This document shows positions 1-64,000 of a DNA stretch of 64,000 nt, in pieces. The first letter of the stretch is position 1, and every line of letters begins with the position of its first letter. The notes under the pieces were generated by a model that worked only from the letters and a program-made list of their open reading frames with translations, did not search any database and had not been told where the DNA came from. The stretch lies in the NCBI RefSeq assembly GCF_000787575.1, contig NW_012236515.1, positions 4,621-68,620 on the forward strand, in the 5' to 3' direction. The DNA is from Acytostelium subglobosum LB1 (lineage: Eukaryota > Evosea > Eumycetozoa > Acytosteliales > Acytosteliaceae). The position numbers were made by a program, and so were the translations under genes.

Positions 1-832
1 TGTGTTTTTTCCGAATATGTTCATATAAGTTATATGAATACCTTGTTGTTGTTGGGCATAATGAGCACTTATAATTGACGTTGTTGTCCTTCTCCTTATT
101 ATTATTATTATTAATATTATTATTGTTGTTGTTATCTACAAGCTGCTTGATGAGACCTAGTGGAAATTGTTTCGTTGAACTTGTCGAGGAACTGGAAGCA
201 GCCAATTGAGATGGTGGTGATGGTATTACCTCCACCTCTGCTGGTATTACCTCCACCGCTGCTGGTATTACCACTGGAGTGTTCTGTTTGGTCATTGCCA
301 TCTCATTGATTATCTGAGCAATGGTGTCTTCATCGTTGTCATAGCCGTCAACGTCGTCGTCATCTAACTCGTCAGTTGCTGCTGTTGTGTTAACAATGTG
401 TTGACAACTCTGAGACAGGTCAATCACCCTTTCATAAGGACTGTGTTGACCATGTTGTTGCAAGGTTGTACCTGTGGCTGTTATTGATCGAGGTTGGACT
501 CTTGGAGTCGCAATGCGAATAGTTTGAGTCGACACACCTATTGATGTTTGTGATGAAGATGAAGATGAAGATGAAGATGAAGATGATTGAGATGATGACG
601 ATTGTGATGATGACGATTGTGATGATAATGATTGAGATGATGATGATTGAGATGATGACGATTGTGATTGTGTTGTTCTAGCTGGAAGTGTTCGAGATGG
701 TACAGGTGCTGGAACAGTTGCTGGTGTTGCTCCTGATCTATTCGAGTCAAGGTCTTGATATTGATTAGAGACTGGCCTGCCTCTCTTTTTTCCTTTGCCA
801 TAATTGAAGACAAACAACTGGTTGTTTGACAT
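1..832 (-). CDS. Zinc-finger / AT-hook-like protein, 5' part, runs off the window
   Basis: An open frame starts with ATG at 832-830 and stays open for 277 codons to the left edge, with no intron seen. Near the N-terminus is a basic GKGKKRGRP stretch that resembles an AT-hook core (GRP flanked by Lys/Arg). Next comes a long Ser/Gln low-complexity region, an acidic patch (DELDDDDVDGYDNDED) and an Asn run. The last visible residues form a classical C2H2 finger: C-x2-C-x12-H-x4-H, reading YKCSLCP...YEHIRKKH. DNA binding is inferred from these two motifs; the family cannot be named because the rest lies outside the window. The gene is transcribed away from the repeat-rich stretch that follows. It could be a transcription factor or a domesticated transposon-type zinc-finger protein. 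Confidence 0.72.
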   Translation of the reverse strand, partial: MSNNQLFVFNYGKGKKRGRPVSNQYQDLDSNRSGATPATVPAPVPSRTLPARTTQSQSSSSQSSSSQSLSSQSSSSQSSSSQSSSSSSSSSSSSQTSIGVSTQTIRIATPRVQPRSITATGTTLQQHGQHSPYERVIDLSQSCQHIVNTTAATDELDDDDVDGYDNDEDTIAQIINEMAMTKQNTPVVIPAAVEVIPAEVEVIPSPPSQLAASSSSTSSTKQFPLGLIKQLVDNNNNNNINNNNNKEKDNNVNYKCSLCPTTTRYSYNLYEHIRKKH

Positions 833-927
833 CTTAGTATTTGTATGTTGTATAATTGTTTGATTTAACAATGACAATGTTTGAATAATAAATAAATTTT
901 TATTTGGTGTGGTGTTGATCTATAATT

Positions 928-1205
928 ATAAAAGATAGATATTAGTCCTTGGCATGACGGTAAACTGCAGCACTTACTTTGAAAGTCAAGCTTCCCTGAC
1001 CCGAACTAGACCTCAAGTTGGAGTCCAAATTCGAAAGTGCGAAATCACAAGACAACACCAACTATCACTCCCCACAAAAATGCCCTAGGGTCGAAGTGAA
1101 AACATATCGAAAATGCAAATGCAATAAATCGAGAAGCCAGGAGTGTATATGCTCCTGTGTGAAATATAAAAAAAAAAAAAAAAAAAAAATAAAAGATAGA
1201 TATTA
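928..1205 (+). mobile_element. SINE-like retroposon with poly(A) tail and target-site duplication
   Basis: A unique segment of about 223 bp (945-1167) is followed by an unbroken A-run of 22 (1168-1189). The whole is flanked by a direct repeat of 16-17 bp (ATAAAAGATAGATATTA at 928-944 and again at 1189-1205). This is the hallmark of LINE-machinery retroposition. The head of the insert has a tRNA-like pol III A-box candidate (TGGCATGACGG, 950-960) in a D-arm-like context (GCA...TGC) and, about 45 bp further on, a weak B-box-like GACCCGAACTAG (998-1009). No protein-coding capacity is seen. A perfect duplication and an intact A-tail suggest a recent insertion. It could instead be a one-off retrocopy of a cellular RNA; copy number decides, and that cannot be seen here. 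Confidence 0.68.
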
Positions 1206-2250
1206 TTGTTACTCTTGCACAGCAGAATGCTATTACTACTATATTAAGCATCAATTGGCAAGTTATCAATCTTTCTTGTGACTAACAGGTGAAAATATTA
1301 GTCATTTCATTGCTGTCCTTCACGGATATAAACAGACAAGTTCTCACCTCCCATTGGTCAACCACACGTGGGGGTCCTTCCTTTTACGTCATCCCAGGTA
1401 CACAATAAGGTGAAGAAGCCTTGGAGGGGATATCCAGATTTACAACAACAGATGAAGGTCGATCTATCAACTCCTGACGTCATTCAACACCTCAACATAA
1501 TACATCTTGTTACTCCTCTTATCAACGCGAATCGATCAAGATATCAATCATCATCATTGAACAACATCACACCAGACATCATGATTGCCTTTCGAATGCG
1601 TCTCGACACTACGATGACGCACCAACAATGTTCAACACATACGTTTGATACACCAACAGATTCAGTACATCTACAGGAATCGATCCATATATAATATGTG
1701 ACTGTTGAACCTATCACAACAAATTAATCGTGGAGGTGTCCACGCATACAACTCCTGCGTGAGATTCATCGACTTAGAGTCGAATTCATTTTTGTGTGGC
1801 AGATTATTTATCAACTCGTGAGGACATGTTTGGTTGTTGATATGAGAGGATGAATTATTGTTGCATTATTTTGAATTAAAATGTATGAGAAGGATGCAAG
1901 CAAGTCATTCTTCAAAGCGAACATATCATACAAACACATAACAGCAACACAGATTCATCGCCTCGAACACCTCATTGATTGATCACTGGCTTGGAGCAAA
2001 ACACTCAATCGTCGCGGACCCCACATTGGAAGCCATCATGGACACCACCACGCAAAACATCAATAAAATGTTGAATAAAGCACTCCTTCAAGTGGTGGTG
2101 ATCCTCCATTTGTGCACTTTTGAGACCCCTGTTGAGTGAGAGATGCACCAGAGGCCCCTCATTGGACCTCATGGACACCACCACGATAAAATTGTTGTGT
2201 TCTTACAAAGTACAGCTTGCAGAGATATCATTTCCCAATACACGCCAAGC
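1206..2250. other. Non-coding stretch with diverged repeats, no credible gene
   Basis: No frame with coding character is present; short open frames here lack introns, motifs and sensible starts. It contains an early diverged copy of the motif found in the downstream tandem repeat (about 1610-1700), and a short direct repeat of roughly 25 bp centred on CATGGACACCACCACG (near 2034 and 2168, about 134 bp apart). A compact hairpin (CACGCA...TGCGTG, about 1740-1761) is followed by a second one (TCGAC...GTCGA). Confidence 0.5.
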
Positions 2251-2720
2251 GTCGCACTCCAACTAGCCAGCTACATCTCGATAACACCTACAATTGACAT
2301 ACCAACAGACTCAACACATCAAGGTGAATCGATAGATATATTGTACATCACATCTGAAGCTATTCTTTAGCAACACATTCAACAACAGCCAGGATACGCT
2401 CACATTTTGGCATCAACTACGATCGTCGCACTCCACTGATCACCAACATCGTCCAACAAACACCTATGACTCATCATCAGACTCGACCCATCAAGAAGAA
2501 GCTATACATACCATATTCTTTGTCGTTGGAGTAATCCACATCAACTTTGGCTCATCAACATCCAACTACACAGGTAACAACCCAAATCTTGGACCGATCG
2601 TCGCACCTCTACCTCTAACAAAATCTAATACCAATCAAGATTATAGTATAGTAATACTCGACACATCAAGATGAAACGATCAATATCCATCACTGTTGAA
2701 GTGATTCATAGGAATTACAG
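2245..2720. repeat. Diverged tandem repeat, period about 174 bp, three copies
   Basis: Two landmark motifs recur in register. GTCGCAC begins at 2251, 2425 and 2600 (spacings 174 and 175). ACTC-ACM-CATCAAG followed by a GAA-CGATA/ATCGATA-like string begins at about 2309, 2481 and 2656 (spacings 172 and 175). Between landmarks the copies have drifted strongly. A fourth, poorer relative lies at about 1610-1700. No ORF spans the units, so this is a decayed minisatellite-like array rather than a protein repeat. Confidence 0.6.
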
Positions 2721-2984
2721 TCTTGGAACGTTGGAACGACTCTTTGTGAAGATCGAGTCGACAGCAAGTCAGATCAATCTCAGTTCGCTCAGGTTCTTCA
2801 ACTCCATCCGACCATTATAAACAAAGACATGTTTGATTACATCATCAATAACTGTTGGAATAACATCAGCATTCAATTTGAATAACAAATTGAGTATTTG
2901 GAAAAGAGTTATATATTCTAGAATGTCTCATGGTATTAGATTGTCAGGAGAGGATAAAAGCAATTAAAATGCATGATAAAGGGA

Positions 2985-3281
2985 TGACCAAGCTGATATA
3001 TGTCGTAAGCTCAAATGCAACGGATCATCCATAAGAAATGTTGGGCACTCAAGAATCCAATCCAGGGTCGGACACAGAAACAAGGTGGTGGATTCAAGGT
3101 ATCTTTGTGGGAATTCTTTACATACTTTGGAGCTGGATACATTGTCAGGTTTGGAAGCAGAGACCTATGTTGAAATCATGGTGAGAGATTTAGATCAGTC
3201 TGTCAACGACTACGAAAGACTACATGGAAAGAAGTTGATCGTTGCCCAGGATAACTCAACAGTCCACCATGCAGGTTGACA
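2985..3281 (+). pseudogene. Tc1/mariner-type transposase fragment, decayed
   Basis: Two reading frames carry consecutive pieces of a Tc1/mariner-superfamily transposase core. One frame reads KVSLWEFFTYFGAGYIVRFG (about 3094-3153), matching the conserved 'vWG...yfG.g.lv' strand region. The next frame reads YVEIMVRDLDQSV...KKLIVAQDNSTVHHAG, which contains the DN-x3-H signature around the second catalytic Asp. Upstream, 2985-3060 gives weak protein-like sequence that could be the end of the helix-turn-helix region. Frame changes and missing termini show it is long dead. No terminal inverted repeats were found. It ends about 60 bp from the 3' end of the methyltransferase gene. Confidence 0.72.
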
Positions 3282-3341
3282 ATGTCTCATTGTTTATTGG
3301 CGAGTGATGAGCAGGGAGTCGTCTCCCTTGGCCCATTAAAG

Positions 3342-4456
3342 TCAATTCTCCTTCAGCCTTATCCCTATGATCTCCCTCATGTTTGATGTTCCATCGTTTA
3401 TACTTTTGACTACCTCCAAATGATGTCTTTTCTCGGATGCAACAAGTTGCTTGAATTCGAACATACTGCCTCCAACACCAAAGTAGAATGACTTGGCTGC
3501 CATCAGACTAATATTGCGACATATTAGTAATGGTCCATAATTTGAGAGTGTTTAGAGATACGTACCATATTCCACCACTGTCGAGATGGTCATTGATTAA
3601 GTCTATTTGTTTCCTAAAGGACTGTATGCTATAAAGGGTGTCCGAAGCCAAGATGATATCAAACTTCTCATCCTTAAGTAGTTGCTGTGATTGGGGATAC
3701 AGAAGTTAGTTTGTTTAAAGTTTCAATATCAATCTTTAAAGGGACCTACATTAACATGTTTCCAATCGCCAGAGATGAATCTTGGTTGGTGAAGAGTTTG
3801 AATGGCAGCATTGGAATTGACAATCACGTTTGGGATTGTCAATGTCTTGATAACTTCGTGGTTCTAAAAGATAACAATAGATATTAATCAACATGTTCAA
3901 CTACCTGTCCTACTCCTACATACATAATCTTGAAAGGTGGAGTGTGCACCTCTTTGTAAACAATATATCAAAGGCAATGCATGACCACAACCAATCTCCA
4001 GTATTCTCTTATCTCTCAACTGAATATTTGTCTCTACCATGTAGTTGATTAGATCAATCGAGCACTCCCAAAGTTTGAATCCACCCTCGTATACTCCAGG
4101 TATCAGATCTGATTTGTTTGAACTAATGAGATCACATAAGGAATTCTCTTGTTCTGAAATGCTCATTGGCTTTAACAACTTTTTAAGCCTAACATCTCCA
4201 CCAAAGCTAATTACTTCCACCTGAGTACTTGATGGTACACTGATATCTTTTGTTTCTATTAGACAGGCTTCTCGCTCTTCTATTGTGATGTCTTCAACAA
4301 CAATTTGTTCAAAAGTTGTTGTTGTTGTTGTTGTTGTTGATATCTCTTCTGATGAGTCCTAAAGGGAGAGGAATATGGTCAGTATTCTCTCCATAAATAT
4401 ATTTGAAGCACTGTTTGTTGGCCTACATCAATCTTAAAGTTGAACTTGAATGACAT
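3342..4456 (-). CDS. mettl18: METTL18/HPM1-type histidine protein methyltransferase, 5 exons
   Basis: Exons on the minus strand are 4427-4456, 3924-4358, 3750-3863, 3566-3684 and 3342-3507. All junctions are GT-AG and in phase, giving 287 residues. The family signature SDLIPGVYEGGFKLWECSID precedes the SAM-binding motif I (RILEIGCGHALP). After the second intron comes FQDYN, which lies in the METTL18 lineage motif, then TIPNV and later KFDIILASDTLYS. Members methylate a histidine of ribosomal protein uL3 (Hpm1 in yeast, METTL18 in human); that substrate is inferred from family. The N-terminus carries a short Thr run encoded by (ACA)n. The gene is complete, and its stop is near a transposase relic. 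Its 5' end faces the 3' end of the BEACH gene about 90 bp away. Confidence 0.94.
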
Positions 4457-4546
4457 TCGCAGCTGTGTGTATTTAATGATAAATATGAGTCATGTGATTA
4501 ATGATCAAATCAGAAACGAGTGGTGTTTTGTACTCAACCATATTTA

Positions 4547-7500
4547 TTAATGTTTGACAGCAGGCAATATGTTTCTTAAGTACGCTGCATTCAGTCCTGG
4601 TGTTGGTCTCGTCTTGACCTGGACAATCTCATTGTCAGACCATATGCACACCCTACCATCGATATCACCAGAGTAGATCTTTTGTTGGTCACTGCGTGTG
4701 TGAATGTATGTCAGCAGTCAGTAAGTGATTCTATTTCTATTTGTTTATGAATGACTTACTTTGTCAAAAAGAGAGCAGTGATTGCATTGGTATGAGCTGA
4801 TTGGTTGTAAAACGTCGATCGTAGTAGAAGTACATTCTTGAATGCCAGCGGTGACAATGGATCATTGTCAATGGAGGGAAGAAGTCTGCTCTCCAATCCC
4901 CACACCTTGATCTTTCCATCTCGGTGTCCAGTGAGTAGCACATTCTCGCCCAACCATTCGGGTCCCTTTGACCAGAGACATGATGTGATTTGGTCATAGA
5001 TTATCTGAGATGTCTTGTACGAGAGCACCAATTCTCCATTGACATTGTAGACATTGATGGTGGTACCTGAGCAGGTGACAATATCACCAGTGGTGTCGTG
5101 TACGCCAATGCACGAGATTGGACTATCGTGGCCAGTGAGTGTCCTAGAGTATCGCAGTCTATTGAGATCCCAAATGATACAGGTTTGGTCCTCTGATCCA
5201 CTGACGATTAGAGAGAATGGTCTCGATGCTGCCAGTGCAGTGATAGCGCCTGTGTGTCCAACCAGTCGTTTGCTCAGCGAGTATCGCTTCAAGTTGTATA
5301 CACACACCAAGCCATCGACACCTCCACTGACGGCAATGTATCCATCATCGGTTGCGGTCAGACAAGTGAGTGGACCATCGTGGTGATCCTCGAGCGCCTT
5401 TGTCTTATCTCCAGTGTTGTAACGAATACTACCGTCGGGTAGTCCCCAAGTGATGTATCTTGTAAAGGTTGGGGCGAGCTGGTGTCTAAAGAAGCCAGTG
5501 CAGGAGGCACGCTCGTTCACCAAGCGGATTTGTCCTACAGGCTCACCAATGTCCTTGATGAAATTACCAACAAGTGACTTGGCGTAGAATGGGAATGAAC
5601 TGAGCACAGGATTTCGTCTTGGATGTGGTTTGTCAAACAGCTGCTTGGGGGTCTGACCAAAGTTGTTGATCTGTGCAATGGTGGCTGCCTTCTCGATAGG
5701 ATCGGTGATGGCATCAATGTTGACGGCGCCTTCGTATGTAAGGTAGTAGTACACGTTGAGGGAGTCTTCTGCAGGCTTGCCTTGCTGTTTGTAGCCAAAG
5801 ATCAAGTCTATCCATTCGTGTAGATGCTCAGACACATAGTCTGACTCGAGTGCCTTTCGATGCAACTTGATAAACTCTTGCACCGATCCTTTTGCCCACG
5901 GGGGCATGACCACATCGTTGATGATCTCGCCACCTTGCTTTGTGCCAAAGTTGAATTTGTTTGAGTTCTGAAGGAACTCGGGCAGGTAGTAGAACTCTGG
6001 GATAAGCTCCATGATTGAGCCAGTGGAGCCACACGAAGAAGAGGTCCATGCCTCGGAGATTGAACTGAACAGACGGTCGGCCTGGTCCCAACGGCCGCTC
6101 TGCAGTTTGAGAAAGTGTTGTGTGAACGGTTCCAAACGGATGAGGTAGTACAAGACGATGGCTGCCGAGGAGTAGTGAGTGCCATAGTGGAACTTGGGCA
6201 CGTTGTGGCCGTGCTCATTGGGTTCTTGGTCGTCCCAGTTCTCGAAACGCTCGCGGAACTTCTCGGCACGCGTTTCGTTTAGTGCGCCCATTGGCTTGGA
6301 GAGGTCACGATATACCTTTGGGTCGTCCAAGTCGAGATAATCACTCTCATAGTCGCGCAACACCCAAGGGAACACAGGGTACTGGGTCAAGTCATTGTAG
6401 CTGCGACCAGCTAGTGTGTTCAAATGCATGAGATACTGGAAGTTGGAGATTTGGCCCTGTTGCCACTTCATGGTCAGAGGTGATTTCCTCCACATCGATG
6501 TCAGACGTTCACGCATGCCAAGATTCTCTCGAGAATCATCGTCAATGGTCTGAGAGCCACTGATGCCGCTGACGTCACCAATTGTGTTGTTCGATACGTT
6601 TGTGATGATTTTGTAGTGCACATCATCACGAGTCAACTCGTCCTTGAGAACAAAGAGAGTGTTTCTGCCATCGGTTGAGAACAGCTCCATTGCCACAGGA
6701 CGCAAGAGGTATCGACGCTTGAGCACCTCTCTGACCTCTTCGTAACCCCACTTGATGCTGTTGTGGGAGATTATCTTCTTGGGTGGTAGTACGGCGCCTT
6801 CGACCAACCAGTCCATGTTGATCTTTTCCTCAACTTCTGTGACCTCACCAGTCTGCTCGTCCTTGGTGTAGCCATCAAAGATGTACATGTTGGCGGGACA
6901 AAAGAGGAGTATGCCCTCGATCTTATCCATACCATCCACACTGCCACAATTGTACATGACTGACAGTAGCTTGGGATTGCGACGAAGCTCGTCTCTGAGG
7001 AAGTTCTGGTCGTAGGGATCGAGTTGTCTAGTGTAAGCAAGGTTCTCTTCCTCTGTGTTTGTGGTCATTGAGTTCTCCTCATCAAGTGCTCCAAGTGACT
7101 CGTCAACCTCGTTGTTGATACTCGTCAATGCAGGTGTGGTTGATGTTGGAGTGTCGTTGTTGTTGTTGTTGTTATTGGTGTCTGTGTCGGTAGTATTTGT
7201 GACATCACTACGCTCAGTCGTCTCTGAAAGGTTGAAGAGCTTGGATTCGTACTCGGATTGCTCCTCTGACTCCAAATCAGAGCTGGTTGATGATGGTGGA
7301 GGAGGTATCTCCTCTTCAGATGTACCAAGTGGTGTATCTGGCGGAGTGATATCCACTGAAGAGCTTAGAGGGGAGGATGGCTCTGATGTCTTGGAGGACG
7401 ATGAAACCCCACTTGAAGACAACATGCTGTTGTTGACTGAACTACTTCGTTTGGCTTTGACCGTGACCTGTTGTTGTTGTTGTTGTTGCTGTTGCTTCTG

Positions 7501-10500
7501 TTGATGGGAGGACTGAGAACTACCCTCACCACCACCACCACCTGGAACAGAGTTGGGAAGTACAGAACCATCAGGGGCAGTGAACTTCCAGTATGCTGGC
7601 TCCAACAGGTCGGCATCAGGTGTACCGGCAATGTCCATGAAGGCCTTGCTGTCCTCACTGCATGGAAGAGGCAGGAGACTGTTGTTGCTCTCATCGAATG
7701 TTGGTGGCACGAATGGGTAGTTCTTGTAAAAGTCATAGTTCTTCTCGGTCTTCTTGCGCATACGATATGGACCCTCTGTGGAGTCCAGTTTGAACTTATC
7801 GAGTGGTGACGGGTCATTCGGTCCCCACACAGCGCGCTCTCGTGTCACCTGGTCCTTAATCGACTCGAACTGTTTGGTGTTGAACTTTAGCTTGTCCTTC
7901 TCTGATTGATTGATCTTCTTGCGTCTCTCGACCTCTGACGAGACAAAGTACTCAATCTTCTTGGTGATGTGTTCCTTCTTCTCGGCCTCATTCGCTGCGA
8001 TCTTGCGTTGATTCTTCTCGTGACCCAACATTCTCTCCTTACGCAAATATCTGATGCTGTAGAGGTAGTCAGACTCGCCCTTCTTCTCGGCACTGAGTGA
8101 ATTGAGGTGAGCCTTCTTGCCATTGTCCTCAAACACCAAGTTGACAGACACGATGTTGTCCTGTATGTACTTGTTGAACTCCTTGACACCCTTGCTGGCC
8201 AGGAGGTCAAAGCCAGGTCGAAGGTCTATCACCTCGCCTCGTTGTGTGCGCAATGAAAGAGTCCATGAGAGAGTCTCGGCGAATGGTGAACGCAACTGCA
8301 CCAACAGCTTCCAGAGTTTGATGGCGCCATCCACAATGATCTGAGGCGCCTCTGTTGTCAACTTGAATAGTGGGTAACAGAGTGATGCGATAAAGTCCGA
8401 ATCGTTGTTGTTGTCACTAAAGACAATGCGTTGATGATTCAAGATGTGATTGATCGTGAAGATAATGTCTGCCTCTTGCTCCTCCGTCATCATATCAGAG
8501 CCAAGGTTGTTGCTATTGCTGTTGATCATGTGCAGAGTGATACGATTCAAACTACGATAGATAGGCTGTACATTCTTGAGCGAGGGGCGGTCGGCCTCAA
8601 GCTTCTCCAGTAGCTTGACCAGGAAGAGAAGCACACGACGTGTGATACCCTTGAACATGTCGAGATGTGCGCGATCCACCAACATGGAACAGAACTTGAC
8701 GAGGTTGGAACCAACACCACGCTCACTCTCAAAGAACTCTGACTTGGTGATGTTGTTCTCTATTGTGTAGAGTATGTCAAAGAGAATCCTTGTGTGATAG
8801 ACGAGGTGGTCGTCGTCGCTGCTCTTGATTGGCGTAGAGTCCAGGACAGTCTCAGTGATGGCTATTGCTTTGTTTGACTTGCGCAGTGCTGACAATACGA
8901 TCTGACACAAGAACTTCATGATCAGGTCTGCAACTCGGTCCTTCTTCTTGTTGTCCAATTGTGTTACTGGCAGTAGAGTCAAACGGCCCCCAGGGTAGAG
9001 TATGGAGACCAGGTACTCGATCATGGATTCGTTGAAGAATTCCTGCTGGAAGCTACCATTCTCGTGGAAGAGATACATAAAGTAGGTGAGTATGGTGTGC
9101 TGCAAATTGGCTGCCACCTCGGGTGTGGCTGAAGGCATGAGTGGCTGCACAACACCAATGTCGACCACTTGTGAAGATGCCAACGACGCCGCAGAGATGG
9201 GGACGACACTGTGGGTGGGCACCGCACTGGTGCTGAAGGATGTGCTTCGTCGCCTCTTGGTGGACCAAGAAGGTTGCTGACCATCAGTCTCCTCGAGAGC
9301 ACCTGCAAGATCTAGTGTTATCTCTTCAAACTTGTTGAGGAAGTTTCCAACACGCGCCAGCATACTAGACGCTCCGCTTGACGGTGGTGCTGATGTGTTA
9401 TTGGCACCTGCAGTGGAGGTGGTTGAGCTGTTGATTGTCTGCGAGAATGAAAGAGGTGAAGCAGACATGGAAGATGATGATGGCGTGGTGGATACAGGAG
9501 AAGGGATCTGGTAGCGGGCAGAAAGGTCGTCGATTGTGAGCTCACTTTGGTCTCCAGAGTGATACTGTTGTGGTCTATCATGTATGTACTGGTAGTTGTC
9601 TTCGTAGGAGCGTTTGACCAATGATAGTATTAACTGTGCGGCTTCAATGCAGTAGAGCTTCTGTTCACTGGCTCTAAAGATGTTGAGCAACTCGTGGAAC
9701 TCAAGGTTGGACAAAGGTTGCTCAGTGGTCGATGTTCCTGCTGTCTGTTGTGTTGTTTGACCCTCGATCAAAACGCTTGGTTTGCTTCCCAACAGAAGAT
9801 GCAACAGAGAGAGATACACCTCTTGATAGCCGTTCATACCCGATAGAATGTCCTCGAGCAGCTTAAAGCCATTCTTCTTGATGAACGATTGGCAATACTC
9901 GTGCTTGAGGAGGAAGAACGCAACTGAAACCTTGAGAGCCAGTGACACTGAGAGGGGCGGCAACTTCTCACTGATGAAGAAGAAGCTCCAAAAAGAGGAC
10001 ACCCGACGAAAGATCACACTGGTGTCTTTGGATGTGGTGACTACCTGAAGGAACATCTGGAATACGCGGTTGACCGTCTGATTCACTCTAACATCGAGCG
10101 CAGCTCTCTTGCTAGAGTATCTGCGTGAACGTCTGGTCTGGTTGGCGTGGAGACCATATATGAGATAGGCAGAGAGCAGTCTGATGTCATCCACCATCAA
10201 CTTCTCGTTGAACATGTTGTAGAGAACTGTGATGACGCTCTGCACAATGTCCTCTGATACACTGTCGTCTTGGAGTATGTCAAACAGTTGTTGGATGATG
10301 AAAATCTTTCGCAACTGTTCGGCGTTGAAGCTGTGCTGATGATTGTCCACTACCAAGTCGTTGAAACCCTGCAAGATGTATCGCTGATACTCTATCTGAG
10401 TGTTCTTCCACACGGAATGGTCGAGCAGGATATACTTGCAAGCATTCCAATTGGCCACTGTACCCTCGAGTCGATTGGTGACACTGGTTGCCCCATTGAT

Positions 10501-13500
10501 ACCAACAAGGTCAAAGATGAGGTCTATCACGCTATTGTTAAAGAGATGTTGTTTGCGACGCAGAATCCAAGCCATTATCTCATAACCGTTGATCTGTGCC
10601 ATCTCATGTGTGTTGGTCGGATGGCATTGGATGACTCCCACCAGAAGTTGCAAGGCATCGTGGAGGGTTTCAAAACTGTTAGCCTTCTCCAAGAGAAGCA
10701 GAGGGACTGGCATTCCACCAATCTTTCGAATTCCATCAGCCACTTTGTTCCTACGGAAGGCCTCAACACTGCCAACTAGTTGGCCACGCACCTTGCCCGA
10801 CAGGTCCGCCTGATTGATGATCTCCACCTTGTACTCTGCGTCTTTGGTGGCAATGTCCCGTGATGATCCAATGACGTATTCAACGTGCGGTGGCAGGTTG
10901 GACTTATCACTGCTGGATGATTGAGTGTTGCGAATGATACGTTTGTTGTTGGCACACAATCCAACGATGATCTTGGCCTCGTCGATCTGCATAGACACCT
11001 TAGAGAGATTGAGTGGGCCGAGCTGATCGCCATACTCAAGCTCCTTGATTGCTGTGAGGTTCTGGTGATTGATTATCTCGTAGGTCTGGTAGGGTGAGAA
11101 ACGGCCCTTGAAGTTGGCGCTATAGTTTGGTCCGAGGAAGAAGATAGTATTGATATGCTTGGAGCTCATTGCCTCCTCAATCAAGTAGAATGGTCCAACT
11201 CGCCAGATCTGCTCTCCGGGATGACGATTTCCCAATGTTGATCCAATGTCACAGAATAGGTTTCCAGTAGCTTGTGCAGGATAGGGTGCCTTGGCAGCCT
11301 TCTCCTTCAGGAAACCATTGACAAACACCTTGAAGTCTGTACCAGATAAAAGACGGCGAGCATGTACAATGCCAATGTGGTACCACTGTCCCTCTTCGAA
11401 TCGATCACGGAAATCGATCACATACTTGGATGTGTTGAGAATCACAACGCTGAGTAGTCCATTCTTGATACAAAGTGAGAGGTTGGACTTCTTGTCCTCT
11501 GAGTAAATCTGGACGAGGTCGATCTGTGGGCCATTCTTCTCGATGTACAGCCAAAACATGATAGTATAGCCATTGGTTGGTGGCCATTGATGCTGGACTG
11601 GAAGGTGAATATAACCATGCGTCATTCGGTTCGATGGGTTGAATTCAAAGTATGGTGGTGTCGATGGAGACTTGGCCATAGAGGCGAGAATCTTGAGAAG
11701 CACCTCTGGTGAGTGCTCTGGTTTGAGCAACTTGACAAACTGACGTAGCTCAGTGCCCGAAAGACAATTGGCTCCAACAGTCTGGATGAGACGCAGCAGG
11801 TGTGGTTGAAGTGGATCGGTGGTACTCATCAGTGACGAAGGGAACTTGGTGAGAATCCAGTCGGGTATTGACAGCTTTGAAAGTGCCTCTTGGTTGAAGC
11901 GACCATAGTCTGCCATGTCATTGAGTCGCTTGACAATGTCCAATACGTAGGTAGCGTTGGTAATGTGCGGGATGATGTCAAGAATGACTATGAACGCATC
12001 CACATTGCTGATGATCATGCGGTTGCTCTGGATATCACTGCCATTGAGGTTCTCAGTGACCATGTCAAAGATAAAGTCAACGACACGTGGTGCATGCACT
12101 GTCTTGAGAACACTGGTCAGGGTAAGACCAGTGGCAAATGTGGAGTATCCGATCTGTTGCTCGAACGAGGTCCTGTTGAGTGCATTTCCACAGAGTGCAG
12201 ATGTTGTCACACGACATATCGACTCTAGAAGTGCCAGTCTGTCCAGAGAAGCTTCGTCGCTTTGTTCGATGTTGTTGTTGTTATTGTTGTTGGCCGAGTC
12301 TACTGGTGTTGCAAAACTAGACTCCATACCAATAAGCACAGAGACAATGGCGACAAAGCCTCCATGCTCTCTGAAAGAGTCACGAGCATACTTTGATATA
12401 CCAAAGAGTTTACGAATCGAGTTGAACACATCGGTCTTCATCTGGACTGCCCGATTGGTTGGTGTAGTCGTAAGGATGCTAACCAAACCATTGAACTCTC
12501 TCTGTGACGTGTCTGGATCGTACTTTATCAACTGTTGTAGGATACGCAATGCCTTGTTCCTGATGAATGTGTACGGTACCAATGAGAGCATCGTTTCGAA
12601 TAAGTCACTTGAGAATAATGTAATGTTAATATAAAATATAAATAAAGGTAAGAAGATTTGTTTGAGTGATTAACTTCAAGAAAACATACTATTTCCTGGT
12701 GATAGAGATATTGTCTGGATGTTCAGCTATCAGTAGATAGGTCGAGTCCAGTAGGATGGCGAATGACTCCTGTTTGTTGGGTTCCATTGTGGTGTCCAGT
12801 GCTTGTTGTTGCTGTTGTTGTTGTTGTTGTTGTTGCTGTTGCTGTTGCTGTTGCTGTTGAATCTTGTGTAGATCAAGTGTGTAAAGATCAACGACTTTGA
12901 TAAGAATGTCGAGTAGTCCTGCCTCCCTAAAGATATGTTTGTAACGAAATTCAAAGTTGACGAGCGTTGTGATGAGTTGATAGATCATCTCCAATGTGAA
13001 TACTGATGGTTTCTCGTTCAGAAGCAACGAGAATGTGCTGAGCTCTTGGAATGGTACAAAGTTTAACACTGTTACTACGAAGCTGACAATCCTCATGACA
13101 TGATGCTAACATGTTGTTTGTTGTGTCCAATGTTAGTTAAACTGACCTTTGAGTCTCATCATTGTATACAAAGGGACACTTACCTTTAGTGGATTACTAA
13201 AGCTTTCATATTCTTGAATGAACTTGGTCAGCGTGTTGAGATGCTGCAGGAGAATGAAGTTGACTGGATTGGACGAGTATACTGAAAGTACACGGTCCAG
13301 CACCTTCATGCGATTGTCCTCGTACTTGGACTGCAAGAAATATTTCTCCATTATTAAGAATGCCGATTCATTCTTGGCGATATACAGTTGGTCTAGATGG
13401 TGTTGATGATGTCAGAGAGTTGGTGACCACATAGTGTGTCGTTTGTGCTGTATACATACTTGATATTTCTTTAAGGTTATGGCTTATGGATGTTTGATAG

Positions 13501-14965
13501 GGGACAGGGGAGCTCTCTGGAACAGTGATGTGGCCATAGCCGACATAGACCAGTGAGCAAATCGAATCGAGAACGGCGTCAAATAGTTTGGGCTTCTCCT
13601 TTGAAGACTCGAGGCGAAAGAGAGATGTCAACAGGAAGGAGTAACCGTCGATCTTTTGAAAGTCATCAAGAAGGATTGCCGACTTTTTGGCAGATTCGTG
13701 AAGGATCTTGATGATCATCTGACATATTGCAACGTATGTCTCTGTAGTGAACGCAAAGTAGTTGTTCAAATCCTTAATCAATTGTGACATGATTTTCTGT
13801 TGTTTGTTTGTTGGTAGGTAGGTAATATAGGTCAGTAAGAGTGTTGTTGGAGCATACATGATGATGATGATCGTTATCATACCTTGGAGTTGATATATGT
13901 TATGGTGGGTGGATGGAGGTCAGACAACTCACTGCCAAAGGCCACAACCTTTGAGCGGAGTGGACGATGTGTTGCTGGACACTCATGTGACATCAGTCCA
14001 AACATTATGGACAGTGTGTCGCTCTTTTGCAACTCCTCGATGGCACTCTTTTGTTTGGAAAGATTGCACAGGGTCGCAATGATCTTGTCCTCAACTAGTC
14101 CCTTGGTCGATTCGAGGGATGTGTACGGGACATTGAAAAGGTGCTGAAGGGATCGCACCAAGTTTGACGGTACATTGGCTTCGGCCATGGCCTCACACGC
14201 CAACTGTGTCTCTGATAACAATTGAAGCGTGTAGAGAATCTCAAAGCCGTAGTTGCTGGTAGGACCGCACTGTGAAAAGTATTTGAACTCCTCTCTGGAC
14301 AACATCTCCTTAGATTGAGAAGCAGCTTGCATCTTTGGGAGCTCCTGCAAATCCTTGACGAGTCGACGTGAAACAGCAAATGAGAAGGCTTTGGAGTTGT
14401 TGCCAAACACATCGGCCATGCTCCTGACATCGAGACTGCGATCCTCCACGAGAGAGATAAAGTGCGGCAACACCTTGTTCAGTCTGCTGACCTTGTCCTT
14501 GTCAGACTTGCTTGAGAGAAAGTCCTGCCACAGAGCCTTTAGCTTGGCAGGTGATGTCATCGATGCTTTGATCGACGGGATCTCGGCCGCTGTCATGACA
14601 GTCCATACGTCGATCGTCGTTGAGGGCAAATGGACGTCATTTGTTGTTGTTGTTGTTGCTGTTGTTGTTGTTGCTGTTGTTGTTGAGGATGATGATATTG
14701 AAGGTGATGATAACATTGCTGTTGTTGATTGATAGGAGTTGACACGAGTTGGAGGTGAGATTGGTTGCGGTTGAGGAGACTGTGGCGAGAAGTGGACACT
14801 AGTTGGATGTGTGTCGTTGTGTAACATTGAAGGATTGCTATGAGAGGGAGATTGCTGTTGTTGTTGTTGTTGTTGTTGTTGATCACCAAACACAGCAGTC
14901 GGGAGATCCTTCATAAGATCCTTCATCTTTCTAAACATCGCCATCCTTTTAAATTTCTCTATCAA
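4547..14965 (-). CDS. Giant BEACH-WD40 protein of the Lvs/WDFY3 type, 3345 residues, 6 exons
   Basis: Exons are 13883-14965, 13460-13796, 13184-13392, 12690-13105, 4760-12607 and 4547-4691. All are GT-AG and phase-consistent, ending AVKH-stop. After an armadillo-like N-terminal solenoid comes a concanavalin-A-like sandwich (about residues 1010-1180, with WPPTNGYTIMFWLYIE). A low-complexity linker follows, then a PH-BEACH domain (about 2530-2680), the BEACH domain (about 2710-3025, [23 protein letters not shown]) and C-terminal WD40 repeats (about 3075-3345). No FYVE finger is present, unlike animal WDFY3. The order matches the large-volume-sphere proteins of Dictyostelium, which act in cytokinesis, contractile vacuole and endolysosomal traffic. 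LvsA is my best guess for the paralogue, but I cannot separate LvsA, C and D by eye. Gln, Ser and Asn runs lie in linkers. The gene is intact. Confidence 0.93.
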
Positions 14966-15742
14966 TTGTTCGATGGATAAAGATTATAGATAGATAGAGA
15001 GATGGATAGATAGATATAGATAGATAGATTAATTGATTGATTGATATTGAGAGAAGAGATAATAATAATGAGCGATTTTCACCAATACGTTCGTGATCAT
15101 CAGATAAGGTCATATGGGGGTATGAACATTACAAAAAAAAAATAGTGACCCAGGGTATGAGTGAGTAATAGTGCAGCAACAGAAGTTTGGTGTAGTTGTT
15201 GGATGGTCAAGTAACATTTATATTATTTATATTTAATTAATAGGAGAATGAACTTTATTCATTTAACTCTAAGTGCGATATCCATATGATGTGATTGTCA
15301 GTGGTTTTCCTTTCTCTGGGTTTGTTCCAGAAATGTAAGTAGTCTCTAAAGATTGGTTGTTATCTGGTCTTGGCTTGGAGAAAAAGGACTTCGATTCGAG
15401 TCGTCATCCGTGTTTATGATTAATATTTATTCAAAGTCGAAGTTCAATAATAGTGTTATTTGAATCAACCCACGATAAAATTATTTGAATTCTTGTCGCA
15501 GTGTTGTTTGTCAACAAATACACACTCACCACACACTCAATCGATAGATAGAAGACGTATCAGGTAATGAACCCCACCAACGTATTCTCTCCCCTCCCAA
15601 TATATTGTTGTTGATTAAACTTGGGTAATAGAGTGTCACCTCATTCCTTCTTTCTTTCTCTCTTTCTTTCTTTGTTGTTGTTGTTGTTCACGCCTGCCCA
15701 TTCCTACGACTACTCCTATTCTCATCAAACACACTATCAATC

Positions 15743-15791
<49 letters not shown>

Positions 15792-16055
15792 CCAACGTAT
15801 AGATAGATAATATTTACGCATTCCATCCATCCATCCATTCATCCTAGCAATCAATCAACCAACAAACCAACCATAGTAACTCCACCAACAGACACTGTTT
15901 AAATCCTACACCAATACTAGAGATTATTGCTAGACAACGAATCCTAAAGAATATACATATATATAAAGAATAAGTTGGACATCCAATCATGCAAGGAACC
16001 AGTAGTAAGTTGTCAACTCAATTATAATTTCCTAAGCATTCTACTGACGCATGAT
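14966..16055. other. Divergent promoter region with microsatellites
   Basis: This ~1.1 kb AT-rich spacer lies between the start of the BEACH gene (minus) and the RhoGEF gene (plus). It holds GATA/GATAGATA-type repeats just upstream of the BEACH start (about 14983-15045), a TTTC/CTTT tract near 15645-15672, and a (TCAA)n run at about 15743-15790. Several T-rich and A-rich stretches could be promoter cores. An ATG at 15989 opens a very short frame that does not splice in phase into the downstream exon. No gene is seen. Confidence 0.6.
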
Positions 16056-16653
16056 ATGTTAGTCCTTCCTTCTTTGTCTCAACAACAGCAGATGCAGCAA
16101 CAACAACAGCAACAACAACAACAGCAGCAGCAATATTACATGAATCAGTCATTCTCCCAACAGGTTAGCTACTTTAGTTCAGCTCAGCAATTTGGGAGTA
16201 ATACTGCCAACAACAACAACAACAACAACAATGGCTTCCCAACAGCTCTACAACAACCTCTTACACCACTTCCTTCGAACTCCTATGCTCCGCTGATGAA
16301 CCCCACTCCACAGCCCATGAAACCACAACGTCCCCAATATCAAATGGTGCCTCAAGTTCAGCATATGCCCATTCAGCAGATGCCACCAATGTCAATGCAG
16401 CCGATGCAACCTATAATGCCAATCAACAACAACAATAACAGCAGCCTTGTGAATAGTGGAGGAAAGGGCGGCTCTGCTCAGAATCTCATCGGAGGTAATG
16501 GCAACAACAGATGGTTTCCAACATACAATGACAACGACCCATTCCACGAGGACAAGAAGAAGTACCAATATCAGTCTGCCAACTGGAGCGACGAAAACAA
16601 GTATGCAGAGATACGCAACTCCATACAAACCCCCGTATTGAATATGGGAGGGC

Positions 16654-16690
<37 letters not shown>

Positions 16691-19600
16691 GATACAACAA
16701 CAGCACATGGTACAGCCTTTCTTCAACCAAGGAGGAGTTGGAATGGTTGGAGATATTGGCCAACAAATGACCGTGATGAACCAAATGATGCCACAACAAC
16801 AAATCCTCGGTCATCAACAACAACAACCATCAATGAATATGATGAACAACATGATGGCACCAATGAATCCACAGATGATCAATCCACAACCAATCCACAA
16901 TATGAATATCGGCATGAATCCAATGGTCATGCCCAACATTATGGCACCAGTCACTCAGGTCACCCAGATGAGCAGCAGCAGTAGCCATCATCAATCAACT
17001 CAGATAACCTCTTCGGCAGCGCCACCAGGCATGGTTCAACCACTACCCGCCCGTATTCCAAACTCAATACCCCATACCAATCTTGTATTCAATAGCGAGC
17101 CTCTGGCCAATGGATCACCCTCATCTTCATTGCTCCTACAACAGAAGCTGCCACCAGTCAGTGGCTCAACTCAATCCCCCACCTCCTCGGGCAGTCATAC
17201 TGGCCTTACCAACAGCCTTCCCTCAAAGGCAACCTCCAACAATTTGCCATCGGGCACAGGAAGCATGGGTTCAAAGTCTGAGCTGATCATTCCACCAATT
17301 CCACAACACTTGCAAAATGGAAACTCCTTTGCCAACCCAAACAAACATGGAACAAACGTGATACTCAACTCTCTGATTATGGGTCCACCTGCTTCTTCGA
17401 CAACTCCATACACAATGCAGCAGAACACATCCTTTACATCATCCAGTGTCCAACAGCAGTCCAGCAGCACCACCCAACATCAACCCAACCAAATGTTTGC
17501 ATTTGAGCAATTGACTTTCCCTCAGCAAATACCAACTATTGATCAAGTCCAGCCCTTGCAGTCCAAACCAACATTTAATTCATACGATGATGTCAAGAAG
17601 AATATCGATAGATACCAGGCAATTGAGCAACTCCAACAGGCAACCAACATTGGCAGCGATTCATCCGAACCATTCTCTGAGGAAGAGTACAAGAAAAAGG
17701 TTGAGGAGAGGATCAGGAAAGAAGTAGAGGAGAAGCTACGCAAAGAGTATGAAGAAAGAACAGCAGCAGAGAAGAAGGCAAGAGCAACCAATCCATCCCT
17801 CTTGACCCCAAGCCACACAACTACCACATCGAACAACATGAGCTCAGCCAGTAGTACGACAACAACAACGTCACCATTGGCCGATAGCGCCTTCCCCCAA
17901 GATTTGTTCTCAGACATGATAACAACCTCATCGACATCCACCTCTTCTTCCTCCTCCTCTACATCAACCTCCACAACAACAACAATGAATCATCAAGGCA
18001 ACAGCATGTCACCAAAGCTCCGTCCACCTGCAACCAACAACTTTGAGAAGGACCGTATCAAGAAGGAGTTGGAGGCCATTCACAAGGAGGCGCCAAAAAA
18101 GGCTGCCGCCGCTGCTGCCCAAAAAGCAAGGTCAATGTCCCCACCAACGACGACAACGACATCAACAACGCTCACCGACTTTGCCTGTCCCATATGCCAA
18201 CAAAAGTTCCCCAACGAAAGGGTTCTTGGCATACACGTTGACGATTGGCATTCCAGCTCCTCGGTGTTGCTTGGAAAGGACGAGCCAACCAAGTCCCAGT
18301 CGGTACTTTCTTTTGATGAACCAAAGGCAAAGATTGACACAAAGCCAAGAGCCAAGTCGGTTTCAACCTCCACTCCTGTGACCAAAGACAGGAAATCAAG
18401 ATCATTTGACTCGGACGAACGAAGGAGAGCAGGAATCAAGACCACAACTACTACTACGACCACCACGAGCTCCTCTTCATTGACTTCCTCGACATCATCA
18501 ACCGCCACACTCAAGAACAAGGCCAAGCTGGCGGCAGACCTAGCAGACCTATCATTTGAGTCGGTCATTGTCAAACCTCGCCGTGTGCTCACAAAGGAGG
18601 AGGCTGCTGTCATTTTGCAGTCCAACTTCCGTCGATGGAAAGCCAGAAAGGAGTACAAACGAGAGCAACTACGTACAAAGGCCGTCCGTGAACTGATCAC
18701 CACCGAGTGCACCTACGTGGAAGGTTTGGATAAGATCATCGAGAACTTTGCCTTCCCCCTTCGTGGCCTATGCAAGGCAGACGCTGCTCTCATATCTGCA
18801 GAGGAAGTTGATCTCCTCTTTGGCAAGCACGAGATCATCTACAACATCAACAGAGACATGTATAAACGACTGAGCGACAGAGTTAGGAACTGGAACACCT
18901 CAATGAAGATTGGCGATATTTTAGTTGAGTTTGTAAGTACCGCCACAGTGGCAATATTTAAAGTTGTTGCCCTAACATTGTATGACACTCACTCCAACAA
19001 CACCAGGTTACAAAGAACCAGTTCAAAGCGATATATAACAACTTCACATTGTCTTACAACAACATTTTGACATCTATTGAAAGGCATAACAACACAAAGA
19101 GCTCTTTCAAGGCATTTATAAAGGTATGTAGTAGTACACATAACAGATATTATCCATTCCACCTAACACATCCCCCAATCACACCATCGATAACTTAGAA
19201 CTCTGAGAAGTCACTTTGGGTGAATGGNAAGCTCAACGGGTACGAACCTGCAAGCTCTCTTGATAACTCCAGTGCAACGTATCATGAGATATTCACTGTT
19301 GTTAAAGGAGATCATCAAGAATACCAAACCATCTCATCCAGACTATGACAACCTGTGTATCTCTTTGTTTGAGGTACAAGACATCTGCACCGACGTCAAT
19401 GAGAACCAGCGCAGAGAGGAGAACGAGAAGATCAGGGTGCAGACACTCACCAACATTTCAAACCGAATCGAGTCCAAACCCAAGGACTTCCAGCTGCACT
19501 CGGATACCAGGTGTCTTGTGCGCGAGGGACACATCTCACAGTACTCACAGGACCAAGAAAAGGTCAAGGAGAGGATCTACTACCTTTTCAACGATATGTT

Positions 19601-19920
19601 GCTCATCACCAAAGAGAGCAGCAAGAAGAAGCTTCAGCTCAAGAGTACCATCCCACTGGGTAATTCGCGAATCAGGAACATCGCAGACGGACAGAGTAAG
19701 TCAGAATCATGGATGGATGGATGGATGTTTATTTAAGGCGTTGGAGACTAACCACCAATTTCAACCACATTGATTAGAATGCTATGGAACAGTGTCAAAG
19801 TATTCGTTTGAGTTATGTGGACATGGAGATCAGATCATGATGTTCTTTTGTGATACACCAGAGCACAAAGAATCGCTGCTGAAGGAACTAGAGATAGTTA
19901 TACACGGTATCAAACAATAG
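16056..19920 (+). CDS. RhoGEF (DH-PH) protein with C2H2/UBZ-like finger and IQ motif, 1210 residues
   Basis: Exons are 16056-18932, 19007-19123, 19199-19695 and 19778-19920. A single ambiguous base at 19228 must be ignored to keep frame. The first 550 residues are Gln/Asn/Met/Pro-rich. A charged coiled coil follows (EEEYKKKVEERIRKEVEEKL), then a finger FACPICQQKFP...HVDDWH (C-x2-C-x12-H-x4-H, resembling ubiquitin-binding UBZ fingers) and Ser/Thr-rich linkers. Then come an IQ motif (AAVILQSNFRRWKARKEYKR), a DH domain (ITTECTYVEGLDKII ... LLITPVQRIMRYSLLLKEII) and a PH domain to the end. It should activate Rho/Rac GTPases, with calmodulin or myosin light chain binding at the IQ site; both roles are inferred. 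The start is uncertain: the ATG at 16056 is the first in-frame one, and the ATG at 15989 is an alternative that does not splice in phase. Confidence 0.88.
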
Positions 19921-20061
19921 TACCAACCCCTTATTTATAAACATATATATACAAGATGTAATTATTATTTAATTGGTTGTTAAGATGGCTTTTTCTGGAT
20001 AATTTAGTAAATATATTATATTTAATTGTTCCTCGGAGTTGGACATGTTTATGAGGTCAGA

Positions 20062-22551
20062 CTAATCGGAGAGACTTGCATCCATACAGGTTCTCACACG
20101 TTTAGAAAGCTTGGTCATGTTGTCAGCAATGATACCATCTACACCCAACTCTGTCTGTACCTTGACATTTACTGGATCAACACTAATGAACGTGAAGTGA
20201 TTCGAATGTGTTAGTGAACAATGCCTATCTTAAAGCTTTAAGAATGAATGAATGTATGTACATACTTTCTACTACCATATGTGAATAGTAGAAGATTCTC
20301 AGAGTGGACTGCCTTGACAAAGGAATGGTTCTGGAGAATTGACTCAGAGTCACAGACGATTCCATCGAGGTTGACCATCTTGACGAATGCAATTGCATTC
20401 ATTATTGAGTTTCCTCTAGTGTCGTGGACGTTGACATCTGGATCAAAGACGTTATAGAAGTTTGGAGTTTCGCAGCATACCAGGAACAACACAGGGTACC
20501 TAAACTGTTTGGCTCTGAGAAGAATGGCAATGTCTGGATCAAATGTCAAGAATGCTACTCTCCTGTTCTGTGCCTCATTAAATACAATCTGTTGTTGAAA
20601 GGGTTGTTAGTGACCTGTTGGGGGCTTCTTTGATTGAGAGATCTCTTGTGAATACAAACATTAAGTATAATGTCGACGAACTTGTTACGCTCGGGTGCGG
20701 TAAAGTTACGTAGGTTTTGCATTGCAAGGTTGGGATATTTGATCTCGACCAAGAATCCTACATCCTGAGGTACTAAAGCAAATGCATCTTGGAAGGTGCT
20801 ATATCCACCGTGGATGACATCAGGGTGCGGAAGGTGAGTGTCAATCTCCTCCCTGGTCACCTGATGCAGATCACCAGTGCTCCTGGACAATCGATGGTGC
20901 TTGATCTTGCTCATGGCGTGTGTGATTTGATCAGGTGCCTTCTTTAAAGGGCGCAACTTTAGGAGCTGGTCCAAAGTCAATCGGTTTATGGTCTCGTGCA
21001 TCTTTACACCTTCCTTTGTCTCCACCTCGATCTCGTAGTCGTGGAAGATGACGGGTATATTGTCGTAGGTGAGTTGTAGGTCAAACTCGATCATCTTGGC
21101 GCCGAATCGATAGGCAGTCAAGAAACTGAGGATGGTATTCTCGGCTGGCAGGTGGACAGACAGGCATGTTAGCATATTTGACACAAGTGAGTCAGTGTAC
21201 CAGCAGACCAAAATGACTAAAGCATAGATACTCACTAACAGCACTGGTGTTGATACCAAAGTTGTTCTTGCCATTGCCTCTGTGTCCAATTAGTGTTTTA
21301 GGTTGATGCTCGACAAAGGCATGCCAGAGGGAGCTCAATGAGTTCATTGAGTGTGTGAATGGTGTCACCACCATAAAGTTGAACCTGAACTCGCCAATCG
21401 GTCCCTTTTCATCTGATCATTAACTATAGGTTAACAACTGGATGTTTGTGACTGTCTGCCACACTCTATACATACTTAGAATTGGTGAATGTAACTTGGC
21501 CCACTTGCTTTGCAATTGATTGGACACAATGAACACTTTGCCAAGCAGGTCCTTATGATCATTGCTGGTGGGACATTGTCTCAGGATACTGGCAGAGAAG
21601 CCCAGCTGCTCCATTGATGGGGCATGCAGAACAAGCTCAGTGTATCTCATCAGTGGTAGTTGGAAATCTGTCGATAATCCATATGGCTGTCGTTACCAAG
21701 GAAGGGAAGTGTTAGAGTTATAAATCATCACTAATACATGTCAACATACATCATGAATCCTTAGAACCAGGTTTGAGTTTTCCAGTGCCTTGTCGTATAG
21801 AATAACTGGTGATTGGTCCACTTGGAGCATAACACGTAGTTGGGTTTCATTCTCGGCCAGCCAACCACGACCGATCCAGGGCTGTGATGCAGAGTCAAGC
21901 ATGCCAAACAGGCCATCGTTTACAAACATCTCCTTGCCCTCCACTTGGATCGAACGTACGCCCTTGGTGGCCTCCCACTCCTGAAGCAAAGGTGGCACTC
22001 TGGCCTTGTTTAGTACGATGTACTTGTAGTGGATCTTCTCTGACGAATGGAACACGATACAAGTGGTCCATATGAGATGTGTATCACTATAGTGGTAATA
22101 TATTCAGTTAGCCACCTCTCTGTGAGTGTGTTAGGCAACATGATACATACGTCCTCTCTACGTTATCCAATTGGATTGATCCAGAAGCGGACCAATTACC
22201 AACCTCTGGTACATCACCTATGATCGCCACCACTTGGTTTGGAGATGCCATCTGGTCCACTGGCGTCTCTACCTTGAAGGTGACTCTGGTGAACAGACCA
22301 GTGTCCGGACTCATTATTGAATTGATACTATCAGGTTGGTTAGGGTGTGTGCCATCAGGTCTCTGGGGTGCGGCAGTTGTCGAACTGTTCAGGTGATTGT
22401 TGTTGTTGCTGCTGGAGTGGTGCTGTTGTAGTTGTTGATGCTGTTGCTGTTGCTGCTGCTGCTGCTGTTGTAGTTGTTGATGATGCTGGCAACTTTGATC
22501 GGGACAGTTGTCCTGAGTAGATGGCCTATCATTGTATGACGAGGTTGTCAT
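20062..22551 (-). CDS. gpcpd1: Glycerophosphodiester phosphodiesterase with CBM20 domain (GPCPD1-like)
   Basis: The ATG at 22551 opens a His/Gln-rich leader. A CBM20 starch-binding-type domain follows (VTFKVETPV...QVVAIIGDVPEVGNW, continuing over exon 2 with WTTCIVFHSSEKIHYKYIV and GRGWLAENE). After further exons comes the GDPD catalytic domain: LIGHRGNGKNN, MIEFDLQLTYDNIPVIFHD, FLVEIKYPN and the C-terminal VDGIIADNMTKL just before the stop at 20062. Verified exon edges include 22151-22551, 21750-22086, an exon starting at 21686 and the last exon 20062-20182. The family hydrolyses glycerophosphocholine to glycerol-3-phosphate and choline. The CBM20 plus GDPD order is that of animal GPCPD1 and yeast-like relatives. 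Catalytic His-Arg, Glu-x-Asp and His residues are all present, so it looks active. It converges with the RhoGEF gene about 140 bp away. Confidence 0.93.
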
Positions 22552-22591
22552 TTATTGTATATATTTATATACAGATATAACTCTTCTTCTA

Positions 22592-22627
<36 letters not shown>

Positions 22628-23068
22628 GGGTTAGATCATTAGAATCACTATTCCACCCAACGAATTCATCATGTGACTACACTAGTGTAGTCTGGCTTGG
22701 TGGTGAGGGGTTGGGGGGTGGACTTGAGTGCGGTAGGTGAGGGGTTTCCATTATTGGTGTGTTTGGGGGTTGGTCCAACCAATAAAAGACGACAGGTCAT
22801 AAAAACGAAGGACCCTCAAAATAAATATATTCACATTTGAATATAGAGATAGACAAGTCAACCTTATAATGGACATAAAAATTACATACCTTATTTTGTA
22901 GGAGAATTACCTATATGTTTAATAATATTTGTTGGAAAAGATAATAATAAAAACATATCTATCGTCTCGAGTCAAATCGTAAGAGTGAAAACGGTGAAAA
23001 CGAGGGAATAGACCTCGCGGGTCCATCTATTGCCAACAACACCCACCACCACTTTGAGTTTATTATTA
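22552..23068. other. Intergenic spacer, (TTG)n tract and G-rich block
   Basis: Between the phosphodiesterase start and the DOHH stop. It holds a (TTG)n run at about 22592-22627, a G-rich plus-strand block (about 22700-22745, GGTGAGGGGTTGGGGGGTGG) and AT-rich sequence. No coding signal is seen. Confidence 0.55.
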
Positions 23069-24186
23069 TTATTGGTTGGCGTGATTGGTGACTGCTTGTG
23101 GATTTGCCTTCTCAAGTAGGATCTTGATGCCGTCTGCATACTGGAACTCCTCTGTGTTGTTAAAATACTCTGTGACGTCCAGTGCGATCAGACAGCTCTC
23201 ACTGACGATGGGCTCTGGATCCTTGATGAATTGCTCGAGTAGAGGAACGGTCTCAGTGCTGGCGATCGCCCCCAGTGCCTCGGCTGCCTCATGACGCACC
23301 ATGGCAGACTCTCTTGCATCAGCGAGCACTGCAGTGAGAGCTGGCAGGGCAGCACGATGTTGCAGCTGACCCAAAACAAATGCCACCTCGTGCTTTAGCA
23401 AAGCACTGGCATCCTTGAAGGCTTCGCACAGTGCCAGAACGGAGGCCTCATCTCCTCTGTCTCTCAATGAGAACAACGCTCTATATCTGTTGAATATGTC
23501 CAGCTCGCCGTTCAAAAAGTCATTCTTTACAGTTTCAAATGGTACAGAGGTTGGAAGAGATGGTGCTGGATCCACAGAGAGATATGCCTTGTTCTCAAAT
23601 GACGCTGGTCTATAATTAGTAGTAGTTGTGGATAAACAACAATATATATATATGGGTCAATCGATTACTGAAGTTAATGTTGTGCGCAACAAACATTCAT
23701 CATCCAGACTTACTCATTGACAGCGTACCACTCTACACGTGATAATGCCAGTTGACATGTCTCTGCCACTTCACGTGTACCATCTTGTGAATATTTCTTG
23801 AGAGTTTCAAGAGCCACTGTGTCACCGATGGCACCAAGGGCCTCAGCGGCCTCATGTCTAACCATTGGGTGTTCAGCCAGGTTCTTTACAATCTCCACCA
23901 ATACATCGATAGCACGACGATCAGTCATCTGGCCGAGACAATATGCAATCTCGTGACGTAACAGTGCAGATTCGTCGTTGAGTGCCGATGACATAGCCTC
24001 TATGGACATCTCACCGCCTAGATTTCTCAAAGTGAACAATGACCTGAATCTCTTTGCGATTGGCTGTGTGACGTCTAGCAGTGATGACTTTAGCTGTGCT
24101 ACCATCTCTGGAGTAACTTTGACTGGCTGTGCACCACCTGTCAGTGACATGGTGGTATGGTTTGTTGTGTCATTGCAATCATCCAT
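23069..24186 (-). CDS. dohh: Deoxyhypusine hydroxylase (HEAT-repeat di-iron enzyme), 2 exons
   Basis: Exons are 23714-24186 and 23069-23609, joined in phase by a GT-AG intron. The protein has two pseudo-symmetric halves of HEAT-like repeats. Each half carries two His-Glu metal-binding pairs: LRHEIAYCLGQ and VRHEAAEALGAIG in the first, LKHEVAFVLGQ and VRHEAAEALGAIA in the second. These four HE motifs coordinate the di-iron centre that hydroxylates deoxyhypusine on eIF5A. All are intact. The product is about 337 residues, slightly longer than the human enzyme because of an N-terminal extension; an internal Met 13 residues in is a possible start. It faces the Arp4 gene across a 362-bp divergent spacer. 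Confidence 0.96.
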
Positions 24187-24548
24187 TATTTATATATAAA
24201 TATTGTTTTATGTAGTGATATTGTAATGATGATTTTAGATTGTTTTCAACAGTTGTTTCGTTCGTTTTCTTCAGATTTAGTCTTTACCGATTGGATGGAC
24301 CCTGGTACTGATTTTCGTTCCTAAAGATGATGTAACAAAGTTCTATGAACTGTAGATTGATTACAACTAATATGATCAATTATCTAAATGGTTGAGTATA
24401 ATGATTGTTTTAGGAAGTTCAGTAATGATCATTTAAATTTTATTTATCCGTTGAGGGTGTGAAGAAACAACTTGCATTCACGTCTCACGAAGCTTAAATA
24501 AATTATCACATTTATAACAACAACAACAACAACAACAACAACGACAGG
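24187..24548. promoter_or_regulatory. Divergent promoter spacer between DOHH and Arp4
   Basis: This AT-rich 362-bp spacer contains T-rich patches and ends in an (AAC)n tract (about 24512-24541) directly before the Arp4 ATG. An A/AAC-rich leader before the ATG is common to several genes here (for example beta-tubulin). Specific factor sites were not recognised. Confidence 0.5.
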
Positions 24549-26082
24549 ATGTATTCAGGCGGAGATGATGTATCATCAATAGTACTCGATGTTGGAACAT
24601 CCACAGTGAAGGGTGGTTACGCAGGAGAGGATTCACCAAAGGCCATCTTCCCAACTGATATAGGTGTCGTCTTTACTGCAGGCACAGACGAGAGCACCGT
24701 AGGAGTCAATCAGCAGGCTATCGGTGAGAGTGAGGAGCCCGACCCTGCTGCCAAGCGCACATACTATGTTGGTACCAATGCCGTCACCTATAAACGACCA
24801 CATATGCACATTCAAAGCCCTTTGCAAGATGGACTGAGTATGTGTTGCAGTTGCCGGCAGTAGAGTACTTCATACGATATAGCAATCAAACTAATATAAA
24901 TACTACAATCACTACTCTTGTTCACACCAGTTAAAGATTGGGATGCAATGGAGCACATATGGAATCATGCATTCCGTTACAGACTAAACACCAATCCCAA
25001 TGAACATCCGATTCTGCTAGCAGAGCCATCGTTCAATACAAAGCAGATCAGAGAGAAGATGTCAGAGATTATGTTTGAGAAGTATCACACGCCTGCACTG
25101 TTCCTTTCAAAGAACGCTGTGCTCACTGCCTTTGCCAGTTGCAAGGCGTCGGCACTGGTGATGGACTCGGGTGGTGGCATGACCTCGGTGGTGCCCGTGC
25201 ACGACGGCTACGTGATAAAGAACGCCATTACCAAGTCTAATCTGGCTGGCAACAGGCTGACCGATGAGTACTACAGAATACTGAGCCAGAAGAACATCCG
25301 AATCAACCCTCACAACCTTATCAAAAAGGTCGAGGTCAAGCAGGGAGAGTACAGTGTCACCAATATCGATATCCCAGACCTGACAGAGTCCTACAAGAAG
25401 TACGTCTCTATGGAGATTGTACGTGATCTCAAGGAGACCTCATTCCGTGTGTCCAATGGACAAGTTGGAGAAGAGTAAGTTTGATCACAAACAACAATCA
25501 TTCACCAAATCAATCACTTGCTCACTGTCCTCTCACTTAGCTTGCACATTGCTACAGTACCTTATGAATTACCTGATGGTAACCTCTTGGAAGTTGGATC
25601 AGACAGATTCCAAGTACCAGAGAATATGTTCAATCCGACACCATTGAATGTAACTATATATATTGACAATAACAACAACAACATCAAGACAATGCTAACA
25701 TACACAATCATCATCATACATACTCTAATAGGAACAACAGGAAGGATCAAACCATCGTTATGTACCTCTGCCAAAGATGATCTATGAGAGTGTGGAGAAG
25801 TGTGATACAGACATCAGAAGAGAGTTGATTGCCAACTTGATTATATCTGGAGGTAATTCACTGTTCCAAGGATTCTCGGACAGACTGTACATGGAGCTTG
25901 GTGATCTATCAGCCTCATTTGGAAAGGTCAAGTTTGTGGTGCCCAATGTCAACGAGAGGAAGTATGGCGTATGGATCGGTGGATCGATTCTTGGCTCGCT
26001 TGGAACCTTCCAACAGATGTGGATGAGCAAGTCAGAGTGGGAGGAGTACGGAAGACCTCTTGTCGAGAAGAAATGTCCATAA
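24549..26082 (+). CDS. Actin-related protein 4 (ACTL6A/BAF53-type), 430 residues, 4 exons
   Basis: Exons are 24549-24837, 24931-25474, 25541-25649 and 25732-26082, all in phase. The N-terminus (VSSIVLDVGTSTVKGGYAGED) matches the Arp4/ACTL6A subfamily. Phosphate-binding loops follow (ALVMDSGGGMTSVVPVHDGYV), then SGGNSLFQGFSDRL and a C-terminal WIGGSILGSLGTFQQMWMSKSEWEEYG. Compared with actin, hydrolysis residues are altered, as is usual for Arp4. The family is nuclear and is a shared subunit of SWI/SNF, INO80 and NuA4-type chromatin complexes; membership here is inferred. It is divergently arranged with DOHH. Nothing is missing. Confidence 0.93.
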
Positions 26083-26412
26083 TAGGTGTCGCTCTTATCA
26101 TTCTCAAAAAGGATTGGGCCGCACCCCAGGCAATAAACCAAGATGGCACTTGTCGATCTCGATCTAAACAGGGATGCGCTGCCAAGATCACCACATCGAA
26201 TTCGGTTGGCCACCACAACCTATTTTTCACGAGAAAAGATGGGTCTTGAGGGATTGACCATAATTAATTGGGAAGTTTAGTTGGAATGATCATCAAACAA
26301 CGTGTTTGTTCTCAATGTCATCGTCATGATCATTCTACAACAGTACTCATAGTCCTCTACAACTAATAGTATAAGCATTATTATTATTATTCATATCTTA
26401 CAACAACTAGCT
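26083..26412. other. Intergenic spacer upstream of RCC1 gene
   Basis: 330 bp between tandem genes. No coding features; an ATT-rich stretch (about 26378-26390) precedes the RCC1 ATG. No recognisable regulatory motif. Confidence 0.5.
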
Positions 26413-29400
26413 ATGTCTTCAAATATATGGTCCGTTGGCAACACTGTTGGCAGTGGTAGTCAAACCGACACTACAGTTCCACATTTGGCAGAGTTGTTTG
26501 ATTCATCTACACTACCTGGCGGTGTCATTTCCATAGCATGCGCCGCACAAGTCACCTACCTCGTAGGCTCTAATGGAATAGTTCACTCATTGGGCTCTGG
26601 ATACATTGGCAACAACAAGAAATCATCCTACTCAACGATCACTCCAATGCAGCCACTCCAGAGCGCCAAGGCCAAATCGGTCGTTGCCAACACTCATCAA
26701 AACAAGAACTTTGTCTTTGTCCTGATGGAGGACGGTAGTCTGTTCACACTGGGCAACTCTGCTGACTTTAGAACAGGCCTGGGAACAGAGATCGATGTTC
26801 TCACGCCACGCTTTGTCGATGGTTTTGACTCCCCAGTGCACCAGATTGTTGCTGGTGTCACACACGCAGTTGCCGTCACTGCCAAGGGAAGCATATACAT
26901 GTGGGGCCGTCCCTTTGGTTACCATGCCGATGTGATGCCAACGCCCACACGCCAACATAGTTACGAAACATTCTTTTCAGAGAATGGCGAGAAGCTCCAA
27001 CAGATATGTGCCGGTGAGTCCTTCACCCTATTCCTTACGACAAGTGGCAACGTCTATGGCCTGGGCGAACAAGACACCCACTGTCTGGGGCCAGTTCCAG
27101 AGGAGCCCCAAGCTATCAAAGGATGTCCTTTGCTTTTGCCATTCGAGCAAAATGGTACTATCGTACAGATGGCATGTGGCAACAATCACGTTGTCTGTTT
27201 GACAAAGTCAGGTCGAGTGATAGTGTGGGGCATGAACAAGAATGGAGCACTTGGAATAAGTGATGGTTCATACGATCGTGTGCAATCCAAACCAATTGAA
27301 TTGCCCTCACTTCCAAAGTGTTCCTATGTTCACTCTTCCTTCTACTCTTCATTTGCCATTGCAGAGAATGGTGTAGTTTACGGATGGGGATTCAATGGTA
27401 GGTTACTCTCTTAGCATCAATCTAATACGTTTACAGTACTAACAAGTAATCGTATCACACAGTGAATGGTAATCTTGGAACTAAACACACCAGGAACTTG
27501 GAGTCACCTGAACCTGTCTTGGCACTCCCACCCAACGATGCCTATCAAGGTCAAACGACTCATCACATTGCATCTGGAGAATATTATTCGATCTTTATCA
27601 CGTCCGCTTCAAAGAACCTAATACCTGTTTTAGGACAGATCACCTTGGCCTCTGCTACTGACCAGAGCAACTTGCCATACCCTGATTTGCCAGAGTGGAT
27701 GGATGGTGAGGGTTATGACGAGCCCAAGGTGTTGAGTACTGGATCAATATATGGTACTGGTAGTGAGGTGGATCACTCGATGGTAATCTTCAGACCCACC
27801 AAGAACCTTGAAGGCAAAGGCAAGCCAGTCAGTGTGGCAGTTGGCAACAAGTGCTCCTACGTCGCCATGGAAACAGGTGAGCTCTATGTTTGGGGTACCG
27901 GTTACGCACTGGGACAAGGTACAGAGGGAGTATGCAAAGACCCCACCAAGGTTTGGGATCTTGAAGCCGTCAAGATCGTCCAATGCTATGCATCAGTGGA
28001 CGATGTGGCCTTTGCAATCACCGAGAAAGGTTCAGTTTATGGATGGGGTCGATGTGCCAAGTATCTTCACGGCACTGGACAGGATTACGATGCCATCCAT
28101 CCTAGAATGCTAGAGGGATTCAAAGCACCAATTAAGAAACTGTCGATCAGTTCAACGCATGTCATGGCACTGGATCGACATGGTGCTGTGTTCCTTTGGG
28201 GCACTGGCAAGGCACTTGGTAACAGGAATAGGTCATCCATCGAGAAGGACCCCAAGAAGCTGCAGGACCAGACATTCTTTGCAATCGACATTGCCGCCGG
28301 AGAGAATGTCTCATTCATGCTGAACGATGCTGGCCAAATACTCAGCTGGGGTGAAGGTCTTCAAGGGCAACTAGGACATGGCAGCAACAAGTTTGCCAGT
28401 TTGCCCACTGCAATCAAGGAGATTCCCGAACGATTCATCTCCATCGCGGCGGGTCCAGACTTTTGTGGCGCTGTATCATCTGGAGGCAATCTCTACATGT
28501 GGGGCAACAAGGAGTCTGGTCTGCTTGACTTTATGGACCCATGTCACGACCATAAGGCACGATTCTACGACCGTCCTCAAAAGACACCCAAGTTCTCCTC
28601 GAGCAACTTGATCTCACTTCAACTGTCGCCCTTCAATTGTTTTGCCATCAACGACAAGGGTGGTCTCTATGGTTGGGGCGAACCACACATTGGTATAGGT
28701 ACTGGAATGACCATCAAGTACCCCTCTAGGATTGAGAGCACCCAACACTCTTCCGTTCACTACATTCAAGCCTCTGACTGGCAATGCCTTGCATTGGCGA
28801 AACCAAAGTCATCTTTGCCACCCAGTCTCGAGTCACCTCTCAAAGAGACTGCAACAATGATCTCTGCACCAACATCACCGGTTGGCGTGGGCTCTAGCCT
28901 CAATCTGAGCAAGGTCCGTTCAGATTCAGCAAATACATCGTCGTCAGTGGCACTGGGCGACTCTGTGGATGACATCCTGCAACACGAAGACTTTCTAAAG
29001 ACACTCACGGATGAGGTCAAGTTCTGGGGACACGTGGATCGTGAGATTGACATCGCCACCTGGTGTGGAAGGTTGCCAGAGATCAAGGAGTTCCTGAATA
29101 GATCAGAGTCCTATCACTACCCACCAGCCATTGTCCAGTCGATAGTGCACGCTCAAAAGGTGATACCAGCTGGAGAGAAGGTGATCAAGGCGTGGATCAT
29201 GTACAGCATCAACTTTAAGGACTACGAGAGCGATCGCATCATTGTCATCACCAATGAGGCCATTCATCGCATCAAGTACAATTGGACCACCCTCTCTGTT
29301 GTACACAACAAGACCTTCCAACTTAAGAATGTGTACAAGGTTAAGATAGGACGATTTGCCAACTGGAACCGCACCATCACTTCATCACTACGCAGCAAGG

Positions 29401-29804
29401 TCTATGAGAAGCAGGTTGGAATTCAAATATGGTTCCAGAACCCCTCAACATGGAAACCTCCATCATTTTTGCAACCATTTGCCAAGGTCAAGGCACCCTA
29501 CATTACCCTACGTCCGGCGGTCAACATCAACTCTAGTTCAGCAGATGACCAGGATGTGATTTGCCACGAGATGGGAACGGCTCTGCAATGTGCTATCCAC
29601 TCACTTCGCAACAATGGCAAGCCCTTCACATTGTTGCACAAGTTCTCCCGAGAGAGTCCTTCCAAGAACAATGATCATCCACCGTTCCCTGTACGCAAAG
29701 TCGATAGCCTTCAGCGATATTCTGGTAATGGTGCTCTGGCTTTTGTTCACAACAAATTTATTGCCAAAACTGAGAAGGGTTTTGTTGAGCCAACTAATAA
29801 ATAA
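26413..29804 (+). CDS. RCC1-repeat protein with C-terminal TPRG1/hSac2-like region, 1108 residues
   Basis: Exons are 26413-27397 and 27463-29804, phase-consistent. The first ~800 residues are RCC1-type blades with repeated 'vyGWG...LG.G' signatures (IYMWGRPFG, VIVWGMNKNGALG, LYVWGTGYALGQG, VYGWGRCAKYLHG, ILSWGEGLQGQLGHG, LYGWGEPHIG), enough for two propellers. A Ser-rich linker follows, then a globular region (KFWGHVDREIDIATWCGRL ... DYESDRIIVITNEAIHRIKY ... KVKIGRFANWN). This resembles the hSac2/TPRG1-type PH-like fold: a strand-rich 'vvlvT...l..ikYd' pattern. RCC1 propellers often act as GEFs or scaffolds, and PH-like domains bind membranes; both are inferences. No close named homologue is recognised. 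Confidence 0.88.
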
Positions 29805-29937
29805 TATAAATTTTTAAATAAAAAATGTCAAAAAATCATTATGGTTAGTTTATAATAACAGTTATTGTACTTTTCTAGAAAAAATCTCGAACTTCGGAAT
29901 CATCTCAAAAGTAAAATACCATTTTTTAACAGACATT

Positions 29938-30011
29938 GTCAGGATGGTGTAGTCGGTTATCACATGACCTTCACACGGTTAGGGTCACGGGTTCGATTCC
30001 CGTTCTTGATA
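29938..30011 (+). tRNA. tRNA-Val (anticodon CAC)
   Basis: It folds as a complete cloverleaf. Acceptor GTCAGGA pairs with TCTTGAT (two wobble pairs) and the discriminator is A at 30011. The D arm is GTGTAGTCGGTTATCAC. The anticodon stem TGACC/GGTTA encloses the loop TTCACAC, so the anticodon is CAC (reads GUG, Val). The variable loop is GGGTC, and the T arm is ACGGG-TTCGATT-CCCGT, which contains the B box. There is no intron. Overall it resembles other eukaryotic tRNA-Val (GTGTAGT-GGTTATCAC D-arm). A T5 run at 30015-30019 is a pol III terminator just after the gene. Confidence 0.96.
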
Positions 30012-30014
30012 CAC

Positions 30015-30019
30015 TTTTT
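30015..30019 (+). terminator. Pol III terminator of tRNA-Val
   Basis: Five consecutive T residues begin four bases after the discriminator base of the tRNA. Confidence 0.8.
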
Positions 30020-30843
30020 GGCAGCACAAACAAGAAATTATACAAAATTCTGCGATCCCCTATCCTACCAACTAACTCCCTCAGTGTCTTCCACGGCCTC
30101 AAGCTCCCAGACATCTTCAAGGTCATCAGCACCCTGAGAGGACCATCCTCACGTAACGCCCTCTTCAGGTTCTTCTCCCATACCCTCCCAATCAACCATA
30201 TGAGAGCAGACGCTGACTGTACCCTCTGTGGCAACTCCTGCACAGACCAACCCTACAATCACTTCTTCTTTGACTGCAGCAAAGTGGCAACCCAAGAAGC
30301 CATGCGCCCAGCCTTAGACTTGGTGAAGCAAAGCTCTGGTATCAATGTCAGAGAATGGAACATTAAAGCACTGGACATCTCCACGAAGTCTCGTCGCCCC
30401 AACCTTCCATTCATCCACCTCATGGCAATCATCGTCAACTACCTCTGGCACTACATCGCCAACCACCTCTTTGGCAACAAGGAAGCCCTGTTGGCCAAGC
30501 TCAGCTTGGTGTGCATCACATCCTTCAAGTCCCTCCTCCGCCAGGAGTGGCGCTCCCTCATGTCCACGCTCACGAGTCACATCCTGGCCGGACGACCAGT
30601 CAACATCAAGAATGAGATGGCCAAGTTCACTACGACATCCGTCTTCCGCCTCTGCCGCCAACTATCAACAAATACTTGGTGGCCGAATTCAGAGGCCTAC
30701 AGTAGAAAAGAAAAGAAAGAAAAAAATCAAGAAAATTCAAAATCGACTAACTTATATATATTATCCCGCTTCTTCAATGACGCCAATTTATTTGCAATAA
30801 TAATAAACTTCCACTCTAGTCAAAAAAAAAATAAAAAAAAAAA
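30020..30843 (+). mobile_element. 5'-truncated non-LTR retrotransposon (TRE-like LINE), directly downstream of tRNA-Val
   Basis: An open frame runs from the tRNA end to about 30830. It encodes the C-terminal tail of a LINE ORF2: the zinc-binding-in-RT (zf-RVT) region NALFRFFSHTLPINHM...CTLCGN...YNHFFFDCSKV, with the C-x2-C...H-x4-C pattern, followed by a tryptophan- and basic-rich tail. No endonuclease or reverse transcriptase domain remains, so it is heavily 5'-truncated. The 3' end is A-rich (purine tract 30702-30740, A-runs at 30822-30842), fitting a poly(A) tail. Same orientation and immediate downstream position match the TRE3 class of Dictyostelium tRNA-targeted elements; that family name is inference. 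Base composition is clearly richer in G+C than the flanks. No target-site duplication was found by eye. Confidence 0.85.
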
Positions 30844-31016
30844 TCGTGTACAAGGCCAATGGTGTTGAGAATCCTCTTGAGGCAGAAGAGACTATCCCCA
30901 TCCTTTTGGATTTGGAGTTCTGCCATTATCAATGCATTTCCAAGGCATGTACTCAGACACAGGATCAATTAGAATTCTAAAATGAAAAATCTTTAACATA
31001 ATGTTAATTTTTATAA
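30844..31016. other. Short spacer with protein-like sequence on both strands
   Basis: The ~130 bp after the LINE tail is open in one frame on each strand (minus: ILIDPVSEYMPWKCIDNGR; plus: VENPLEAEETIPILLDLEF). It looks like a shard of an older coding sequence, but neither reading is recognisable. Confidence 0.35.
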
Positions 31017-31239
31017 ATGTCTATTCTTACTGACGTACAAATATGTTGTCCTTATCACAACCTTCCCTGCAAGGTTATGCTTCCACAGGTAGGAGTGTAC
31101 GCAGGTCGTGTCTACATACTATGTCCAGTGATTGGGTGCATCTTTTCAAAGTGGCAGGATCAGAGCATGACTCTCGAATCAATCAATGTCCACCAAGGTT
31201 CTAGTATTATACCTTCTGAGCTATCAACACAACAACAGC

Positions 31240-31273
<34 letters not shown>

Positions 31274-31591
31274 NNNNNNNNNNNNNNNNNNNNNNNNNNN
31301 NNNNNNNNNNNNNNNNNNNNNNNNNNNNNNNNNNNNNNNNNNNNNNNNNNNNNNNNNNNNNNNNNNNNNNNNNACAACAACAACAACAACAACAACAACA
31401 ACAGATATATCAGCCGATTGATACATTCACCTTAGAGCAACACTCAAAGAGAGTAAAGATAGAGGCACCTTCAACTTACAACAACAACATCTATCACCCA
31501 ACATCATTGAACCAAACTCCAGACGATTCATTACTCTATCATCAGCAGCAGCAACAACAACATCATCAGAGCCTATCATTACATCATCATC

Positions 31592-31688
<97 letters not shown>

Positions 31689-34626
31689 GCTCAATCACAA
31701 CAATCTATCATCACAATCTCAATCTTTCTCACTCTCGCTGGATAGTCAGGACCTCCTTGCTCACACACCTCCGACAAACAATTATAATGGACACAATGAC
31801 AACAATGCAGTTGTGATACTCTCTTCAGACGATGAACAAGATGAGGGTGACGACAAGATATTCACACCAACACCTCCAAGATACACACCTCCTGTCAAGC
31901 CCTCCACCGCTCGTTCTGGCAAACCAATCGATCTGGACAGTGTTAGCGATGCTGTTGTCGGTATCAATGTAGATGAGTTGGAGTCAACAAACGACAACAA
32001 CCATAACACAAACAACAACAGCAACAATGATAACAATAATCAATCTACACTGGCCAATCAACCGGTCACATATATCGATATCACCAAGAGCGACAACAAT
32101 CAGCCCACCACTGCTATGTTAAGAAGGAACGAGAACAATGAAGTAATCGTTGACTTTCAACTCACAGATAATGACAAGGTCAGCACTGCCTATCCTGTAC
32201 CAAACATTCCCGACACCAGTCTTGTCGTCGATCTCTTCTACTTGGTCAGAGGTCGCTGTGATCCCGACAACATATGGTCATTCACAATCGAACAGTACAA
32301 CACACTGATGGTTCACATTCAGGCTCTCTATAAAAAGGGTCTAACACAGAGTCTCTCATGCAAAGTGATGATCAAGAGAGTACCTCGAGAGGTTATGTCA
32401 TTCCTGGTCAATCCTTGGTATGCCTCTCCATCATTCTTGCCTCCATCACTAAATGTTGCATTTGAGCCCAACCGCATCCCCTCCAATCTGTTGGCCAGTC
32501 TGTTACCCTTCCAATTCAAAGGTGTTGTGTTTGGAGTACAACATCATGGAGTTTGTCTCATCGCCGATGAGATGGGTCTGGGTAAGACCATCCAAGCACT
32601 TGCAATTTCATCATACTACTATCAGGAGTGGCCAATACTCAGTAAGTTACTTATTATATCTACCCAACCCATTCACACATCCTTGCTCACTCTGTCTACT
32701 CTCCCAGTTATATGCCCATCCTCACTGAGATATACATGGTCCAAAGAGTTGGAGAAATGGTTCCCAAATCTAATTGGCAACATCAATGTTATCATGACTG
32801 GTGATTCAAAAGCAAATGGCTTTGTCAACATTGTCTCATATGATCTGGTCAGCAAACTGTACGACAATGAACTGTCCAAGCGATTGTTCAAGGTGATAAT
32901 CTGCGATGAATCACACTACCTCAAGAATGTCAATGCCAAGAGAACATCATTCGTCCTCCGACTGATCAAGATGGCACAGAGACGCATATTGCTCACTGGT
33001 ACACCTGCACTCTCACGTCCAATCGAACTATATCCTCAATTGGTTGCTCTGGAATCACCTATATATGCCAACATTAACGAGTTTGGACAACGATTCTGCA
33101 ATGCATTCAAAGGTCGTTATGGTTGGGATTATACTGGCAACTCACATCTTCCAGAGCTTCATGTATTATTGGTAAGGCACTCTCTCTCACATGGATATAG
33201 TCAAACACTTAAACTTACCTCCTCCTCCTCCAACTAAAGAGAGGTATAATGATAAGAAGGTTGAAGGATAATGTTCTCAAGGAGTTACCACCAAAGCATA
33301 GGATGCAGATCACGATCGATGTACCACTGAACATGAGGGGTACACTCAAAGAGGTATTCTCATCCAATCACAAACGATCAATGATCTCAAATGGTAAACT
33401 TGTCGACACTGAACGCTCAAAGATGCTGTCACTGTATCAAGAGACGGGTAGGGCAAAGTTGCCAGGAGCACAGGACTACATCACAAAGCTTATCAAGGAA
33501 AAGAAGAAGTTCTTAATCTTTGCTCATCACTCAGAGGTCCTCGATGGTCTTGAGAAGGCAATTCAAGCAACAGTAAGTTTGTTAAAGACTAGAGTCAATC
33601 AATCAACAACAAATAATTATATTAACAATACCTATATATTAGGATGCTGGATATATGAGAATAGATGGATCAACTCCTCCCTCCAACAGACAATCACATG
33701 TTCTTCGTTTTCAAAACAGTGACAAATGTCAAGTGGCGCTATTGAGTATCACTGCAGCTGGCACTGGATTGACACTCACAGCATCTTCATTGGTGGTCTT
33801 TGTCGAGCTCTACTGGACACCTGGTGTGCTGAGACAGGCAGAGGACAGAGTGCATCGAATTGGTCAGAAGGACGAGGTCAACATTCATTATCTCATTGGA
33901 AAGAATACCCTGGATGACAAAATATGGCCAACCATATGTAACAAACTAGAGGTGTTGGGAGAGACCTTGGATGGACAGGAAGAAATATTGCATACCAAAC
34001 ATCTTGATCTGAGGTAAAGTAGTTATGAATGATGATGATGAAGATAACAAATTACTTACCAATTCATGTACACTTTTAGGGTTATCGATGTTGATGATGA
34101 CGAGCAATTGTTTAATCTTATAGGTGATGATCCATCTCTGTTCCCACCTCAACCTCAACAGCAATATGGAAACTTTACTGATTTGGATGATGATGAAGAG
34201 GAAGCACCTACAAACGATCTCAAAGCCAAGAGGAAGAAAGAGCCCTCCATCACCACCTCTGATAGACCAAAGCCTCATCTAAACTTTGTCCAACCAACCA
34301 ATCACAACAACTTCAACAACAACAACAGTAGTACTGTATTCCATACCATGCCACTATTTGTGAATAGGCAACCTACCACAAGTACAACCACCACTACTGC
34401 CACAGCAACATCAGTAGCACATACAACAACTTCACCAGGCAAGTCTATGAACAGCCGTATATTTAGCAATTCCCTGCAACCACCTCCTATGATCGTCAGA
34501 CCTCCAACTATCTCACCAACGATCCAACGACATTCCATACCACCTCCTAACCATTCAACAATCTCTTCCTCGCCTCCTCCATTCTTTAATCTTGTAAAGG
34601 AGGACGTGGAGGAGATCGACGACTGA
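31017..34626 (+). CDS. smarcal1: SMARCAL1-type SNF2 helicase with N-terminal GRF zinc finger (assembly gap inside)
   Basis: The ATG at 31017 starts a GRF finger: [12 protein letters not shown]...[22 protein letters not shown] polyGln stretch follows, broken by a 100-N gap (31274-31373), then a polyGln tract of about 35 and acidic/Asn linkers. Next is a HARP-like domain ([20 protein letters not shown]). Helicase motifs are [28 protein letters not shown] (Walker A), [10 protein letters not shown] (DESH box), [12 protein letters not shown], then [23 protein letters not shown] and [11 protein letters not shown]. The reading frame differs on the two sides of the gap, which only means its true length is not 100. 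Short GT-AG introns lie at about 32641-32706, 33172-33238, 33571-33642 and 34014-34078. The family anneals RPA-coated ssDNA and remodels stalled forks. The C-terminal tail is disordered and ends acidic (VEEIDD). Confidence 0.9.
31274..31373. other. Assembly gap (100 N)
   Basis: Exactly 100 N inside a CAA repeat, so a placeholder of arbitrary length. Flanking (CAA)n on both sides explains the failure to assemble. Confidence 0.98.
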
Positions 34627-34693
34627 TGACCAGACATCATCATTTCAATAACACATCAGAGGACAGTGGATGTTTTCTTTTGATGATTCTTTA

Positions 34694-36193
34694 CTATTGT
34701 TGTTGACAGTTTGCTGGATTGACACCTGGAGGTATTTGACCTCTATCAAAGTCCTCGTCATAGGCACCTCCTGAATGGTGCATTGGTTTAACCTTGTTCA
34801 GGGACACCTCTTTGCACTCACTCTTGTTGGCCGTGGGAGTTGATGACTTGGGCAGTACGCTTTCCAATTTGTGAATGGCTTCATCTGAGAGATGACTAGG
34901 GTATTCCACATCAAACTCAATGATGAGGTTACCCTTGTGCGTGTCCCGTTTGTAGTGTGGCATTCCCTCACCGACAATGGCACGGATCTCTCCAGGCTTG
35001 ATGCACTCTCCCTTCTTGATGTTGACCCAAAGCTTCTTGCCGCTGATTGAGGGAACAAGGAATGAAGCACCCACCAAAGAGTCCAAAAGCTTTATCGACT
35101 TCTTCATCATCAAATCGTCACCTCTCCTTGTGAACAGATGATGAGGTTTCTCTCTAATCACTATTATAACATCACCAGCTGCTGCTCCAGGCTTTTTGTT
35201 GCTATTAGTATCAAGGTCCTTCTTTGAGTATACGGAATAAACTTACCATTTCAGAACCTTGTCCCTCCAGCACTATCTTTTGTCCATCTCTTGATCCCTT
35301 CTCTACTTGTACCTGTACAATCTTTTGTGTGACCTCCAACTTCTTTCCATGACAGGTCTTACACTTGTCTGCCTCTGCAATCTTGTCACCAGTGCCATGA
35401 CATTCTGGACACTTTGCTTGGGACTGTGTCATCATTGGTCCTCGCTGTTGAGTTACATAGATCACCTTTTTACCTTTACATTTCGGACATGTCGATGTAA
35501 CACCTGGCTTGTTGCTACCAGAACTGCTCATATATGGTTAGGTTGTGTACATATAACTATCAAGATGACTACATACCCACTACAAGTTCTGCATACAGTG
35601 TCTCTGTTGATTGATAACTTGACCAACTTTCCATTGTACAGCTCCTCCAGAGTTCTATTTGACTCATGTACAATGTCCTCACCCTTGGCTGCTCTAGCTC
35701 TCTTGTTACCAAACAAGTTTGAGAAACCACTGAAGCCTCCAAACTCTGCAGCTTCATCGTCGCCCATGTTCTGGAAACCTCCCATATTGAAGAACTGGGA
35801 GAAGATGTCCTCTGCAGAATGTTGTGCGAATCCACCCTCCCTCACACCTTGGGTACCGTACTGATCATACATCTTCCTCTTGTCTGGATCACTCAAGATA
35901 TCATAGGCTTCACTTATTTCTTTGAACTAGAAGTATACATATATTCATTTAGTAATATGAAATGAGTTCTTTGATTGAACAACAATCATACCTTCTCCTC
36001 AGCCTCTTTGTTACCTTGATTCTTGTCTGGATGATATTTAATAGCCATCTTCCTGTATGCTTTCTTCAACTCCTCTGGAGTACATGTTGGTTCAACACCC
36101 AATCTTTTGTAGTATTCTGTTTCCTAGACATTGTAGGCATATATATTAATAAATAGATCAATGAATATTACATTGTAAACCAACCTTGACCAT
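34694..36193 (-). CDS. Type I DnaJ/Hsp40 (DNAJA/Ydj1-like) with CaaX-like end
   Basis: Exon 1 encodes only MVK (ATG at 36193). The J domain follows: [20 protein letters not shown]...[11 protein letters not shown] (HPD motif present) and [24 protein letters not shown]. Then come a Gly/Phe-rich segment, a zinc-finger domain with the CxxCxGxG-type repeats ([30 protein letters not shown]) and the substrate-binding C-terminal domains. The protein ends NCQQQ-stop: Cys four from the end, which fits a farnesylation CaaX box with Gln as X, as in Ydj1/DNAJA2. It works as an Hsp70 co-chaperone in cytosol or on membranes (family knowledge). About six exons. It converges with the SMARCAL1 gene (68 bp apart). 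Confidence 0.94.
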
Positions 36194-36549
36194 TTTCCTT
36201 TTTTTTCTATCCAGTTTTAAGATATTTAAAGTGGAATAATAATAGTAATTTATCTCTAACTAATAATAGCTCAATTGACAATGACTACTACTCTTTATGT
36301 TCTATCGAAGTTGACATTGAATCTGCATTGTCTGTTTTGTGTGTTTGTGTGTGTGTGTGTTAAGGATATTTCCTTAATTGGTAATTCACTATTCACGATT
36401 GTTTCTGAAGTTCCTGAACAATCGTTCGGCTTTGTGATACAAAAATGAATAAAGCTACAAAAATTGATAAATATACATAGAAACCGAACGATAATTTCTG
36501 ATCACTTGTCGATTTAGATTACATAATATACAACAAATACATAAACAAC
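36194..36549. promoter_or_regulatory. Divergent promoter spacer between DnaJ and GRWD1
   Basis: 356 bp, AT-rich, with a (TG)n run (about 36336-36360). No heat-shock-element array was clear by eye, although GAA/TTC pentamers occur singly (for example TTTCTGAAGTTCCTGAAC at about 36401). Confidence 0.45.
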
Positions 36550-38111
36550 ATGTCTGATAAAAAGAGAACTCATGATGATATCGTCTTTGATGACGATGAG
36601 GAGGACAATAACAGCACCGGCAATGACGGAGAGGATAACGTTGATGACAACGACGACGAAGACATCGAGCAAGATCAGAATGAGATGATTGAGGACGAGG
36701 AGGAGGAAGAAGATGATGACGAGAAGGACCAAAAGTTCAATGTTTGGAGACCTGGCGTCGACACTATTCAAGAGGGTGAGGAGCTAACATACGACAGCTC
36801 TGCTTACGACATGATGCATACCATGACCGTAGAGTGGCCATGTCTCAGCTTCCATCCTCTTAGAGACACTCTTGGTCTACAAAGAAACAAGGTAGGTTAT
36901 TATTAAAAGATGGATAGATAGAGATAGATAGATAGAGGACTAATATAATTCAATCTTTAGTATCCACATACAATGTATATGGTATCTGGAACTCAAGCAG
37001 ACCAGGCAAAGAACAACAAGGTGCTCGTAATGAAGGTGTCCTCACTTTACAAGACAAAGCACGACGAAGCAGACTCGGACGACGAGATGTCAGACGATGA
37101 GGATGATGATGACATTGACGAGGAGAATGACGGTGAGGCATTGCTGCAAACAAACTATATCAATCACAATGGTTGTGTAAATAGAATAAGAGTATGTATA
37201 TCTATCTTATTACCTTATAAGGTTCACTCGATCTAATCATTCATTCAATTATTAAATAGGCAATGGAACAACAATCGAATATAATTGCAACATGGTCCGA
37301 CAGCAGACAAGTGTTCCTTTGGAACATTCACAACAACTTGAAGGAGTTGGACGGCGAGAACAAGCCAATCAAGAATCAATCACCCCTCCATGTGATTACC
37401 TCTCACTCTGATGAGGGTTATTCACTGGATTGGTCACCAACCGTGGTTGGTAGACTGGCCTCTGGTGACTGCAAGAACATGATCTATGTCACCAATGCCT
37501 CTGGTGCCACATGGCAGACAGACTCTACACCATTCAAGGGTCATCAAGCATCCGTCGAGGATCTGCAGTGGAGTCCAAGTGAGGAGAATGTGTTTGTCAG
37601 TTGCAGCAGTGATCAGACCATCAAGGTGTGGGACATTAGAGCCAAGAAACCCGCCATCTCTGTGCATGCCCATGAGTCGGATGTCAATGTCGTGTCGTGG
37701 AGCCGCAAGGTGGCCTACCTGCTGGTGTCTGGTGGCGATGACGGAACATTCAAGGTGTGGGATCTACGTAACTTCAAGAATGACTCGCCCGTCTCCAACT
37801 TTAACTATCACACTGGACCCATCACCTCTGTGGAATGGAATCCATTCGACGAGTCACAGGTCATCGTGTCATCCAGCGATAACCAGGTCACTATTTGGGA
37901 CTTCTCATTGGAGGAGGACACAGAGGAGTTTGAAGGTGTGGAAAAGACCAATGGCACAGACGACGACTACCAGGTACCACCACAACTGTTCTTTGTTCAT
38001 CAAGGTCAGCATGAGGTTAAGGAGGTGCACTGGCATCCTCAGATCCCTCACGTGGCCATCACCACTGCCTACGAAGGATTCAACATCTTCAAGTCATTCA
38101 ACAGTGAATAA
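36550..38111 (+). CDS. grwd1: Glutamate-rich WD-repeat protein GRWD1/Rrb1, 474 residues, 3 exons
   Basis: Exons are 36550-36891, 36961-37191 and 37260-38111, phase 0 throughout. A strongly acidic N-terminus (runs of D/E) precedes the family motif FNVWRPGVDTIQEGEELTYD, then YDMMHTMTVEWPCLSFHPLRD, a CAF1/RbAp46-type histone-binding N-terminal signature. A second acidic insert (DDEMSDDEDDDDIDEE) is followed by WD40 blades (PFKGHQASVEDLQWSP, SSDQTIKVWDIR, SGGDDGTFKVWDLRNF, SSSDNQVTIWDFSLEED). Rrb1/GRWD1 is the nucleolar chaperone of ribosomal protein uL3 and also binds histones. METTL18 in this same window also acts on uL3 in other species; the linkage is probably coincidental. Confidence 0.95.
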
Positions 38112-38168
38112 ACAACTAATACCATACTATCCAAAAGTAATGCCAACAACGACAACAGAAATAGTGAT

Positions 38169-40516
38169 TTAATTCCTTCTTGATACCTTCTTTTGTCTTG
38201 GTCCTTGTTGTTGTCTCTTGTTGTTCTTCTTCTTGGTGTCTGTCGATTTAGATTTGTTGAACTTGTTGTTGGTTCCTGCTGAAAATGACTTTGAAGGTGC
38301 AGAGACAGCAATGGATGATGCAGTGGATGATGATGATGGTGATGTAGTTGTTGAAGATGCCAATGCCTTTTGAGCCTTTTCCTCACGCTCAGCAGCCTGT
38401 GCCTCCCTCTTTTCTCTTAGTTCCTCCTCTATTTGCTTCTCTAAATCATCGTCAAAGTTATCCATTGCTCTCTTTGATATCCTTCCACTCTTCTTTTTCT
38501 TGGCCATCCTTGTGTCCTCATTAATTTCATCTTGGTCCTTCCTTGCCTGTATGTCATCTCTATCTCTCTTTGTCAGAACACTCTTTCCCTTTCCTCTGCC
38601 AACCGTTATCTCTTGCTCATCATCTTCATCATCCTCAACGTTGTTCTTCTCTTTTTGAGCAGCAATCTTTTGTTGTTGTATCTGTTGTCTTTGTTGTTGA
38701 TGTTCGTATTGTTCCTTCTTTTGATCGATTCTCTCCTGTTTCTTTGTCCTGAAGTGGTTGGTAACATTGGTATTAGTGGATCTAGTATGTGCCATATCAT
38801 TCCAATATTACTACATACTCTCTCTCATCCTTCTCTACAGCCATTTTTGCTCTCCTATGTTTCTCTCTCTTCTTCTCCTTGAATGGTATCCTCTCGATCT
38901 GCTCAAACGTCACACCACTGCTCCACTCTGTTGGATTGTTCTTCAACTCTGGCATGGCTGGCAATCGCAGCAGGGCATAGCCTGTGGCCAAACTGAACAG
39001 GTTTAGACGATGCATAACAAAGACGTATGAGCACTGATGTTCCTTGTAGGCACGTACATGCGACACATAGGCCACTGTACCTTTCAGCATTGTGTCTCTG
39101 TCTGTCATGACAATCTTCTTCATCTCTGCCATGTAGTCCTGTGTGGTTGGCTCGCATGTCATCTCTGTCATGGGTACCTTGCGTAGCTTGTTGAACTCGA
39201 TATATGTGTCTTCCTCGCGCGTCATAAATATAAGAGCATTTCCATCTCTGCCCATGCGTGCCGTACGTCCAATGCGATGTACATAAGCCTTGGGGTCCTG
39301 TGGTGCATCGTACTGCAGCACCCAGTCAATGTTTGGGATGTCCAGTCCTCGTGACGCCAGATCGGTACAGAACAATGCGCCGCTCTGACACTTGGAGTAC
39401 TTCTCAAACACCACCTGACGCTTCTCGTGTGGCGCCTTGCCGTGTAGGGAGAAGATGTCGCGACCCTGCAAACACTTGAGCTGCTTGGCCACCTTGTAGT
39501 AGTAGTCGACATCGGCACATGTCAAGAAGTAGACAATGATCTTGAGACGATTGATATTGGTGCTGAGGAATTGGATGAGCTGGTTGAACTTGTCCTCCAG
39601 CGTAACAAACATCACATAGTTGTTAAGTGACGAAGGGATCGATTGAACCTCCATCGTGTCCTTTTGCATCACAGTGATCGACACCTTTACTGGGTTACGC
39701 ATTCCAGTTCGCGCCAGCTCCTTGACATCACTCGTCTGTGTTGCCGAGAATAGACCAGTACGACGTTGCTTTGGTAGCTTGGAGAGGATTGAGTTGATCG
39801 ACAACATGAAACCCATGTCCAATAGACGATCGGCCTCATCCATGATCAGTACCTCAAACTGCTTGGTCTTTAGTTGACCCTTGTCTATTCTGCTCATGAA
39901 CTCGTCCAGACGACCAGGTGTGCCAATAAGTATGTTACCGCCCTCTCTTGTGAATCGTTGAATGTCCTCATAGATGTCTGTGCCACCAATAAGAAGTAAA
40001 GATGATAGATCGCCCAGTGGTGAAGTTCCTGTTGTTGACAGTGTAGTTGGCACTGTTACCGGCTTTTTCTCATCAGCTGTTGTACCATCTTGTGCTGTCT
40101 CCTCCTCCAACTGAGGATTAATAAACTGTTGAAGGAGGTTATATGTTTGTGTTGCCAACTCTCTACATATATATTACAATGATAATGTTAGTTACTACTT
40201 GAGCAGTGATGACTACTTCTAAACAAACATACCTTGTTGGTGATATAACGATTGATAGAATGTCAGTCTTCTTGAGTAACAATGATGTATCTCTCTTTCG
40301 AAGAGTCTCGACGATGGGGATGACAAAGGCGAGTGTCTTGCCTGAGCCTGTGCAAGCCTCCACCAGCACATCCTTGTTGGTAAGGAACAATGGAATGGAT
40401 GCAGATTGGACAGGTGTCATGCTCTTGAATCCAAGTCTATCCAATGTATTCAGTGTGTCCTGTGAGAGTGCAGGCTTCACTGTATCCCATCCTAAACCAC
40501 CTCCTATTAAATTCAT
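38169..40516 (-). CDS. ddx55: DEAD-box RNA helicase DDX55/Spb4-like
   Basis: Three exons. ATG at 40516; the first intron falls after SPTR (motif Ia region) and the last at about 38755-38815. Helicase motifs are the Q motif (FKSMTPVQSASIPLFL), ACTGSGKTLAFVIP, SPTRELATQT, GGTDI, GTPGRLDEFM, DEADRLLDMGF, FSATQT, then ALFCTDLASRGLDIP and VHRIGRTARMG. The C-terminus has the DUF4217-like region (FEQIERIPFKEKKREKHRR) and a long Lys/Glu-rich coiled-coil tail. The Spb4/DDX55 subfamily is needed for 60S ribosome maturation in the nucleolus. The linker between motifs Ia and GG contains an insertion rich in Thr/Ser. It converges with GRWD1 (58 bp between stops). Confidence 0.93.
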
Positions 40517-40828
40517 TGATTATTCTTTGTTATATGTTTATATATATATTGTAGGTAGGTAGATGAATTAAAACAACACTTCGTGTTTGATTGAAAGTTC
40601 GACTCGTTCGTTTTCTTGATCAAACACACAAACAACAAGAATGGGTGGGTTTGAAAAACAAAACAAAGTATTGTCCAGTTTGTGCAAGTCGTTGGGTAAT
40701 TCAATTCATTTCGATTATTTGGAATTTTTCATAATTAATTTGGAAGTTCACTGCAAAACACAGCATCATGCAGTCAGTCAGGTAGCTTGTACAGATAATA
40801 GTAATTGGCAAATACACTTGCTCATTGT
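40517..40828. other. Spacer between tandem minus-strand genes
   Basis: 312 bp upstream of the DDX55 ATG. A plus-strand frame starting at 40641 (MGGFEKQNKVLSSL...) is open for 77 codons, but it runs antisense into the next gene and shows no recognisable domain; I do not call it. Confidence 0.45.
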
Positions 40829-41230
40829 TTATTCGTCCGATTTGGATGTATCACTGGAGTCTTTCCTGATGTAGGGAGCAAGCTCTTGTCTCTGGAGCAT
40901 CTGGAGGTACGTGTCAAGCCGTGTCAGTCCGATGCGATGCTCCTCGATGTGGAAGCGCATTATTTGCGCGATGTGCTCATAATACTCCACAACCTCCTGG
41001 AGTTTGTGGAAACTCAGCTCCTCAGTGGTGTAGTCTGACTGATTGAGATCGAGGGGCCCTTCTTTTCTGGCCCTCTTGACAGGACGAGCGGGCTCCTCAT
41101 CGAGACTGATTGGTGCTTTTCGAGTGTCGAGAACAATCATCTGTGATCTGTGACCACCATGTCAGTTAAAGTGTCAAAGTCCAAGGTCAATCATACATAC
41201 TTACTTGTCATTTAAGACCGTCTTGGCCAT
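40829..41230 (-). CDS. Small nuclear-type coiled-coil protein, 114 residues, function unknown
   Basis: Exons are 41205-41230 and 40829-41147, joined in phase by a 57-bp GT-AG intron (MAKTVLND-K-SQMIVLD). The protein has a basic NLS-like cluster (RPVKRARKEG, about residues 31-40). A predicted amphipathic helix or coiled coil follows (ELSFHKLQEVVEYYEHIAQI and RIGLTRLDTYLQML), and the tail is acidic/Ser-rich. Codon use, a canonical intron and a sensible start support a real gene. No family is recognised; its size and layout suit a small subunit of a nuclear complex, but that is only a guess. Confidence 0.75.
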
Positions 41231-41283
41231 CTGGAAGTGAGAATCATTTGATTCACAACAACATTTACTAACACACACAAGAC

Positions 41284-42120
41284 ATGGATAGACAAAGAAT
41301 AGAGAGGACTAGAATGAGAAAGCAGTTCAAAGGCTCTCGAAGTGGACACCATCATTATCTTCAGAGACTACGATCAAAGTTGCTTACAGCACTTTACTCA
41401 AACACACATGGAGTTGCCGCAGCATTCACTATTCAGAATAATATTATACAAGTCAACCCATCACTCACTCGCCAGTCAAAGTCGTCGATCTACTATCACC
41501 GCAAGAAATTGAGTGCTCAAGGAACGTATCATCCTCTTCTTCATGGTGGAAAACGATACTCTCTGCTTGATGATGTCAGGTTTGAGCAGCTGAAGGATTT
41601 CCTCCATAGATACATACTCGAGGCGCAACCAGAGAGTCTCAAAGAGATAGTTGACCATGTCAACACTCAGGTCGAGGACATCCAGTTCAGCAGATCATAC
41701 ATACGAAATGTCATCTCAGAACACCTGATGTTCTCGTGGAAGGTGCCAATCACAGTCCAGCATCAGAAGTTCACCTTGGAGAACCTAGAGAGATATGTCT
41801 ACTTCTGTCATTGGATCAGCCAAGTCGATCTTGATTCTGTTTACTGGCTTGATGAATCTACCTTTGAGTCCAAGAGTAAGTCTTACAACTCAAACAAACA
41901 CTGCACTATTATGCTGTCGCTAATGTTTGTTCAATGTCGAATAATAGAGTGTTGGAAGAGAAAGTTGTTGGCCCCTAGAGGCAGAGTGCAACCCATTCGC
42001 GTCAACAGAGAGTCCTTCAGGGAGTCCTTCTCGTTGATGGCCATGATCTGCATCCTTCCTCGACACAATCAAAAACGCGTTCAACAAGTATTCTAGCGAT
42101 CCTACTACAATACTCAACTG
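41284..42120 (+). pseudogene. Tc1/mariner (IS630-superfamily) transposase relic with intron and internal deletion
   Basis: The frame from 41284 encodes a helix-turn-helix DNA-binding half (QSKSSIYYHRKKLSAQGTYH; SLKEIVDHVNTQ...SRSYIRNVISEH). It then gives the strand with the first catalytic Asp (VYWLDESTFESK). A GT-AG intron (about 41876-41948) then joins KCWKRKLLAPRGRVQPIRVN and SLMAMIC. After that the frame changes, and the neighbouring frame gives a plausible transposase C-terminus (FLDTIKNAFNKYSSDPTTIL ... stop near 42114). The segment with the second Asp and third acidic residue is missing, so the copy is inactive. No terminal inverted repeats were identified. Other frames were otherwise undamaged, suggesting moderate age or past domestication. 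Confidence 0.8.
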
Positions 42121-42580
42121 GTGTCACAAGTGCTACAATAGATAATAAACAGTGCCCGTAAAGCAAAGCTATTTCAATCAATATCTATTATCCATTACCT
42201 CACTTGAAACATCCAATATCATTGAATGAATGAATGAATGAATGAATGAATGAATGAATGAATGAAAGCATCGATCACCCTACCATATGAGTGAACTTCC
42301 AAATTAATTTGAAAAATCGAAATGAAATTAAATACCCAACGACTTGAACTAACTGGACAATAATAATAATAATTTTTAAAAATTATTTAATATATATACA
42401 AAACAAATCACTATTGTGATAACCTTTTACAGCAATACTCCATCACCAAACCGGTCTGAGGTTGGATGTATGGTGCTGCATTGGTACACCGTGGAATGCC
42501 TTGCTCTCATTATATTGTGCGTCTTTGGCACAAATGGAAAGAGACCACAGGCGTGTAGAAGTAGGAGACATGTCTCCAGA
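42121..42580. repeat. Spacer with (GAAT)n microsatellite
   Basis: Contains a perfect (GAAT)n run of about 11 units (about 42223-42266), then (TAA)n and AT-rich sequence to about 42400. It lies between the transposase relic and the 3' end of the kinase gene. No gene seen. Confidence 0.7.
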
Positions 42581-43901
42581 CTAGAAGAGTCTCCTCTGTA
42601 GTTTGAATTTGGTAAGAGGTTGTTCTTGTTTCTATTGATGTATGAATGTAATGTTTGTAAGTTTGTTAGTTGGTTATGTTGTTGCTAATTTTAAATAATA
42701 TGTTACTGCTTACCTTTTTGAACTCAACAATCTCCCTGACTCTTGGTATCTCTAGGATACGAGTGATGCTAACTCGATTGAGAGGATCTGGATCCATCAT
42801 TGATGTGATCAAGGACTTCAACTCATGTGATATGGTCAAATGATCTGGGAACGGTATCCTGCCCTCTCGCAGGTTCCTCCACCACTGGCCCTGAGTGGGC
42901 AGTTCGTAGTTGGTGATACATTCGTAGATGGTGATGCCAAAGCTAAATATGTCTGCCGCCTGTGTGTGGACGTCGTCCAAGAGCTCGGGTGCCATGTAGA
43001 CCTGGTCGCCCTCTGTGTCGCCATTGGCCACACTGACACCAAAGTCGCAGATCTTGAGTGATCCATCGTTGGAAAATAGTAGGTTCTCTGGCTTGATGTC
43101 CAAATGAATGATGCCATTGGAGTGCACGTGTTCCAATCCGCGTGAGATGTCTGCAATGTATGTCCATAGCAGTTGCTCATCAATGCCAGCGCCGTCGCAC
43201 TGAGTAAGCTTGCTCTTTAGGTTGCCATGTTCGCACAACTCCATCTGGATGTAGAGATGACCGCCCTCCTCCCACGCGGCAATCACCGACACGATGTTGG
43301 AGTGAGTGCCAAGACGCATACCCTTCTCGATCTCTTGCAGATGGTGGCTTCGTTCGTTGGTCTCCCAGATGGGCTTCTTTGACTTTTTGATGGCGTAGAA
43401 GTGATCGTTCAGCACGCTCCGAGCCTTCCACACTTCACCAAAGCAGCCCTCTCCCAGCTTGGCCAGGTACTCAAAGTGTGTGCTTGAGGACTTTGCTCGT
43501 TTCCTCTGTGTCAAGAAGTGGATACCATGAAAGTTGCTGCTATCTGCCGCTGTGGCAGCTGCACCCGATCCATCAGGGCGTGAGTTTGTAGATGCTGTGA
43601 AAGTGGTTATTATATTATTATTATTATTATTGTTATTGATAGTTGCAGTAGTTGTTGGTGGTGGTAGTTGTTGATTAACTGGGAATGTTCCCTTTGTGTT
43701 TATGGGTGAACGCAGTGGAGTCTTTGTTGGAGCCTTTGGACAGACCAAAGGTGTTGAAGGTGATGTTTGGAAGTAAGATATATCGATCTCACGAGGTGGG
43801 GTTCGCATTGGACTAGGTGGTGAACACTCCCTCTTTTGTTTCTTTAGAGCCATCACTGGTTCCTCGAAAGCCATTTGGTCGGGCATTATTCTTCCTGCCA
43901 T
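42581..43901 (-). CDS. Wee1/Myt1-type protein kinase, 400 residues, 2 exons
   Basis: Exon 1 is 42714-43901; a 118-bp intron leads to a tiny last exon (42581-42595) giving the end EFKKRRLF. A Pro/Ser/Thr-rich N-terminal region has several SP/TP sites (SPPSPMRTPPR, TKTPLRSP), typical of CDK-regulated regions. The kinase domain contains LGEGCFGEVWKARS, YAIKKSKKPI (catalytic Lys; SKKP is a Wee1-family hallmark), HLDIKPENLLFSNDG (HxD present with Wee1-like HLDIKP), ICDFGVS and GDQVYMAPELL. The family phosphorylates CDK1 on inhibitory Tyr/Thr and restrains entry into mitosis. No membrane anchor is visible, so Wee1-like is somewhat more likely than Myt1. It shares a divergent spacer with beta-tubulin. 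Confidence 0.9.
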
Positions 43902-44653
43902 TATTATTATTACTATATATATTATCTCTATATTTAATATAACTTGTTTCTTGTTGGTGTCTCTTGAAAATTAATTAAAAAAAAATAGTTGAGATGTTGT
44001 TGTTGTTGGACAAGAGATGGTATTCTTGGAATTAGATTTATGATCTGGATGTATGTGAGTGATGTCCAGATTGGACAATGTATGTGTGATGTATATGTGT
44101 ATGTATGTATTATGTGTTTGATTAATCAAGATGGTTGTTGTAATAATGATCAACTAACGACATTTACATTCACCATTTGAATCGGTATGGCGCGCGCTCT
44201 TTAATTGTTGTTGATGTTGTTCAAGTTCAACAACACGACTACGTCGTCGCATTTATTTGTTTGCAGTGTGTGCAATAGATGAGATTGCAATGTGATTGAT
44301 CAATCATGTTTTTGGCGCCAAAATAAAAATAGAATAATAAATAAAATTAGTGTGACACACAGTCATTATTCGAACAATGACACACTGACTGATTTTCTTT
44401 CAACTTTTTTTTTGGATTTAAATTTGATTTAATTGAGCAGAGTGTGTTAGTTCACACTAATCTTTGGCTTACAGAGACACACCTTCGCTGACCCAGCTGG
44501 CATTCTCTCTCTCTCTCACCAGTCGACACACACATTGCAACACTATCTCCATTGTAAATCACTATTCAAACAAACTTGTTACATTATTATATATATACTT
44601 TAATTGTTGATTAAAAGTCAATAACTACAACACAAACAACAAACAACAACAGA
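43902..44653. promoter_or_regulatory. Divergent promoter region of kinase and beta-tubulin genes
   Basis: 752 bp, AT-rich, with two unusual GC-rich islands: GGCGCGCGCTC (about 44189-44199) and the perfect palindrome TTTTGGCGCCAAAA (44310-44323). A (CT)n tract (about 44502-44518) and an AAC-rich leader precede the tubulin ATG. Confidence 0.6.
44310..44323. promoter_or_regulatory. E2F-like palindrome TTTTGGCGCCAAAA
   Basis: A perfect 14-bp palindrome containing TTTGGCGC on both strands, the E2F/DP consensus. It sits 409 bp from the kinase ATG and 331 bp from the beta-tubulin ATG in otherwise AT-rich DNA. Dictyostelids have E2F and Rb-like (RblA) proteins; binding here is inferred. Confidence 0.5.
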
Positions 44654-46276
44654 ATGAGAGAGATTGTTCATTTGCAAGTCGGACAGTGTGGTAACCAGAT
44701 CGGTAACAAGTTCTGGGAGGTCATCTCTGAGGAGCACGGCATTCAGGCTGATGGCTCTCACAAGTCCTCTGGAGACGAGAAGCTCTCAAAGCTCCAGCTC
44801 GAGAGAATCAACGTATACTACAATGAGGCCCGCGACAAGAAGTACGTTCCACGTGCTGTCCTCGTCGATCTCGAGCCAGGTACCATGGACACCATCCGTT
44901 CTGGTCCAAACGGTCAGCTCTTCAGACCAGACAACTTTATCAATGGTCAATCTGGTGCTGGTAATGTATCGTAGACGATTGTACATGATGGATGGATAAA
45001 GATCACAGTGACACAGCAGAATGAATGAAACAGCTACTAACATTGTACAATCTAAATGTTAAATGAATACAGGTAACAACTGGGCCAAGGGTCATTACAC
45101 TGAGGGTGTTGAGCTCGTTGAGTCTGTTCTGGACGTCGTCCGTCGTGAGGCTGAGGGCTGTGACTGCCTCCAAGGTTTCCAGGTCACTCACTCAATTGGT
45201 GGTGGTACGGGATCCGGTATGGGTACCTTGCTCATCTCCCGTATTCGTGAGGACTACCCAGACCGTATGATGTGTACCTTCTCCGTCGTCCCATCGCCAA
45301 AGGTGTCGCTCGCCGTCACCGAGCCATACAATGCCACCCTCTCTGTCCACCAGCTGGTTGAGAATGCCGATGAGGTCATGTGTATTGATAACGAGGCTCT
45401 GCACGACATCTGTTTCCGTACCCTTAAGCTCGCCAACCCAACATATGGAGATCTGAACCATCTCATCTCCTCAGTCATGAGTGGTATCACCTGTTGCCTC
45501 CGTTTCCCAGGTCAGGTATGTATATGTTAACATATCCTTTCATCAATCTAGTACATTTACTAACCTTTTAAACCTACTTCTCAATATATAGCTTAACAGT
45601 GATCTTAGAAAGTTGGCTGTAAATTTGATCCCATTCCCACGTCTCCATTTCTTCCTCGTTGGTTTCGCTCCATTGTACGCCAAGGGCAACGAGTCCTACA
45701 AGCGTATCTCTGTGCCAGAGTTGACCACCCAGATGTTTGACACCAAGAACATGATGGCTGCTTCTGACCCACGTAACGGAAAATACCTGACTGCTTCCGC
45801 TCTGTTCAGAGGAAAGCTCTACACTAAGGAGGTCGATGAGCAAATGTAAGTCAATGATCACAACATCACTACTATACCACATGTGTATATCTAACATCAA
45901 CACTACTCTACTACTTCATCTTAGGCTTTCTGTCCAATCAAAGAACTCATCATACTTTGTTGAGTGGATCCCCAACAACATCAAGTCCTCTATCTGTGAC
46001 GTCCCACCACACGGACTGCCAATGTCTGTCACCTTCATTGGTAACTCCACCGCCATCCAAGATCTCTTCAAGAGAGTGTCGAATCATTTCACCGCTATGT
46101 TCAAGCGCAAGGCTTTCCTTCATTGGTACACCCTCGAGGGTATGGAGGAGCTCGAGTTCACTGAGGCCGAGAGCAACATGAACGATCTGGTCTACGAGTA
46201 CCAGCAGTACAACGAGTTCACCAACGACGAGCCAGGTGACGACGAGGAGTTCCAGGAGCAACCTGCCGAAGAGTAA
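44654..46276 (+). CDS. tubB: Beta-tubulin, 451 residues, 4 exons
   Basis: Exons are 44654-44960, 45073-45515, 45592-45845 and 45925-46276, all GT-AG and in phase. It begins [17 protein letters not shown], with the MREI tetrapeptide used in eukaryotic tubulin mRNA autoregulation. It carries the tubulin signature [12 protein letters not shown], the beta-type loop [20 protein letters not shown] and an acidic tail ([12 protein letters not shown]). The length is normal. It polymerises with alpha-tubulin into microtubules. Codon use is strongly biased to C-ending codons compared with neighbours, as expected for high expression. It is followed 3' by a strong hairpin (46511-46591). Confidence 0.98.
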
Positions 46277-46830
46277 ACCCTCAAAGTATCTATCCACCTA
46301 GTTGGGTCATTCATTCATTCATTCACTACACATCACCACACAGACAAGTCTGTTGTCCTCCTCCTCCCTTACCACAAATAAATTACCCAACGACCCATCA
46401 ATCACCTCTCCCAACATCCACTCCTAAGTCGGTTCTATTCAATTTCACTTTTCTCTCTAAATAACAAGTCATGTCTCGACTGCCTGGGAAAACGATTCTG
46501 ACCCATTCTAATTCGTGTCGGTCCAAGTTATCCGTAGGACAACGTTCAAAGTTTTTTGGTGATGCTTTGAGCGTCTAGACCCGACACGAATCACACCACC
46601 ATCGTCATCAACTCTTCTAATGTTCCCCTCATTCACACACACATACACACACAAACACAACACTGACTCACCCAATCAACCTTAGCACTACGGATCACAT
46701 CAACTTCACATCATCATCATCATCACTTACTCTATTATTATGATAGTGCCCTAGACCTACCTCACATCACAATCATACAACTCAACAGATAACAATACAA
46801 AGACCCAATATAATCAACAACAACAATACA
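46277..46830. other. Tubulin 3' flank and upstream region of phosphoesterase gene
   Basis: 554 bp. It contains the structured element at 46511-46591, a short (CATT)n run near 46308-46325 and CA-rich sequence before the next ATG. No coding feature. Confidence 0.5.
46505..46596 (+). ncRNA. Candidate structured RNA, H/ACA-like hairpin
   Basis: A perfect 11-bp outer stem (ATTCGTGTCGG 46511-46521 with CCGACACGAAT 46581-46591) encloses an asymmetric internal loop and a 10-bp inner stem (ACGTTCAAAG 46542-46551 with CTTTGAGCGT 46565-46574, one wobble). Two nucleotides after the outer stem is ACA (46593-46595), and the internal loop's 3' side lies 13-18 nt before it, as in the 3' hairpin of an H/ACA snoRNA. 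A clear 5' hairpin with an H box was not found. It could instead be a 3'-UTR or transcription-end structure. Confidence 0.45.
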
Positions 46831-48791
46831 ATGGTCTATCTAACTTATAAAGAGAAAGGCTTTATGATCATGTCAATACCGCCACTATTTGCATGTCTCT
46901 TTTTGTTCTTTGTTAGATTCCTGTTCTATTCACCCCGTAGACTACTGCCCAACAGCAAGAAACACTACTTCTTTGACGTTGTCAAGGCTGCCTGTCTACT
47001 GGCGCTCACATTTGCAGTGGCTGCATTTTCATCATGGCAATATATCATTGTTGCTCCCATTGTAATTATACTGTTTATATACCTGTTGGTAGCATCGATG
47101 ATACATCTGCGGCGACTGGCCACACGGCACAATGCCCATGTCAATCTAGCCAGTGAAGGTGTGGAACTGTTCGAGCCAATGCCTGGCGTCCGAGGCGTAG
47201 AGTCCGAACACGATAGGATTCCTCTGAACCTCAGTGGAGATGGCACCATTCATCACATGGACTGGAATGGTCGACCAACCTCGCTACTGGCATCACTTCG
47301 CAAATTGGCATCACTCACTTGGTGGCGATCACTGTCGGGTACGATCAAGGATGATATCAAAACATCACCAAAGACATCTATATTCCTAGCGTTGCTCATA
47401 GTCATATTCGCCATCATAATGCCTCTGGCATTGGACAGGATCTGCGTGTGTTCACATCCAATGTCGGTTTCAGTGCGCTTCTCTCGAGGAACCTCTTGCA
47501 AGCATGGTACAATCTGCTTCAGCTATCTGACACTGCCAGAGGATGGAGCACACTCGATGATCCTACAGTATCACACCAGAGACTATCCAGACAACCCATT
47601 GGTGCGGGTGAGCCTAAACACGACCGGGGACGTACGTGTAATCGAGAGGTCTTCACTTCTATCAATGTCAAAGATCATCAAGGAGGAGTCTAGATGGATA
47701 TCGACCCACTTCATTGATGGTCTGTCTCCGAACACAACATATTTTCTGGATGTATGCTACAACAATGGCTCAATATGTGCACCACAATCCATATTCTCCA
47801 CGCTCCCCGACGACGAGTCAGAGGTCAGGTTCATTGTAGGAGGCGATATTCAGCTCAACAAGGACTCCAACGATCTGGCCTTTCACTCATTCGACTATCT
47901 AATGCCTCACTTTGTCATTGTTGGAGGTGACATTGCATACGCCGAGGGTATCAATGCATGCTATCAGCGATGGGATGAGAAACTGGCATTCCTTGGACGA
48001 TACTACAGCAACTCAACAGGCTTTGGACAGATGATCCCCTATGTGTTCGCCATTGGTAATCATGAAGCAGGTGGCTTCTTCCAATCATCCGATGATGTTC
48101 CTTTCTACCTGGCCTATGCAGCATTCAGTCGCGAGGATGCATTCAAACAACAACCAAGAGATCGCTCCACTTATCATTTCCATGTGCTCGGCAACTACTC
48201 CTCACTGTCTGTACTTGACAGTTGTGTCGTGTCCACTTGGGCGGAGCAAACTCAATGGTTGCAGTCCAAGTGGGACTCACTTGGTGCCGACCGCTATCTC
48301 AACAGGCTGACTCTGTACCATTCACCAATCTACCCTGCTGGCGGGCAGGGACTTGGCGAAAAAATACCGGCACTGGGTCAAGCTAGCATGGTACCATTAT
48401 TTGACAGATACAATGTGTCAATGTCATTCGAGAATCATGAGCACATGTTCAAACGATCAAAACCACTGCGAGGTGGCGAGGTTGATCCTTTGGGAACAAT
48501 ATATGTTGGAGATGGAGCATTTGGAATTGGTTCACGCTCCAAGCCAAGTAAAACTAGTGACCTCCCATGGTTCCTAGAGCAAAGATCACAAGCCAAGTAT
48601 GTTATAATCAATCTTACAACACAACAACAACATACTAACATATTTGTCACAACAAAAGTCATCTTTGGATTATTAGGATACAGCCAACTATTACCAAGGC
48701 ATTTGCCATTGACCCAGATGGTGTGGTATTTGATAAAGTTGATAAGATTGTCGAAGGAGCTATTCCAATCAACTTCTTTACAAATAAATAA
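46831..48791 (+). CDS. Membrane metallophosphoesterase, purple-acid-phosphatase-like, 2 exons
   Basis: Exons are 46831-48596 and 48677-48791, phase-consistent. The N-terminus has about three hydrophobic spans in the first 90 residues (IPPLFACLFLFFVRFLF; ACLLALTFAVAAF; IIVAPIVIILFIYLLVASM), and another lies near residue 180 (TSIFLALLIVIFAIIMPLAL). A fibronectin-like PAP N-terminal domain then precedes the catalytic domain, with the motifs RFIVGGDIQ, VGGDIAYAEG, AIGNHE, YHSPIYP and ENHEHMF; these contain the Asp, Asn and His metal ligands. Ectopic or lumenal orientation of the catalytic part is inferred from the spans. The substrate is unknown. Reading through the last intron would replace the normal PAP end (KAFAIDPDGVVFDKVDKI) with an unlikely tail, so splicing is preferred. 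Confidence 0.88.
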
Positions 48792-49236
48792 GTACAGCAA
48801 AATTGGTCATGATTGGATGTTTCTGTTCCCCTATGATTATTATTATTGATAGAAGTAAGTTACTGCATCATTTATTCATTCATACATTCATTTATTCATT
48901 CTTCTAGTTGCTGTTATCATTCACTCACTCACTAAATAAATCATAATATCTATGGATTAAGCGAGTGATGATAGATTGAATAAATAGACAGGATTAAATT
49001 AAATAAATGTACATGAATATATATATTTTGTTTATAGGTCCCTGACATCAAGCAATACCTATAAAAGTCTTGAATTTGTTCAGAATCCAGTTTCAATTGC
49101 TGTGAACACGTCCAACTGACAAATTGATTGAATATTATGGAGAGGTATGAGCTGTGACATAGAGTCCATGTCCATAACATTTATTTGATTTATATATATA
49201 TATATATATATAAATTAATATCCTTACAATAAAGAA
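48792..49236. other. Spacer with ATTC and (TA)n repeats
   Basis: 445 bp, AT-rich, with CATT-type repeats (about 48879-48902) and a (TA)n tract (about 49191-49212). No gene is seen; two convergent transcription units end here. Confidence 0.55.
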
Positions 49237-50962
49237 TCAGCCATGACGAGAGTAGGAAACACATATGTGATCCAGTTTCAATATTTTCTCGTGGACATCG
49301 CCAAAGTAGTCCATGGTCAACTCCAAGGTGCTCAATGTTCTGTTCCGACATAGGGCGCCATAGAAGTGTTTTGCTGTTGTGACCTCCAAACCATCAAGTT
49401 GATTTCGGCAAAGAAATAAAAACTTGATGTAGGTGCGATTGGAAGCCAGCATCTCGGCAAGGCTCTCGATTAATGTATGGTCGATGGATTTAACGAGCGA
49501 GAGTGACTCTAGTGTACATATGCCAGCCTGTGTAAGATTGTTGAACATTGACCTGAAAAAGTTGGCGTCTACTATGCCAAGTAGTGAGTCCAAAGTCAGT
49601 GAGGTCAAACGTGACATGAGGGGCAGCTTTGAAAGTTGATCAGTGAACGAAATGCATGTGTGCGTTCTGGCTTTTATCAGCGGGTATTGGTGATCGTACT
49701 CGTTCTCGACATGACAGCAAGACGAAGATGCCTAATTGACGGTGATATCTTCCCGAGGTTGACTCCGTCACTGATGCTTGTATCAAATTGCCTTGGTGAG
49801 AATGCAAATGGAATGTCCAACTTGGTGAGAGACGGGTGATTTGTAAGTAGTTTGTTGAATGATCTGGAGTTGGTAGTGGGGATATTCAGACTTAATTCTT
49901 GGACAGTGTGGCTTTGAAGTGCAGCAATGCACACATCATCACAATCACGAATGGCTCCAGAGGAGATGCATACACGCATAATAGAGTAAGAGGTCAGTGT
50001 TGGATTGTCTCTGAGGAGATTGCAGATTGGGGACAGAAAGTCATCTATCCAATACGTGTCGTCGATCCACAACGTGATGGATGTGAGGGTGGATAGTCGC
50101 TTAATGATGGGTCCAGCATTGAAACGGACACATGTCAGTTGGAGTGACTGCAGATAAGGAAATGAGAGAACTGAGAGATGCTCTGTGGGATCCAATTGAG
50201 AGTATGCTTGAAATATGAGATGCCTGACGTGTATCTGGTCGGTAGCGAGGGCCTCAAAGAATCTATCGAGAATAAATAATTCAGATGGTGCGGTCTTAAT
50301 ATAGTCTGTTAAAGGATGAAAATTCATCTCAATGCTAAGAAGGTTGATTCTACGCAGGAGCATTTGTCCCCGAATAACTGACAGAAGGAAGGCCCACCGA
50401 TGCGGAGCGGTGATGGTAATGTTGATGTTGAGATCCTTGGAGATCATATGAAACCATCGACGGCAAACCAATGAGACTGAATGGAGAATGCGGGGTGACA
50501 CGGCTGTTGATAACAGAGGAGGAACGCGATAATTTTCTTTTGGATGACTAAGGGTAGTGTGTGTATCTCTGAGACTGTTGCTGTATCCGTTGCTGAAACA
50601 ATCGAGACAAGTTTGATTGGTAATATCCCTCTCGCTAACTCTAGGAGTTTGACTGGCATTGGAGGCCCGTTATAGACGAAATGTGGATAATACTGGTCGT
50701 CGAAATTGGATGATCGATAATTGAATCGTTCTTTTATAACACATTGAACAATGAGCCTATACTTCTCAAGTATCACCTCAAAGCTTCCATTATAGAAGGT
50801 CGTTTCGAATTGATTACACGATTTATTGTTCTTGGAGGAGTTCATCAATAACAAGCAATCAACAGGTTGTAGTTTTTGAACTTCGAATGTAGGGGTCAAG
50901 CATTGTCGTGTGACATAAACATTGTTAAGAAGTTTGTAGATAAAGATATACAAGATTGACAT
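49237..50962 (-). pseudogene. F-box/LRR-like gene, reading frame interrupted twice
   Basis: Coding-like sequence runs through three consecutive frames. Frame one (50962 to about 50500) ends inside an F-box (LPLVIQKKIIAFLL). Frame two (about 50500 to 49680) continues it (HSVSLVCRRWFHMISKDLN) and goes into leucine-rich-repeat-like sequence (LQSLQLTCVRF; TSITLWIDDTYW; VQELSLNIPTT; LTKLDIPFAF). Frame three (about 49690 to 49237) carries more LRR-like sequence (LTSLTLDSLLG; LESLSLVKSID). An 11-nt GT...AG stretch at the first shift is far too short for an intron. Either two indels have disabled the gene or the assembly has errors. Intact F-box/LRR proteins choose substrates for SCF ubiquitin ligases. 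Its start is only 9 bp from the divergent TMCO1 start. Confidence 0.7.
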
Positions 50963-50971
50963 ATAGATAGA

Positions 50972-51683
50972 ATGTTGTTCGACATAGCATATATAGTTGC
51001 TATTTCACTGGCAAGCGCTTTGCTTTCAGAGGGTATGATAATCAAGTTCAGTCGAATCAGATGACATATTGACTTGTGATGCTAATCAAACTTGATCGTC
51101 AACAACAACGACAACAACAACAACAACTACAACAATAGGCATTTCATGGCTACTCATATATAGAACAGACTCTTATAAGACACTAAAGGCTAACATCGAC
51201 AAAATGCAGTCTCAGCTTGAGAAACTCAAAGAGGAGGAGGCTTCAGAGTCAACCTTAAAGATCAAGTCTAAAGCAAAGGATAGAAAGGCCGAGAAGATTG
51301 AGGAGTCTCTCAAGACTGCCAACAGGGATCTCTCAATGTCAAACATGAAGTCAATGTTTGCCGTCGGTGTGTCAATGATTGCATTGTTCAGTTATTTGAA
51401 TACTGTGTAAGTTCCAGTGATCATGCGGGTACTCGGAGTCAGTCACTGACATTCATCACATCATAGCTTCGACGGAAAGGTAGTCTGTAAATTACCCTTT
51501 GAGCCCATTGGATTCATTCAGAACATCAGTCACAGGAACCTGCCTGGCAATGACCCAACAGACTGTGCTATGACCTTCCTCTATGTTCTTTGCTCAATGT
51601 TTGTCAGACCAAATCTCCAGCTGATCTTGGGCACCAAGCCACCTGCAGCAAAGTCACAGTCGAATCCATTCGCTCAACAATAA
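50972..51683 (+). CDS. tmco1: TMCO1-like ER calcium-load-activated channel protein, 3 exons
   Basis: Exons are 50972-51032, 51139-51406 and 51467-51683, in phase, giving about 181 residues (human 188 in the short form). The layout is an N-terminal transmembrane span (MLFDIAYIVAISLASALLSE), then SWLLIYRTDSYKTL and a lysine/glutamate coiled coil (LEKLKEEE...KAEKIEESLKTANRDLS). Next is a second span (MKSMFAVGVSMIALFSYLNT), with FDGKVVCKLPFEPIGFIQNI and the GNDPTDCAMTFLYVLCSMFVR region, all conserved in TMCO1. It belongs to the Oxa1/EMC3 superfamily of ER membrane proteins, with roles in Ca2+ leak and in a ribosome-associated translocon (family knowledge). The gene is complete and well preserved. 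Confidence 0.95.
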
Positions 51684-51772
51684 ATTGGACAGAACAATCA
51701 ATACATCTCGAGGACTGATATCAGAGGTCTGCATACACAAGTTGGTCCTTCTTTATTGGACACACCAATCAA

Positions 51773-54700
51773 TCACTTGACCATTCTGAGTAGACGACCA
51801 ATCGAATCCGATGTCAATGCACTAAAGAATGCCTCAATGATACTGTTGTATCTCTCCAAGGTCTTCTTGTCAAGTGAGGCCAGTGTTCCATTGTACGATG
51901 ATAGCTGTAGACAATCTATTCTCTTGTGCTCTTTTTGATGCTCAATGATCTCTTGTGCGCGACGAAGTACATCTTCTGGGACACCAGCGTTGAGGGCACA
52001 TGACAGTCCAAAGCTGGTGAATGACCTTGCCTCCTTGACTCTATACAATGGAACAAAGTGTTGAATGTTCAGCTGCAATGTATCCTTGCGATCTGATTCA
52101 CTGATGAGGAACTCCATGGAGTTGAATGAGATTCGATCACTGTATCGATCCGTGAGCAGATTGAATATCTCATAAAAGTGTGTACAGAGCAAGGTACGAG
52201 GCGGTCTGTCTCTACGAATGAGGAACATTATCAATCCACACAACAATGATATTCCATCTTGAGGTGTAGTACCCTTTCCATACTCTATTGTTTGATCATC
52301 ATAGGATTGATTGGTACTGTTAGATATGATGGTTTACAAGGGATATAAGGGAGTGGATTGAATCATACCATCGATAATGAGTAGTGAGTTTGGAGTGGAG
52401 AAGTTTGTCATCTGGGCTATTTGTTTGCAATCAATCTATAAATTGTAGGCTAGGATATTAGATAACTGATAATATTATAGGGAGCCATTATAGGTAGTTA
52501 CCATGAATGATGACTCTGATATTGAGTTGCTCTCTCTTGATGATACTCTTGTGAATATTCTATCACAAAGACTAATGTTGGCTCGCTCTATGAAGTATGG
52601 TAATATTAGTAATCATTGATATCTATACCTGGTGGATAGAGTTACCTGCTGGGACAAAGCAACCCAAGTGTGCAAGGAATACGATCAATGCCACTTGCTT
52701 CAAGTATATTGATTTGCCACTCTGGTTTGGACCTGTAATGACCATCATAGGTCTAGTATCTGTGACAAGCATGAGGTTAGTGATCAATAATAAATATGAT
52801 TGACTCATTGACCTACCCGTCATTGAACAGTTGTTTGGTATGAATGTTGGGACACACATCTCTTGTAGCGGGTGTCTTCCATTGAGAATCTCAATGACAT
52901 TGTCAGAGTTGATGGTTGGTTTGGTAAATCCCAACTCTCTTGACGCAATCGCAAGTGATTGAAGTGCATCCAGTTCGGCACAATAGTTGCAGATTGTAAC
53001 GAATGGATTGATGTTGGCCAATATCTCATCTACGATCCTTCTCTCTATTCTCGATTCAATGTCCAATATATCATTGTGGATGTCTCCAAAGTGATTGTCC
53101 AACTCCACAGTCTTCTCATTCTGATAGTATAGGTATTCTGATGTTTGAAACTAAAATGATACGTGTTAACATCAATAGATATTGTCTTGGTCTTTGTATC
53201 AATTGACATATTACCATAAACTTGAGACCATTGATATCTCTCTGTTTGGCCAATGGTAAATCATTGCTGATTGGAATACATATCAAACAACCCAGTTGAG
53301 GATAGTAGACAAAGTGGAAGGTAGTGATCCAAGAGTATTTGATAAACTTGGTCTTTTCCTCCTCTCCACATTTGGTCTGTTCGAGTTGGAGTGGTTAGTC
53401 ATGTGTCACATCGACGAACCTGTTTGACATACCAGAGTAGCACCCATGTTGGAGAATATATCCTTCAATTGGTCTAGTTGTTCATCTACACCATGTTTGA
53501 TCTGTAGTTTGTTGTTCTCGAATCGATCCAATTCGAATGTTTGTTCGATGATGTTGTAAATGTTGACTACCTCCTCTGTGGAGAGTGTATATGACTAATA
53601 AGAAAAACAAGGTTAGCAACAGGTTAGTAACTGGGAGCTCCCATACATTGAAGTTGGTAGTGTAGCCCTAACCTTTGAGAAGTATTCAACGCCACTATCA
53701 CTGTGAGATTCTAATAGTGTTACCATCCTATAAAAGTAGTTCAATGTCTTTATAGGTTGATGATTAGTTTGGGATGTTGTTGTGTTTGTTTACATTACTT
53801 ACACTATATATTCGTAATATGTAGTTTGATGGATATTGTGATAGGCTAGGATAACTTGTTTAGTATTCTGTGAATCAATATAAACTCCAAGTATTACTTA
53901 CTTGAGTCTATTCAGGATCATATGTAGGTCCTTGATGTTTGCTAGACACTGTTGGATCTCAGTGACAAGATGACTATTCTCCTTCTGAATCAGGTAAGAG
54001 ATGATTGATTGTCTCTCTTCAATCACATCACGAGTCCTGGGTGGTCTCATGAACCATGATGTAAGCTTCCTCTTTCCAATGATTGATTTGGTTCTGTTGA
54101 TGATTCCAAACAGTGATAGACCTTCTTTGGAGTTTCCAACTGTGTAGCAGCTTGGGTGCCTTTAGTTGGGAATTTGTGAGTTAATGGTAATTGGAGTAAT
54201 AATGGAGCAGTAATACTTACTTCTCGTTGGCGAATATCTGGAGAGAATATAGTGAGTTCAAGTCAATGTTTAGGAACCCCTCACTAAATGAATGAATTAG
54301 GTTGTTAGGTAAGTACAGTATAAAAGTAGATGACAAGGACATACAAAGAGAATGATATGATCTCGTTGACTTGGAAGTTCTCTAGTGTTTCAAAGTCATC
54401 CAACTCTAGGTATTTGGAGAGATAGCTCAATAGTCCACCCACAGCCTTCATCTAATGTGATTTGGAGTTGGTAAATGAACAGGTGATCATTGATATTGTC
54501 ACAACAACCATACCATCTCCTTCTTTTCGAAATCAAGTGTTCTCTGTAGATATGACAACTTGTCCTTGTAGTCCATTCTGACTGGAAGCTTCATGTTTAC
54601 CAATTTGTTGAGTCCCACATCATAGGTAAAGTCACTTGACTTTGAGAAGTGAGTGGAGGTGGAGTTGGACTGGCACTTCTGTATACACTCAACAAACTTC

Positions 54701-55187
54701 TCTGGCATCCTTGATGGTATAATCAATGTTCTTGGATTGATCTGTTGTATCACTATTCAATATAATTAGTATAAGGAGTGTCATCAATGTAAGGTATGCA
54801 CGATACAACATACCCATCTTTAGACAACAGAAGTTGTCATCCTCCCACGTCTCACTGACATATAGAATTGACAGGTTGGTATCATAGTAGGCAATACCAA
54901 TCCTAGATTTGAAGTAAATCAATGATAGTATATTCTTCATATAGAGTTAGTTCCAGAACATTAATGCTCTCTGTATGTCTCAATTTCTATAAACATACAT
55001 TCTGTGTAGGATACTCTTGGTCAGCATCTTGGATGTCCTCTGCAGTATCATCAGCAGCATCCAAGATAGGTGAGGTTGATGTGACACCAGCACTTGGAGC
55101 GGATAAATTCAGTTTGCCAGACCTCTTCAAACTCTCCAATATAATGGCATCACTTGGCCTCTCTTTGTCAATCCAATTGGTGGCCAT
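51773..55187 (-). CDS. msh5: MutS homologue MSH5, many small exons
   Basis: ATG at 55187 (MATNWIDKERP). Exon-encoded pieces follow the MSH5 order: GIAYYDTNLSILYVSETWED; PRTLIIPSRMPEKF; a connector and lever region (KEGLSLFGIINRT; KRKLTSWFMRPPRTRDVIEE); and NGRHPLQEMCVPTFIPN. The ATPase has Walker A TGPNQSGKSIYLKQ, then NFSTPNSLLIIDEYGKGT (Walker B restored exactly when a GT...AG intron ending CAATAG is removed). The end has FGLSCALNAGVPEDVLRRAQ. N-terminal mismatch-binding domain I is absent, as in MSH5. MSH5 pairs with MSH4 to stabilise meiotic crossover intermediates. About 14 introns of 50-90 bp make it the most intron-dense gene in the window. It appears intact. Confidence 0.92.
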
Positions 55188-55478
55188 TGTATATACCAAA
55201 CACCTTGCTCTCTATTGTTGTTTGTTGTTGTTGACTGACTTTGAACAACCAACTGTTTAGTTGATAGTAACATGGATGTTATCATTGTTTCCAAGTATGT
55301 CACCATTTGGTCAATGAATCTGTTCATCCATTATGTGTCATTGTGTGTCTTGAAGTATGTCCTAATTCGGAATGAATCAGATCTTTGCCAACCTTCTGCA
55401 CTTGAAAAGAGATGCACGAATGAATGACTGTTTGAATACATCATTGAGGTTGTACAACATAAATATATATATATAAGA
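55188..55478. promoter_or_regulatory. Divergent promoter spacer, MSH5 and unknown membrane protein
   Basis: 291 bp between divergent starts, with a (TA)n stretch (about 55462-55475) directly before the downstream ATG. No specific motif recognised. Confidence 0.45.
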
Positions 55479-56284
55479 ATGGGAGATACACTACTTAGAC
55501 TTGGAAGAGCAGTCACACTGCCATCTGTACTGCTAGTCTCATCTTCATTATACATTGGCTACAGTTTACTACAATATAGGAACAAACAGAACAAGATAGC
55601 CAACAATCCTTACATCAAACCTGTTATAAACTCTTTGATCAATCATTATAAACAACAACAATCAAATAAGGAATCATCATCATCATCAGAGATTAAAGGT
55701 CAACAGTTAGACATCATCATTGTTCATGACTCAAATGACGAGAGCAAATTGGAGCAGGTCGACGAGGTTGCACAACAACTCTACAAACAATTGACCTATG
55801 CAGAGGAGATAGGCAACAAGGCCTTCAAGCACATCGTCAATGTATATAGTATCACCAAGGAGGAGTTCATACACTACGATCAGTACAACGCATCAAAAGG
55901 TAGCTTTGTTGCTGTCGTCTACTTTGCCTGTAGCTATCCGAGCAATGTAACTCAGTTGTTAACACTCTGTGGCAAGGCTGCAAAGTTGTTAAAGCCTGGT
56001 CATCCATTCATCACTCTTCTCGATCACAGCGTATCATCACTGTCATCAGGTGACATGCCATTATCTGTATGTTTGAAATGATACAATCATGTTGGTTGGT
56101 AGTCATCATTCTAACTCGCCCAATAATGATTTAGAATAAGGAAATAGGAACAGTTTATTCATTGTCTGGTTACAGTGATATCAAACCTACAACATCAGTC
56201 GATGGACACGCTATGACTATGATCACAAGTGTGTCACCAAGTTGGAGCATTGGTGAGACTCATCCAATAAATCTGTTGCTATAA
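55479..56284 (+). CDS. Membrane-anchored protein of unknown function, 2 exons
   Basis: Exon 1 runs from the ATG at 55479 to DMPLS; a GTATGT...TTAG intron (about 56069-56133) leads to NKEIGTVYSLSGYSDIKPTT and a stop at 56282-56284. The N-terminus has one hydrophobic span (VTLPSVLLVSSSLYIGYSLL), suggesting a signal anchor. The soluble part starts after a Gln/Ser linker with LDIIIVHDSNDESKLEQVDE and contains FVAVVYFACSYPSNVTQLLT and GKAAKLLKPGHPFITLLDH, an alpha/beta pattern. The 'LTLCGKAAKLLKPGH' part is faintly like the SAM-type fold of anamorsin/CIAPIN1, but the Fe-S cysteine motifs are absent. I do not assign a function. Confidence 0.75.
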
Positions 56285-57084
56285 ATGATGGAAACAACTG
56301 GATATCTAAATGACCATTAGGTTGGCTACAATAACATGTTTAGGGTACCAACTTGTCTTAAGAACATGGGGATGGATGGCATCAATCAATCAATCAATCA
56401 ATCACATTTGGTAAAGATGGTTAGTAACAAGTGAAACGATCCATGGTAATTTACAATACAGCTATACTCTAATGGTTGATTGGGCGAGTACAATGGATAA
56501 TAACAGAGACAGAGATAGACACACCAACAATGTTGCCATGAGTATATATACTATGAACGATACTACTTCGTATATTTAAAGAGAATGAAAGGGAGAGAAT
56601 GGACACATCCCAGCAGGATACATGCACAAACAACACACACTACACTACTACCACCTACTACGTAATGCAATCATGATGAGAGAGAGAGAGGCCAATACAG
56701 TTGTTGTTGTTGTTGTTGTCAGTGGTGGTAGTAGTAGTTGTTGTTGTTGTTGAAGGACATGGACATGTTGTTCAAAAGGCATTGTCACAATGGATGGATG
56801 GGATGGCTAGAGAGTTTGTACATATAGATATATGAGTAGCACGTTACGGCAAGTACAATAATTACATAAGGATACGCGGACGATAGGAGTTACGATGACA
56901 ACGATGATAGTGATGGCGCCAAACGTTACGAGCTGGGGGTGGTGAGCACGACGCGAAGACGACCACGATGACGACGACCACGACGACGACCACGACAACG
57001 ACCATGCTGATCGTGCTACAAGTTGATGTTGGTTGGTTGGTTGGCTGGTTGGTTGTTGGTTGGAGGATATAGTTGATGGACTGA
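56285..57084. other. Repeat-rich intergenic region
   Basis: 800 bp. It holds an (AATC)n run (about 56379-56402), two (GTT)n tracts (about 56699-56720 and 56734-56752), an ACGACG/CACGAC repeat (about 56955-57003), a (GGTT)n stretch (about 57026-57062) and a half E2F-like GGCGCCAAA (56915-56923). Its right part is presumably 3'-UTR of the downstream minus-strand gene. No gene is seen. Confidence 0.55.
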
Positions 57085-58860
57085 TCAGTATGGGTTCGAT
57101 CCATGGGTGTTGTTCTTGAGCGAAACCTTCAACTGCTTTCCATTGATCATCGATCCATTGAGGTTGGAGATTGCTGCTTGTGCTGATCCTGCATTATCAA
57201 AGCTTACGAATCCTATAGAGTCAACCGATCAACGTCGCACAAAGCATTTGGTTAGTGATGTTTATGAGAAGCCAGTCTCCACCTCTGATGGGTTACATAC
57301 CGAATCCTTTGCTTAGACCTGTGTTCTTGTCAATGAAGACCTTGGCACTTACTACCTGTCCAAATGGTTGGAAGAGACTGAACATGTCAGAGTCACCGTA
57401 GAAGTTTGGAATGTTGTAGACAAAAAGGTTGGAGCCGGCTGGACCACTCTGTTGATGTTGCGATGATCTTCCTTTGTTCTGGTTTCTTCCGTTGCCAGAG
57501 CCACCTCCACCACCACCGCCACCGCCATTGTTGATTGCACCGTCGCTTCCTCCTCCCATGTTGCCTCCATAGTTGTTGCTGCCATTGCCCATCTGGTTGT
57601 TGGGACGACCGTTGTAGGGTTGGTAGCCACCCATGCCATTGTTGCCCATGTTGGCACTGCCGACGACACCTTGCTTCATGTTGCCTCCATAGTTCATCAT
57701 GCCGCCCATGCCTCCCATTCCACCCATGCCCATGCCGTTCATTCCCATGCCCATGCCGCCCATGCCCATGCCCATGCCCATACCCATTGGCATACCCATG
57801 CCCATGCCCATGCCCATACCCATACCCATTCCACCGGCCATGGGGTCATAGGTCTGAGGGTACATGTCATAGATACCATCGCCAATGATTGGAGGCGTGC
57901 CTAGCAATGAAGGTGTAGGTGCCTCCATAACTGTGTAATAAAGTGATTTGTTGTTAGTATGAAGGGTTCGATCATCTACTTGTGTCAAGTTGTTTAACCT
58001 ACCTGGCATGTAACTGGAAAGGTTTGGCATTGTAGGATTGATGTTGTAGGGATTGACCATGTAGTTGGGTTGGGGTGTCATCTTTGGCATTGGAGGCTGC
58101 TGTTGTGGCGGTTGCTGTTGCTGTTGTTGTTGTTGTTGCATCTGCCCTGGAGAGTTTCCACCACGTACATTCTGGAACTGTTGAATCTTTTGTTTCTTCT
58201 TCTTATCCTTCTCTGTGTCTGCAAACTTTACAACAAGGTTGTTTGGGCTTGGCTGTGAATGTAATGTAATGGAGTTGGTGAGTGAGTGAGTGAGTTGATT
58301 GATTGATTAGTGCAACAGACACATACAGGTATACTGATTCCATGTAGACCAGCAATGGCATTCAAACAACTCTCCCTATTCTTGAACTTGACGAATCCAC
58401 ATCCTTTACTCTCATTGTTTGGAGCTCTCAACAGACATATATCATCGACATCACCATAATCTGCAAACAATGCTCTTGTCTCCTCCTCAGTGTATGACCT
58501 AGGTAGCATACCAACGAATAGTTTTGTCGCTATACATAGGTATTGTCGTTAGTGACTGACTGTGATTGACGTCATCAATATTAAACACTTACATTGTTTC
58601 TCTTGTTCACTATCAGCATACTTGACTTGAAGACTGTTTGATACGCCTGGGAACTTCTTATTGTTGTGCAATGTTTCAATTGCCCTCTCTGCATCGTCCT
58701 GACTGGACAGTGTGATGAATGCACAACCCTGTGCCTCACCAGTCTGTCTATTCTTTATGACAGAGATCTCTTGAATGCTGTCCTGAAACTCACTAAACAT
58801 TTCTCTCAAGTCATCCTCGGTGAATGACTTTGGTATCTGTCCAATGAATAGCTTTGTCAT
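57085..58860 (-). CDS. CELF/Bruno-like RNA-binding protein with three RRMs
   Basis: ATG at 58860. RRM1 is [20 protein letters not shown] (RNP2) with GCAFITLSS (RNP1). RRM2 after an intron is [20 protein letters not shown] with [10 protein letters not shown] Gln/Pro and Met-Gly-rich linker follows (GMGMGMGMG repeats, poly-Gly). C-terminal RRM3 is [25 protein letters not shown] then FVSFDN across the last intron, ending NTHGSNPY-stop at 57085. Two tandem N-terminal RRMs plus one distant C-terminal RRM is the CELF/ETR-3/Bruno layout, a family that controls splicing, translation and decay through GU-rich elements. The Met-Gly linker is unusual and could support phase separation (inference). Confidence 0.92.
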
Positions 58861-59330
58861 TGTTTAACTTTACTAATGTATTATCTTTACTTGTTTGTGT
58901 GAGTGAATGAAGGAATAATTGAAAGATCATAAATGAGGAGGGGTTGTTGTTGAAGTTGGTTTGTTTTTTTTTGTAACTTGGATCTCAGAACACTAGGTCA
59001 ACATAACAATATACTATATTTATATAATTTGATCTAAGTACTTTGTTTCATCAATCAGAAGTGTGACATTCCCATACTTTATTCATATGATCCAAGGTAA
59101 CAGATAATATCTCTCTGACATGTCTTCAGTCCTACTTCAATTGAAAAGTTGATGACAAAATCATTCAAAAAAATCATTAAATTTGGACCTGAAGGCAAAC
59201 AAAGATATTTTTTGTGAAGGAATAAGAGTAGGGCAAACCAAACAGATAGTTAAACATTGCGTAAACAAACATACATACATACATATACATATACAATACA
59301 TATATAAGTGTATATGTTCATTCATCGTCA
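58861..59330. promoter_or_regulatory. Divergent spacer, CELF-like and RCC1-solenoid genes
   Basis: 470 bp of AT-rich DNA with a T8 run (about 58963-58970) and a CATA-rich stretch (about 59271-59302) before the plus-strand ATG. No recognised elements. Confidence 0.45.
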
Positions 59331-62300
59331 ATGATGGCAGACAGGAAGAAGACATCACCGAGCTCTTCAACAAACTATCAGAATAGTGGTAGCGCCAGTG
59401 GTACAAACAGTAGCAATGTGTCATCGGCATCATCACCTGTCAATATGAACAGGAATCAGAGTGCAAACAATCTGTCACATCTACCTCCACTACCTTCAAT
59501 GCTAGGCATGCTATCATCCACTCTAATGATGGTCACTCCATCATATGATGGTCAAGGCAACACAAACAACAACATCAACATCAGTAACAATAGTATAAGC
59601 AATATGATGATGAACAACAACAACAACACAGTACCAACACCAGGTAGTAGTATGAGCAGCAGTTCATTCACACCATCGTCACTGAGCGGCGTGCCCATGN
59701 ATTGGCCACTCTGCACCAAACATCGGCGCATTCACTCAGAACTACGAGCTCTACTCATTGAACAAACTGTTCTGTATCAACACGGCCACACCGAACAACA
59801 AGGCCAACGCTGGTACTCTTGGTGGAAAGGATAAGCGTCATCCCGCCAACACATTCATTCACGCCAAAGAGAGATCACTCTCTGAGCAACTTGGTGCCGA
59901 TGGTCAAGCAAAGCCTGTCTCCAACCTAGGTGTCACTATACAGCTTGCTTCACACGGTGGATACGATGATCACCTCTTCTTTGCACTCTATTGTTCAAAT
60001 GGTTTGTATCTTATCACTTGGACTTGATTGAATGACTATTAACGAATGAATGAATCAAACATACATAGACTATCTGATACTTAGATATGTTGGTCAGAGC
60101 AAGGTACCACAATACAAGTATATACAGTGGTCTAAGGAGCCTGCCAAGAGGATAGTGTCAATGGCATTTGATCCAACTGCACAATGGTTGTTGTGTTTAC
60201 AACATGACACTTCATTGGTTCGCATACCAATCTACTTTATGATGTGCAAGAAGCTTACTCTAGTAGAGGACAAGAACACTCAACAAACTACTGAGAAGTC
60301 TTTATTCTCATCATTCACTTCAAGGTATGTTGTTGATGTCATTCATTCATTCAATCATTCAAACATGTTGACTAACTAACTTCCACTTCCTAGGTTCAAC
60401 AAACCAAACCAACCAGAGGCAGCCAAGAAGCCAGTTCATAACATTGTATCAACACCACCTCTGTCAAAGAAGACATTGATTGGTTCATATTGTCTTTGGT
60501 GGAAGACATCCAATAGCGAGGACATTGCAATCGTTGCGACTACCTCTGGAAACATCTTCTTTGTCAATCTGAGCACCAACGAAGTCCATCGCAAGATCAA
60601 GTTGGAGAATCATGTCACAAAGATTGAGATTGTCACTGGTTCCTCAGAGACTGTATGTATATCCTCCATCAATCAATCACCCATTAACATCCATTGCTGA
60701 CTGATCCAATCCAAACCAATCAAATAGTTCCTAATCATATCAACCAAGACAATGGTTCACTACCAATTGGTGATTGAGCAACAACGTGGCAACAGCAATC
60801 AATACGAGTCGATTGTATCGCCACAGAACCCCAATGCAAAGAACACTGAACAACAATCATTCCAGATGATTACATTGTTCACAAATGATCGATCGACCAC
60901 CGAGAGAAGTCTGGATAAGCAGGACAACATGGAGAGTGGTTCGATCATGGCATCATTCATCAAGTCCACTGCGAAGCTCGAGATCTACGATTCACTCTAC
61001 CTCCACAAGTTCCCCTTGTTTGTCTATCAACTTCCACAAGGCACCAGCTCATTCTACTTCACCAAGAATATGACCTTTGTCTCTGAGATTGAGCCACACA
61101 ACGACAATGCAAAGATGAATGTATCCATCATCTCTAACCTTGTCTCTGGCACTGTGTCCAACTCGAGTAAGTATCAATCATCATTCACAACATTGAACAT
61201 AGGATCATCATCTAACTCATCTTGTATTATCAGAGTACATGAAGAATCAATCGATCATTCAAACATTCCAATTGGCGGCTGGTGAGACTGCGATCTCCAT
61301 CACCAACTCGTTGGAGAGTGGAGGCAGCAATAACGATATTGCCAAACGCAGCAACAACAACAACAACAATAGTGGAAACAACATTATCATGCCATCATGT
61401 TACCTAATGACCAACTTTGCCATCTATGAGCTCAGACCCAAGAAGTCACCCGAAGAGATATTCTTTGAGTTGGTCTCCAAGAACCTCGAGAAGAGCGATG
61501 GTGAAGCACTTGGCAAGACCTTCAGAATGGATCTCCTCAGTCTCTACGAGACAGCTGCCGACCACGCCTTTGATCAAGGTCACTATGGTAGAGCATTAGA
61601 GTAAGTTCATTCACACATCAATCATACATGGTCCATACTAACGCCCACACAAACACAGCCTCTACTACTTATCAGGTGTAAAGACAAGCAAGTTGGTATA
61701 TAAGTTCCTAGAGATTGGAAGGATGGACATCATTATGACACATCTCAAAGCCATTCTACATCAACCAGAGGCATTCAACTCACAGGAGAAGAAGAAGATG
61801 ACCAATATTCTCTTCCAATGCTACCTTCAAAAGTTGTTGACATCTCGCGAGGAGTTCAAGGCACTGGACACTGAGTTTGCATACTTCCTCTCCACCAACA
61901 CTGACTATGATCGTGAATCTGCACTGCAGATGTTGCTCCAACATGGCCTACTCGACTACTACTTCTCGGTGGCTCACAGTGGAAGACTTATCGGCAAAGC
62001 ACTGTCCAGTCTCCTCGAGTCCAACATCCTTCACCTGGATGCACAGACCATTTCCTTCCTCAATGGTGCCTACTCATTGGAGCTCAAGAGTAACTCTGGT
62101 GGCATGGTTTTTGACTGTCTCTCACCAGACATCCAGGTCAAACTGATCCTCGAGGACACACAGAACATCCCTCGCTACCTTAAGCGACTGTTCCATCTGC
62201 TTCCATTGCTCAATGAGAAGAGTCTGATGGAGATTGCCACCACCTTTGACCCAATGTCATTCGAGCCCTTCAACCTCACTCCATCGCTGTCACATAAGAA

Positions 62301-64000
62301 CTCAACAGGCAACTCCAACAACAACATGGGTAATCTTGTTGCCGTCAACGGCGGTGGCTTCCCACCCAGTGCCGACTCGTTCGAAACCACCTCCTACCTG
62401 CCAGGTCGCTCATCCGAGAGCATACCAGTTCGCAACGAGGAGTACTTTGAGCTGTACATCAACGCCATTCTCACACTTATCTATCAACGCAAGCACCAGT
62501 ACAGTGTGGAGGACACTCGCTACGACATATTCAACATTGACAGCGAAGCAGAGGTCATTGAGGAGCAGGAGGAGGAGCCTCCCGCAGTCACCGAGGATCC
62601 AGATTTGCTCTTGGTCCAAATGCCTCCATTGATGAAGAATGAGAAGAAGGCAATCAGTGTGTCCTGTGGATGGGAACACGTTGCAGTCATCTCAAGTGAT
62701 GGCGAGCTCTTCACCTGGGGAAACAACAGCCAGGGTCAGCTCGGACACGGTTTGAGTGTTGGCAAGTTCCAAACGACACCGAGAAGAGTAGAGACATTCA
62801 AGTCATCACCAATCATCATTGCTACATGTGGAGGAGAGCACAGTATCGCCGTTGATCAGTCCTTCCAAATATACTCATGGGGCTCATCAAGACATGGACA
62901 ACTTGGTCATGGTGTACTGACACCACAGAACCTGCCCAAGAAGATCGAACACTTCCAGGACGGCCAAAAGGTGACGGCCATCGCCGCTGGCTATGCCCAC
63001 ACACTCATCCTCAAGAAGTCTGGTGACCTGTTTAGCTTTGGTTGGAACGAGGCTGGCCAGCTCGGTGTCAACAACCTCAAGAGTCGTGCCATCCCTATGC
63101 GTGTGGAGACTTCAGAGATTGTTGGTGTGCACGGAGGAAAGATAACACAGATCGCATGTGGACACTCGCACTCTGTAATGTGTCTGGAGAATGGAGACAT
63201 TTACAGCTGGGGAAGCAACACCAAGGGCCAGCTGGGTCATGGCAACACTGAGAAGCAGGTCCGTCCCAAACAGATCGAGGAGCTCAAGGGCAAGCCCATC
63301 ATCAAGATATCATGTGGTCACTTCCACACAGTTGTCATCACAGAGCTAAACAGTGTCTTCTGCTGGGGACAGGGAGAGCATATGTGTCTTGGCATTGGAT
63401 CAACCAACAATGTCCTGTCACCCAAGCTGGTGGAGTTCTTTGTCAACAAGAAGGTTGACAGAGTAGTGTGCGGTCTCTTCCACACTGCCACAGTGACAGC
63501 TGCCGAGAGTGGTAGCGATCGAGGCAATGTATATATTTGCGGTGGTGGCGAGCATGGTAAGCTCGGAGTCGGTGGCGACATGAGGTCACCATCAATGGAC
63601 AAGCCATGTCCAGCGGTGATCCCATCGCTCAACTCGATGAACATCCACGCCTTCTCCAGTGGTGGCGAGTTCTCTGCAATCATCACGAGCAACGGTGCAC
63701 TCTATCTCTGGGGCCATGGCAATCATGGTCAGATTGGAAATGGCAAGACCGATGACATTTGGATACCAACCAAGGTACCACTGAATGACAATCGTCTTGC
63801 ACTGTCCAGTCAGAACTCCAAAGGCATGGCCAAGGCACGATTCACTCAAGAAGGTTTGGAGGACATACTCAAGGCCTACTCTGCCTCCTATCGTCCATTC
63901 TTTGTCATCAACAAGGCCATCCACTATGAGAATTGGGATGCTGCTGCTACTGTATGTAATATGTTGTTTATGTTTGTCCATACAGGATCGAAAGACATAC
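59331..64000 (+). CDS. Large RCC1 protein with N-terminal propeller and alpha-solenoid, 3' end outside window
   Basis: ATG at 59331 starts a Ser/Asn-rich leader; an extra ambiguous base at 59700 must be ignored (PM-IGHSAPNIGAFTQNYELYSL). A WD/propeller-like region follows over several exons (RIVSMAFDPTAQWLLCL; EDIAIVATTSGNIFFVNLST). A helical solenoid comes next (LLSLYETAADHAFDQGHYGR; SGVKTSKLVYKFLEIGRMDI), and from about 62650 a full RCC1 propeller (LFTWGNNSQGQLGHG, IYSWGSSRHGQLGHG, LFSFGWNEAGQLG, IYSWGSNTKGQLGHG, LYLWGHGNHGQIGNG). The last visible exon ends at 63951 with a GTATGT donor. Propeller plus solenoid resembles coat or tethering proteins such as the VPS/HPS families, but with an RCC1 domain fused. 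No named homologue is recognised. Confidence 0.85.

Follow-up and report, generated by a model that had tools for sequence, protein, structure and literature searches.

A young SINE of Acytostelium subglobosum with a 3' tail in common with rare LINEs of the same genome

The element in the window

The window, the whole stretch of DNA that was analysed, covers 64,000 nucleotides of the Acytostelium subglobosum LB1 assembly (C39:4621-68620). Near its start lies a SINE that ends in a run of A and is flanked by a target-site duplication (TSD); a LINE tail lies much further downstream. The features are as follows:

928..944, + strand: left TSD copy, 17 bp, an exact repeat of 1189-1205
945..1167, + strand: SINE body, 223 bp, same sequence in the copies on contigs C52 and C21
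950..960, + strand: weak A-box-like motif TGGCATGACGG (matrices from 9 tRNAs of this genome)
1015..1026, + strand: weak B-box-like motif AAGTTGGAGTCC (same matrices)
1122..1167, + strand: 3' tail region common to two LINE families, LINE-A and LINE-B, about 40 nt from CAATAAA (pattern matches and pairwise alignments)
1136..1160, + strand: predicted RNA hairpin, core CAGGAGT-GTATAT-GCTCCTG (fold z -3.99)
1168..1189, + strand: poly(A) tail, 22 A
1189..1205, + strand: right TSD copy, with its first A doubling as the final A of the tail
30020..30843, + strand: tail of a 5'-truncated, L1-like LINE (LINE-C), with a different 3' end; not supported as the partner of the SINE

The TSD of this copy, at 928-944 and 1189-1205, is ATAAAAGATAGATATTA (17 nt). 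A preliminary description had given a 22-A tail, a body of about 223 bp and a TSD of 16-17 bp; these values hold as 22 A, 223 bp and 17 bp, and the range for the TSD arose because one A is common to the end of the tail and the right TSD copy. The SINE is short (223 bp) and has no reverse transcriptase (RT) of its own: the longest frame over it has 87 codons, begins with TTG and runs through the A-tail into the flank. TTTT is absent from the body, and the fold of the whole element is ordinary (z -0.97; 32 of 200 shuffles are equally stable).

The arrangement itself can be searched for, as a run of at least 12 A followed by a 14-nt repeat of sequence 60-600 bp upstream. The scan finds one place in the window, which is this element, and none on the other strand or in 200 order-1 Markov windows; the Markov control is a mild one, with 0.005 such A-runs per simulated window versus 1 in the real window. 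Two further copies with different TSDs, and their empty sites, are stronger evidence than the scan and independent of it.

A putative gene on the minus strand at 2-877, close to the SINE, encodes an AT-hook-like motif, KRGRP. Its ATG is about 110 bp from the SINE, which lies upstream of it in the opposite orientation; an effect on the promoter of this gene is conceivable. Elsewhere in the window, one protein has PDB matches to RCC1-repeat proteins.

Copies, target duplications and empty sites

The organism's own assembly (30.7 Mb in 56 contigs) was searched for further copies. The SINE sequence is found at four or more places, the count being a lower bound, like all such counts here, since very common words are skipped by the search: the window, C52:2027, C21 (minus strand) and C25, the last a fragment of 57 bp. 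The three full bodies are identical (223/223 bp). Their TSDs measure 17, 14 and 14 bp in the window, C52 and C21, respectively, and all differ in sequence; the A-runs have 22, 9 and 8 A in the same order, and the C21 copy carries one additional T at its 5' junction.

Empty sites cover two of the three full copies. The C52 copy adjoins the end of the transposase frame of a mariner-like element (a sister copy has Pfam DDE_3 and HTH_Tnp_Tc3_2 matches), and three paralogous mariner copies (L052, overlapping L004; L039; L045) are unbroken at this point and have the TSD sequence only once. The C21 copy lies inside what appears by eye to be an LTR-retrotransposon pol gene; the sole other match to its flanks at E <=0.001, in C43, is again unbroken with a single TSD. 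The C25 fragment adjoins a mariner copy at TA, and the SINE is not resumed on the far side of the mariner, so this place is rearranged. Beside the fragment is a frame (L004:1-1230) that resembles, by eye, the D5-like helicase/primase of viruses and large DNA transposons.

Identical copies with their own TSDs and A-tails, together with the empty sites, thus identify a young, dispersed, recently active LINE-type retroposon and no one-off retrocopy. This bears out the preliminary description, which had called the insertion a SINE-like retroposon with intact poly(A) and TSD. The genome search with 945-1167 that it proposed returns three full copies, each with its own duplication and A-tail, rather than the lone hit to a known RNA locus that it named as the contrary case.

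Head and 3' end of the SINE

The A-box-like and weak B-box-like motifs reported earlier near the head are present, and both are weak. TGGCATGACGG and AAGTTGGAGTCC form the best A/B pair, which is matched by 21 of 2000 shuffles when the A box is confined to the head (a limit chosen only after the first A/B result) and by 175 of 1000 shuffles when its position is free. The weak boxes at the expected position are suggestive, and a Pol III head is possible on this basis. The further proposal that the head is tRNA-derived did not fare as well. The sole tRNA that ARAGORN reports in the window is a tRNA-Val at 29938-30012, outside the element. A covariance model was built from 9 of the 11 tRNAs found in this genome. 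Run unfiltered on 900-1250, it reaches no more than 0.2 bits, with the tail hairpin as its best match, as against 63.9 for the real tRNA-Val; a run over the entire window gives 26 matches, all of them outside 928-1205. Rfam with E up to 10 gives six matches, all far under the gathering scores and none credible; at gathering scores there are no matches in L004, L050 or L053. A tRNA-derived head is therefore not supported by any of the three tests, though the position-limited A/B pair is suggestive. Elsewhere in the assembly, the head matches only the four SINE places already known (E up to 10).

The 3' end can be traced further. The preliminary description had recommended comparing it with LINE 3' ends, and the comparison gives a match: the last ~40 nt of the SINE (from CAATAAA through CAGGAGT-GTATAT-GCTCCTG) correspond to the 3' ends of LINE-A and LINE-B directly before their A-tails. 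The 14-mer GAGTGTATATGCTC from this tail has seven exact places in the assembly, namely three SINE, three LINE-A (C10, C42 and C52, all identical 3' ends of this one LINE family) and one LINE-B (C13); at each of the four LINE places, 10-14 A follow within ~20 nt downstream. Allowing one mismatch adds six places, versus three for the reversed control. Relaxing the pattern while requiring AATAAA 6-30 nt upstream returns the same seven and one unrelated place in C44, with none for the reversed control. When the tails are aligned from CAATAAA on, none of 2000 letter shuffles scores as well in any of the three pairs, and SINE and LINE-B have 23 identical nt. The evidence for a tail sequence common to the SINE and LINE-A/B is strong.

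The structure of this tail is a different matter. In the SINE, the predicted hairpin is more stable than all 200 shuffles; the same core folds in the LINE-A and LINE-B tails, but at chance level (17 and 19 of 200 shuffles as stable). The covariation alignment has five rows from only three independent families. Of the helix pairs in it, four are invariant, a fifth alternates between G-C and A-U, and three outer ones are broken in some rows. A single pair is altered on both sides, for a score reached by 49 of 500 shuffles (non-significant), and a helix slid by +2 outscores the predicted one (0.188 vs 0.150). With folds at chance in the LINEs and covariation non-significant, a common structure is plausible and not proven by covariation.

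The LINEs with this tail are incomplete. LINE-A has three copies with different 5' cut points, and by eye no target duplications are seen at the truncated 5' boundaries of the C52 and C42 copies; LINE-B has one copy, internally deleted. The assembly has 18 RVT_1 matches, all of them away from the LINE-A and LINE-B tails. In LINE-B, the start of an RT is implied by 28-38% matches ahead of other RT frames, after which the sequence jumps to the tail; there is also a weak match to Exo_endo_phos (APE-type endonuclease; E 3e-4, below the Pfam cut-off). LINE-A encodes a stretch that matches another family, LINE-D, downstream of the LINE-D RT, and the LINE-D copy in C54 is the closest RT-bearing frame to LINE-A (about 45%). 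No tail is seen in 900 nt at the LINE-D 3' end. Against PDB sequences, LINE-D is about equally close to R2Bm (2e-14) and human L1 ORF2p (1.2e-12), and LINE-A/B are without a complete RT. An intact LINE with the SINE-type tail was not found in the readable assembly; thus, the machinery that made the SINE copies is not visible intact there, and it may lie in unreadable stretches or have been lost.

The LINE tail in the window had earlier been put forward as the partner. It belongs to LINE-C, which is clearly L1-like by its matches to PDB sequences (human ORF2p 5.9e-50 vs 9.5e-22 for the best R2). LINE-C ends in AATAAACTTCCACTCTAGTC, then A; a search of the assembly with its 20-nt 3' end returns 30 places, 27 of them exact, and none for the control. 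The SINE has no match to 30020-30843 (word size 7, E up to 1), and the two 3' ends are alike in poly(A) only. We therefore reject this tail as the partner; it is LINE-A/B that match instead.

Several observations concern the places at which these elements lie. LINE-C fragments are found directly or closely behind same-strand tRNA genes (window 29938-30843, L041:4359-4467 and L049:5155-5541), a placement that recalls the tRNA-targeting dictyostelid LINEs of the TRE3 type described in passages of PMC5911963. Six of the eight SINE, LINE-A and LINE-B places are within 5.6 kb of a contig end (C39:5565, C52:2027 and its neighbour C52:3297, C42:1566, C10:27560 and C13:80000), which may reflect an assembly broken at repeats or clustering at chromosome ends. 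Tandem repeats of 11 bp with similar units (e.g. GCCAGTGAATA) occur near the LINE-B and LINE-A tails, possibly as a satellite marked by these tails or hosting them. C54 has a frame resembling, on visual inspection, an oxidosqualene/cycloartenol cyclase, with a truncated LINE-D copy just after it. The coordinates are:

L045:7191-7905 (C13): 11-bp tandem repeats, 65 units
L051:2004-2682 (C42): 11-bp tandem repeats, 62 units
L050:4039-4070 (C52): 11-bp tandem repeats, 3 units
L042:3840-5420 and 5799-7799 (C54): cyclase-like frame and truncated LINE-D copy

Mode of movement and known SINE/LINE pairs

Taken with the LINE-type 3' end, the TSDs, A-tails and empty sites point to insertion by a LINE enzyme through target-primed reverse transcription, which the cited parts of PMC3747384 and PMC5135761 give as the accepted mechanism for SINE/LINE pairs. 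From the tail we infer which LINE served the SINE: it is probably a non-autonomous element copied by a protein of the LINE-A/B lineage through the 3' end of hairpin and poly(A) that they have in common. The SINE RNA, possibly made by Pol III, would end in the hairpin and poly(A), as in the rare LINE-A/LINE-B lineage. A LINE-A/B-type protein would recognise this end, with the hairpin as the putative signal, nick a new target and reverse-transcribe the SINE RNA there, and the insertion would leave an A-tail and a target duplication of 14-17 bp. Several results count against this explanation: no intact LINE with the tail was found, the LINE-A and LINE-B tails fold at chance level, the covariation is non-significant, and there are only three full SINE copies.

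The same tail could also have been inherited. RIME/SIDER-type elements are deletion derivatives of LINEs, and the SINE could have arisen similarly by internal deletion from a LINE of the LINE-A/B type, its head being the LINE 5' UTR and its tail the LINE 3' end; it would then be no SINE with a foreign head. A LINE-like tail joined to a head with no tRNA or Rfam match is what such an origin would produce, and among the LINE-A/B copies found, none has a recognisably complete 5' end with which to compare the head GTCCTTGGCATGACGG. We consider it unlikely: a search with the head (E up to 10) returns the four known places alone, the available LINE-B 5' stretch gives no match to the head, and the A/B-box-like motifs are placed as in a Pol III head. 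Nor does the tail have to be in use: the abundant LINE-C might move the SINE by poly(A) alone (the relaxed type), leaving the hairpin tail as a relic. LINE-C is L1-like and its 3' end far outnumbers the four LINE-A/B tails, and the identical SINE copies imply that some machinery worked recently. What makes this reading distinctly improbable is that the tail has been retained beside poly(A) in the SINE and in LINE-A/B. Location is a small pointer in the same direction, since LINE-C fragments lie behind same-strand tRNAs and the SINE loci (L001-L003, L050 and L053) are free of tRNAs by ARAGORN, in a small sample without a background rate. Poly(A) and TSDs by themselves, and a head of unrecognised origin, would also be compatible with processed copies of a single cellular RNA that lack any tail specific to an element; with a 3' end common to four LINE tails and no source locus without a TSD found, the chance of this is very slight.

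Copying by a LINE-A/B-type protein, our preferred reading, has parallels. In the cited parts of PMC3747384, stem-loop ('stringent type') pairs include eel SINE/UnaL2, ZmSINE2/3 with LINE1-1_ZM, and SINEX-3_CR/L1-1_CR of Chlamydomonas. As in these pairs, the 3' end of the SINE is common to a LINE of the same genome and a hairpin is predicted in the tail of the SINE; as in SINEX-3_CR/L1-1_CR (PMC3747384), poly(A) stands behind the tail. Unlike them, it has its own sequence and host, only three full copies, a head not recognisably tRNA and a hairpin whose use is putative. One might go further and place the proposed hairpin-based recognition in an L1-clade LINE lineage of this social amoeba. We regard this as doubtful; it depends on the clade of the partner, and LINE-D is no closer to human L1 ORF2p than to R2Bm. 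If true, it would extend stringent recognition within the L1 clade beyond green plants and favour the view, given in the same parts of PMC3747384, that the relaxed recognition by poly(A) alone seen in mammalian L1 is a derived state.

Among amoebozoans, the table of SINE/LINE pairs in PMC3747384, as far as it is available, lists Entamoeba only. The Entamoeba SINE-like elements and EhLINEs are similar to the present case in being amoebozoan, with a non-autonomous member whose head is of unrecognised origin and which pairs with the LINE by its 3' end; their LINEs are of the R4 type (PMC3747384), whereas LINE-B has the weak APE-type match. In Dictyostelium, TRE5-A.2 is described in the cited part of PMC5633606 as a TRE5-A variant that lacks ORF2 and is mobilised in trans. 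It too is a non-autonomous element of a social amoeba served by a LINE protein, as we propose here. The difference is that TRE5-A.2 derives by deletion from a known LINE whose group targets tRNA genes (PMC5633606), whereas the 223-bp body of the present SINE contains no LINE coding region and its loci have no tRNA gene by ARAGORN.

In the portions of the dictyostelid retrotransposon literature consulted, there is no named dictyostelid SINE family: the term 'SINE' is absent from those of PMC5006619 and PMC5633606, and PMC5911963 uses it four times, with a general mention in the passage at hand. RepeatMasker SINE counts of 88 in D. discoideum and 57 in D. purpureum are given in PMC4683709, with no family named in the part cited, so a flat claim that no dictyostelid SINEs are on record would fail. 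As far as these sources go, the principle of sharing a stem-loop tail is known, and this SINE family is apparently new. Being young, with empty sites and a tail matched to a LINE, it offers a compact natural test of which features at a template's 3' end are read by a LINE RT: within a single genome, the common LINE-C has only poly(A) in common with the SINE and the rare LINE-A/B has the tail.
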